Origin: a virus
Strand: one strand, 5' to 3'
IMG/VR virus record: IMGVR_UViG_3300048930_000264
Location: 1-37,355 of that record
DNA length: 37,355 nucleotides
Part shown: positions 1-37,355 of the stretch, in pieces
Position numbering within the stretch: position 1 is the stretch's first letter
Layout: each line of letters begins with the position of its first letter
Position numbers and translations under genes: made by a program
Notes under the pieces: model-generated
The model's input: only the letters and a program-made list of their open reading frames with translations
Database searches by the model: none
What the model was told of the DNA's origin: nothing

Positions 1-2
1 CG

Positions 3-269
3 CAGGCCGCGCTGGCCGCGCTGGCGACGCTGTGGGGCACGAGCAAGCCGCCGGTCTGGGCGGTGCGCCCGACTGACGAAATCGCCTACGGGATCGCTCA
101 GGCGCTCGGCGGGCGTCAGGAGGATACCAGCGCGAACTCTGCGATAAAGCGGCTGCGCGCCTACGGCATGGGCATCAGGACGATCAACGGCATCGGGCAT
201 CAACTGGTCTGCACGCCGCCGCCGACCTCGCTCGCGCTGCGGGTCTGCTACCCAACGGGGGGCGCATGA
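3..269 (+). CDS. Winged-helix DNA-binding protein (5' end cut by window edge)
   Basis: The frame is open from base 3 to the TGA at 267-269 and no convincing start lies inside; a GTG at 63 would cut into the domain. The C-terminal part (IKRLRAYGMGIRTINGIGHQLV region, cut here to its key features: an RLR helix, then I-x-T-I-x-G-I-G-x-x-L-V) resembles the recognition helix and wing of OmpR/PhoB-type winged helices, where I-x-T-V-R-G-V-G-Y-R-L is usual. No receiver domain is present, so it is a stand-alone DNA-binding protein. The true start is probably the GTG at 37333, at the other end of the window, overlapping the last tail-gene stop. It heads the lysis module, so a regulatory role is possible but not shown. 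Confidence 0.6.
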   Translation, partial: QAALAALATLWGTSKPPVWAVRPTDEIAYGIAQALGGRQEDTSANSAIKRLRAYGMGIRTINGIGHQLVCTPPPTSLALRVCYPTGGA

Positions 270-535
270 ACGAACAGGACAGCGCCGAACTGCGCGCCGA
301 GCTGCGCGTGATGAAACGCGAGGTCGAGGCGATGCACGCCGACGTGAAGAAGCTGATCGAGGCCGAGGCCGAGCGGCGCGGGCGCGAAAAGGCTTTCGTC
401 GCCGCGGCGGCGCAGGCGGCAGGGGAAAGCCACGAGCGCAGCGCCTGGTGGCGGATGGTCATCCCGGTCGGCGCCGTGGCCGGGATCGCGTCCGCGCTGG
501 CGTGGCTGCGGCAGGAACTGGGGATAGGGCAATGA
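266..535 (+). CDS. Coiled-coil plus C-terminal membrane-anchor protein (XhlA-like, lysis-associated)
   Basis: This 89-residue protein begins at an ATG overlapping the previous stop (ATGA). Residues 1-50 are charged and heptad-like (repeated Glu/Lys/Arg with Leu and Met), suggesting a coiled coil. Residues about 63-82 are hydrophobic (VIPVGAVAGIASALAWL) and can span the membrane once near the C-terminus. The same layout is found in XhlA-type proteins that assist holins, and the endolysin follows one small frame later. I infer a role in the lysis cassette; a plain holin or an unrelated membrane protein is also possible. Confidence 0.6.
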   Translation: MNEQDSAELRAELRVMKREVEAMHADVKKLIEAEAERRGREKAFVAAAAQAAGESHERSAWWRMVIPVGAVAGIASALAWLRQELGIGQ

Positions 536-618
536 CCCCGTGGATGGGCCGCGCCGCGCCCGGCAGTATCGGCGGCCTTGGCGGAGTGCTGTGGTTGATC
601 TTCGGAGGGACGCCATGA
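532..618 (+). CDS. 28-residue hydrophobic peptide, coupled at both ends
   Basis: A 28-codon frame starts at an ATG overlapping the upstream stop (ATGA at 532-535) and ends at a TGA overlapping the endolysin start (ATGA at 615-618). Its second half, Gly-rich with VLWLIF, is hydrophobic but short for a full membrane span. The exact fit between two coupled genes supports translation. It could be a small holin-like peptide, or simply a leader that carries ribosomes to the endolysin start. Confidence 0.4.
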   Translation: MTPWMGRAAPGSIGGLGGVLWLIFGGTP

Positions 619-1175
619 TCATCAACGATGCGACCGTTAATCTGGTGAAGCGCTGGGAAGGCTTCAAGCCAAAAGCCTACCGCTGCCCCGCCGGGAAGTG
701 GACCATCGGCTACGGTATCACCGCAGACGCGGGGATCGGGGTGGTCCCGCAGCCCGGCATGGCGGTGACGCAAGAGGAAGCCGACCGGCATCTGCGGCTG
801 GCCCTGGAAAAGTTCGCCGCGCAGATCAGGCCCGCGATAACCGCGCCCGTGACCGCCAACGAGTTCGGAGCATTCCTGTCACTGGCCTACAACATTGGCC
901 CCGGCGCCTTCCGCAGATCGTCGGCGCTGCGGCACTTCAACGCCGGGGACAAGGCGCGGGCGGCCGAGGCGATCAAGCTGTGGAACAAGGCCACTGTCAA
1001 CGGGCGCAAGACCACCTTGCAAGGGCTGGTGAACCGCCGCGCGGACGAGGTGCGGCTGTTCCTGATGCCCGCCGCGCCGACCTACGAACTTGGCCGCATT
1101 GAGGACGAGCCGCCCGCCCCGACCGGCTGGGCCGCTTTCGTCGCCGCCGTGCTGCGGCTGTTCAGGAGGGACTGA
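615..1175 (+). CDS. Endolysin, GH24 lysozyme (T4/P22 type)
   Basis: The 186-residue product should cut peptidoglycan (N-acetylmuramidase). The family's triad spacing is intact: Glu15 in RWEGF, Cys24 eight residues further, Thr30 five residues after that, followed by IGYG. Cys in the middle position is an accepted variant of the Glu-Asp/Cys-Thr arrangement. ATG 615 is chosen because GGAGGG at 605-610 lies in front and the protein then begins directly at the domain. No signal peptide or SAR anchor is seen at the N-terminus, so export should depend on a holin. The last 16 residues (GWAAFVAAVLRLF then RRD) form a hydrophobic to basic tail that might touch the membrane. Confidence 0.92.
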   Translation: MIINDATVNLVKRWEGFKPKAYRCPAGKWTIGYGITADAGIGVVPQPGMAVTQEEADRHLRLALEKFAAQIRPAITAPVTANEFGAFLSLAYNIGPGAFRRSSALRHFNAGDKARAAEAIKLWNKATVNGRKTTLQGLVNRRADEVRLFLMPAAPTYELGRIEDEPPAPTGWAAFVAAVLRLFRRD

Positions 1176-1176
1176 C

Positions 1177-1407
1177 ATGCGCATCGAATGGGCTGTGACC
1201 TGGGCCGAGTTCCGCCGGCTGTGGTCGGTGTGGGTGCTCGGATTCATCGCCTTCGCGGCTGGGGCGGCGGAGCTTGTGCCGGTGATCTGGGGCGAACTGC
1301 CGCCCGAGGCGCAGGCGATGGTGCCTGAGCACTGGCGCGGCTGGCTGTTCGGAGGCGCCGCCGTCGTGGGCATCCTCGCCCGCGCGGTGAAGCAGGGCAA
1401 GCCGTGA
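1177..1407 (+). CDS. Holin-like protein with two membrane spans
   Basis: This 76-residue protein follows the endolysin by one base, with AGGAGG as ribosome site at 1165-1170. It has two hydrophobic stretches, residues about 18-37 (VWVLGFIAFAAGAAELVPVI) and 55-70 (WLFGGAAVVGILARAV), separated by an acidic amphipathic loop, and ends in a short basic tail. Small size, two spans and position between the endolysin and the spanin genes make it the best holin candidate in the window. Confidence 0.65.
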   Translation: MRIEWAVTWAEFRRLWSVWVLGFIAFAAGAAELVPVIWGELPPEAQAMVPEHWRGWLFGGAAVVGILARAVKQGKP

Positions 1408-1643
1408 ACTGGATCGCCGTCGTCGTCCCGCTGTGGCGACTGCTGCGCCCGCTGTGGGCGCCGCTGGCGGGCTGGCTCAAGGGCCGCCACGACGCCCGCG
1501 TGAAGGCCGAACTGGACGCCGCCCGCGCAGCGATGCGGGCGGAGGCGCAGAGACGGAGGATCGACAATGCAGTTGCGACAACGGACGATCTGGCTGATCT
1601 TGCCCGCCGCACTCCTGGCTTCGTGCGCCCCGACGATAAATGA
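1404..1643 (+). CDS. Rz-like inner-membrane spanin (i-spanin)
   Basis: The 79-residue protein starts at a GTG overlapping the holin stop (GTGA). It has one N-terminal hydrophobic segment (residues 2-25) and then a highly charged helix (KAELDAARAAMRAEAQRRR region) typical of the periplasmic coiled coil of i-spanins. A lipoprotein gene is nested out of frame in its 3' part, the classical Rz/Rz1 architecture. Paired with that partner it should disrupt the outer membrane after peptidoglycan cleavage, which implies a Gram-negative host. Confidence 0.72.
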   Translation: MNWIAVVVPLWRLLRPLWAPLAGWLKGRHDARVKAELDAARAAMRAEAQRRRIDNAVATTDDLADLARRTPGFVRPDDK

Positions 1644-1776
1644 GGGCTGCGCGGGCTGGCGCCCGATCCGCATCGCGGATGCGACGGTGGATTATCTCGC
1701 GACGCATGATCGTCCGACGCTGGAGGGGCTGATCGCCCACCACGAGCAAGGCCGCGCGCTCGGTTGCTGGCGCTAG
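1567..1776 (+). CDS. Rz1-like outer-membrane lipoprotein spanin (o-spanin)
   Basis: The 69-residue frame begins 77 bases before the Rz-like gene ends, in another frame, with GGAGG at 1556-1560 as its own ribosome site. It has a lipoprotein signal: basic start (QLRQR), hydrophobic core (IWLILPAALLA) and lipobox ASC with Cys20 as the lipidation site. The mature part is short and begins with Ala-Pro. The overlap with the i-spanin and the lipobox make the call strong despite weak sequence conservation in this family. Its TAG at 1774-1776 overlaps the end of the convergent leftward operon. Confidence 0.75.
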   Translation: MQLRQRTIWLILPAALLASCAPTINEGCAGWRPIRIADATVDYLATHDRPTLEGLIAHHEQGRALGCWR

Positions 1777-2066
1777 TCGCCCCCCTTCGCCTCGGCCGCG
1801 ATGGCGGCGTCACAGGCGCGTTCCGCAATCCGGGAGAGGCGGGCATTGCGCATGTAGCGCAATCTTCGCTGTGCTTCTGCCAAGGTGATGAGATCACTGA
1901 GAAGGTAGTCAAACGAAGCCACCACAGACGCGGCTTGCGGTCGGCAGCCGTCACCACCATAGCGCAAGTTCCACTCCAACCCACCGGCAGCAACCGCCAG
2001 CGGGTCAGGGATGGTGCTTACGGCGCCGTCTCCGTGGTCAACCTGAATTGTCAGCTTGTAGGTCAT
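1773..2066 (-). CDS. Small early protein of unknown function (97 aa)
   Basis: Last gene of the leftward operon. ATG 2066 is preceded by AAGGAG on the minus strand. The N-terminal third looks beta-rich (TYKLTIQVDHGDGAV), the rest helical with many Arg and Ala. The end (CDAAIAAEAKGGD) resembles coding ends in the neighbouring gene, as if cassettes share a boundary sequence. I do not recognise a family. Its stop overlaps that of the convergent Rz1-like gene by four bases, and no terminator hairpin is visible between the two operons. Confidence 0.6.
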   Translation of the reverse strand: MTYKLTIQVDHGDGAVSTIPDPLAVAAGGLEWNLRYGGDGCRPQAASVVASFDYLLSDLITLAEAQRRLRYMRNARLSRIAERACDAAIAAEAKGGD

Positions 2067-2838
2067 GGGTGGGCTCCTTCATTGCCTCGGCCGCGATGGC
2101 GGCGGGGTCTAGGGCGCGGATGGCATCCCTTATTGAGAGAGCGGCGTAGTATTCAATTTTCTCGGGCAGAGTAGACCTGTTCTGATTGTGGCCCAGGCAC
2201 TTATTTGCTGCTGCCGCCGCCTGCTCCAACGCCAGCTTTGCCGCCCGTTCGACGGCCGCCTCTGCCGCCTCGGCGCGGGCCTTCCATTCTTCCAGGGCGG
2301 CGATGGTGTCGGCGGCGTCATCCGGCAGTTCGCTTTCTTCGCCGCTGCCTTCGTAAAGCGGTGTGGCGCGCAGGCGACCACGCAGCGCGTCCAGCGCCTC
2401 GGGACGCAGGTCGGGGTAAGTCATGGGCGGGGCTCCTTCATCGCCATCGGCCGCGAGGGCGGCGCGGGCTCGGCGCGTCATTTCCTGAACGCCGTCACGA
2501 TGCCACTTTCGGTCATTGGGAGATACGGTCGGGCCTGACAAAGTGTCCTCGCCATACACAACTATCCCGTCGAGAACGTCGCGTAGCCGTTCCACAGCCG
2601 CCTCGGCACGCTCGGCGCGGGCGACATCTGCATGCCCCGTAAGGTTGTCGAGGCACTGCCCGAGCAGTGCGAGCCTGAGCCGCTCCACCTCCGCCACCAT
2701 GCGCTGGATATCCGCTTCGGCCGCGCCCGCCTCGCCCCACAGCCGGACGGCGGCCGCCGAGATCATGCGGCGCAGGTCCGGGCCGCTCGGCATCGGGCAC
2801 TCGGGGCGCATGGCGTCCATGTCGTCGGGGCCGATCAC
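2038..2838 (-). CDS. Helical early protein, probably two units fused in frame
   Basis: From GTG 2838 (overlapping the upstream stop, GTGA) the frame gives 266 residues with no recognised family. Both halves carry an AEAAVER heptad-like helix and an Ala-rich end. An internal ATG at 2424 has AAGGAG in front and starts a plausible 128-residue protein (MTYPDLRPEAL). The sequence around it nearly duplicates that around the next gene start at 2066, but with a one-base difference that here removes the separating stop. So this may be one long protein, two proteins (2424-2838 and 2038-2424), or both. Coiled-coil character makes function hard to guess. Confidence 0.6.
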   Translation of the reverse strand: MIGPDDMDAMRPECPMPSGPDLRRMISAAAVRLWGEAGAAEADIQRMVAEVERLRLALLGQCLDNLTGHADVARAERAEAAVERLRDVLDGIVVYGEDTLSGPTVSPNDRKWHRDGVQEMTRRARAALAADGDEGAPPMTYPDLRPEALDALRGRLRATPLYEGSGEESELPDDAADTIAALEEWKARAEAAEAAVERAAKLALEQAAAAANKCLGHNQNRSTLPEKIEYYAALSIRDAIRALDPAAIAAEAMKEPTHDLQADNSG

Positions 2839-3056
2839 CACACCACCTCCACCACCGTCAGCACGCCGACCGTTACGCCGGCGCCGAGCGCGGCCCACAG
2901 CAGGCGCTCGACGGCGCGGGCGACACGTTCGCCGCGCGTCAGCATCTCGTGATAGGCGCTGGCCTCGTAATCCTCGACCGGGCGTGCCTCGGTAAGGTGC
3001 ATGTCATATTCATACTGCGGCGGGCGCAGGTCGCGGTCAGGGGGCGGGGTCAGCAT
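2835..3056 (-). CDS. Small protein with C-terminal membrane span (73 aa)
   Basis: ATG 3056 lies three bases after the previous stop, with GAGG in front. Residues 1-45 are polar and acidic with several Tyr; residues about 52-72 (LLWAALGAGVTVGVLTVVEVV) form one membrane helix ending at the C-terminus, so it resembles a tail-anchored protein facing the cytoplasm. Unknown function; early small membrane proteins of phages often act in superinfection exclusion or host takeover, which is only a guess here. Confidence 0.6.
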   Translation of the reverse strand: MLTPPPDRDLRPPQYEYDMHLTEARPVEDYEASAYHEMLTRGERVARAVERLLWAALGAGVTVGVLTVVEVVW

Positions 3057-3059
3057 GGG

Positions 3060-3383
3060 TCAAACCTCCCACAGATACGGCCGGCTACGCTCGCCGCCGT
3101 GGATCTTCATCGACACGCGGAAGTCGTGCAGCTTGTCGGCCACTTCGATGATAGGCGATTTCGTCTTGAACCTGCCCCAGCTTCGCAGCATGTGAACGAC
3201 GCGCTCGGCCTCGTCGCAGTTGCGCTGCAAGACGGCCCGCAGTTCGTCCAGGCTCATACTCTGGTGCGGGCGCATGAAGAATTGCGGATCGGGATAGCGG
3301 GCCATTGCCTCGCGCCCGGTGATCATCTCCTGCCCCGGGTTGCCGGGTTTGAGCGTCCAGAATTGGCGGTTGGCGGGGTTCAT
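3060..3383 (-). CDS. Early protein of unknown function (107 aa)
   Basis: A soluble-looking protein starting at ATG 3383, which overlaps the previous stop (ATGA). It has an aromatic and Pro-rich N-terminus (residues 1-40, with FWTLKPG and PDPQFFMRPH) and a helical C-terminal part containing HMLRSWGRFKTKSP and VADKLHDFRVSMKIH. No membrane segment, signal or metal-binding motif. I do not recognise a family. Codon use is like its neighbours. Confidence 0.6.
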   Translation of the reverse strand: MNPANRQFWTLKPGNPGQEMITGREAMARYPDPQFFMRPHQSMSLDELRAVLQRNCDEAERVVHMLRSWGRFKTKSPIIEVADKLHDFRVSMKIHGGERSRPYLWEV

Positions 3384-3889
3384 ACTCCCGCCTCCCCGGC
3401 AATCACACGGTCAAGCCATGCCTCGCCGCTTTTATGCGGGGCGCCGACAATATCCTCAGCGGCCCTGACGGCAGCGAGAACTGGCGCAATCTCGTCGCGC
3501 AGTTCCTGCCAGTCGTCGTCTTTTTCGTCCTCGTCCTTGGCGCGGAACGCTTCGCGAATGCAGCCCATCTGCGCGCGCAGTCGCGGCGCATCATCGCCTC
3601 GGCCGAGCGACGCCGGCGACCATGCGACGTTACTGCTGATGATGCCCTCAAGGTCGGCGCGCAGCACCATCACGGCCATGCGCAATGCCTGCGCGGACTC
3701 GATAAGCAAGTCGCGGCAGGCACGAACGCGCAGGGCGTTTTCTTCGTAGCCTATCGGCGTCAATTCATCCTCGCCGCGCGCGCATTCGTCCAGATAGCCA
3801 AGCGCGGAGTTCGTATCCGCGACGACATTCGGCAATCGCCATTGCGTGTCCGTGTCGCGCGAAAAATCCTTCGGGCCGATAGCCTTCAT
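3380..3889 (-). CDS. Acidic early protein of unknown function (169 aa)
   Basis: ATG 3889 is chosen because it overlaps the preceding stop (ATGA), although the frame is open further upstream. The protein is acidic and helical, with a DEDEKDDDW cluster near residue 125 and a Leu/Ala-rich helix near residues 60-90. The composition recalls DNA-mimic or protein-inhibitor proteins of phage early operons, but that is only a resemblance in charge. No motif recognised. Confidence 0.6.
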   Translation of the reverse strand: MKAIGPKDFSRDTDTQWRLPNVVADTNSALGYLDECARGEDELTPIGYEENALRVRACRDLLIESAQALRMAVMVLRADLEGIISSNVAWSPASLGRGDDAPRLRAQMGCIREAFRAKDEDEKDDDWQELRDEIAPVLAAVRAAEDIVGAPHKSGEAWLDRVIAGEAGV

Positions 3890-4035
3890 TCTCCTATCTC
3901 CTTCAGCAATTCCGCCGCTTTCGCGCGGATTTCGGGATCGGTGTTGTTCGCGGTGTGCCATCGCAGCGTCTCAATGCGCGCGAGCCGGCGGGCTTCATCT
4001 ACAGGCATGACGGGCAGCTTGGCGGCGGCGCTCAT
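3886..4035 (-). CDS. Very small early protein (49 aa)
   Basis: ATG 4035 overlaps the previous stop (ATGA) and the stop overlaps the next start, so the frame is fixed by coupling at both ends. The product is one or two amphipathic helices (VDEARRLARIETLRWH and EIRAKAAELLKEIGE). Unknown function. Compatible with a small inhibitor or a helix-bundle adaptor. Confidence 0.5.
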   Translation of the reverse strand: MSAAAKLPVMPVDEARRLARIETLRWHTANNTDPEIRAKAAELLKEIGE

Positions 4036-4310
4036 TCTGCGGCCGTCCTCTGCCGGTAGTGATCCTGTGCTTCTCGAATGATCTGACCGCCATTCAGAGA
4101 CCACCATTCATCAAGCAGCGCGAGTTGGCGGCTCCATTCCGGGGCGCCGATCATGTCCTCGATCATGTCGGGCGGCAGCTTCGCGGAATGGACGCGCGCA
4201 TACAGCGGCACCAGCGGGGCATAGTCGTATTCTCCGAAGACCAGCGGCACGTTTTCAAGAACGCCGTAAGCGGTGTCCAACGCCAGATGGGGCCATTCGT
4301 ATTCGGTCAT
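4032..4310 (-). CDS. Early protein of unknown function (92 aa)
   Basis: ATG 4310 overlaps the stop of the repeat-protein gene, with GGAGGGATCAGGG just in front serving as ribosome site. The protein is acidic and aromatic (EYEWP, FGEYDYAPLVPLYA, LLDEWWSLNGG). No signal or membrane segment. I do not recognise it. The longer upstream frame is only the out-of-frame reading of the tandem repeats and is not used. Confidence 0.58.
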   Translation of the reverse strand: MTEYEWPHLALDTAYGVLENVPLVFGEYDYAPLVPLYARVHSAKLPPDMIEDMIGAPEWSRQLALLDEWWSLNGGQIIREAQDHYRQRTAAE

Positions 4311-4744
4311 CCCTGATCCCTCCCCATTTTCGCTTCGCACCATGCCAGCCTCTCGGGCGTGAGCAGATCGCAGGCGTATCGCAGCGCCGCCGCCGGCCTT
4401 GCCGCCGCGCAGGCGTCCAGCCTCTCGGGCGTGAGCAGATCGCGGGCGTATCGCAGCGCCGCCCATGGGTCTGCCGCCGCGCAGGCGTCCAGCCTCTCGG
4501 GCGTGAGCAGATCGCGGGCGTATAGCAGCGCCGCCCATGGGTCTGCCGCCGCGCAGGCGTCCAGCCTCTCGGGCGTGAGCAGATCGCGGGCGTATCGCAG
4601 CGCCGCCGCCGGCCTTGCCGCCGCGCAGGCGTCCACGGTTCGGCCGATATACTCCAGCGCCTCATCGCACGCGCCGCGCCGCATGATTTCCCGCGCGTGG
4701 GCGCCGCTGAAGATCGCGCCGGGCGACCAGTCAAGCGCACTCAT
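4307..4744 (-). CDS. Tandem 24-residue repeat protein (alpha-solenoid-like)
   Basis: ATG 4744 overlaps the previous stop and is preceded by the same 17-base junction that precedes the next gene. After about 50 residues come four 24-residue repeats with consensus RLDACAAA-(D/R)-P-x-A-AL-x-YA-x-DLLTPE, then a short cap (RLAWCEAK). Units 1 and 4 carry RPAA, units 2 and 3 carry DPWA. Two short helices per unit, with regularly spaced Leu, Ala and Cys, suggest a stacked helical repeat used for binding a partner protein. Family not identified. The nearly identical DNA repeats imply recent unit duplication and possible copy-number variation. Confidence 0.68.
   Translation of the reverse strand: MSALDWSPGAIFSGAHAREIMRRGACDEALEYIGRTVDACAAARPAAALRYARDLLTPERLDACAAADPWAALLYARDLLTPERLDACAAADPWAALRYARDLLTPERLDACAAARPAAALRYACDLLTPERLAWCEAKMGRDQG
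4345..4632 (-). repeat. Four tandem 72-bp coding repeats
   Basis: Units begin at 4345, 4417, 4489 and 4561 on the + strand, each with CCAGCCTCTCGGGCGTGAGC. They differ mainly in a short internal segment (GCCGGCCTTGC versus CCATGGGTCTGC), giving the order A-B-B-A. A degenerate fifth unit starts at 4633. The period is a multiple of three, so gain or loss of a unit keeps the reading frame. Confidence 0.9.
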
Positions 4745-4926
4745 CCCTGATCCCTCCTGACGTTTTCGGCGGCCATGCGGGCGAGCATGTGCCATACCGG
4801 CGAGCGCGGGCGGCGCGGGGCAAGCGGCCCGTTCGCGGCCTCGATCAGATCGCGCGCCGTGGGCTGCCTGCCGGTGGGGTTGGCGCAGATCGCGATCAGC
4901 AGCGCCATTTGCGGAGAGCGGCTCAT
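4741..4926 (-). CDS. Small early protein (61 aa)
   Basis: ATG 4926 overlaps the previous stop (ATGA). N-terminal residues 5-15 (PQMALLIAICA) are hydrophobic but short. The remainder has TARDLIEAANG followed by an Arg/Pro stretch and VWHMLARMAAENVRRDQG, reminiscent of a small helix-turn-helix or a truncated regulator. The ending RDQG also occurs at the end of the next gene because both share the same junction sequence. Function unknown. Confidence 0.55.
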   Translation of the reverse strand: MSRSPQMALLIAICANPTGRQPTARDLIEAANGPLAPRRPRSPVWHMLARMAAENVRRDQG

Positions 4927-5090
4927 TCCTCGCCCTCCCGCCAGTGGATCATGACCGCGATGCCGTCACCTTCCAGGCCGGTGATGATGCGAGAGATGTA
5001 GACCCCGCGCGCCTCGGCCTCTTTGGTCGCCTCGTCGGCAAGGCGCTTGGCTTCGGGCAGCGTGTTGGCGCGGATGACTGTCGGTTTCAT
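4923..5090 (-). CDS. Small early protein (55 aa)
   Basis: Reads MKPTVIRANTLPEAKRLADE at the start, then a helix and a beta pair (YISRIITG, GIAVMIHW), ending REGEE. ATG 5090 is one base after the upstream stop (TGACATG) and its stop overlaps the next ATG. The beta-alpha-beta-beta pattern looks like a small folded domain. Family unknown. Confidence 0.58.
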   Translation of the reverse strand: MKPTVIRANTLPEAKRLADEATKEAEARGVYISRIITGLEGDGIAVMIHWREGEE

Positions 5091-5091
5091 G

Positions 5092-5322
5092 TCAGCCCCC
5101 CGCCTTGCGCAGCGCTTCGGAAACCAGAGTCACGCGGGCGCCGAAGTAGCCGCTGTGCTGCAGGTCAAGCCATGCATCCTGCGCGGCATCGACAGCGCCC
5201 TGCCACTGGTCGTAAGGCTCGGGCATGTCATCGGACTGCAGCACGTCATCGGCGCGGGCGATCAGCGCCTGCAATTCGGATGCGTGGTGTTCGATCTTCC
5301 GGGCGAGTTCCTTGCGGATCAT
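5092..5322 (-). CDS. Small helical early protein (76 aa)
   Basis: ATG 5322 has AAAGGAG in front on the minus strand. The product is nearly all helix: MIRKELARKIEHHASELQAL, then DDVLQSDDMPEPYDQWQGAV and a C-terminal helix ending EALRKAGG. No membrane span or known motif. It sits second or third in the leftward operon, so it is likely made soon after infection. Confidence 0.58.
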   Translation of the reverse strand: MIRKELARKIEHHASELQALIARADDVLQSDDMPEPYDQWQGAVDAAQDAWLDLQHSGYFGARVTLVSEALRKAGG

Positions 5323-5396
5323 GTCAGGCTCCTTTGATCGCCAGCGCTGCGGCTATCGCGAGCGCCAGCCAGACGGGGTGCGGGCTTGCGGGGCAT
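5319..5396 (-). CDS. Micro-gene, possibly frameshifted membrane peptide
   Basis: ATG 5396 has a very good ribosome site (AGGAGG) and the literal frame gives 25 polar residues ending in a TGA that overlaps the next ATG. In the neighbouring frame the same DNA reads VWLALAIAAALAIKGA and ends at TGA 5324-5326. Removing one base of the GGGG run at 5375-5378 would join MPRKPAP to that segment, giving a 23-residue membrane peptide. This may be a decayed micro-gene, a sequencing error in a homopolymer, or a short genuine polar peptide. Confidence 0.35.
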   Translation of the reverse strand: MPRKPAPRLAGARDSRSAGDQRSLT

Positions 5397-5445
5397 GTCA
5401 GCCTCCTGTGGGGGTGGCGCCCCACGGGGTTGCGGGGCGGTGTGG

Positions 5446-5652
5446 TCAGGCGGAACGCTCGGCATCAACGCGCCGCGCTTCGTCGGCCGTCGCTGCGATG
5501 ACAAATTCGCCGCGATCGTCATCAATGATGGCAAATGCATCGCGCTCGTCTGCCGGGCGATCGTAGCCGAAAGAGCCGTCCGCAAAGACAATGGGGAACC
5601 AGCCCGCGGGCGTGGCGTCCATGTGTGCGAGCGGGATAAAGCGAGTGGCCAT
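5446..5652 (-). CDS. First gene of the leftward early operon (68 aa, unknown)
   Basis: ATG 5652 lies about 33 bases below the predicted transcription start of the leftward promoter, with AGGGAGAG in front. Codons upstream in the same frame run across the promoter and operator and are not used. The protein looks like a compact beta-rich domain (FIPLAHMDATPAGWFPIVF, FGYDRPADERDAFAIIDDD, EFVIAATADEARRV). As the promoter-proximal gene it should be the first leftward product. No family recognised, and it does not resemble a lambda N protein (not Arg-rich). Confidence 0.65.
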   Translation of the reverse strand: MATRFIPLAHMDATPAGWFPIVFADGSFGYDRPADERDAFAIIDDDRGEFVIAATADEARRVDAERSA

Positions 5653-5691
5653 GGCGTCTCTCCCTCTGCGCCGGGGTGGCGCTGTGAGGGG

Positions 5692-5720
5692 AGTATGGAT
5701 GTGAAGCCTCACACCGTCAA
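5692..5720 (-). promoter_or_regulatory. Leftward early promoter (PL-like)
   Basis: On the minus strand: -35 TTGACG at 5720-5715 and -10 CATACT at 5697-5692, spaced exactly 17 bp. These match the sigma-70 consensus at 5 of 6 and 4 of 6 positions. The spacer contains a palindromic operator (5700-5713), so a bound repressor would block RNA polymerase directly. Transcription should start near 5685, in front of the first leftward gene. Confidence 0.7.
5700..5713. promoter_or_regulatory. Operator OL1, TGTGA-AGCC-TCACA
   Basis: Perfect 5+5 inverted repeat with a 4-base centre, the same form as the site at the rightward promoter. It fills the spacer of the leftward promoter, next to the -35 hexamer. 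Likely bound by the short repressor, the Cro-like protein or both. Confidence 0.7.
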
Positions 5721-5729
5721 GCCGGAAAA

Positions 5730-5743
5730 TGAGAAACTTCACA
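5730..5743. promoter_or_regulatory. Operator OL2, TGAGA-AACT-TCACA
   Basis: Nine of ten arm positions match TGTGA-N4-TCACA. The site lies upstream of the leftward -35, with its centre 30 bp (about three helical turns) from OL1, so cooperative binding on one face of the DNA is plausible. Confidence 0.6.
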
Positions 5744-5832
5744 CTTTGCGCGCGTTCGCGAATGTTCTAGCGTGCCCTGATGCAGGGTGTGCGCGTTGAC
5801 CGAGTTTCAATTAGTGGCTGCTGTGCTGGCCC

Positions 5833-6153
5833 TCAGGCCGGCTTGCGCGGAAGGGCCGCCAGTGCCCTTGCAAGTTGCGCTTGCTCGTCTGGAGCGTATC
5901 GCTCAAGCAGCTGGGCAAGCTCAGGCACCAGGCGCACAGAGTGCCCCATGCCCATCATCTCGCCCAAATCCTCGTTGAGCGCCCTGGCTATCGCGTAGGC
6001 TGTCGAAAGCTTCGGGCTGGCCGCGCGGTTCTCCAAGAGGTCTGTCACAGCCCTCCGGTTAAGCCCAGCAGAGACAGACACCTGCGCCGGCTTCAGGTCG
6101 CGCTCCTTGATGATGCGGGCAAGGTTGCTTCGGAAAGCTTCGCTTTCATCCAT
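5833..6153 (-). CDS. Short XRE-family repressor (CI-like, no peptidase domain)
   Basis: This 106-residue protein has a helix-turn-helix of the XRE/lambda-repressor fold at residues about 8-66: LARIIKERDLKPAQVSVSAG, then LNRRAVTDLLENR as recognition region, then a supporting helix pair. Residues 70-106 form a short helical tail, probably for dimerisation; there is no S24 (LexA-like) self-cleavage domain. ATG 6153 is chosen because the domain starts directly after it. It is divergent from the Cro-like gene across shared operators, the usual immunity layout. It should silence both early promoters. Lack of the peptidase domain implies that induction, if any, uses another route such as an antirepressor. 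Confidence 0.8.
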   Translation of the reverse strand: MDESEAFRSNLARIIKERDLKPAQVSVSAGLNRRAVTDLLENRAASPKLSTAYAIARALNEDLGEMMGMGHSVRLVPELAQLLERYAPDEQAQLARALAALPRKPA

Positions 6154-6189
6154 GCGCACGGGAATACCGCGCCACGAAGCGCAGCGCGA

Positions 6190-6218
6190 ATGTGAAGTTT
6201 CCCCTTGCGCGGTGTGAA
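6190..6218 (-). promoter_or_regulatory. Candidate repressor-maintenance promoter (PRM-like)
   Basis: On the minus strand TTCACA (6218-6213) and TCACAT (6195-6190) are 17 bp apart. The -35 is half of the strong operator and the -10 lies in the weak one, so the repressor would control its own gene. The hexamers match consensus at only 5 and 3 positions, so this is tentative. Confidence 0.35.
6191..6204. promoter_or_regulatory. Weak operator OR2, TGTGA-AGTT-TCCCC
   Basis: Left arm perfect, right arm degraded (3 of 5). Centre-to-centre distance to the strong operator is 22 bp, about two helical turns, which would allow cooperative occupancy. Confidence 0.45.
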
Positions 6219-6233
6219 ACTTCACACTAACCT
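6205..6233 (+). promoter_or_regulatory. Rightward early promoter (PR-like)
   Basis: -35 TTGCGC (6205-6210) and -10 TAACCT (6228-6233), spaced 17 bp, with the perfect operator 6213-6226 filling the spacer, as at the leftward promoter. Hexamer matches are modest (4 and 3 of 6). The predicted start falls at about 6240, right at the ATG of the Cro-like gene, so its mRNA may be leaderless. Confidence 0.55.
6213..6226. promoter_or_regulatory. Strong operator OR1, TGTGA-AACT-TCACA
   Basis: Perfect inverted repeat; with flanks it is GTGTGAAACTTCACAC at 6212-6227 (7-base arms, 2-base centre). It lies between -35 and -10 of the rightward promoter and is the best copy of the operator in the window. Confidence 0.75.
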
Positions 6234-6240
6234 CCGCGCC

Positions 6241-6483
6241 ATGAGCGAAGCACAGACCCTCCTTGCCGAGATCGAAGCCGTCGCGGCTGAGCTTGGCATC
6301 TCCCCCAGCACGGTCGGCGAGCGCGCCGGGCAGGGCGGGCGTTTCTACAGCCGGTTGAAGGCCGGCAAGCGCGTCTGGCCGGACACTGCCGCGAAGGTGC
6401 GTGAAAGGCTGGCATCCCTGCGCCTCCATGAATGTGACAAATCACATGGGGGCGACGCGCCGTCGCGCAAGGGCGCCGCATGA
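6241..6483 (+). CDS. Cro-like DNA-binding protein
   Basis: The 80-residue product has a helix-turn-helix at residues about 16-45 (LGISPSTVGERAGQGGRFYS, then RLKAGKRVWPDTAAKVRERL), a form common in alphaproteobacterial phages and prophages at the position opposite the repressor. ATG 6241 is favoured because the promoter lies just in front; there is no Shine-Dalgarno sequence, which fits leaderless translation. It probably competes with the repressor for the TGTGA-N4-TCACA operators. One more operator-like palindrome lies inside its own coding sequence at 6433-6446. Confidence 0.75.
   Translation: MSEAQTLLAEIEAVAAELGISPSTVGERAGQGGRFYSRLKAGKRVWPDTAAKVRERLASLRLHECDKSHGGDAPSRKGAA
6433..6446. promoter_or_regulatory. 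Intragenic operator-like site, TGTGA-CAAA-TCACA
   Basis: Perfect 5+5 inverted repeat inside the 3' part of the Cro-like gene, with the arms of the early operators and a different centre. About 200 bp from the promoter, it could act as a roadblock or an auxiliary looping site. It might also be chance, since it codes for ordinary residues (ECDKSH). Confidence 0.4.
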
Positions 6484-6658
6484 CTGCCGCCCTCCCCCAC
6501 ACCCTGCGCGCGATCCTCCCGCGGGCAGGGTCAGCCCCCGCCGCTGCGCCCTCCCTCGTGGCGGCGGGGGTGCCGTATCTCTGTGGCGAGCGGAACGGGC
6601 TGGGCATGTCCCGGCCGGTGAGCAAGGGCTGGGCATACCCGGCCGCCGCTCGCCTCAC

Positions 6659-6755
6659 GGACGCGGACAGCAGGCACCGGCGGGTGCCTGTGCAGCCGAG
6701 TGGAACGGTAGCGCCGCCGCGCAATCGCGGGTTCGACTCCCGCCTGCCCGCGTCC
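6659..6755 (+). ncRNA. Structured RNA candidate with tRNA-like D and T arms
   Basis: An outer stem (GGACGCGG 6659-6666 with CCGCGTCC 6748-6755) encloses a perfect hairpin CAGGCACC-GGCG-GGTGCCTG (6671-6690), a D-arm-like segment (AGCCGAGTGG 6694-6703, then ACGGTAGCGC) and a perfect T-arm (GCGGG-TTCGACT-CCCGC, 6727-6743, with the invariant GGTTCGA-N-TCC). Only 12 bases separate D-like and T arms, so no anticodon arm fits. A second hairpin CCGCG-CAAT-CGCGG (6717-6730) would compete with the T-arm. It lies between the Cro-like gene and a terminator. It may be a tRNA remnant, an attachment-site relic, or a cis-acting antitermination RNA comparable in place to nut or put sites. Confidence 0.4.
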
Positions 6756-6793
6756 ACCTCGCCCATGTGGGCAACTTCCCTGGACCGCCAACT

Positions 6794-6825
6794 CCCCCGC
6801 CGGCTCGCGCTGGCGGGGGCTCTTT
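6794..6825 (+). terminator. Intrinsic terminator between cro-like and regulator genes (tR1-like)
   Basis: An 11-bp stem (CCCCCGCCGGC 6794-6804 with GCTGGCGGGGG 6809-6819, one G-T pair) closes a TCGC loop and is followed by CTCTTT. Its position matches tR1 of lambda, between cro and the next regulator. The T-tract is interrupted, so termination may be partial. The stretch 6484-6925 otherwise holds only the structured RNA and, at 6838-6846 and 6894-6902, two copies of the near-palindrome GGCATGCC. Confidence 0.6.
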
Positions 6826-6925
6826 CCGCATCTCTGAGGCATGCCCACCGCGCGAGCGCCACGAGCGCCCAGCGGCAGAGCGGCGCGACCGCCGGGCATG
6901 CCCCACGGCTGCGGAGGGCAGAGCC

Positions 6926-7477
6926 ATGAGCGACTTCAACCTGCAAATCACCGTCCGCAACGCCCGCCTGCTGCGCGCGATCCGGGCGCAGTATGGCAGC
7001 AGCGCCGACATGTGCCGCGCCACCGGCATCAATCAGACCGCCCTGTCGGCGCTACTGACCATGCGGGCAAAGCCGTTTCGCGCAGACGGCAGCCTCACCA
7101 CCACGGCCGAGGCTGTCGTGTCGGCGCTGGGCATCCCGGCAGACGATCTGTGGCCGTCGCATATCGCCCGGCTGCAGGCGAAGCGGGCAACGGTAGAAGT
7201 TGAGATGGACGCGCCCGCCTTTGCCGCCATCGCGGACAGCGACCCGGAGCGCCAGGCGATGATGCGGCAGGCGCTTGCGCGCTGGTCCTGCGACCTGACG
7301 GACCGGCAGCGCGATGTGCTGGCGATCCGGTTTTCCGGTGGGCTTCTGGAGGATGCGGCGCGGGAATTGGGCGTCACGCGAGAGCGCGTCCGGCAGATGG
7401 AGCATCGCGGACTGCGGAAGCTGATGCGCCGCGCCCGCATTGACGGCGTGAAGAGCTTCGCGGAGGTGGTCGGATGA
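6926..7477 (+). CDS. Chimeric regulator: XRE-like N-terminus plus sigma-70 region 4
   Basis: ATG 6926 has GGAGGG at 6912-6917. Residues about 8-75 look like an XRE helix-turn-helix (YGSSADMCRATGINQTALSA). Residues 123-170 are a clear sigma-70 region 4: DLTDRQRDVLAIRF, then LEDAARELGVTRERVRQMEH and RGLRKLMRRAR, close to primary sigma factors. Region 2 is absent, so it cannot be a complete sigma factor. It could bind the RNA polymerase beta-flap or a -35-like element and redirect transcription. It sits where cII sits in lambda, just beyond the terminator. Role as an early-to-middle activator is inferred. Confidence 0.75.
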   Translation: MSDFNLQITVRNARLLRAIRAQYGSSADMCRATGINQTALSALLTMRAKPFRADGSLTTTAEAVVSALGIPADDLWPSHIARLQAKRATVEVEMDAPAFAAIADSDPERQAMMRQALARWSCDLTDRQRDVLAIRFSGGLLEDAARELGVTRERVRQMEHRGLRKLMRRARIDGVKSFAEVVG

Positions 7478-7881
7478 TCCGCGCCGCCGCTCTGTCGCTG
7501 CTGCTCGCCGCCCCTGCCCACGCGGCGCCCGTGTGGGTTGACGGGCTCGGCTTCCGCTGGCTCGACGCCACGGGGCAGATCGCCGCTGACGACTGCTGGG
7601 ACGGCAAGGCGGGCCGGCCTATCGACTGCGCGCTGCTTGCGCCGATGCCGGCGCGGGTGGTGCCCAAGCCGCGGCCGCCGTGCCTGACGCCGCGGACGCC
7701 GGGGTGCCCGGCTGTGATACCGGCATACGAGACACCCGCGGCGGCGGTCGTGGCAGCGCCGTCCACCCCTCGCTGGCAGACCGAGGCGCCGCGGGCGTCT
7801 GCCGTCCCCGCCATCCCCCTGCCCGCGCCCGGGCTGCTTCTCGCCGCCGCGCTGGGGCTGCTGTGGAGGGCGCGGCGGTGA
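7474..7881 (+). CDS. Exported protein with VPLPA-CTERM-like sorting tail
   Basis: ATG 7474 overlaps the previous stop. The 135-residue product has a signal peptide (IRAAALSLLLAAPAHA, cleavage near residue 18), a Pro/Ala-rich middle with four Cys (DDCW, DCALL, PPCL, PGCP), and at the end IPLPA, a hydrophobic helix (PGLLLAAALGLLW) and RARR. Motif, span and basic tail form the tripartite signal of VPLPA-CTERM proteins, which in Rhodobacterales are sorted by exosortases. The motif begins with Ile rather than Val. The likely location is the host envelope, unusual for an early phage gene; surface modification or superinfection exclusion would fit. Confidence 0.65.
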   Translation: MIRAAALSLLLAAPAHAAPVWVDGLGFRWLDATGQIAADDCWDGKAGRPIDCALLAPMPARVVPKPRPPCLTPRTPGCPAVIPAYETPAAAVVAAPSTPRWQTEAPRASAVPAIPLPAPGLLLAAALGLLWRARR

Positions 7882-8474
7882 AGCGTGTCCTAGTGGCCTG
7901 CGAGTATTCGGGCCGGGTGCGGGATGCCCTGCGCGCCCGCGGCATCGACGCGGTGTCGTGCGACCTGCTGCCGACCGAAGCGCCCGGCCCGCACATCGTC
8001 GGGGACGTGCTGCCGCTTCTGCGCCAGCCGTGGGCGATGGTGATCGCTCATCCGCCCTGCACATACCTGTGCAACAGCGGCGTCCGCTGGCTTCACGAGC
8101 GCCCGGGCCGCTGGGCCGAGATGCAGCGCGCGGCGCAGTTCTTCCTGGAATGCCTCAACGCCAACGCGCCGCTGGTGGCCGTCGAAAACCCGGTGATGCA
8201 CGGGCACGCCCGCGAGATCGTCGGCGCGGCGCACGCCTTCACCGTCCAGCCGTGGCAATTCGGCGACCCCGCCAAGAAGCGCACATGCTTCTGGACGCGC
8301 GGCCTGCCGCCGCTGCGGCCGACCAGCGCCATGACTGGCACGGACGCGCGCGCGGAATGCCATCTGGCATCGCCCAGCCCGGATCGCTGGAAACAGCGCA
8401 GCCGCACATACCCCGGGATCGCCGCAGCCATCGCGGACCAGTGGAGCTCGCTTGTCCTGGAGGCCGCAGCATGA
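7878..8474 (+). CDS. Orphan DNA cytosine methyltransferase-like protein
   Basis: GTG 7878 overlaps the previous stop. The 198-residue protein begins with a Rossmann-like SAM site (KRVLVACEYSGRVRDALRAR, then SCDL), has the cytosine-C5 methyltransferase motif IV with the catalytic Cys in AHPPCTYL (PPC at 59-61), ENP at 103-105 in place of ENV, and KRTCFWTRGLPPL near residue 135. It is much shorter than typical 300-400 residue enzymes and has no clear target-recognition domain. No restriction partner is nearby. Probable role: modification of phage DNA against host restriction; altered activity is possible. Confidence 0.65.
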   Translation: MKRVLVACEYSGRVRDALRARGIDAVSCDLLPTEAPGPHIVGDVLPLLRQPWAMVIAHPPCTYLCNSGVRWLHERPGRWAEMQRAAQFFLECLNANAPLVAVENPVMHGHAREIVGAAHAFTVQPWQFGDPAKKRTCFWTRGLPPLRPTSAMTGTDARAECHLASPSPDRWKQRSRTYPGIAAAIADQWSSLVLEAAA

Positions 8475-8809
8475 GTTGCCCCGCCCTCGCCGGCCTCGCC
8501 GCGGCCGTGTTCGCCTGGGGCGCCAACCCCCCGTCCAGCGTGACGCTGCGGCCTGCCGAGCCGCCCGCGGCGGCCGTGGTGGAGTTCAGGAACACGCTGA
8601 CGCACAGCAGCCCCTATGCGGGCTTTGCGCTGAGCCTCGGCCCGCTGGACGTGTCCGTGACGATCGAGTTCGGCCCCGGCGGCATACCCGACACGATCAG
8701 CCTCGAGGCGCCCGAGGGGTGGATGGTGGCGCCGCCCGTCCTCGTCGTGCCCGACAACACCACGGGCGTGATCACGATTTTCTGTAGCGAAACGATGGGG
8801 CTGGGATGA
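8471..8809 (+). CDS. Unknown protein, beta-rich (112 aa)
   Basis: ATG 8471 overlaps the methyltransferase stop. The first 17 residues (SCPALAGLAAAVFAWGA) are hydrophobic and could be a weak signal or membrane segment. The rest alternates beta-strand-like stretches (AAVVEFRNTLTH, DVSVTIEFGPGG, APPVLVVPDNTTGVITIFC), consistent with a small beta-sandwich. No family recognised. It is the second possibly exported protein in this operon after the VPLPA-CTERM-like one. Confidence 0.55.
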   Translation: MSCPALAGLAAAVFAWGANPPSSVTLRPAEPPAAAVVEFRNTLTHSSPYAGFALSLGPLDVSVTIEFGPGGIPDTISLEAPEGWMVAPPVLVVPDNTTGVITIFCSETMGLG

Positions 8810-8982
8810 CCGACGATCAGGAGCGCAAGGCGCAGAACGCGATCCGCAGCATCCGCGCGGCGCCGTCCGAGCGGTGGCTTTCCGACATCGAGGCCGCGGC
8901 CGCGGAGGGCGGATATCTGCAGCACGTCAAGCCCGAGATTGAACGGCGGCGGCTGCAGCTGGGCAGGAGGGCGCGGCGGTGA
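8806..8982 (+). CDS. Small helical protein (58 aa)
   Basis: ATG 8806 overlaps the previous stop and TGA 8980-8982 overlaps the RusA start, so the frame is fixed on both sides. The product is charged and helical (TDDQERKAQNAIRSIRAAPS, then GGYLQHVKPEIERRRLQLGR) with a strongly basic end. Function unknown; proximity to RusA suggests a DNA-transaction accessory. Confidence 0.55.
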   Translation: MTDDQERKAQNAIRSIRAAPSERWLSDIEAAAAEGGYLQHVKPEIERRRLQLGRRARR

Positions 8983-9347
8983 GCGTTAGGACGAAAATCC
9001 GCCTGCCGTGGCCCTCGTCCAAGCTGAACGGCCACGCCAAAGGGCACTGGCGTGCGAAGGCGCTGGCGACGAAGCGTTACCGCGAAGCCTGCGCGTGGCT
9101 CGCCAAAGAGGCCGCCGTGCCGTGCGATCCGCAGGCGATCCTGACCTTCACCTACTACCCCCCGAATTACCGTCGCCGCGACGCGCAGAACATGCCCGGC
9201 ATGCTCAAGGCGGCCGTCGATGGCATCGCCGACGCCATGGGCTGCGATGACCGGGAGTTCCGCTGCCGCTTCCCCGATGGCTTCGAAGGGCCGGTGCCAA
9301 GCGGCTTGGTAGTGGTCGAAATCGAAACGGGCGCGGCCGATGTTTGA
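8979..9347 (+). CDS. RusA-family Holliday junction resolvase
   Basis: GTG 8979 overlaps the upstream stop (GTGA). The 122-residue size is right for RusA. The family signature is visible: YYPPNYRRRDAQN with Asp68, then MLKAAVDGIADAMGCDD with Asp81 and Asp90/91 as metal-binding acidic residues, and a C-terminal strand (GLVVVEIE). RusA dimers resolve Holliday junctions; in phages they clear recombination or branched replication intermediates before packaging. Its place just upstream of the ssDNA-binding candidates and the replicative primase-helicase fits. Confidence 0.85.
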   Translation: MSVRTKIRLPWPSSKLNGHAKGHWRAKALATKRYREACAWLAKEAAVPCDPQAILTFTYYPPNYRRRDAQNMPGMLKAAVDGIADAMGCDDREFRCRFPDGFEGPVPSGLVVVEIETGAADV

Positions 9348-9699
9348 AATCGACACCGGCAACGTCTTCGCGGTCCCGCTGACCAAATCCTCGGCCGTCG
9401 ATGACGGCATGCGGCTGGACTGGTCACGCGACCATACCGCCGCCGAGCGGTTCCACCGGCACACCATCAGCCAGATATGGTCCGTCGACACGGTCAAGGA
9501 ACTGGACGCCTTCATGGCGGCGGAGAGCCTCGCAATAGACGCTCTCTGGCTCACGCATCCCCATTACGCCGAGCGCATCGACGCTGCGGCGACCGAGGTC
9601 CGCTCCATGATCGGAGCGGCTACGACCGCGAAAGCGGTCCCCCAACCTGCCCAGAATGGCAACACCGGAAAGGACCAGACAGATGACTTTTTCTTTTGA
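9340..9699 (+). CDS. Unknown replication-module protein with SSB-like acidic tail
   Basis: ATG 9340 lies inside the end of the RusA gene. The 119-residue protein has a helical middle (TVKELDAFMAAESLAIDALW, then HYAERIDAAATEVRSMIGA) and a Pro/Gln-rich linker. It ends TGKDQTDDFFF, an acidic tip with terminal Phe that recalls the protein-interaction tail of bacterial SSB and T7 gp2.5. It has no clear OB-fold. A recruitment or adaptor role in phage replication is suggested only by this tail and its neighbours. Confidence 0.5.
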   Translation: MFEIDTGNVFAVPLTKSSAVDDGMRLDWSRDHTAAERFHRHTISQIWSVDTVKELDAFMAAESLAIDALWLTHPHYAERIDAAATEVRSMIGAATTAKAVPQPAQNGNTGKDQTDDFFF

Positions 9700-10312
9700 C
9701 ACCGGCGGCGGCGATGGCTCGCAAGGCCCGTGGATCGCGTGGAGCGCCCGCGGCACCCTCGACGGGACCATCCCCGCCAAGTCGTTCTACCTGCGCGAAG
9801 GCAGCGACAAGCAGCCCTTCGGCGGCTTCTCCGAAAATGGCGTGGTGCTCGACATCCACGCCATGAAAACCGGGTGGCAGCGCAGCGAGGGCGTCGCCGG
9901 GCAGGCGCCGGACTGGCGCTGGAATGACACCATCGCCGCCTTCAAGCCCGCGCCCGGCGACGACTACAAGAAGGGCTTCTCGATCCCGTGCGCCATCGGC
10001 ATGGGCAAGACCGCGACATGGGAGCAGGCCGGCGCTGCCGCCTGGAATGCCTTTGTCGCGCTGGTGCCCGCGTTGCAGCAGGCCCCGGCCGGCGACATGC
10101 TGCCTCTCGTCAAGCTGACGGGATCGAAGCTGGAGCAGTACAAGCGCGGCTCGACCGTCATTCCGGTCCTTGAGGTCGTCAAGTGGGTGCCCCGCCCCGA
10201 TTGCCTGAAGCCGGACGCCGCGCGGATCGCGACCGAGCCCGCGCCCACCGCAGCGCCCACGCCGCAGCCGGCACAGACCGCCGCGCCGGTGCCTGCGGGG
10301 GCCGAATTCTGA
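9683..10312 (+). CDS. Putative ssDNA-binding protein of the replication module
   Basis: ATG 9683 has AAGGA in front and overlaps the preceding gene. The 209-residue protein has a compact domain (residues 1-170) with many beta-like segments (WIAWSARGTLDGTIPAKSF, FGGFSENGVVLDIHAMKTGW, LPLVKLTGSKLEQYKRGS, TVIPVLEVVKWVPRP), then a disordered Pro/Ala/Thr tail ending PAGAEF. The layout of a beta-rich core with a flexible tail, and its location between RusA and the primase-helicase, suggest single-strand binding, but no diagnostic motif was seen. Confidence 0.5.
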   Translation: MTFSFDTGGGDGSQGPWIAWSARGTLDGTIPAKSFYLREGSDKQPFGGFSENGVVLDIHAMKTGWQRSEGVAGQAPDWRWNDTIAAFKPAPGDDYKKGFSIPCAIGMGKTATWEQAGAAAWNAFVALVPALQQAPAGDMLPLVKLTGSKLEQYKRGSTVIPVLEVVKWVPRPDCLKPDAARIATEPAPTAAPTPQPAQTAAPVPAGAEF

Positions 10313-10330
10313 CCTCCCCGCGCTGAACAC

Positions 10331-10354
10331 GCCGCGTCCCTACGGGGGCGCGGC
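10331..10354 (+). promoter_or_regulatory. Strong UACG-tetraloop hairpin in front of the primase start
   Basis: GCCGCGTCCC (10331-10340) pairs with GGGGCGCGGC (10345-10354), one G-U pair, closing a C(UACG)G loop of the extra-stable UNCG class. It ends four bases before ATG 10359 and contains the only G-rich ribosome site candidate. There is no T-tract, so it is not an intrinsic terminator. It probably limits translation of the primase-helicase or shifts starts to the ATGs at 10389/10392. Confidence 0.6.
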
Positions 10355-10358
10355 AAAC

Positions 10359-12476
10359 ATGACCCCCACACAGCCGAGGCCGGAATTGATGATGCCGCAG
10401 CTGCAACTGACGCGCCCGCAATCCATTCCAGACCTCGCCGCCCGCCTGATCGGCCTAGGCTACCACCCCGTACCGATCGACCGGGGCAACAAGTACCCGA
10501 CGATCTCGGGCTGGCAGAACCTGCGCCTGACCGCCGAGGACGTGCCTTCATACTTCACGCCCCTGTCGCTGGTCGGCCTGCTGCATATCAACGTCGCCTG
10601 CTTCGACATCGACGTCTACGACCCCGACCTCGCCAACGAGATCGCCGCCGAGGGCTTCCGCCGCTTTCCCGGCGCGCTGGAGCGCATCGGCGAGGCGCCC
10701 AAGACAATGCTTGTCATGCGCCTCGACGCGCCCGGCTGGCGCATCCACCAGACGCAGAAGGCCACACGCGGCGACCTGACGGGGCAGGTGGACGTGCGCA
10801 CCGTCACCCGCCAGTTCGTCGCCTACGGCCCACACCCCGCCACAGGGCAGCCCTACCGCTGGCCGCGCGGCGAGTTGTGGGCGACGCCGCAAGCCGACCT
10901 GCCGGCGCTGGAGCGCGACGCCGCCGAGGACTATCGCGACTGGTGCGCCGACCGGCTGCGCCAGTGGGGCGACAAGGCGCCCGCGGCCGTCATCGACATC
11001 GGTGAATGGCGCAGCGCGCCCGCCGGCATCGCAACGGACGAGCGGCCGACAGAGGCGCACTTCCTGGAGGCGCTGTCCCATGTGCCCGCAGACCTCGGCC
11101 ATGATGCCGGATGGTTGAGCGGGCTCATGGCAATCCATGACTTCTTCGGCGGCAGCGCCCGCGGGCTGGACGCCGCCAAGGACTGGTCAAGCGCAGACAG
11201 ACGATACAACGCGCGCGAGGTCGAGACCAAGTGGCGCAGCTTCGAGGTCGGCCGCGGCGTCAGCTACAAGTCGGTGTTCCATCTGGCCAAGCAGAACGGC
11301 GCCGATCTGTCCGACATGGCGCGGCGGCACAGGCCGGAACCGCAGCCGCTGCGGATCGACACCGGGGCCGACTACACGACCACAGGAGCCGCGCCAGAGA
11401 CGGCGCAGGCGGCCACGCAGGCGAGCGCGCTGGAGTGGTTTGACGACATCGAGCCGAGCCTGTCCGACGCCTACTTGGTCAAGGACATGCTCGCCGCTGG
11501 CGCCATGTCGGTAATCTACGGCCCGAGCAACAGCGGCAAGACCTTCAAGGCGATGGACATCGCGTTCCATCTTGCCGCCGGCCTGCCATGGCGCGGGCGG
11601 CGCGTCACACAGGCCGCAGTGCTCTATCTGGCGGCCGAGGGCGGGCGGGGCGTGGCCAATCGCATCGCCGCCCTGAAGCGCCACACGGGCGCGCGTGGCA
11701 TCCCCTTCGCCCTGCGCCGCGCCGGCTTCGACCTGCTCCGCAGCGAGGCAGACCTCCAGCACATCTACACGCTCGCACGAGAGGTGCAGGAGCGCGCACC
11801 GGGCGCCCCGCTGCTGATCGTCATCGACACACTGTCCCGCGTCATGGCCGGCGGCGACGAGAACGCGCCCGCCGACATGACGGCCTTGATCAAGAACATG
11901 GACACGATCCGCGAGGCGACCGGCGCGCACATCATGCTTGTCCACCACACGGGCAAGGATGCCGCCAAGGGCGCCCGCGGCCACAGTTCATTGCGCGCCG
12001 CGACGGACACCGAAATAGAGGTGCAGGTCGAGGGCGACAGCCGCGCGGCACTGATTACCAAACAGCGCGATTATCAGGGCGGCGAAGTTTTCGCATTTGC
12101 CCTGCAATCCGTAACGCTGGGAATAGATCAGGACGGCGACGACGTAACAAGCTGCGTCGTGGTCGAGGCGGAAGCCGAGGAATTCGTGGCGGCGAAAAAG
12201 AAGCCGGGCAAAAACCAGAAAGCACTGCTTGAAACCTTTGACCAGATGCTCGGCGAAGGCATGTGGAGGCCCAACCCCGGCGGGCTCGGGATGGCCGAGC
12301 CGGGGCACTTCAAGGCGGTCCAGATGGACGACTTCAGGGCCGCCTGCGAGGGCCGTCTGGTCGCAAAAAACACCCGCAGCGCCTTCCTGACCGCCTTTGA
12401 TAGCCTCCTCGGCCCAAACGGGCCTTTTGTGCTGGCGTCGGGTTTGGTCTGGCGCACCGACAGAAAGGTAAACTGA
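10359..12476 (+). CDS. Primase-polymerase / RepA-like AAA helicase fusion
   Basis: This 705-residue protein should both prime and unwind DNA at the phage origin. Residues about 20-200 match the bifunctional primase/polymerase fold (LGYHPVPIDRGNKYP, then ACFDIDVYDPD with the metal-binding Asp83/Asp85). Residues about 225-315 resemble a PriCT linker (HDAGWLSGLMAIHDFF, ETKWRSF). Residues about 370-600 are a RecA-like ATPase of the AAA_25/RepA type with Walker A GPSNSGKT (about 387-394), Walker B PLLIVIDTLS (about 483-492) and HIMLVHHTGKDAAKGARG. The last 100 residues carry a small DNA-binding-like domain. ATG 10359 may be weakly used because of the hairpin in front. An iteron-like array follows immediately. 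Confidence 0.85.
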   Translation: MTPTQPRPELMMPQLQLTRPQSIPDLAARLIGLGYHPVPIDRGNKYPTISGWQNLRLTAEDVPSYFTPLSLVGLLHINVACFDIDVYDPDLANEIAAEGFRRFPGALERIGEAPKTMLVMRLDAPGWRIHQTQKATRGDLTGQVDVRTVTRQFVAYGPHPATGQPYRWPRGELWATPQADLPALERDAAEDYRDWCADRLRQWGDKAPAAVIDIGEWRSAPAGIATDERPTEAHFLEALSHVPADLGHDAGWLSGLMAIHDFFGGSARGLDAAKDWSSADRRYNAREVETKWRSFEVGRGVSYKSVFHLAKQNGADLSDMARRHRPEPQPLRIDTGADYTTTGAAPETAQAATQASALEWFDDIEPSLSDAYLVKDMLAAGAMSVIYGPSNSGKTFKAMDIAFHLAAGLPWRGRRVTQAAVLYLAAEGGRGVANRIAALKRHTGARGIPFALRRAGFDLLRSEADLQHIYTLAREVQERAPGAPLLIVIDTLSRVMAGGDENAPADMTALIKNMDTIREATGAHIMLVHHTGKDAAKGARGHSSLRAATDTEIEVQVEGDSRAALITKQRDYQGGEVFAFALQSVTLGIDQDGDDVTSCVVVEAEAEEFVAAKKKPGKNQKALLETFDQMLGEGMWRPNPGGLGMAEPGHFKAVQMDDFRAACEGRLVAKNTRSAFLTAFDSLLGPNGPFVLASGLVWRTDRKVN

Positions 12477-12502
12477 TGAAAATCAACAGCATGACACGCT
12501 CT

Positions 12503-12609
12503 GTCGGGTTTGTCGGGTTTGCGTCGGGTTTATCAAACCCGACAGCGGCGTGTCTGTCGGGTTTGTCGGGTTTCTCTATAGGAACCCGACAAGCCGACGC
12601 GAACCCGAC
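12503..12609. repeat. Iteron-like array, candidate replication origin
   Basis: GTCGGGTTT occurs directly at 12503, 12512, 12523, 12556 and 12565, and inverted at 12535-12543; inverted 8-base copies (AACCCGAC) lie at 12583 and 12602. The copies at 12523 and 12535 form a perfect 9-bp hairpin with a 3-base loop, and 12565-12590 forms another. The array fills the gap between the primase-helicase and the next gene, with a T/A-richer patch near 12570-12582. Multiple short direct repeats beside a replication protein gene are typical of iteron origins; the hairpins could be priming sites. Confidence 0.65.
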
Positions 12610-12636
12610 GCGGCAGCCCCAGGCATGGAGAAAAGC

Positions 12637-13224
12637 ATGACCGCCCCCCAGCGCCCCCGCCGCCGCGGCCACGCCGCCGACCGGCTGCTCAACCCCACGC
12701 TCTCGGCCGCCGATATCGCCTGCGATTACGCACTGGCCCCTTTCGACCGGGCGGCGAGGGATGCCGATAACCGATGGGGCATCGACCGACTGCCCGAGTT
12801 GGTCAGCACCGAGACCGCCGCCAAATGGGGAAAGACGCTCGCGTCCCTGAATGACGCAATCGAAACGAGCGATCCCGAAAGCGTCCGCGCATGGGCAGAG
12901 GTCGGCATTCGCGGGCTGGCCGTGATGGACGCCGAAGCCGAAAAGCGCGGCGCAATTCCCGCAGACCCGGCAATATGGGAATACGAATACAACGGGCTGA
13001 AATTCGGCATCTTCGCGGACGGCGCCAAATGGCAGGCGGCGAAACGCAAGCGGCCCGACCTCGTGCTGTATTCCATGCAGGAGGTCGCCGCCGCCCTGGT
13101 CGCGCGGATGGAGGAACTGCCCGCCGTTGCCGCCGCGCTGGCCGCGTTCCCGGAGGCGCAGATCACCGCCGTCAATCGCACCCCGGCGACCATCGCCGAC
13201 GATTCGCTGGAGGATTTCCTGTGA
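12637..13224 (+). CDS. Unknown protein next to the candidate origin (195 aa)
   Basis: ATG 12637 has GGAG at 12627-12630; codons upstream in the same frame run through the iterons and are not used. A basic N-terminus (QRPRRRGHAADR) could bind DNA. The middle is helical (ETAAKWGKTLASLNDAIETS, VRAWAEVGIRGLAVMDAEAE) followed by a strand-rich part (WEYEYNGLKFGIFADGAKWQ). The C-terminus is acidic and ends ADDSLEDFL. No known family. Its position directly after the array makes an origin-related or regulatory role possible. Confidence 0.55.
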   Translation: MTAPQRPRRRGHAADRLLNPTLSAADIACDYALAPFDRAARDADNRWGIDRLPELVSTETAAKWGKTLASLNDAIETSDPESVRAWAEVGIRGLAVMDAEAEKRGAIPADPAIWEYEYNGLKFGIFADGAKWQAAKRKRPDLVLYSMQEVAAALVARMEELPAVAAALAAFPEAQITAVNRTPATIADDSLEDFL

Positions 13225-13571
13225 CCCCCGCCCCCTTCACCCGCTGCGCCCTGTGCGAGACGCCCGACACGTGCGACATGTCTACCCGGTGCGGCGTGCA
13301 TACGGCCACCCCGCCCCGCGCCCGCATCCTGCGCGAAGCCGAAGCGCTGATAACCGGCCCGCGCGAAGCCGACTACGGGCCGCCCGCGCAGAACTTCGCC
13401 CGCGTCGCTGCGATGTGGGCCGCCTACCTCGGCCACCCGGTCACGGCGGCGCAGGTGTGCGACTGCCTCGCGCTGCTGAAGCTCGCCCGGCTGGCGCATC
13501 AGCCGGGGCACGAGGACTCGCGAAAGGACGCTTGCGGGTATCTGGCCCTCGGCGGGGAGGTGCAGCCGTGA
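13221..13571 (+). CDS. DUF6378 family protein with N-terminal Cys cluster
   Basis: GTG 13221 overlaps the previous stop. Residues 9-25 hold CALCETPDTCDMSTRC, possibly metal-binding. The rest matches DUF6378, a small helical family common in phage early regions: EALITGPREADYGPPAQNFA, then AAMWAAYLGHPVTAAQV, LALLKLARLAHQPGHEDSRK and DACGYLALGG. Related helical folds include nucleotide-pyrophosphatase-like bundles, but a catalytic role is not established. Its end contains the first of three identical GAGGTGCAGCCGTGA junctions. Confidence 0.7.
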   Translation: MTPAPFTRCALCETPDTCDMSTRCGVHTATPPRARILREAEALITGPREADYGPPAQNFARVAAMWAAYLGHPVTAAQVCDCLALLKLARLAHQPGHEDSRKDACGYLALGGEVQP

Positions 13572-14113
13572 ACGCCCTGGCCCCCATCAACGCCACCCTT
13601 TCCGAGCGCATGGCAGCGCTGCGCCGCCGCGCCGGCTTTTTCGCAAGCCAGCGCCGCAAGGACGTGGCCCTATACGGCCTGCTGGCCGATTGCCTCGCCC
13701 TCTGCGAAGAAGTCGAGCGCGACGGGCTCTTGCCCAACCTCATGGCGCAGCACATCGGCAAGGCCGAAAGCCGTCGCTACTTCGAGCGCGGCGCCGATGT
13801 CTACCTCGTCGTGGGCCGGTTGGTCTTCGAAGACGGCGAAAAGACGCGCGCCGCGGCGTGGCGCTACACCGCGGCGATGCGCGAGGCCGCAAAGCGCCAG
13901 ATCGCCCCGGCCGACTTGGCCGAATGGCTGCGCACCGAAGGCGGCATCAATGAGCTCTTCCGCCGCCGGCCCAAGCAGCCGCGCAAGCGCACCATTCGGA
14001 CGCTTAGCCTCAACTCCCCGGTGCCATACGAAGACGGCCGCGAGCTCCGCCTTGTCCTACGCGCAGACGGCCGCGGTTTTTTCGACGTGATCAGCTCAGA
14101 GGTGCAGCCGTGA
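13568..14113 (+). CDS. Unknown protein (181 aa)
   Basis: GTG 13568 lies in the junction GAGGTGCAGCCGTGA, where GAGGT serves as ribosome site. N-terminal helices (ERMAALRRRAGFFASQRRKD, VALYGLLADCLALCEEVERD) are basic then acidic. The middle (AAAWRYTAAMREAAKRQIAP, LAEWLRTEGGINELFRRRPK) is basic and could bind nucleic acid. The C-terminal part is strand-like (GRELRLVLRADGRGFFDVI). Not recognised. Its position and charge suggest a regulator or replication accessory. Confidence 0.55.
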   Translation: MNALAPINATLSERMAALRRRAGFFASQRRKDVALYGLLADCLALCEEVERDGLLPNLMAQHIGKAESRRYFERGADVYLVVGRLVFEDGEKTRAAAWRYTAAMREAAKRQIAPADLAEWLRTEGGINELFRRRPKQPRKRTIRTLSLNSPVPYEDGRELRLVLRADGRGFFDVISSEVQP

Positions 14114-14376
14114 AGGGGGGGCGCTGTAAGTCGTGCCGTTGGTGGGAGCGTAGTAACAATTTCCGCGCGGCTGATCGCGATTGGGGGCTATGCCACTTCT
14201 GGGGCGGCAGGTTTGGGCGTCGTATTCTTGGAGGCTTCATCGACGGCAGCTTCGGGCACGAGCCGCGAGGGGCGGACAAGTGCGAGTGGCACAACGCGCC
14301 GCCAGACGCCAAGGACGGCGCGCAACTCGATGGCTCGATGCCGACCATGAAGTGCGAGGGCGAGGTGCAGCCGTGA
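14110..14376 (+). CDS. Small Cys-rich, probably zinc-binding protein
   Basis: GTG 14110 lies in the second GAGGTGCAGCCGTGA junction. The 88-residue protein starts KGGRCKSCRWWER and has further Cys in DWGLCHFWGG, DKCEWHN and MKCEGE. The CxxC-WW start with later Cys/His residues is a pattern of small zinc ribbons seen in many phage early genes. No enzymatic motif. It probably binds nucleic acid or protein. Confidence 0.6.
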   Translation: MKGGRCKSCRWWERSNNFRAADRDWGLCHFWGGRFGRRILGGFIDGSFGHEPRGADKCEWHNAPPDAKDGAQLDGSMPTMKCEGEVQP

Positions 14377-14717
14377 CCGCCGAGGACGCCTACGCCGCGG
14401 CTTGGGCCGCCCTGTGCCGCTCTGAGGGCCATTTCCCCGCCCTGCCGGCCAGCCCCGCAAGAAAGCCGCCGGGTCGCGCTCCCGGCTTCAAGCGCCCGGC
14501 AGCGGCCGAGTTGCCCCGAGCCGTGCACGTGATGCGCCGCAGCCCGGATTACGCTTGGAGCAGCGAAGAAATGGCCGCAGCCATCGACGCGGGCCGCCCG
14601 GCTGCCCTGGAGCAGATGCGCAATCTTGCCGAAATGGGCTTGGCCGTGCGGCTGCCCACGCTGCCCGGCGAGCCGCACCGCTACCGCCTGACGCCGCAGG
14701 GCGCCAAGGATGCCTGA
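14373..14717 (+). CDS. Winged-helix DNA-binding protein (114 aa)
   Basis: GTG 14373 lies in the third GAGGTGCAGCCGTGA junction. After a Pro-rich N-terminal half, residues about 55-112 fit a winged helix: YAWSSEEMAAAIDAGRPAAL, then EQMRNLAEMGLAVRL and a wing ending HRYRLTPQGAKDA, like the C-terminus of many MarR or replication-type winged helices. It lies just before the candidate late regulator, so it may help control the early-to-late switch. Confidence 0.6.
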   Translation: MTAEDAYAAAWAALCRSEGHFPALPASPARKPPGRAPGFKRPAAAELPRAVHVMRRSPDYAWSSEEMAAAIDAGRPAALEQMRNLAEMGLAVRLPTLPGEPHRYRLTPQGAKDA

Positions 14718-14727
14718 CGGAGGACAC

Positions 14728-15264
14728 ATGCCCCGCAAAGCCCGCCGCACAGGCAAGCAAGGCCGCAAGGTGCTGCCAGCTGCCGCCGTGACCCTCGCCC
14801 CCGCACCGCGCGACCTCGGCGCCAGCGGCCCGGCAAACCGGCTCAACCTGGTTGTCGAGCCGGTCAAGGACAGCCCCAACGGCGAAAAGCGCGCGAGGCG
14901 GATCGACATGCTGGAAAGCTACCACAACCGGGGCATCATCAGCCAACGCCAGCACGACGCCGGCAAGGTGTTGCGCGAGGCATGGCTCCGCACCGAGATG
15001 GGGCCGGTGCTGGACCTGACACAACCGCGGGTGGACAAATCCCCCGATCCCGGCCGCGCGGTGACAATCGCAATCGACGCGCTGTCCCGATATATCGGGG
15101 TGGCCCGCAAGGTCGAGGCCCGCGACGGCCTGCTGCTCTACATCGTCGCCTGCCTCGGCCGCCCTGTCTCGCGCCTGCCGCAGTATCAGGGGCATGGCGT
15201 CGCCCGCGGCAAGGAGCATCTGGCCGAGGCGCTGGAGCGGCTGGCTAACGCGCTGCGCATGTGA
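14728..15264 (+). CDS. DUF6456-like protein, candidate late-gene regulator
   Basis: ATG 14728 is preferred over 14710 because GGAGG lies just in front. The 178-residue product has a basic N-terminus (PRKARRTGKQGRKV) and then RIDMLESYHNRGIISQRQHD, AGKVLREAWLRTEMGP and, later, LLLYIVACLGRPVSRLPQYQ and HLAEALERLANALRM. This resembles the alphaproteobacterial DUF6456 pattern (a short helix, 'G-I-I-x-x-R-Q-x-x-A-G', then a C-terminal DNA-binding helix set), shared by regulators of gene-transfer-agent expression. It ends four bases before the promoter-terminator pair of the late operon, where a lambda Q analogue would be expected. Confidence 0.5.
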   Translation: MPRKARRTGKQGRKVLPAAAVTLAPAPRDLGASGPANRLNLVVEPVKDSPNGEKRARRIDMLESYHNRGIISQRQHDAGKVLREAWLRTEMGPVLDLTQPRVDKSPDPGRAVTIAIDALSRYIGVARKVEARDGLLLYIVACLGRPVSRLPQYQGHGVARGKEHLAEALERLANALRM

Positions 15265-15268
15265 GGGC

Positions 15269-15296
15269 TTGACATGCGGATCGAAACATGCATGAT
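15269..15296 (+). promoter_or_regulatory. Late-operon promoter
   Basis: TTGACA (15269-15274, perfect -35) and CATGAT (15291-15296, 4 of 6 at -10) are spaced 16 bp; ATGATT with 17 bp is an alternative. It is the best -35 in the window and lies right after the candidate late regulator and before the packaging genes. No TGTGA-N4-TCACA operator overlaps it. Confidence 0.65.
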
Positions 15297-15312
15297 TCGG
15301 CACCATGGAGAG

Positions 15313-15343
15313 CCCGCGACCGGAACACCGGCGCGGGTTTTCT
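15313..15343 (+). terminator. Intrinsic terminator just below the late promoter (tR'-like)
   Basis: CCCGC...CCGG (15313-15323) pairs with CCGG...GCGGG (15328-15337) around an AACA loop, with a small internal bulge, followed by TTTTCT. It lies only about 35 bases below the predicted transcription start, so transcripts end at about 40 nt unless polymerase is modified. The arrangement equals PR'-tR' of lambdoid phages. Confidence 0.68.
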
Positions 15344-15395
15344 GTTGCGCGAGGGACAGCGGCGAGATACGCGGGCACAACCGCAAGGAGCCGCC

Positions 15396-15638
15396 ATGGA
15401 CATGACCTGCATTGAGGCCGCGCAATTTTGGAGCGGCGGCGACATGGGCCTGATAGGGCGCGCTGTGCAGACCTACATCATGGGCATGGCTCAGGGCATC
15501 GGCATGGCGCTGCCCGATGCGGCAGGCGACTTCGCATCCGTCATGGATAGGCTCAAGGACACACGCGAGCGCATGCAGTTTGCGAAGCTGGAGGCGGTGC
15601 TTGAACGGTTTGTCGAGGAAGCACGGGGAAGCGAATAG
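15396..15638 (+). CDS. Small protein at the start of the late operon (80 aa)
   Basis: ATG 15396 has AAGGAG in front; an in-frame start at 15288 would cover the terminator and is rejected. Residues 4-40 (CIEAAQFWSGGDMGLIGRAV, QTYIMGMAQGIGMALP) resemble the short helical 'C...Y-x-x-G' pattern of Rap1a-type proteins, without a signal peptide. The C-terminal part is a charged helix. Function unknown; it is the first product made when late transcription passes the terminator. Confidence 0.55.
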   Translation: MDMTCIEAAQFWSGGDMGLIGRAVQTYIMGMAQGIGMALPDAAGDFASVMDRLKDTRERMQFAKLEAVLERFVEEARGSE

Positions 15639-15909
15639 CCCCCGCCTCTACGGCCGCAGATGGGGCAAGGCTCGCGCCGCCTTCCTTGCCCGCCGCCCGC
15701 TCTGCGCGATGTGTGAAGCAGCGGGCCTGACAGTCGCGGCCACCGTGGTTGATCACATCACGCCGCACAAGGGCGACGCCGCGCTGTTCTGGGACCCCGC
15801 CAACTGGCAGCCGCTGTGCAAGCGGTGCCACGACAGCACAAAGCAGCGTCTGGAGAAGGGCGGCAAGGCTCCGCTTCAGTTCACCCCTGACGGCCGGGTG
15901 ATCTGGTAG
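15610..15909 (+). CDS. HNH endonuclease next to the terminase
   Basis: HNH proteins beside TerS/TerL commonly assist DNA packaging in HK97-type phages. The 99-residue product contains RPLCAMCEAAG, VVDHITPHKGD, NWQPLCKRCHDST: Asp48-His49, Asn65 and His74 form the HNH site and Cys32/35/70/73 a structural zinc site. No ATG is available; TTG 15610, inside the end of the preceding gene, gives a sensible N-terminus, and TTG 15601 is the alternative. Start uncertain, function clear. Confidence 0.83.
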   Translation: MSRKHGEANSPRLYGRRWGKARAAFLARRPLCAMCEAAGLTVAATVVDHITPHKGDAALFWDPANWQPLCKRCHDSTKQRLEKGGKAPLQFTPDGRVIW

Positions 15910-15995
15910 CCGGGGGGGTATGTGAAAGTCTGCATGCCTGAACCCGGAGACCGGCGCGCTCACTCGCATTTCATAAACGGCAAGGTTCTGGACCC

Positions 15996-16412
15996 ATGGG
16001 CACACGCGGGAGGGTAAGCGCGGCGGCGTTGGCCGTTGCCGCGCCGACGCAGACGGTTCGCCGGCCGGCCGCGCCCCTGGACCTGACGCCCGAGGAAAGC
16101 GACGTGTGGACGCAGACTGTCGAGGCGATGCCGGCGGACTGGTTCCCGGCGGAAACCTGGCCGTTGCTGACGCAGTGGTGTCGGCATGTGGTGCAGGCTC
16201 GGCGGGTGTCGCAGTTGCATGATGCCGAGTGCGCGCGGGATGAGGTGGACATTGCGGCGTTGGACAAGCTCCAGCAGATGCAGGCGCGGCAGACGGCATC
16301 GTTGAAGGCCATGGCGGCGGCCATGCGTCTGAGCCAGCAAGCGAGCTATTCGGCGCGCGGTGCCGGCGGCGAGAAGTCGCGGCGGCAGACGGCCAAGCGG
16401 CCTTGGGAGTGA
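15996..16412 (+). CDS. terS: Terminase small subunit (P27-like)
   Basis: The 138-residue protein directly precedes the large terminase and overlaps it by four bases. It has a basic, Ala-rich N-terminus, then DLTPEESDVWTQTVEAMPAD, a helical core (WPLLTQWCRHVVQARRVSQL), a coiled-coil-like oligomerisation stretch (DIAALDKLQQMQARQTASLK) and a basic tail (RRQTAKRPWE), matching small subunits of the P27 type. It should recognise phage DNA and start packaging. There is no obvious ribosome site; 15910-15995 in front holds nothing I can identify. Confidence 0.8.
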   Translation: MGTRGRVSAAALAVAAPTQTVRRPAAPLDLTPEESDVWTQTVEAMPADWFPAETWPLLTQWCRHVVQARRVSQLHDAECARDEVDIAALDKLQQMQARQTASLKAMAAAMRLSQQASYSARGAGGEKSRRQTAKRPWE

Positions 16413-17947
16413 CCCGCGGCGCGCGCAACTGCGCGTGGATCGAGGAATACTGCCGGGTGCCTGAAGGGCGCGACGTGGGCAAGCCGGTTCGCCTGCGCGA
16501 TTGGCAGCGGCGCGAGCTGCTTCGGATATACGACAACCCGGCCGGGACGCGGCGCGCGATCCTGAGTTTCGGGCGCAAGAACGGCAAGACGGCGCTATCG
16601 GCGTTCATCCTGCTGCTGCATCTGTGCGGCCCGGAGGCGCGGGCGAACAGCAGCATCTACAGCGCGGCGCAGTCCCGCGACCAAGCGGCGATCCTGTTCA
16701 GCCTCGCGGCCAAGGTGGTGCGCATGTCGCCCGACCTGCTGGGCGTGGTGACGGTGCGCGACACGGCCAAGGAATTGGCCTGCGCTGAGTTGGGGACTTT
16801 CTACAAGGCGCTGTCGGCGGAAGCGTCCACGGCCTACGGGCTTTCGCCGGTCCTGATCGTGCATGACGAGCTGGGTCAGGTGAAGGGGCCGCGGTCGGAG
16901 CTTTACGAGGCGCTGGAGACGGCGACTGGCGCGCAGGAGTCGCCGCTGTCCATCGTGATCAGCACGCAGGCGCCGACCGATGCGGACCTGTTGTCGCTGC
17001 TGATCGAGGACGGCCTGAGCGGTGCAGACCCGCGCGTGGTGGTGAGCCTCTACACCGCGCCGGAGACGATGGACCCGTTCAGCGAGGAAGCGATCCGGGC
17101 GGCGAACCCGGCTTTCGGGGACTTCCAGAACGCGGTCGAGACGTTGGCGATGGCCGAGGACGCGCGGCGGATGCCGAGCCGCGAGGCCGAGTATCGCAAC
17201 CTGATTCTGAACCAGCGCGTTGACATGAACGCGCCGTTCGTCTCGCGGACGGTTTGGGCGGAATGCGCCGGGCCAGTGGTGGAGGACTTCGCCGGGCTGC
17301 CGGTGTTCGGCGCCCTGGACCTGTCGGAAACGGCCGACCTGACTGCGCTGGTGCTGGTGGCACCGGTCGGTGATGTCTGGCACGTCAAGCCGACCTTCTG
17401 GCTGCCGGGCGATGGGCTTGCGGAGAAGGCGCGCGCCGACCGAGTGCCTTACGATCTGTGGGCGCGCGAGGGCTGGCTTGTGCCGACGCCCGGCAGGACG
17501 GTGGATTACGGATACGTTGCCGAGCACGTCGCCGCGCTGTGCGACCGGCTGGACGTTCGGCGGATAGCTTTCGACCGATGGAACTGGCGGCACTTCAAGC
17601 CTTGGCTGGCGAAAGCTGGATTTGAAGAGGGCCAGCTTGACGGCGACGGCGCGCTTTTCGAGGCGATGGGACAGGGTTTCCAGAGCATGAGCCCGGCCCT
17701 GCGGGATCTGGAAAGCGCGCTTCTGAACAAGCGGATTGCCCACGGCGGGCATCCGGTCCTCGAGATGTGCGCGCGCAACGCGACGGTGCAGGCGGACCCG
17801 GCGGGCAACCGCAAGCTGTCCAAGGCCAAGAGCGCGGGAAGGATTGACGGCATGGTTGCTCTTGTAATGGCGATGAGCGCGGCGGGGGCGTATGAGCCGG
17901 GCGGCCCAGGGTCTTATCTCGACAGCCGCGAGTTGTTGATCCTCTGA
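16409..17947 (+). CDS. terL: Terminase large subunit
   Basis: This 512-residue motor packages DNA into proheads and cuts it. GTG 16409 overlaps the TerS stop (GTGA). ATPase domain: Walker A SFGRKNGKT (53-61), Walker B VLIVHDELG (148-156 with Asp153-Glu154), coupling segment ISTQAPTDADL near 185. Nuclease domain: GALDLSETADLTAL with Asp304, FDRWNW near 390, and GRIDGMVALVMA near 485 as further acidic sites. Length and motifs fit the HK97/Terminase_1 group, which usually generates cohesive ends or headful cuts. Confidence 0.95.
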   Translation: MTRGARNCAWIEEYCRVPEGRDVGKPVRLRDWQRRELLRIYDNPAGTRRAILSFGRKNGKTALSAFILLLHLCGPEARANSSIYSAAQSRDQAAILFSLAAKVVRMSPDLLGVVTVRDTAKELACAELGTFYKALSAEASTAYGLSPVLIVHDELGQVKGPRSELYEALETATGAQESPLSIVISTQAPTDADLLSLLIEDGLSGADPRVVVSLYTAPETMDPFSEEAIRAANPAFGDFQNAVETLAMAEDARRMPSREAEYRNLILNQRVDMNAPFVSRTVWAECAGPVVEDFAGLPVFGALDLSETADLTALVLVAPVGDVWHVKPTFWLPGDGLAEKARADRVPYDLWAREGWLVPTPGRTVDYGYVAEHVAALCDRLDVRRIAFDRWNWRHFKPWLAKAGFEEGQLDGDGALFEAMGQGFQSMSPALRDLESALLNKRIAHGGHPVLEMCARNATVQADPAGNRKLSKAKSAGRIDGMVALVMAMSAAGAYEPGGPGSYLDSRELLIL

Positions 17948-19170
17948 TGTTTGGCCTGTTCCGCAAGAGCGGCACCTACACGGTCGACCAACTCGCGCGG
18001 GTCGCCGGCTGGATCGGCTGGGGGTCTGCGGCCGGGTCGTCGGTGACAGAGTGGAGTGCCGTCGATGTCCCGGCAGTATTCTGCGCGGCGCGGGTGATCT
18101 CGGAAGGCATCGCGCAGATGCCGGTGCGCGTGGTGGCGGAACGATACGGAGGCGGCGCGTTGCCGCGTCTCGACGTGCAGCGCGAACATTGGGCGCACCA
18201 TCTGCTCGCGGTTCGCCCGAACTCGTGGCAGACAAGCTACGAGTTCCGCGAGGGCATGGTATTCAACGCGGCGCTGGGGCGTGGCGCCATAGCCATCAAG
18301 AACGTGGTAGACGGGCAGGTCCGCGAGCTGCTCCCGGTTCCCGCGGCGTCATGGACGGTAGAGCAGAAGGCGGACTGGTCTCTTCGGATTCGCGTTCACT
18401 ATGCGGACAAGACGCATGGCGAGTTCGACCTGTCGCAGGTGTTCTACCTGCGCGGGCCAAGCCTTGATGGATTTCAGGCGTTGCCGGCCGTGCGGCAGGC
18501 GCGCGAGGCTATCGGCCTGTCGCTCGCGCTGGAGCGGCAGCAAGCAAAACTGGCGGGCAACGGCGGCAAGCCGTCAGGCGTCCTGTCTTTCGCCAATCGC
18601 CTCGCGCCTGAGACGATGGAGAAGTTGCGCGAGACATGGCATGCCAGATTTGGGCCGGGCGGGGACGGCGGCATCGCCATTCTGGACGGCGAGGCGAAGT
18701 TCCACAGCATGACGATGACGTCTGTGGACGCACAATATATCGAAACGCGCCGCCTTCAGGTGGAGGAAATCGCGCGGGCATTTCGCGTCCAGCCGATCAT
18801 GCTGATGCAGGCGGACAAGGCGGCGACCTACGCCAGCGCCGAGCAGATGTTCCGCACGCATGTGATCCACACTCTGGGCCCGTGGATCGAGCGTTTTGAG
18901 CAGGCGGCAACTCGGGATATTCTCGGGAATGCGACCGGCCTGAAGGTCGATCTCGACGAGCGCAACTTGATGCGCGGGGATTTCAAGGACCAGGCCGAAT
19001 ACTACACGAAAGCGCTCGGGGCCGGCGGCCAACCAGCATGGATGACGGTTAACGAAATCCGGGCCGAGGTCGGCCTCAACCCGATCTCGGATGCGTGGGC
19101 CGACACGGTGTCGCGCGGCGCGATGTCCACCGATGGAGGCGGCGATGGAAACGAAATTCCTCGGGCTTGA
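17947..19170 (+). CDS. Portal protein (HK97 family)
   Basis: The 407-residue protein forms the dodecameric DNA channel at the head vertex. ATG 17947 overlaps the TerL stop by one base. Signature segments include VFCAARVISEGIAQMPVRVV, LLAVRPNSWQTSYEFREGM, RGPSLDGFQALPAVRQAREA, LSFANRLAPETMEKLR and GGIAILDGEAKFHSMTMT, followed by EIARAFRVQPIMLM, all typical of HK97 gp3-like portals. Its 3' end overlaps the protease gene by 26 bases in another frame. Confidence 0.94.
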   Translation: MFGLFRKSGTYTVDQLARVAGWIGWGSAAGSSVTEWSAVDVPAVFCAARVISEGIAQMPVRVVAERYGGGALPRLDVQREHWAHHLLAVRPNSWQTSYEFREGMVFNAALGRGAIAIKNVVDGQVRELLPVPAASWTVEQKADWSLRIRVHYADKTHGEFDLSQVFYLRGPSLDGFQALPAVRQAREAIGLSLALERQQAKLAGNGGKPSGVLSFANRLAPETMEKLRETWHARFGPGGDGGIAILDGEAKFHSMTMTSVDAQYIETRRLQVEEIARAFRVQPIMLMQADKAATYASAEQMFRTHVIHTLGPWIERFEQAATRDILGNATGLKVDLDERNLMRGDFKDQAEYYTKALGAGGQPAWMTVNEIRAEVGLNPISDAWADTVSRGAMSTDGGGDGNEIPRA

Positions 19171-19762
19171 CTGGAAAGCCGACGAGGCGGGCCACATCGA
19201 GGGATACGGCTCTGTGTTCGAGGAAGTGGACCGGGGCGGCGACATCGTGGCCCGCGGCGCCTTCACGGCGTCGCTGGGCAGTGGTCGCAAGGTCAAGATG
19301 CTGATGCAGCACGACCCCGGCCGCGTCATCGGCGTCTGGGATGATCTGAGTGAGGATGCCAAGGGGCTGCGGGTCAAGGGGCGGCTGCTGACCAAGGTTC
19401 CGGCGGGCGCTGAGGCATACGAGCTGATCAAGGCAGGAGCGATGGACGGGCTGAGCATCGGGTATCGCACGGTCCGGTCGATGGATCGCAATGGCCGCCG
19501 GGTGATCATGGAGGCGGATCTCTGGGAAGTGTCGGTGGTCACTTTCCCGATGAACGAAATGGCGCGGGTCGACGCGGTGAAGGCCGCCGACATGACGCGC
19601 CGAGAGATGGAACGGCTGCTCATGCAGGACGCTGGGCTGTCCCGTTCCGTGGCCCGTGAGCTCATGGCCGGGGGCTACAACGCGGTCAAGGCCATGCAGG
19701 ACGCTGGCGGCGATGGCGCGGACGAAGTGGCGGCGCTGTTGAAGGCCCGTCTTTCCCTCTAA
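19145..19762 (+). CDS. Prohead maturation protease (HK97 gp4, S78/U35 family)
   Basis: ATG 19145 with GGAGGCGG in front gives 205 residues starting METKFLGLDWKADEAGHIEG. The serine protease has GYGSVFEEVDRGGDIVARGA near the start, His56 in LMQHDPGRVIG and Ser104 in DGLSIGYR, the family's catalytic pair, then EVSVVTFPMN. It removes the N-terminal delta domain of the capsid protein during head maturation. The last 50 residues (REMERLLMQDAGLSRSVARE) form a helical extension typical of proteases that join the scaffold. Confidence 0.93.
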   Translation: METKFLGLDWKADEAGHIEGYGSVFEEVDRGGDIVARGAFTASLGSGRKVKMLMQHDPGRVIGVWDDLSEDAKGLRVKGRLLTKVPAGAEAYELIKAGAMDGLSIGYRTVRSMDRNGRRVIMEADLWEVSVVTFPMNEMARVDAVKAADMTRREMERLLMQDAGLSRSVARELMAGGYNAVKAMQDAGGDGADEVAALLKARLSL

Positions 19763-19783
19763 CGCCATGCAAGGAGAATGGTC

Positions 19784-21031
19784 ATGGCTCTGGAAGAACT
19801 GAAACCCCTCATCGAAGAGGGCAACAAGGCGATCGCCGCCATCCGTGCCGATTTCGACAAGAAGTCGGCCGAGGATGCGGTGGAGAAGGAGAAGCTGGCC
19901 CGCATGGAGGCCGACCTTGCGGCCACGCTGAAGGCGAAGCAGGATGCGGAAATGGCCATGCAGGCCATCGAGCGCCGACTGGCCGAAGTGGAGACCAAGG
20001 CGAACCGCCCGGGCGCGGGGCTGAGCACGAAGGATGCGGACGAATACAAGGACGCCTTCGTCGCGTTCATTCGCGATCCGCACAACCCGTCGGCTCAGCA
20101 GAAGCTGCACGAACTGAGCCGCAAGGCGACGGATGTGCGGACCTCGACGGCCGGCTCTGGCGGGTATGCGCTGCCCGAGGAGATCGCCCGCGACATCGCC
20201 AAGCAGGTGCAGGACATGTCGCCGATCCGTCAGGTGGCGCGTGTCGTGCAGGTGGGGACACCGGACTACAAGGAGCTCGTGGACCTCAACGGCTTCGGCT
20301 TCGAGTGGGTCGGGGAGACGGACACGCGCAACCAGACGAACACGCCGAACCTCGGGGAATGCGCGCCGAGCTTCGGCAGCATCGTCGCCAAGCCCGAGGC
20401 CACGGTCGAGTCGCTGGAGGATCTGTTCTTCAACGTCGAAACCTGGCTGGCCGGGTCCGCGGTGGAGCAATTCGCCATCGGTGAAGGGGCCGCCTTCGTG
20501 TCGGGCAACGGGACGAACAAGCCCACCGGCTTTCTCGCTGGTGTCCCCGTCGCCACGGCGGATGCGTCGCGCGCCTTCGGGGTGCTGCAGTATGTCCCGA
20601 CCGGGCAGGCGGCAGCTCTGGCCGCCAACCCCTTCTCGAACCTGCTGGATGTCGCTTACGGCCTGAAGGCCGGCTATCGCGGCAACGCGCGGTGGGTGAT
20701 GAACTCGGCGACGATGGCGGCGCATGCCAAGATCGTCGACGGCGAAGGCCGGCCGCTCCTGCAGAACTCGGTCGCCGCTGGTGTTCCGGCAACGGTTCAC
20801 GGTTACCCGGTGCTCATCGCCGAAGACATGCCGGCCATCGCCGCAAATGCCTTCCCGATCGCGTTCGGGGACTTCTCCCGCGGCTACCTGATCGCCGACC
20901 GCGTGGGCATGTCGATCGTCCGGGACGAGGTCACGAAGCCCGGGTATGTCCGTTACATCATCCGCAAGCGGGTGGGCGGCAAGGTGAAGGACAGCAATGC
21001 GATCAAGCTGCTGAAGATCGCGGCCACCTGA
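19784..21031 (+). CDS. Major capsid protein (HK97 fold)
   Basis: ATG 19784 has AAGGAG seven bases in front. The 415-residue protein begins with a coiled-coil delta domain (residues about 1-80, KEKLARMEADLAATLKAKQD) that serves as built-in scaffold and should be cleaved by the protease upstream. The mature part shows HK97 features: STAGSGGYALPEEIARDI, EATVESLEDLFFNVETWL, AFVSGNGTNKPTGFL, NARWVMNSATMAAHAKI, GYPVLIAEDMPAI and IAFGDFSRGYLIADRVGMSI. It is expected to be the most abundant virion protein; a hairpin follows the gene. Confidence 0.95.
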   Translation: MALEELKPLIEEGNKAIAAIRADFDKKSAEDAVEKEKLARMEADLAATLKAKQDAEMAMQAIERRLAEVETKANRPGAGLSTKDADEYKDAFVAFIRDPHNPSAQQKLHELSRKATDVRTSTAGSGGYALPEEIARDIAKQVQDMSPIRQVARVVQVGTPDYKELVDLNGFGFEWVGETDTRNQTNTPNLGECAPSFGSIVAKPEATVESLEDLFFNVETWLAGSAVEQFAIGEGAAFVSGNGTNKPTGFLAGVPVATADASRAFGVLQYVPTGQAAALAANPFSNLLDVAYGLKAGYRGNARWVMNSATMAAHAKIVDGEGRPLLQNSVAAGVPATVHGYPVLIAEDMPAIAANAFPIAFGDFSRGYLIADRVGMSIVRDEVTKPGYVRYIIRKRVGGKVKDSNAIKLLKIAAT

Positions 21032-21046
21032 GTCGGTTCCGTCAGA

Positions 21047-21066
21047 GGGGGCGGGGTGCCGCCCCC
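21047..21066 (+). terminator. GC hairpin after the capsid gene (possible attenuator)
   Basis: GGGGGCGG-GGTG-CCGCCCCC, a perfect 8-bp stem, is flanked by an outer GTCGG/CCGAC stem (21032-21036 with 21076-21080). Only two Ts follow, so it is a weak intrinsic terminator at best. It may protect the capsid message's 3' end or reduce transcription into the following genes. Confidence 0.4.
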
Positions 21067-21092
21067 TTCCCAGAGCCGACACGGAGGTGGGT

Positions 21093-21248
21093 ATGCCCAA
21101 GCTAAAGAAACCGGTCTTTGGCGTCCCCGCTGGGGACGTCTACCCGCGCGAGATACCGGCAGGGGAGGAGTGTCCGCCAGAACTCGAGGGCGCCGCGCGG
21201 GCTCTCGGTGCACTTGACGAGGCCCGGCCGAAGGGAAAGTCAAAGTGA
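21093..21248 (+). CDS. Small head-module protein (51 aa)
   Basis: ATG 21093 with GGAGGT in front; the TGA overlaps the connector start. The product (PKLKKPVFGVPAGDVYPREI, then PAGEECPPELEGAARALGAL and a Lys-rich end) looks unstructured and polar. Small genes here in HK97-type phages may encode head-decoration or linker proteins, but nothing diagnostic is present. Confidence 0.5.
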   Translation: MPKLKKPVFGVPAGDVYPREIPAGEECPPELEGAARALGALDEARPKGKSK

Positions 21249-21760
21249 CGCCTACCCTCGTCGCCCCGCCGACCGCCGCCCTTGTCACCGTTGACGAGGC
21301 CCGCCGGCAGGCGCGCATTGACGACCACCACGAAGACGATCTTGTCCAGAATTACATAGACGCTGCCGTGTCGATGCTGGACGGCTGGGGCGGCATCCTT
21401 GGTCGGGCGATCATGCCGCAGACATGGCGGCAGCAGTTCGACGGCTGGGGAACGCTGCGCCTGGCTCTGCCGGATGTGCAGTCGGTGGCGGTGACCTACC
21501 GCGACGCTGAGGGAGAAATGCAGCCGATCGAGGCGTCATTGGGCGCGGATGCGTTGGGCGCCTATGTCGAGGCCGAAGGGCCGGATACGGACCTTGTGCG
21601 CGTCGATTATGTCTGTGCCATGCCGGAGAGCGCGCGCAGGACGGTTCGGCAGGCGGTGGTGCTTCAGGTCGCGGCCTGGGCGGATGACCGGGCCGGCGCA
21701 AGCGAGCTGTCGCCCGGCGCCATGGCGCTGGTGTCTATTGCGAGGCGGCAACGGGTATGA
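21245..21760 (+). CDS. Head-tail connector (HK97 gp6-like)
   Basis: GTG 21245 overlaps the previous stop. The 171-residue protein shows the gp6-like pattern: VTVDEARRQARIDDHHEDDL then VQNYIDAAVSMLDGWGGILG, RAIMPQTWRQQF, a beta region around LPDVQSVAVTYRDAEG, and a C-terminal helix MPESARRTVRQAVVLQVAAW. These proteins form a ring under the portal that receives the tail. Confidence 0.85.
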   Translation: MTPTLVAPPTAALVTVDEARRQARIDDHHEDDLVQNYIDAAVSMLDGWGGILGRAIMPQTWRQQFDGWGTLRLALPDVQSVAVTYRDAEGEMQPIEASLGADALGAYVEAEGPDTDLVRVDYVCAMPESARRTVRQAVVLQVAAWADDRAGASELSPGAMALVSIARRQRV

Positions 21761-22095
21761 AGGCCGGCGCGCTGGACCGGCGGGTGCAGTTCCACCGCGC
21801 CACGTTGACGGACAACGGTTTCGGACAGGCGGAAACATGGGCGCCGCTGGGCGAGCCGGTTTGGGCGGCGCGGCAGGACGTGAGCGACGGAGAGCGCTGG
21901 CGAGCTGGCGAAATTGCGGCGCACATCACGACGCGCTGGACGGTGCGGTGGTCGCCCTTCACGGCGGCACTGACCCCGCGCGACAGGCTGACATGCGACG
22001 GATTGTCTTACGACATCAGCGGCATCAAGGAAACCGGTGGCCGGCGGGCCTTCCTAGAGATTACCGCAGCGGCGAGGGCTGACGCATGGCCATGA
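21757..22095 (+). CDS. Head closure protein (SPP1 gp16 / HK97 gp7-like)
   Basis: ATG 21757 overlaps the connector stop. The 112-residue beta-barrel-like protein has the family start GALDRRVQFHRATLTDNGFG, WAPLGEPVWAARQDVSDGER, ITTRWTVRWSPFTAALTPRD and CDGLSYDISGIKETGGRRAF. It plugs or closes the head after packaging and binds the tail completion protein. Confidence 0.83.
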   Translation: MKAGALDRRVQFHRATLTDNGFGQAETWAPLGEPVWAARQDVSDGERWRAGEIAAHITTRWTVRWSPFTAALTPRDRLTCDGLSYDISGIKETGGRRAFLEITAAARADAWP

Positions 22096-22634
22096 CAATG
22101 CGTGTCGAGGGGTTGCGCGATCTTGATGCTGCGCTTGCCGATCTGTCCAAGGGCGCCGGGCGTGGCGCACTTCGGCGCGCTGGCGTGCGTGGGCTGCAAC
22201 CGATGGCCGAACTTGCGCGGTCACTTGCCCCTGTGGACGAAGGAGAATTGCGCGACAGCATCAGTGTTAGCGCCAAGGCGAGCGGCACAAAGGTTGGGAA
22301 GGCCGAGTTTGCGGCAGCGATGCGGGCCGGCCTCGGCCGTGAAGCTGCAGTCGCCGCGATGCGTGATGCCCGCCGGGCCGCAAAAGCGGAGGGCGCACCG
22401 GCGTTTGTCGAGTTGTTCATGGGGCCGGCGCAAGCAAAGACAAAGGCCGATGCGATCAAGCGCATTGTCATGGAGTTCGGCTCTGCACGACACCAGCCGC
22501 GCAGTTACATGCGGCCCGCCTGGGATCAAGGCCGCGGCCCTTTGCTGCAGCGTGTTCAGTTGACTCTGGCTGAGGAAATCCGGGCTGCCGTGGCGCGAGC
22601 GGAGCGGAAGGCCGCAAGGATGGCGGCCCGCTGA
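22086..22634 (+). CDS. HK97 gp10-like tail protein
   Basis: The 182-residue protein starts in the end of the head-closure gene at ATG 22086 (22092 also possible). Family features: GLRDLDAALADLSKGAGRGA, SLAPVDEGELRDSISVSA, then EFGSARHQPRSYMRPAWDQG near the C-terminus, where the short 'E-F-G-T-x-x-x-x-x-P-x-x-F-M-R-P' signature of gp10 proteins is clear. It belongs to the head-tail joining set. A helical Ala/Arg-rich insertion in the middle (AAMRAGLGREAAVAAMRDAR) lengthens it. Confidence 0.84.
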   Translation: MAMTMRVEGLRDLDAALADLSKGAGRGALRRAGVRGLQPMAELARSLAPVDEGELRDSISVSAKASGTKVGKAEFAAAMRAGLGREAAVAAMRDARRAAKAEGAPAFVELFMGPAQAKTKADAIKRIVMEFGSARHQPRSYMRPAWDQGRGPLLQRVQLTLAEEIRAAVARAERKAARMAAR

Positions 22635-23017
22635 TGGAAGAGGAATTCCGGGCTCTGTTGTTGGCGGATGCCGACATCGTCGCGCTTTGTGCCGGGCGCG
22701 TTGGTTTTGGCGAGCGGACGCAGGGGCAGCCGCTTCCCGCGCTGGTTCTCAACGTCGTCGGCGGCGCCGAAACCATGACGTTGCAGGGTCCGAACGGCTT
22801 GCTGTCTTCGCGTATGCAGGTGGATTGTTACGCAGCCAGCTATGCAGCGGCAAAGGTGCTTTCCCGCGTTGTGTTGACCGTCCTAAACGGGCACCGCGGC
22901 GGCGGGTTTCGGCTGATCGAAAGCGTTGCGATCAGAGACGGCCGCGAGGGCGGCAGCAATGAGGCGGATCGCCCGTTCCGGGTCAGCCTCGATTTTCTGA
23001 CACACTGGAGGGCATGA
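22634..23017 (+). CDS. Tail completion/terminator protein (DUF3168-like)
   Basis: ATG 22634 overlaps the previous stop by one base. The 127-residue protein shows EEEFRALLLADADIVALCAG at the start, LPALVLNVVGGAETMTLQGP, MQVDCYAASYAAAKVLSRVV, and ends FRVSLDFLTHWRA, the layout of DUF3168 / gp17-like proteins. They cap the tail tube at its head end. Confidence 0.83.
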   Translation: MEEEFRALLLADADIVALCAGRVGFGERTQGQPLPALVLNVVGGAETMTLQGPNGLLSSRMQVDCYAASYAAAKVLSRVVLTVLNGHRGGGFRLIESVAIRDGREGGSNEADRPFRVSLDFLTHWRA

Positions 23018-23018
23018 G

Positions 23019-23495
23019 ATGCCGGAAACCGCCTTCGGGGGCGACATCGCCCACAACTGGGAACTCTGGATCGGTCGCACGACTATCGTCGATGAAACGC
23101 CGACAACCACATGGACGCAGATTTTCGGTTTCACCGATCTGCCGTTCCCCGATCAGGTGCCCGAGGACATCGACGCGACGCACATGCAGTCGCCTGGACG
23201 GGCGCGCGAGACCATCCCCGGTTATCTCCCGGTGGCTGACTGGTCTCAGGAAAAGCAGCTCTGGGGCGATGCCGGCGACGACCTGCTGAAAACGCTGTCG
23301 GACCTCACGCGGGCGGGAACGCGGGAAATCGTGCAATTTGAGTTCAATGTTGACCCTGACGGCACCAGCTACCGGCTGACATTCCGCGGCTATGTCAACA
23401 GCTTCATCCCGACCGGATCGGCCGGCGGCATCGCCATGGCAAACGTCAACTTCAAGATGTTCAACACCGTGACCAACTCGCGGGTGATCCCGTAA
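23019..23495 (+). CDS. Major tail (tube) protein
   Basis: The 158-residue protein lies where the tail tube gene is expected, before the tail chaperones. It is beta-rich: WELWIGRTTIVDETPTTTWT, IPGYLPVADWSQEKQLWGDA, REIVQFEFNVDPDGTSYRLT, FRGYVNSFIPTGSAGGIAMA and NVNFKMFNTV, the last part being typical of tube proteins of the lambda gpV type (a 'G-x-V-x-x-x-x-x-x-G' loop followed by strands). Hexamer rings stack to form the tube of a non-contractile tail. Confidence 0.82.
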   Translation: MPETAFGGDIAHNWELWIGRTTIVDETPTTTWTQIFGFTDLPFPDQVPEDIDATHMQSPGRARETIPGYLPVADWSQEKQLWGDAGDDLLKTLSDLTRAGTREIVQFEFNVDPDGTSYRLTFRGYVNSFIPTGSAGGIAMANVNFKMFNTVTNSRVIP

Positions 23496-23827
23496 TGGCG
23501 GCGATCACCGGCGAGGTCCGAGCCGAGCACGGCGGCAGGACTTACACGCTGCGCTTTACTGCGCTTGGCCTTGGCCGGCTTCAGGAGGAGTTCGGTTCAA
23601 GCCTCGGTGGCTTGCTGGACGGCACGGCCAAGGAAAGCGTGCTCATGCTGCCTATGGTCGGCATCATCCGCGAGGCGCTGCGGAAGGGCGAACGCATGCC
23701 GCATGATGAGGCGCAGGAGCTGGCGGACGACATGTTGACGGCTGACATGGACCTCGCTGTGCGGGTGCTCAATGCGGCATTCCCGCCGCCGAAGCCGGGA
23801 AAGTCGGCGGGGCGTCGGGCGGCATAG
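23495..23827 (+). CDS. Tail assembly chaperone, short form (gpG / GTA gp10-like)
   Basis: ATG 23495 overlaps the tube-gene stop by one base. The 110-residue protein (GEVRAEHGGRTYTLRFTALG, LGRLQEEFGSSLGGLLDG, LPMVGIIREALRKG, then DDMLTADMDLAVRVLNAAFP) matches the GTA-gp10-like group that precedes the tape measure gene. Near its end the codons G-GGA-AAG form the same slippery heptamer as in lambda G. Most ribosomes should stop at TAG 23825-23827, and a few shift back one base to make a longer G-GT-like fusion. Confidence 0.8.
   Translation: MAAITGEVRAEHGGRTYTLRFTALGLGRLQEEFGSSLGGLLDGTAKESVLMLPMVGIIREALRKGERMPHDEAQELADDMLTADMDLAVRVLNAAFPPPKPGKSAGRRAA
23797..23803 (+). other. Programmed -1 frameshift site GGGAAAG
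   Basis: The heptamer is in the exact phase X-XXY-YYZ (G-GGA-AAG) of the upstream frame, identical to the lambda G/GT slip site. After slipping, the -1 frame is open through to TGA 24094-24096 and gives a chaperone-like extension. Expected fusion about 200 residues. Confidence 0.82.
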
Positions 23828-24096
23828 ACCTAGAACCCCTTTTGCGCGCTTGGGTCGGCATGGGCCTTGACGGTGCGCGGTTCTGGGAACTGACGCCCCG
23901 TCAGATAGCGGTTGAGATGGACGGCGCAGCGGATCGAATGCGCATGCAACGATCGCTGGTCTGGTGGGGCGCCATGCTGCCGCACATGAAGCAACCGCCG
24001 AAACATGACGAGTTCGCAGGCATCCGGCGGCGCGGTCTGGCGGATTGCATCGCCGCATGGGAGCGCGTGCGGCGCGCGATGGAACGGGGGCGCTGA
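23803..24096 (+). CDS. Tail chaperone T-part, reached by -1 frameshift
   Basis: In the -1 frame after the slip site the reading continues VGGASGGIDLEPLLRAWVGM, then GLDGARFWELTPRQIAVEMD, RMQRSLVWWGAMLPHMKQPP and RRGLADCIAAWERVRRAMER. The FW-x-LTPxx pattern is that of the small tail chaperones of alphaproteobacterial phages and GTAs. No good independent start exists (TTG 23842 and ATG 23860 are poor), supporting expression mainly as a fusion. The T-part should bind the tape measure protein during tail assembly. Confidence 0.75.
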   Translation, partial: VGGASGGIDLEPLLRAWVGMGLDGARFWELTPRQIAVEMDGAADRMRMQRSLVWWGAMLPHMKQPPKHDEFAGIRRRGLADCIAAWERVRRAMERGR

Positions 24097-25868
24097 TGGC
24101 ACAAGCAACAATCGGCGCGCTTCGGGTCAACCTCAGCCTTGACTCGGCGCAATTCGCCCAAGGGCTGCAGCAGGCGCAAGGCCGCATGGCGGCTTTCGGC
24201 AAGCAGATGCAAGTCATTGGCGCTGCAGTCACGGCGGTTGGGACGGGCGTTGCTCTGGCGATCCGGGGGCAGTTGAACGCGGCCGACGAGTTGGCCAAGG
24301 CAAGCGCGCGGATCGGTGTGCCTGTCGAGGCGCTTTCGCAGCTTCAGTTTGCCGCCGAACTGTCGGCCGTGAGCATGTCTCAGCTTGAAGTCGGCTTGCG
24401 CGGTCTGTCGCGGAACATGGTCGATAACGCGGAAGGCTTCGCCGCCATCGGGATCGCGCTGCGTGACGCCGAGGGGGTAATGCGGCCGACCGAGGCTGTC
24501 CTCGCTGACTTGGCGGACGTGCTCGCCGGAATGCCGGAAGGGGCAGAGCGCACCGCGCTGGCGATGGAACTCATGGGGCGCAGCGGCGGTGACATGCTGC
24601 CGCTTCTGGTGGGTGGCGCCGACGCGCTGCGGGCGATGATGCAAGAGGCGGGCGCGCTGGGCCTTACCATTTCCCAGGATCTGGCGATTGCCGCCCAACA
24701 GTTCAATGACAATCTGACGCGGTTGCAGCGGACGGTTACGGGCATTTGGCGCCAGATGTCGGCGCAGCTTGCGCCTGTGCTTGAGCAGATTTCAGAAGCG
24801 TTGATCGCGGTCGCATCAGTGTTCCGTGATCTGTCGCCAGAGGCGCAACGATTTTTGGGCGTTATGGGCGGGCTGACTGTTGTTCTCGGGCCGATCCTTG
24901 TTGCGGCCGGGCTTCTCGTAACGGCAATGTCGGCATTGTCCGCGCCGGTTCTTGCTGTGGTCGCCGGCCTTGCGGCGCTGACCGCGGCAACTGTCGCGCT
25001 GTGGCCGCACTTGGTGGACTTGAAGGACCGCGGGCTTGATGCTGTCAACACGCTGGTCGACGGCTTCTGGGCGTTCAAGGAAAGCGCCGAAATGGCGGTT
25101 GTTGGCGCAGTCGAGGCGATCCGCGCGAAGTTCTTGGAATGGGTCGAGTGGGTGCGCGGCCTGCCTGCGATGTTCATTCAGATCGGGCGCGACATCATCG
25201 ACGGGCTGATCGTCGGTATTCGGGAGAAGATCGGCGAGCTGCGGGATGTGATGGTGCAGCTTGCCCGCGACGCGATCCCGAACTGGATGCGCGGCCCGCT
25301 TGGGATCGAGTCGCCATCGCGCGTGTTCCGCGAGATCGGCGCGAATCTGATGCAGGGCCTGCAGATCGGGATTGAAGACAACATCGCCGGCCCGGCCGAT
25401 GCCATGGCGGGCGTCGCCGACACCATGAGCAGCAGCTTTGAAAGTGCCTTTGCCGACATCGTCGCCGGGACGGCCAAGCCGCGCGACGCGATCCGGGCGC
25501 TTGCCGATGATCTTCGTAAGATGTTTGCTCAGCGTGCCGCGCGCGCGCTGTTTGGCGACGGCGGGGTCCTGAGCGGCATTTTCGACGGGTTTCGAGCGGA
25601 CGGGGGTCCGGTGAGCGCGGGCCGCGCCTATGTCGTGGGCGAGCGCGGGCCTGAATTGTTCGTGCCGCGCGGCAATGGGCAGATTGTCCCGAATGGCGCG
25701 GGCGGAACGGTGACAATCAGCCTGGCGCCCGGCCTCGTGGCGCAGATGCAGGGCGACATGCGGGGCATTGCCGTCCAGACGGTGCAGGACGGGCTCGCCG
25801 CTTATGACCGTCTTGTCGCGCCGGCAACCGCCGCGCGCATCGCCGCCGATCCGGGGCGCATCGGATGA
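24096..25868 (+). CDS. Tail tape measure protein
   Basis: ATG 24096 overlaps the chaperone stop by one base. The 590-residue protein starts LRVNLSLDSAQFAQGLQQAQ, a standard tape-measure beginning, followed by coiled-coil/helix stretches. A hydrophobic block at about 250-303 (GGLTVVLGPILVAAGLLVTA, LAVVAGLAALTAATVAL) probably inserts into the host membrane at infection. The end has FADGG-like FRADGGPVSAGRAYVVGERG-PELFVPRG. At about 0.15 nm per residue the tail would be near 90 nm. Confidence 0.9.
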   Translation: MAQATIGALRVNLSLDSAQFAQGLQQAQGRMAAFGKQMQVIGAAVTAVGTGVALAIRGQLNAADELAKASARIGVPVEALSQLQFAAELSAVSMSQLEVGLRGLSRNMVDNAEGFAAIGIALRDAEGVMRPTEAVLADLADVLAGMPEGAERTALAMELMGRSGGDMLPLLVGGADALRAMMQEAGALGLTISQDLAIAAQQFNDNLTRLQRTVTGIWRQMSAQLAPVLEQISEALIAVASVFRDLSPEAQRFLGVMGGLTVVLGPILVAAGLLVTAMSALSAPVLAVVAGLAALTAATVALWPHLVDLKDRGLDAVNTLVDGFWAFKESAEMAVVGAVEAIRAKFLEWVEWVRGLPAMFIQIGRDIIDGLIVGIREKIGELRDVMVQLARDAIPNWMRGPLGIESPSRVFREIGANLMQGLQIGIEDNIAGPADAMAGVADTMSSSFESAFADIVAGTAKPRDAIRALADDLRKMFAQRAARALFGDGGVLSGIFDGFRADGGPVSAGRAYVVGERGPELFVPRGNGQIVPNGAGGTVTISLAPGLVAQMQGDMRGIAVQTVQDGLAAYDRLVAPATAARIAADPGRIG

Positions 25869-27067
25869 GCGAGCTTGCCTTCCCGCTGCCGTTGTCGGGC
25901 TTCGTGGATCTGATGCGCCACAGCAATGTGAGCATGTTTCCCGAAGAGCCTGCCGAGGTGAGCCGCACGGCAGGCGGGCAGGTCTTGCGCGCAAGCATCG
26001 GCCCCGGCCTTTGGCGTGGGCGTATGGCGGCGGTGCCCGCCTACAACGAAGACGCCAGCGCCGTCGAAGCCCTGCTTGCGCTGCTGTCTCGGCCGGGCGC
26101 GAGCTTTTTGGTGACAGACACGCGTTACCGTGGCCCGCGCATGGACCCCGGCGGCGCGGTGCTTAACGAGCCAGCCCGGAACGGCTTGCCTAACAGCCTA
26201 GGCAATGGGGCGGCGCTGGGTGTCATCGGCTCTGGCGGGGCGCTGCCGACAGGCTGGGCCATGACGGGGCTTGGCAGCGCGACGGCCGAGGTTGTCTCCA
26301 TCACGCCGGAGGACGACCGGCCGACCATCCGTATTCGCTTCACCGGCACGCCGTCAGCCAACATCTTTCTGGCTCTCTGCACTGACGCATGCACGCCTGC
26401 TGCGGCGGGGCAGCAATGGACGCTGAGCTATTGGGCGCAGGTTGTCGGTGGTGACCTCACCAATGTCGGCGCCCTCAACATCCGCATGGTGAGCTTCAAT
26501 TCGGGCGGCACCAGCCTTGCAAACTCGCTCGCCGATTTCGCGCCGACCGCGGCCACGCTGCTGCGCCGCACCCGCACATGGACGATCCCGGCTGGCTCTG
26601 TCGCAACTGTGCAAAGCCAGGTTCTCGTCGGAAGTATCACGGGGGCGGTTGACTTCACGCTGAAGCTGCAGGCGCCGCAGATCGAGTTGGGCGCGGTCGC
26701 CGCCGCTTGGCAGAGCACGCCACGCACGCCGCAACTGCACAGCCTGGACCCCGGCAACCGGCTCCTGACCCTCCGCAGCCTCCCGCCGGGCTACGTCCTG
26801 AGCCCCGGCGACATGCTGGGATGGACCTACGGCAGCAGCCCCGTCCGCTACGCGCTGCACCGGCTTGTGACGGGTGCCACGGCTGAGGGAAACGGCACCT
26901 GCGGCCCGCTTGAGGTTACGCCGCGCCTCCGCGGGGGGGCCGTTGGAGGCGCGGTAGAGATGGTTCGCCCGGTTTGCAAGGCGGTCCCCTTGGAAGTGCA
27001 GCCCGGCACCGGAGACGGCTTGATCACGTCAGGCGCCACGCTGTCTTGGGTCCAGACGGTCAAGTAA
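25865..27067 (+). CDS. Distal tail protein with an inserted binding domain
   Basis: ATG 25865 overlaps the tape-measure stop (ATGA). The 400-residue protein has an N-terminal part (LSGFVDLMRHSNVSMFPEEP, GPGLWRGRMAAVPAYNEDAS) and a C-terminal part (NRLLTLRSLPPGYVLSPGDM, LGWTYGSSPVRYALHRLVTG) that together form the usual distal-tail fold. Between them, residues about 98-290, lies an inserted beta-sandwich-like domain (LPTGWAMTGLGSATAEVVSI, QQWTLSYWAQVVGGDLTNVG, DFTLKLQAPQIELGAVAAAW) of the type found as carbohydrate-binding modules in phage fibres. This resembles 'evolved Dit' proteins. It may bind a host surface glycan. Confidence 0.68.
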   Translation: MSELAFPLPLSGFVDLMRHSNVSMFPEEPAEVSRTAGGQVLRASIGPGLWRGRMAAVPAYNEDASAVEALLALLSRPGASFLVTDTRYRGPRMDPGGAVLNEPARNGLPNSLGNGAALGVIGSGGALPTGWAMTGLGSATAEVVSITPEDDRPTIRIRFTGTPSANIFLALCTDACTPAAAGQQWTLSYWAQVVGGDLTNVGALNIRMVSFNSGGTSLANSLADFAPTAATLLRRTRTWTIPAGSVATVQSQVLVGSITGAVDFTLKLQAPQIELGAVAAAWQSTPRTPQLHSLDPGNRLLTLRSLPPGYVLSPGDMLGWTYGSSPVRYALHRLVTGATAEGNGTCGPLEVTPRLRGGAVGGAVEMVRPVCKAVPLEVQPGTGDGLITSGATLSWVQTVK

Positions 27068-27720
27068 TGCGCACCTACGACGCCACCACCCTGGCCGCTC
27101 TGGCGGGCGATACCGCATTCGAGGCCCGGCGGTTCATCTGGATCACCGGCAAGGACCGCGACACGGGCGACCCGGAAAGCCTCGGCATCTGGGAAGGCGA
27201 AGACGATATCGTCGTGACCATCGGCGGCTTTGATCGCACCTATGTGGGCGGCGGCGGCCTGCTGGATATCGAGCCGATCCGCGCGGCGGTGGGCACGGAC
27301 GTTCGGCTTCAGCAGGTCACCCTGTCCCCGATCGACGAGACAGTCGCCGCCGCGATCCGGCTATACGACGCGCGGCTTGCGCCGGTCGAAATCCATCGCG
27401 GGCTATTCAACCCGCTGTCCGGCGTGATCCTTGCCGAACCTCACAGGATGTTCCGCGGCTGGGTCAACGAGGCCAGCATCACCGAAGGCCGCAACGCGAC
27501 TGTCGTTTTGTCCATCGCCTCGGCTATGCGGACGTTGACCCGATCCCTGCCGCTCACCCGTTCCGATGCCGAGATGCGCCGCCGCGACGCGGATGATCGG
27601 TTCCGCGAATACGGCGACATTTCCGGCGAAGTGCCGGTTTGGTGGGGCGAAGCGCGCTTCAACGCCGCGCCTGCTGCGCCCCCGCCGCCTGCCGTGTTCA
27701 ACCCGAGTCCGAACCGATGA
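27067..27720 (+). CDS. Tail tip protein (DUF2163/GTA gp13-like)
   Basis: ATG 27067 overlaps the previous stop by one base. The 217-residue protein starts with RTYDATTLAALAGDTAFEAR-RF and has WITGKDRDTGDPESLGIWEG, then strands (VVTIGGFDRTYVGGGGLLDI, RAAVGTDVRLQQVTLSPIDE, FRGWVNEASITEG) and a basic region near LPLTRSDAEMRRRDADDRFR. Order between the distal tail protein and a peptidase-like gene matches tail tip proteins of alphaproteobacterial phages and GTA, where it helps form the hub. Confidence 0.62.
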   Translation: MRTYDATTLAALAGDTAFEARRFIWITGKDRDTGDPESLGIWEGEDDIVVTIGGFDRTYVGGGGLLDIEPIRAAVGTDVRLQQVTLSPIDETVAAAIRLYDARLAPVEIHRGLFNPLSGVILAEPHRMFRGWVNEASITEGRNATVVLSIASAMRTLTRSLPLTRSDAEMRRRDADDRFREYGDISGEVPVWWGEARFNAAPAAPPPPAVFNPSPNR

Positions 27721-28076
27721 CGTTGCGGGAGTATCTGGCCGCCTGCCGGGCCAAGCCGTTCGCGGCGGGCTCGCACGACTGCGCGCAATTCGTTGCGGGC
27801 TGGATCGAGGCCAGCACCGGACGCGACCTGCGGCCGTGGCGGTATCGGTCGTTGTATGCCGGGCGGAAGCGACTGGCCCGCGAGGGGCACGCCGACCTTG
27901 CCAGCCTTGCCGCCGCGCATCTGGCCGAGGTGCCGCGACTGCGCGCGCTGCCCGGCGACGTGGCGATTGTGGAAGGGCAATTCGGGATCGTCGCGGGTGA
28001 GGTGATCGCCGTCTTGCGCGAGCACGGCATGGGCTGGGTTCCGCTGACTGCGGCACAGCGGGTGTTCCGTCCGTGA
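27717..28076 (+). CDS. Tail-associated NlpC/P60-like peptidase (DUF6950-like)
   Basis: ATG 27717 overlaps the previous stop. The 119-residue protein shows REYLAACRAKPFAAGSHDCA with Cys22 in HDCAQFVAGWIEASTG, the usual nucleophile context of this family, and a C-terminal strand region (GDVAIVEGQFGIVAGEVIAV, GMGWVPLTAAQRVFRP). In GTA and related phages the same position is held by a peptidoglycan-cleaving subunit at the tail tip. A catalytic His is not obvious, so enzymatic activity is unsure. Confidence 0.68.
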   Translation: MTLREYLAACRAKPFAAGSHDCAQFVAGWIEASTGRDLRPWRYRSLYAGRKRLAREGHADLASLAAAHLAEVPRLRALPGDVAIVEGQFGIVAGEVIAVLREHGMGWVPLTAAQRVFRP

Positions 28077-30409
28077 AGCGCACGGCGCTTGCCCTTGCGC
28101 TGCTGCTGGCATCGGCCAGCCCAGCGGCGGCAGACCCTATCAGCGCGGCGATCAGTGCCGTCACGGGCGCGTTCAAGGCGGCCGCCGCAACGAAGCTCGG
28201 CTCCTTCCTGATCAACACGGCGCTGTCGGCCGGTCTGTCGCTGGCGTCGCAAGCCTTGGCGCGCCGCAAGGCGCCGCGCGCTCCTGGTATACAGACGCAG
28301 GTGACCACGGCAGGCGGGACGGAGCCGCAAGGCTTCATGCTGGGCCGCTATGCCACGGCGGGCCACATGGCCGCGCCGCACATGAGCCACGGCGCGGACA
28401 ACCGCTTTCTGACGTATGTCACCGACCTGTCTGACATGCCCGGCTGCGATCTGGTCGGCATGATCATCGACGGCGCGGAATGGGAGATTGACGACATCGA
28501 CAGCTGGGCGACGATCCGCGCGGGCACTGGCACCGGGCGGCCCGTGTTCCTGCCGGGCAGCGGCGACAGCCTGGCGAGTTACTATGTCGGCGTGCGCTTC
28601 CATGACGGCACGCAGACCACGGCCGACGCGCATCTGCTGGACCGTTACGCGGCATACCCGGAACGCCCCTGGACGGCCGACCATATCGGCACCGGCACTT
28701 GCTACGCGGTCACGACTTTCGTCCTGGAGCGGTCGCGCTTCAGCAGCCTGCCGAATGTGCGTTTCGTGTTGCTGGGCATCCCGCTCTACGATCCGCGCGA
28801 GGATACCAGCGTCGGCGGCGACGGGCCGCAGCGATGGGCTGACCCCGCCACATGGGAGCGCACCGACAACCCGGTCGTGATGATCTACAACATCATGCGC
28901 GGGATCGAGACGCCGACCGGCGAAACGTGGGGCGGTGGCTTCGCGGCCGAAGACCTGCCGCTGTCCGATTGGGTCGCGGCGATGAACCTCTGCGACGTGG
29001 TGGTTGACGGCCGCCCGCAGTTCCGCGCCGGGCTGGAAGTGCGTTTCAGCGAAGAGCCGCGGGAGGTCATCGGGGAACTGTTGCGCGCCTGCCTTGGCCA
29101 GATTGCCGAGTTTGGCGGACGTGTGCGCATCCGGGTGGGCGAGCCGGGCGTGGCGGTGCTGTCCATCACGGACGATGACTTGTTGGTCGAAGATCAGCGT
29201 TTCGACGTCTTCCCAGGTGTGGAGCGCACGGCCAATTACTGGACGGGCAGCTACCCGGAGCCGGCCGCGCTGTGGCAGCCGAAGGAGGCGCCGGCCTATA
29301 CCGATGCGGCATGGGAAGCCGCGGACGGACGCCGCCTGCCGCGCGGCATGTCCTTCCCGGCGGTGCCCTATGCCGGGCAAGTGTCGCAGCTTCTCGCGGC
29401 CCATGCCAAGGACGATCGGCGGTTCCGCGTGCATCGGATCGTGCTGCCGCCTATGGCCGCGATCCTTGAGCCGCTGGACGCGATCGAATGGACCAGCGCG
29501 CGGCACGGCTACGACGAGAAGGTATTCGAGGTAATCGAGGTCATCGACCGCGGCGCCACGCTGGTGCAGGAAGTGGTGATCCGCGAGCGTGACCCGGCCG
29601 ATTACGATTGGGATGAAGACCCGCCAGAGTCGTCGCCCGTTGCCGGGCCGGTGGTGCCTGCTGTGCCCGCCCCGGCCGGTTTCGATGCCGAGCCGTTCAC
29701 GGTCACCAGCGGCGACGCGCTGCGCGGCGGCATCCGGCTGGAATGGGACGAGGATACGCCGTTCAGCCGGATCGAATGGCAGGTGCGCGACACGGCCACG
29801 GCCGAGGTGATCCGCTACGGCACGCAGGACACGGTGCCCGGCTTTGCGCCGATCTTCGCTGGGCTGGTGCCGTCGCGGGCCTATCAGGCGCGGGCGCGGT
29901 ATGTCGCGGATCGGGCGGCCACGTGGTCGGCATGGGTGGACGTGACTACCCCGGCCGTATTCGTGGCGACGCCGGACTTGGCTGAAAACGCGGCAACGGT
30001 GGTGGCGACGGCCTACACGGCGGGCAGCGTCGTCATAACGGAGGAAGACGTGCCTCCTGCCGCTGCCGCGCAGACCGTGGCGATGACGCTTCCTGCGGGC
30101 GCGACCGTGCAGGTGTTTGCAACCTGTGAGGCGAATGTGGTGTCAGTCAGCACCAAGCTGCCGAACGTCGTTGCTATCCAAGCTACGCACCCGACCGAGC
30201 CGGGCATCATTCTAGACCAATACTGGAACTACCACAGCGGCCCGGAGACGCAGCGGGTCGTGACGATCGCCCAGACATTCACAACGACCGCCGCGGGCGT
30301 CTGGACGATCACGCTGGTGGTGGGCGTGGTCGATGTCTTCGACTCCGGGCACCCCTTCGACGCGACATTTTCGCAGCGGTTCCTCAATACGCAGTGGCTG
30401 AAGCGATGA
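28073..30409 (+). CDS. Central tail hub / host-specificity protein (gpJ-like)
   Basis: GTG 28073 overlaps the previous stop. At 778 residues it is the largest tail protein. The N-terminus (RTALALALLLASASPAAA) has the form of a cleavable signal peptide, odd for a virion protein; a hydrophobic stretch follows at 24-70. The body matches phage tail hubs (GMIIDGAEWEIDD, NPVVMIYNIMRGIETPTGET, LPLSDWVAAMNLCDVVVDGR, GELLRACLGQIAEFGGRVRI). A fibronectin type III-like domain lies near 540-626. The end is beta-rich and may bind the receptor or anchor fibres. Confidence 0.82.
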   Translation: MKRTALALALLLASASPAAADPISAAISAVTGAFKAAAATKLGSFLINTALSAGLSLASQALARRKAPRAPGIQTQVTTAGGTEPQGFMLGRYATAGHMAAPHMSHGADNRFLTYVTDLSDMPGCDLVGMIIDGAEWEIDDIDSWATIRAGTGTGRPVFLPGSGDSLASYYVGVRFHDGTQTTADAHLLDRYAAYPERPWTADHIGTGTCYAVTTFVLERSRFSSLPNVRFVLLGIPLYDPREDTSVGGDGPQRWADPATWERTDNPVVMIYNIMRGIETPTGETWGGGFAAEDLPLSDWVAAMNLCDVVVDGRPQFRAGLEVRFSEEPREVIGELLRACLGQIAEFGGRVRIRVGEPGVAVLSITDDDLLVEDQRFDVFPGVERTANYWTGSYPEPAALWQPKEAPAYTDAAWEAADGRRLPRGMSFPAVPYAGQVSQLLAAHAKDDRRFRVHRIVLPPMAAILEPLDAIEWTSARHGYDEKVFEVIEVIDRGATLVQEVVIRERDPADYDWDEDPPESSPVAGPVVPAVPAPAGFDAEPFTVTSGDALRGGIRLEWDEDTPFSRIEWQVRDTATAEVIRYGTQDTVPGFAPIFAGLVPSRAYQARARYVADRAATWSAWVDVTTPAVFVATPDLAENAATVVATAYTAGSVVITEEDVPPAAAAQTVAMTLPAGATVQVFATCEANVVSVSTKLPNVVAIQATHPTEPGIILDQYWNYHSGPETQRVVTIAQTFTTTAAGVWTITLVVGVVDVFDSGHPFDATFSQRFLNTQWLKR

Positions 30410-30789
30410 CGGTCTACCTCGTGCATGACAGCGCCGGGCGCATCCTGCGGTCGGGCAACTGCCTTCCGGCGGACCTGACGCATCAGGCTGGCCCCGGCGA
30501 AACCGCGCTGGCCGCCGCCGGCCGCGACGATCTGCACTGGATTGATGGAGGCGTAGTGACCGACCGGCCCGTTACCGGCCTGCCCGCCACGCACTCGGTC
30601 GCGGCAAATACCGACTGGCCCGTGCCCGACGTGCCCGAGGGGACCGAGGTGCTGATCGACGGCGCCGCCGCCGGCACGGTGGACGGCGACGGGCTGACCC
30701 TGAACTTCCCCGACGCCGGGGTCTGGCGCGTGCGGCTGCTGCCGCCGTTCCCCTGGCGCCCGGCCGACTGCGTGGTGACCGTGACATGA
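30406..30789 (+). CDS. Small tail-fibre-associated protein (127 aa)
   Basis: ATG 30406 overlaps the hub stop. The protein has VYLVHDSAGRILRSGNCLPA near the start and then a beta-rich part (GTEVLIDGAAAGTVDGDGLT, AGVWRVRLLPPFPWRPADC, VVTVT) similar to short accessory proteins between J-like hubs and fibres. The layout is shared with the 126- and 119-residue proteins at 31536 and 33664. Confidence 0.55.
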   Translation: MTVYLVHDSAGRILRSGNCLPADLTHQAGPGETALAAAGRDDLHWIDGGVVTDRPVTGLPATHSVAANTDWPVPDVPEGTEVLIDGAAAGTVDGDGLTLNFPDAGVWRVRLLPPFPWRPADCVVTVT

Positions 30790-30995
30790 GACCTGACGCG
30801 AGGCTGTTGCCATGCCCCTTCTGCGGGGGCGTGGCGCGCATCTCCGGCGCCGCCCGGCCGCCCGGCGGTGATTGGGGCACCGGCGTGTGGGTGGAGTGCT
30901 CCGGCTGCGGCGCCACGCTGGGCCACCAGGGGCGCGATACCGGAGACTTCAACACCGACGACGAGGCCGTCGCGGCATGGAACCTGCGCCCATGA
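30786..30995 (+). CDS. Lar-like zinc-ribbon protein
   Basis: ATG 30786 lies inside the end of the previous gene. The 69-residue protein has CPFCGG (Cys10, Cys13), a Gly/Trp-rich loop and CSGCGA (Cys38, Cys41), then DEAVAAWNLRP, the pattern of Lar-type proteins that reduce host type I restriction. Finding it among late tail genes instead of early genes is unusual; it may be a moron gene. Protective function is not proven for most family members. Confidence 0.72.
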   Translation: MRPDARLLPCPFCGGVARISGAARPPGGDWGTGVWVECSGCGATLGHQGRDTGDFNTDDEAVAAWNLRP

Positions 30996-31168
30996 GGATC
31001 GTCGCCCGCCGCAACCCCAAGGCCGAGGCCGCCGAGGCCCGCGCCCAGCTCGCCGCCGAGGACTGGCGCATCGTGCGCGCGATGGAGGCCTACCTTGCCG
31101 AACGCGACGCGATCCCGGCCGAGCTGCACGCCAAGCGGCAGGAACTGCGCGAGAAGGCCGGCCGGTGA
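30992..31168 (+). CDS. Small charged helical protein (58 aa)
   Basis: ATG 30992 overlaps the stop of the zinc-ribbon gene and its own stop overlaps the next GTG. The product is one or two long charged helices (RNPKAEAAEARAQLAAEDWR, AMEAYLAERDAIPAELHAKR). Unknown function; part of the same small cassette. Confidence 0.5.
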   Translation: MRIVARRNPKAEAAEARAQLAAEDWRIVRAMEAYLAERDAIPAELHAKRQELREKAGR

Positions 31169-31539
31169 TCGGCGCCCTTTGCGTCGTCGCCCTCGCCGGG
31201 GTGCATCCCGGCGGGGACGTGCAAGAGCATGTGCGCGCAATGCTGCAGGCGGATGCGCGTGGCTGCGCGGTGCGGATCGAGGGCGTCTGCGCCAGCGCCT
31301 GCACAGTGTTTCTTGGCGCGCGTGACGTGTGTGTTTCGCCCGGCGCGCGGCTGATGTTTCACGCCCCGACCGTTGTCCGGGGCGACCCCGAAATGCGGGC
31401 CTTCTTCGTGGACTATCTGTCCGCTTGGTATCCCGAGCCGCTGCGCAGCTGGTTCCGCGGCCACGTTGCCGACAGCGGCCGCGACCATTGGGTGAGCGGC
31501 GCCGAGCTGATCCGCCACGGCGTGAGGGAATGCAAATGA
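31165..31539 (+). CDS. ClpP/crotonase-fold serine hydrolase-like protein (COG3904-like)
   Basis: GTG 31165 overlaps the previous stop. The 124-residue product begins with a hydrophobic stretch (IGALCVVALAGV) that may be a short signal or anchor. VCASACTVFLGA with Ser44 and RLMFHAP with His66 follow at the spacing of the nucleophile and His of ClpP-like periplasmic proteins. A Trp/Tyr-rich helix (FFVDYLSAWYPEPLRSWF) and HWVSGAELIRHGVREC close it. A hydrolase in a tail module is unusual: it could process an envelope or tail protein, or act in the host as a moron product. Confidence 0.6.
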   Translation: MIGALCVVALAGVHPGGDVQEHVRAMLQADARGCAVRIEGVCASACTVFLGARDVCVSPGARLMFHAPTVVRGDPEMRAFFVDYLSAWYPEPLRSWFRGHVADSGRDHWVSGAELIRHGVRECK

Positions 31540-31916
31540 CTCCAGTCGCCTTGACCAGCCGCCTGCGGGCGCCCGATGATGCGGCATTGGCGGGCGCCGC
31601 GCTCTGCCTCGTGGCCGTGCCCTACGGCGTCGCGCTGGGCGCCGACGCGGTGCTGCCCGGCCCGGTCACCGTGACCGCCGACGCCGAGGGCGCGGTGGCG
31701 CTGACGATCCTGCCGGGCCGATACGTCGCGCGGATCACCGACGCCGAGGGCCGGCGCTGGCCGGCGGCGGTCATCGACCTGCCCGGCGCGGCCTTCCACC
31801 CGCCCGATCTGGGGCCGGCGCCCGAAGGCTTCGGCTGGGCGCTGGTGGTGGATGGGCCGGCCGCGGTGACGGACGGCGGCGATCTCGTTTTCAACCTGAT
31901 GGAGACCCCGCGATGA
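31536..31916 (+). CDS. Tail accessory protein (126 aa, beta-rich)
   Basis: ATG 31536 overlaps the previous stop and the stop overlaps the tailspike start. The sequence (LTSRLRAPDDAALAGAALCL, PGPVTVTADAEGAVALTILP, GRYVARITDAEGRRWPAAVI) is like a small carboxypeptidase-regulatory/beta-sandwich domain often placed before fibres. The protein at 33664 is clearly of the same type (GALVVALLPGTYAVRVV), so the two may share an ancestor. Role: probably linker between hub and spike or fibre. Confidence 0.55.
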   Translation: MTPVALTSRLRAPDDAALAGAALCLVAVPYGVALGADAVLPGPVTVTADAEGAVALTILPGRYVARITDAEGRRWPAAVIDLPGAAFHPPDLGPAPEGFGWALVVDGPAAVTDGGDLVFNLMETPR

Positions 31917-33667
31917 GCACGGTGCAACTTTCGACGCGCGGCGGCACCATGGCGGCCGCCCTTGGCGGGCTTGGGCGCCCGCCCTACGTCGAGGACTTCG
32001 GCGGCGGCACCGACCGCACCGGCGCGCAGAACGTCGCCGCAGCGAACGCCTGCCTCGCCGCGCATGGCGAGGTGAATTTCGGCGCGGGCACCTATCTGTG
32101 CAACGGGCCGATCCTGTTCGCGCCGACCAACACCAGCGGACAGGTCGCGGCGGTGGTGCGCGGCGCCGGCAACGCGGCGACGATCCTGCTTCAGCAGGAC
32201 CACAACGCCGACACGCTGCAATTTCTGCATGCCGACCGCGACGCGCATCTGCGCATCCGCCCGCAGGTCCGCGACCTGACCATCCGCTATGTGGGGGCCA
32301 CCACGGCCGCGACGGGCGCGGCGATCCGGGCGCGCGGCGCGCTGGGCGGGCTTTTCGAGAACCTGAGCCTGGACGGCGCCAGCTTCGGCATCGTCGCGGA
32401 ACGCTGCGGCCAGTGCTGGTTCAAGTCGATCTATTTCGAGACGCTCTCGCGCGCGACCGGCAACCGGGCGACCGCGCATCTGGTATTCGACCACAACCCC
32501 GCCGCGACCGGCGCGAACGGCTTCGGCTTCGGCCATTTCCTGAGCAACATCGAGGCCCATGGCGCCGGCCCGGGGGCGCTGCGCAACATCCTGATCCGCT
32601 GCCTCGACGGGCTCTACATCTCCAACTCGCATTTCGGCTGGGCCGAGCGGCACATCGAGATCAGCCCGGACGGCACCGGCGGGCGCACGGCGGTCTTCGA
32701 TCTGCGCTGCGCGAACGTCTATTTCGACATGGGCGGCCCGGCCGGGAACATCATCGACCGGCACATCCTGCTGCGCGCGCCGGGGGCATCGCCGACGATC
32801 CAGATCCGCGGCCTGCACTTCGCCCAATGCCTGTTCCGGGGCGACAACACCGCGCGGGCCTTCGCCTTCGATCAGGCCGAGGGGGCACTGAACGGCGCGC
32901 AGTTCGTCCAGTCGGTGAAGTTCACCGGCTGCGAGTTCCGGCTGTTCAACAACCCCGCGGTGGACTTCACACCGCCCGCCGGCTTCGACGCGGTCAACCG
33001 GCTGCGCGAGATCACGGTGGACGGCTGCACGCATTCGCTGCGGAGCGCCGTGGACCCCGCCAACCCGGCGATCCTGGTGGCCGGGCAGGCGGTATCGCTC
33101 AACGGCAACGTCTACGCGGCCGGCCTGTGGCGCGGGTCCGGGCCGCGCCCGATCCGGGTGCTGTCGGCCAGCCGGAATGTGTCGATCACCGATGAGGTTT
33201 TCGCCGCCACGGCGGAGCGGCCGGCCTGGGAAAACGTGCTGATCGACGAGGGCGCAGTCAACGTCCGCATCTCCGGACTGGTCGGCGGCGGCGCGGCTTC
33301 GGCCTCCGAAATCGTGGAGCGGGGCAGCACCGCCGCAGGCGAGTGGGTCCGCTACACCGACGGCCGGCAGGTGGTGACGCGCTACGTCGCCCTGACCGGG
33401 CAGAACGTGAGCACCGCCTATGGCACGCTGTTCCAGTCCGGGAATCTTCTGCCCGACGATGACCGCGACTTTCCGCGGCCGTTCCTGCTGGGCACGACGC
33501 CGCTGCTGACGATGCAGGCGCGGATCGGCGACGCGCCGACCTTCACGCTGGTGGGCGGGCCGCCGCTGCACAACGCGTGGCCGGCGCTGGTCCGCGCCGC
33601 GCATCCGACCGCTCTCACGGGCCGCACGATCACCCTGCATCTGCGCGCCGAGGGGCGGTGGCGATGA
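31913..33667 (+). CDS. Beta-helix tailspike, likely glycan-depolymerising
   Basis: ATG 31913 overlaps the previous stop. The 584-residue protein has the pectate-lyase-like start YVEDFGGGTDRTGAQNVAAA and VNFGAGTYLCNGPILF, then repeated short strands with Asn/Asp turns (LRIRPQVRDLTIRYVGATTA, LFENLSLDGASFGIVAERCG, NILIRCLDGLYISNSHFG, FTGCEFRLFNNPAVDF), as in right-handed beta-helix spikes. The C-terminal 130 residues form a separate trimerisation or binding domain. It likely cuts or binds capsule or O-antigen; the catalytic acids cannot be named from sequence alone. Confidence 0.72.
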   Translation: MSTVQLSTRGGTMAAALGGLGRPPYVEDFGGGTDRTGAQNVAAANACLAAHGEVNFGAGTYLCNGPILFAPTNTSGQVAAVVRGAGNAATILLQQDHNADTLQFLHADRDAHLRIRPQVRDLTIRYVGATTAATGAAIRARGALGGLFENLSLDGASFGIVAERCGQCWFKSIYFETLSRATGNRATAHLVFDHNPAATGANGFGFGHFLSNIEAHGAGPGALRNILIRCLDGLYISNSHFGWAERHIEISPDGTGGRTAVFDLRCANVYFDMGGPAGNIIDRHILLRAPGASPTIQIRGLHFAQCLFRGDNTARAFAFDQAEGALNGAQFVQSVKFTGCEFRLFNNPAVDFTPPAGFDAVNRLREITVDGCTHSLRSAVDPANPAILVAGQAVSLNGNVYAAGLWRGSGPRPIRVLSASRNVSITDEVFAATAERPAWENVLIDEGAVNVRISGLVGGGAASASEIVERGSTAAGEWVRYTDGRQVVTRYVALTGQNVSTAYGTLFQSGNLLPDDDRDFPRPFLLGTTPLLTMQARIGDAPTFTLVGGPPLHNAWPALVRAAHPTALTGRTITLHLRAEGRWR

Positions 33668-34023
33668 GCTGGCGCGGGGTCCTGCGCTACCCGGACGGCA
33701 CGCCGGCGGCGAGCGCGCGCGCGGCCTTCACGCCCGAGCCCTTCGCGGTGGCCTCGGGCGGGGGCGCGCTGACCGTCCCGCGCGCGGTCACGGCCGAGAC
33801 CGACGCCACGGGCGCGCTGGTGGTGGCGCTGCTGCCGGGCACCTACGCGGTGCGCGTCGTCGCCGCCACGGGCCGGTGGTTCCCGACATTCCACGTCGAG
33901 GCGCCGGGCGACTGGCTGGTGCCCTACACGCCGCCGACCGAGGACGGCGCGCTGCTGACTGCCGAGGACGGCGCGCTCCTGACCACCGAAGCCGCAGACC
34001 TGATCGTGACGGAGGCCGCCTGA
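33664..34023 (+). CDS. Tail accessory protein (119 aa, beta-rich)
   Basis: ATG 33664 overlaps the spike stop. It reads SWRGVLRYPDGTPAASARAA, then TVPRAVTAETDATGALVVAL, LPGTYAVRVVAATGRWFPTF and a tail with two DGALLT repeats (EDGALLTAEDGALLTTEAAD). It resembles the protein at 31536. Probable adaptor joining the following fibre to the tail. Confidence 0.55.
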   Translation: MSWRGVLRYPDGTPAASARAAFTPEPFAVASGGGALTVPRAVTAETDATGALVVALLPGTYAVRVVAATGRWFPTFHVEAPGDWLVPYTPPTEDGALLTAEDGALLTTEAADLIVTEAA

Positions 34024-35027
34024 TGCCCGACACCCCCCGATTCCGTATCTCCGAGCTGCCGCCGGCCGACGCGCTGACCGGCGCCGAGCTTGTCCCCGTC
34101 GTGCAGGGCGGCAACACACGGCGCACGACGCGGGCGGCCCTCGCCCCGGTGGCCAGCGTCAACGGCGGGACCGGGGCGGTTGTTCTGGACGCCGAGGACG
34201 TGGGCGCGGCGGCGGCAGATCACGACCACATCATCGCGGACGTGACGGGGCTGCAGGCGGCGCTGGACGGGAAGCAAGCCAGCCTCGTGAGCGGCACGAA
34301 CATCAAGACGGTCAACGGCGTGTCGCTGCTGGGCAGCGGCGACATCGACATCGAGGGCGGCGCGGGGTCGGTGGCGTGGGGCGGCATCGGCGGCACGCTG
34401 GCGGACCAGACGGACTTGCAGACGGCGCTGAACGGCAAGGCCGGCACTGCGACCGCCACGACCTCGGCCGCCGGGCTCATGTCCGCAGGCGACAAGACCA
34501 AGTTGGACGGGGTGGCGACGGGCGCGACGGCGAACGCCGGCACGGTCACCAGCGTCAACCTGACGGCGGGCGGCGGGATCGCGGTATCCGGTGGGCCGGT
34601 GACCGCCTCGGGCGCGATCACGGTGGCGCTGGCCGACATGCCCGCGCGCACGGTCATCGCCCGCCCCGGTGGCACCACGGGGGCGCCCGAGAATGTGGCG
34701 CTGGGCAGCAACACGATCCTGGGCCGGCAGACGGGCGACATCATCGGGCTGTCGGCGGCGCAGGCGCGGACGATCCTTAACGTTGCGGACGGGGCCACGG
34801 CGAACGCCGCCGACGCCGCACTGCGCGACCGCACGACGCATACCGGGGCGCAGGCGATCAGCACCATCACCGGGCTACAGGCCGCGCTGGACGCCCGCGT
34901 TATCCGCGTTGTGCATGGCAGCACCGCCAGCACCGCGCGGCCGGCGGGGGCCGACTTCGTGGAGTGGGTGGGCACCGTCGCGCCGACGAACGCCGCCGAG
35001 AACGATACCTGGGTCAACCCGGCATGA
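34023..35027 (+). CDS. Tail fibre protein
   Basis: ATG 34023 overlaps the previous stop by one base. The 334-residue protein starts FRISELPPADALTGAELVPV (a common fibre start with 'V-Q-G-G-x-T-R'), followed by repeats of fibre motifs: VTGLQAALDGKQAS, GTNIKTVNGVSLLGSGDI, SAGDKTKLDGVATGATAN, ITGLQAALDARV. Such repeats form trimeric shafts. The C-terminal GADFVEWVGTVAPTNAAEND is a standard end that hands over to a separately encoded receptor-binding subunit, fitting the next genes. Confidence 0.78.
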   Translation: MPDTPRFRISELPPADALTGAELVPVVQGGNTRRTTRAALAPVASVNGGTGAVVLDAEDVGAAAADHDHIIADVTGLQAALDGKQASLVSGTNIKTVNGVSLLGSGDIDIEGGAGSVAWGGIGGTLADQTDLQTALNGKAGTATATTSAAGLMSAGDKTKLDGVATGATANAGTVTSVNLTAGGGIAVSGGPVTASGAITVALADMPARTVIARPGGTTGAPENVALGSNTILGRQTGDIIGLSAAQARTILNVADGATANAADAALRDRTTHTGAQAISTITGLQAALDARVIRVVHGSTASTARPAGADFVEWVGTVAPTNAAENDTWVNPA

Positions 35028-36427
35028 GCATCAGCCTTCGCATCGGCGGCGAGTGGGTTGCCGCGACGCGCCGCGTCCGTATCGGCGGCGAGTGGCTGCC
35101 GGGCGAGGCCCCCGCCCCCGGCCTCGCCGCCTTCGGCGACGGCATCGGCTACGGCGCGGATATTCTCAGCGTCAGCAACGATCAAGTAGAGGTTATCGGG
35201 CAGTTCGTAATCAATACGGCAGGTGTGGGCGCGCCGAGGCGCCCGGTGTTTCGCTGCGAAAACGCTGGTGGCCGCACCACGACATTCCGCTGGCGCGACC
35301 GTAACCTCTCAGCCACGCCGGCGCGGCTTTATAGGTTCACCGACCCGGCGGGAGATGCGTTCGACCTCAACAGCACTTCTGTCGCATCTGGAAATGACCG
35401 AGTGATAGGCTTCGCCACGCCGCACCCCGCGGGTTCGGTTTATTTCGGCGCGCATCGCCCTTACCAGTGGCAGCGGTGGGTCGCGAAAACTTCCGAATGG
35501 ATCGCCAACCCACTGACCAGCCCGACCGACAGCGCCCTCGACCCGGCGGCGGCTGGCGAGGAGGCCTACGTGATCGGCGTGGCGGCCGGGGGCGGACTCG
35601 ACATCACCGGCAAGCGCACGCTGCCCGAAGTGCGCGTGAAGGCGTTCAAGGTCGGCACCGGCCCGCTCAGGATGCAGCTCAACGGCAGCACTCATGCCGA
35701 CGAGACGGCCTCCAGCTACGGGTTCGAGGGCTACGTCGAATGGCTGCTTGGCAACACCGCCGGGGCCATCGCAGCGCGGGCAGCGGCGACCTGGTATTGC
35801 TACCCCGCAATCAACTTCTTTGGCCTAATCGCTCAGACGGGGCGGGCAACTGGTGACGTGGATGCCCCGGTCGGGCTGGACGCCAACCGCATCTGGCCGG
35901 ATGTGTGGCCGGGCGGCGCAATCCCACAGATGCGCACGATCTACATGGCCGCATGGGCTATCGACTGCGGCCCGCAGAAGTTCAGCGTAAGTTGCGACTT
36001 CCACGACCGGGGCGAACAGGGGACGGCCTACGACATTCGCCGCCGGGGCAACACCTTTTCGGGGCGCACGAGCCGCGAGGTAGCGGTCCAGAACGCGATA
36101 TTGGCCGTGGCGCCAGCGGGCACCATCACCAGCCTCGCCGTTGATGGGGACGACCGTCTGCCGGCGATGATGTCGCGGCAGTTCCTCGGCACAGAGTTCG
36201 CGGCGCTCTCGACCGAGGGGAACAACTTCATTGGCACCACCACGGCAGGTTGGCGGCAGTTCGGCGCCTCGATCCCGCAAGGGATCATGGCGCGCGTGAA
36301 CGCGGGTGACTTCGACGCGAACCTGCCGCCGCCGCCCGCAGAGTGGGTGATTACGGGGGACGAGATCACAACCGCCCCGCCCGCGCCTTCCGTCCCGTCC
36401 GTCTCTGGCGACCAGATCACAGGGTAA
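35024..36427 (+). CDS. Receptor-binding or fibre-tip protein (467 aa, unknown fold)
   Basis: ATG 35024 overlaps the fibre stop. The N-terminus carries two copies of RIGGEW (LRIGGEWVAATRRVRIGGEW), a small fibre-docking-like motif. The rest is aromatic and beta-rich (VYFGAHRPYQWQRWVAKTSE, YMAAWAIDCGPQKFSVSCDF). No enzyme motif recognised. Position after the shaft gene suggests the receptor-binding tip, the most host-specific part of the phage. Confidence 0.58.
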   Translation: MSISLRIGGEWVAATRRVRIGGEWLPGEAPAPGLAAFGDGIGYGADILSVSNDQVEVIGQFVINTAGVGAPRRPVFRCENAGGRTTTFRWRDRNLSATPARLYRFTDPAGDAFDLNSTSVASGNDRVIGFATPHPAGSVYFGAHRPYQWQRWVAKTSEWIANPLTSPTDSALDPAAAGEEAYVIGVAAGGGLDITGKRTLPEVRVKAFKVGTGPLRMQLNGSTHADETASSYGFEGYVEWLLGNTAGAIAARAAATWYCYPAINFFGLIAQTGRATGDVDAPVGLDANRIWPDVWPGGAIPQMRTIYMAAWAIDCGPQKFSVSCDFHDRGEQGTAYDIRRRGNTFSGRTSREVAVQNAILAVAPAGTITSLAVDGDDRLPAMMSRQFLGTEFAALSTEGNNFIGTTTAGWRQFGASIPQGIMARVNAGDFDANLPPPPAEWVITGDEITTAPPAPSVPSVSGDQITG

Positions 36428-36430
36428 ACC

Positions 36431-37336
36431 ATGCCGACATTCCTCCTGAGAGACACCACGACCGACGCGCTGACGCTGGTCGAGGGCACGCCCGCGTTTT
36501 CGCCCGTCGTTGCTGACGGCTCCTATGAAGTGCGCGCGGTCAGCGATCCAGCGGCTACGCTGCTGGTGAAGGGTGAGCCGGCGCCCTTCGATCCGCTCGA
36601 CCTGTTCGGCACCGGCGATGTGGGCTTCCTCATCGACGCCCGCACTGGCGAAGGGCTTTGGCAGGATACCGCCGCGACCTCGCCCGTTACCGCAGCGGGG
36701 CAGTCGGTCGCGCTGGCCGGGTTCCTTGGGGCCACGGGGCTGCGGCGGTTCGAGCAGGGCACTTCGGGCAACCGGCCTGTTTATCAGACCGACGCCACGG
36801 GGGGCCACCTGCTGCTGACCGGCGGCGACAAATGGCTGGCAGAGCAGTCGCCGGCATGGAACGGGAAGCAGAATGTCACCGTGGCGGGGCTGGTCGAGTT
36901 GCTGGGCAGCACAACCGAGAGGGCTGTCATCTGCGCGTGGCGCAGCACAACCGCGAACAATTATGTGACCGTAGACGCGCCGGGCAATTCGCCGGACACT
37001 TTCCGAATTGAGCGCCGCGCGGGAACGACGACCAGTTCGGCCGCCGTCAGCCTGCCATCGCCGTGGCTGAGCAATCACGACTTCATCGGGCAAACCGAGC
37101 GGCTGGTCGGCGGCGATCACATTTCCTCGATCTCGCTCAACGGGGCCGCTGCCGCATTTGGCCCCAGCGTCAGCGAGGCGCCGAACGCGCTGACAGCCGA
37201 GGCGTGGCAGATCGGCCGCCGCCCGGTGGAGGGGGACCGCTACTGGACAGGCAAAATCCGGGTACTGGTCGCCATTTCGCGGCTCCTGACCAGCGAGGAG
37301 CGCACGGCCCTGCGCGCCTGGATGATCGCCGCGTGA
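36431..37336 (+). CDS. Tail protein with LamG/concanavalin-like lectin domain
   Basis: ATG 36431 follows three bases after the previous stop, with a weak ribosome site. The 301-residue protein has a short N-terminal domain (FLLRDTTTDALTLVEG, then VADGSYEVRAVSDP) and a jelly-roll domain at about 65-301: GKQNVTVAGLVELLGSTTER, VICAWRSTTANNYVTVDAP, then RYWTGKIRVLVAISRLLTSE, ERTALRAWM. The 'G-x-I-x-x-x-x-x-x-x-R-x-L-T-x-x-E' end is typical for LamG-like domains. Probably binds host surface sugars. Last complete gene before the window end. Confidence 0.65.
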   Translation: MPTFLLRDTTTDALTLVEGTPAFSPVVADGSYEVRAVSDPAATLLVKGEPAPFDPLDLFGTGDVGFLIDARTGEGLWQDTAATSPVTAAGQSVALAGFLGATGLRRFEQGTSGNRPVYQTDATGGHLLLTGGDKWLAEQSPAWNGKQNVTVAGLVELLGSTTERAVICAWRSTTANNYVTVDAPGNSPDTFRIERRAGTTTSSAAVSLPSPWLSNHDFIGQTERLVGGDHISSISLNGAAAAFGPSVSEAPNALTAEAWQIGRRPVEGDRYWTGKIRVLVAISRLLTSEERTALRAWMIAA

Positions 37337-37355
37337 CCCCCGTTCTCCACCTCTC
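37333..37355 (+). CDS. Probable 5' end of the winged-helix gene (continues at window start)
   Basis: GTG 37333 overlaps the stop of the lectin-like gene (GTGA), the usual coupling here, and reads MTPVLHL before the window ends. If the molecule is circular and the final base duplicates the first one, the frame runs into the open frame at base 3 and gives a 96-residue winged-helix protein. Confidence 0.4.

Follow-up and report, generated by a model that had tools for sequence, protein, structure and literature searches.

A repeat array directly behind a primase-helicase gene probably represents the replication origin of a phage, and we assign this reading a probability of about 0.77. The array lies in what we refer to as the window, i.e., the whole 37,355-bp stretch of an IMG/VR virus record that was analyzed and that carries terminase, portal, capsid, and tape-measure genes. 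As judged from sequence comparisons, the candidate origin would be of the iteron type, would be read by a winged-helix domain of the initiator, and would contain a hairpin with a constant loop. That the array consists of iterons and acts as an origin was proposed in an earlier note on this DNA, and the comparative evidence strongly supports that idea: Almost all relatives have an array, changes in its unit parallel those in the winged helix, and it is accompanied by an IHF-like site and a core. It is from this evidence that we infer origin activity.

GTCGGGTT is present in nine copies in the window, all of which map within positions 12437 to 12609, while dinucleotide shuffles gave an expectation of 1.1 copies (standard deviation, 1.07; largest count, 5). 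Eight copies were previously reported within 107 bp, and we recovered all of them between 12503 and 12609, i.e., five direct copies at 12503, 12512, 12523, 12556, and 12565 and three inverted copies at 12536, 12583, and 12602. A repeat count added a ninth copy upstream, which has the sequence GTCGGGTTT and is located inside the winged-helix coding sequence at 12437 to 12445 (plus strand). A GTCGGGTTT-type copy within the winged-helix gene is also present at 9397 to 9404 in locus L012, which belongs to a distant lineage that shares the unit; the two copies are at a similar Ser-Gly-Leu position and represent iterons within a gene.

Three direct copies (12503 to 12531, plus strand) are followed by an inverted copy (12535 to 12543, minus strand). 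Next, two tandem direct copies (12556 to 12573, plus strand) form the left arm of the core hairpin. The core itself, CTCTATAGG at 12574 to 12582 (no strand assigned), is the version in the window of a constant CCTWWAGG and forms the hairpin apex, while the right arm (12583 to 12609, minus strand) comprises the inverted copies at 12583 and 12602 together with a degenerate copy at 12593 to 12598. The perfect hairpins noted previously correspond to two perfect 12-bp inverted repeats in which 12534 to 12545, with the inverted copy, pairs with 12501 to 12512 and with 12554 to 12565; to these, we add a 16-bp inverted repeat (88%) around TCTATAGG (12560 to 12575 with 12580 to 12595). Using DNA parameters, the folding of the array as a single strand far exceeded that of shuffles (z = −7.0 for the plus strand and −5.9 for the minus strand). 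The repeats are short, multiple, more frequent than expected by chance, and located beside an initiator gene, as in iteron-type origins.

The gene upstream of the array (10359 to 12476, plus strand) encodes a protein of 705 amino acids with Pfam matches to Prim-Pol, PriCT_2, and AAA_25, the last being RepA-like, and with a C-terminal winged helix. The gene downstream (12637 to 13224, plus strand) encodes a 195-amino acid protein and is the constant downstream neighbor of the array in phages. Members of this family have approximately 195 residues, a basic N-terminus, and a helical bundle plus a small mixed domain. The model of the 12637 protein had no significant match among solved structures in the PDB, and its relatives are uncharacterized phage proteins, except for one labeled terminase small subunit.

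A DNA-only search of viral contigs with two tandem units as the query returned 19 contigs, of which 4 have the same replication module (L012, L016, L020, and, in part, L017). No related loci were found with P0003 alone as the query, while they were found with an alignment as the query. The protein-based searches covered the best 80 of 531 helicase relatives in viral loci, 80 loci for the downstream protein in viral contigs, and 23 loci in cellular genomes. Almost all gaps from the helicase stop codon to the downstream gene contain an over-represented unit of ~9 bp in both orientations, and the sequence of this unit is lineage-specific (GTCGGGTTT, GTAGGAAAC, TGTAGAAAA, CTATAAAAA, and others). 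GTCGGGTTT is shared by the window, L012, L016, and L058; the unit in L003 is GTCGGAAAC/GTAGGAAAC; and other relatives have CGGTAGAAA, CGGATAAA, CGGGGAAA, TGTAGAAA, AGTGTAAA, CTACAAAA, CTACATA, AAATCGTA, CTATAAAA, or still other units. The earlier note had named absence of the repeats from close relatives as evidence against an origin; we observed that the array is present in almost all relatives and that it is the unit sequence that changes. In the Caulobacter phage GB2A, the short gap that follows the helicase gene showed no such array of repeats. In the window, units occur only in the array, and the same is the case for five of five copies in the Roseobacter phage CRP-811 and five of six in the Roseobacter phage CRP-823, which, together with the Rhizobium phage 16-3, have unannotated arrays of the present kind.

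The CCTWWAGG core or a close variant is present in 32 of 34 non-redundant gaps between the helicase gene and the 12637-type gene, compared to 6% in shuffles, and usually forms the center or apex of an inverted repeat with arms composed of copies of the ~9-bp unit. Watson-Crick pairs account for 999 of the 1054 arm pairs in 47 distinct hairpins, as counted on the best local alignments picked for a high score, a choice that favors pairing. Hairpin strength and core were also compared with shuffles; ungapped palindrome scoring undervalues hairpins with 1-nt offsets. Each of the four pair types is represented at stem positions 3 to 19 of these 47 hairpins, while the core is constant. The element directly downstream of the Prim-Pol-helicase gene is a stem-loop that is conserved in structure and not in sequence. 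Among non-Watson-Crick transitions in the arms, G-T outnumbers A-C on the coding strand (15 versus 4), which is a weak hint that it may be the coding strand that forms the hairpin.

We also identified an IHF-like site based on WATCAANNNNTTR, which we take to be the IHF consensus. Exact matches are present in 9 of 34 gaps, as opposed to 1.4% of shuffles and 2.3% of stretches elsewhere in these loci; when up to one mismatch is allowed, these values are 28 of 34 gaps, 28%, and 15%, respectively. In many gaps, the site is located between unit blocks ~90 to 110 bp upstream of the core. The site is enriched across relatives, and a motif scan placed the window's own copy, AATCAACAGCATG, at 12481 to 12493 (plus strand) with one mismatch to WATCAANNNNTTR. 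A proposed GC-skew check gave no support for an origin at the array; the minimum in the window is at 15.2 kb, while the array is at 12.6 kb, and the minima in CRP-823 and CRP-811 also disagree with the positions of the arrays. GC skew was, therefore, dropped as evidence for an origin.

The best reading of the comparative data is that the unit is recognized by the winged helix of the phage's own primase-helicase. AlphaFold2 modeled the C-terminal domain (residues 612 to 705; 12192 to 12473, plus strand) as a winged helix with a pLDDT of 81. Foldseek returned no significant match to this domain in the PDB, and its resemblance to the winged helices of CRP and ORC in VIA-align was middling (Z ≤ 7.8); the assignment as a winged helix is thus suggestive. 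Among loci with helicase cores that are at least 88% identical, the median identity of this domain is 0.98 in pairs with the same unit and 0.79 in pairs with different units. Among 57 non-redundant loci, no different-unit pair has winged helices with >88% identity, and no same-unit pair has winged helices with <85% identity. Residue 677 (12387 to 12389, plus strand) in the recognition helix (residues 672 to 684; 12372 to 12410, plus strand) differs in 77 of 77 different-unit pairs and in 0 of 92 same-unit pairs, counts that do not represent independent trials because the pairs share loci and ancestry. The residues with the next highest signals are 661, 657, 664, 684, 678, 674, and 670. In partial correlations, the unit is tied to the winged helix at 0.63, compared with 0.21 and 0.14 for the two parts of the downstream protein. 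In L080 and L114, the units are unrelated, and the 12637-type proteins are 98%, the helicase cores 97%, and the winged helices 77% identical. In the two distant clades with the GTCGGGTTT unit, the recognition helices have R-x-A-[FYW]-[LR]-T-A in common. The opposite case also occurs, in that L050 and L071/L106 share GTAGGAAA, while their recognition helices differ.

Two other candidates were considered. The 12637 protein is disfavored as the reader of the unit because it can stay 98% identical when the unit changes. The primase type was rejected as the determinant of the unit; L012 has a different N-terminus but the same unit as the window, and L003 has the closer helicase and yet a different unit. 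Moreover, arrays are retained with no fewer than three types of N-terminal primase and with helicases of both the AAA_25 and the SF3 type, with L004 being an example of a locus with the DUF5906/SF3-like type and an array. Arrays with the core are also present in cellular loci of Pseudomonadota and Akkermansiaceae (L033, L037, L040, and L046), in which tblastn did not detect the 12637 family. Thus, the array cannot be attributed to the primase type or to the 12637 protein. In L046 (Lysobacteraceae), L037 (Akkermansiaceae), and L040 (Lichenibacterium), the array and core are located behind a RepA-like helicase, and the element, therefore, reaches beyond alphaproteobacterial phages.

We considered four other explanations for the array. 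It is unlikely, although a possibility of some weight, that the primase uses the hairpin for single-strand initiation, comparable to ssiA/ssiB of RSF1010, with no double-strand origin and with repeats that only build the stems. A constant apex with varying, complementary stems is expected of a site that is read by structure, and Prim-Pol enzymes can prime at defined template motifs, as in the case of NrS-1 with TTTGGTTA and GTG (PMC8718748). However, a sequence reader is needed to account for the homogeneous units outside the hairpin and for the link of the unit to the winged helix, and the core is kept while the N-terminal primase type is exchanged. Somewhat less likely again, replication would start elsewhere and the array would only be an operator or RNA attenuator of the 12637 gene and the genes behind it, acting via binding of the primase-helicase to the units or via folding of the transcript. 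Initiators often autoregulate at their own iterons; the array lies between two same-strand genes within an apparent operon, and the lean of G-T over A-C is on the coding strand, as in a folded transcript. Single-stranded DNA hairpins tolerate G-T pairs too, though, and both the enriched IHF-like sites and the covariation of iteron and reader fit DNA binding. Also, we found neither a promoter-like site nor a poly-T terminator at the array, the sole terminator-like site being located upstream of it (12411 to 12424), and no Rfam family was assigned to it; the Rfam 15 covariance models gave only two matches, both below the gathering score and neither at the array.

The observation that the winged-helix coding sequence adjoins the array counts against the origin reading because a single recombination tract could replace both without functional coupling, in which case the array may serve in partition or as some other cis element. 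The downstream protein is also more different in different-unit than in same-unit pairs (identity of 0.71 versus 0.90), as expected for such a tract. On the other hand, the 12637-type gene, which lies just as near to the array, follows the unit much less, as reflected in the partial correlations, and this argues against single-tract replacement; the signal is also concentrated on the recognition helix, and a search with part of the window proteins revealed no parA/parB-like gene. We consider this explanation very unlikely. Finally, the array had been said to fill the only non-coding gap in the replication module. The array is confirmed, but an open 54-codon frame extends across the gap (12476 to 12640, plus strand) and overlaps the preceding stop codon and the following start codon. 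An open frame that overlaps both neighboring genes would be compatible with a small protein of 54 residues in which the repeats are protein repeats. By contrast, the frame has no family match, changes in the arms are compensated at the DNA level, and any open frame over a 9-bp period yields three-residue repeats. Because the sequence of the gap is unconserved in relatives and a separate GGAG ribosome-binding sequence serves the 12637 gene, the frame is probably a by-product of the 9-bp period; a 54-amino acid gene in the gap was rejected as scarcely credible.

For the array as an origin, we envision that hexamers of the primase-helicase would dock on the units via the winged helix and that host IHF would bend the DNA, thereby bringing the inverted unit blocks together. 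The helicase would then melt the array, and the core hairpin may extrude to mark the place of helicase loading or first priming, after which the primase domain would lay the primer. Within this mechanism, the part assigned to the hairpin core is the most speculative. Specificity, i.e., the unit together with the recognition helix, would evolve as a cassette that can be swapped, thereby providing every lineage with a private origin.

The combination of genes and repeats was previously likened to RSF1010-type origins. The oriV of RSF1010 also has a RepA-like hexameric helicase, a primase, iterons, and hairpins close together. However, RSF1010 has separate RepA, RepB', and RepC proteins, while in the window primase and helicase are fused and the apparent reader is the C-terminus of the helicase rather than RepC; moreover, the units are 9 bp, and a single shared hairpin core takes the place of the two ssi sites. 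Thus, the comparison holds for the logic of the origin and not for membership in the RSF1010 type. Closer precedents are the stem-loop origin of pRN1 and the origins of SaPI, SCC, and P4 next to the initiator gene. The Sulfolobus plasmid pRN1 requires a stem-loop that is located directly behind the gene for the Prim-Pol-helicase and was tested by deletion and relocation; the structure of this stem-loop is conserved, while its sequence is not (PMC4234260). As in the window, the cis element of pRN1 is directly downstream of a Prim-Pol-helicase-winged-helix gene. However, the helicase of the window is of the RepA-like AAA_25 rather than the SF3 type (the relative L004 is of the SF3 type), and the window and its relatives have clear iterons (nine copies in the window), an IHF-like site, and the shared CCTWWAGG core, while pRN1 has no iteron structure according to its authors, who proposed a similar origin for the Bordetella phage BIP-1 and near-identical relatives including BPP-1 (PMC4234260). 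In BPP-1, we found two inverted 9-bp units, GTTTGCCTC, downstream of the replication gene. SCC Cch2 and SaPI Rep use the C-terminal domain to bind iterons that lie next to their own genes (PMC7581432), a likeness to the arrangement proposed for the window; the helicase family, units, and hosts are different, and a constant hairpin core is not described in the passages considered. P4 alpha, which also acts with short repeats, is a primase-helicase that has a winged-helix domain for origin binding at its C-terminus (PMC4234260), similar to what we propose for the window, but its primase is a bacterial TOPRIM primase, while that in the window is a Prim-Pol primase.

Altogether, the array is conserved and is probably a functional origin of a known general kind, and the variant lies in a constant hairpin core combined with fast-switching units tied to the recognition helix; no description of this variant was found in the open-access papers searched. 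More tentatively, and at somewhat less than even odds, these arrays may define a widespread class of phage and prophage origins in which a constant CCTWWAGG hairpin and an IHF scaffold are combined with a private, fast-switching 9-bp iteron that is cassette-swapped with its winged helix even where primases and helicases have been exchanged, which would prevent coinfecting phages from using or titrating each other's replication machinery; the recognition helix would then contain a readable DNA code. The replication origins of most environmental phages are unknown, and a signature consisting of the CCTWWAGG hairpin, the IHF-like site, and variable 9-bp units behind a primase-helicase gene would allow origins to be called in hundreds of phages. 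The natural variation of the unit would provide a ready data set for the DNA recognition code of winged helices, and it lets one ask why origins diversify fast, e.g., to escape from coinfecting relatives or satellites. The array would also join pRN1, BPP-1, SaPI, SCC, and P4 under one logic, in which the initiator recognizes repeats next to the gene that encodes it, in several cases by its C-terminus.

We note several observations on individual loci. The repeat run of C and G at the contig end of L003 (7270 to 7324) looks like an assembly or sequencing artifact. In the gaps of L024 and L059, which are of the Aquamicrobium/Chelativorans type, short repeats (GTTACGGA and CCTCCGCA) and an exact IHF-like site are present; this lineage has no CCTWWAGG core and a different C-terminal domain. 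In the Clavibacter phage 33 (L211, 6803 to 7600), the unit GTGACAGTA recurs with a 9-bp period in direct and inverted orientation downstream of a Prim-Pol/DUF5906 primase gene and beyond a small gene. In the Rhizobium phage 16-3 (L208, 5551 to 5980), the unit GCGTGACAA and the core CACTCCTTTAGGAGTG are located behind gene p101, which suggests that this array marks the position of the origin in a cultured phage.
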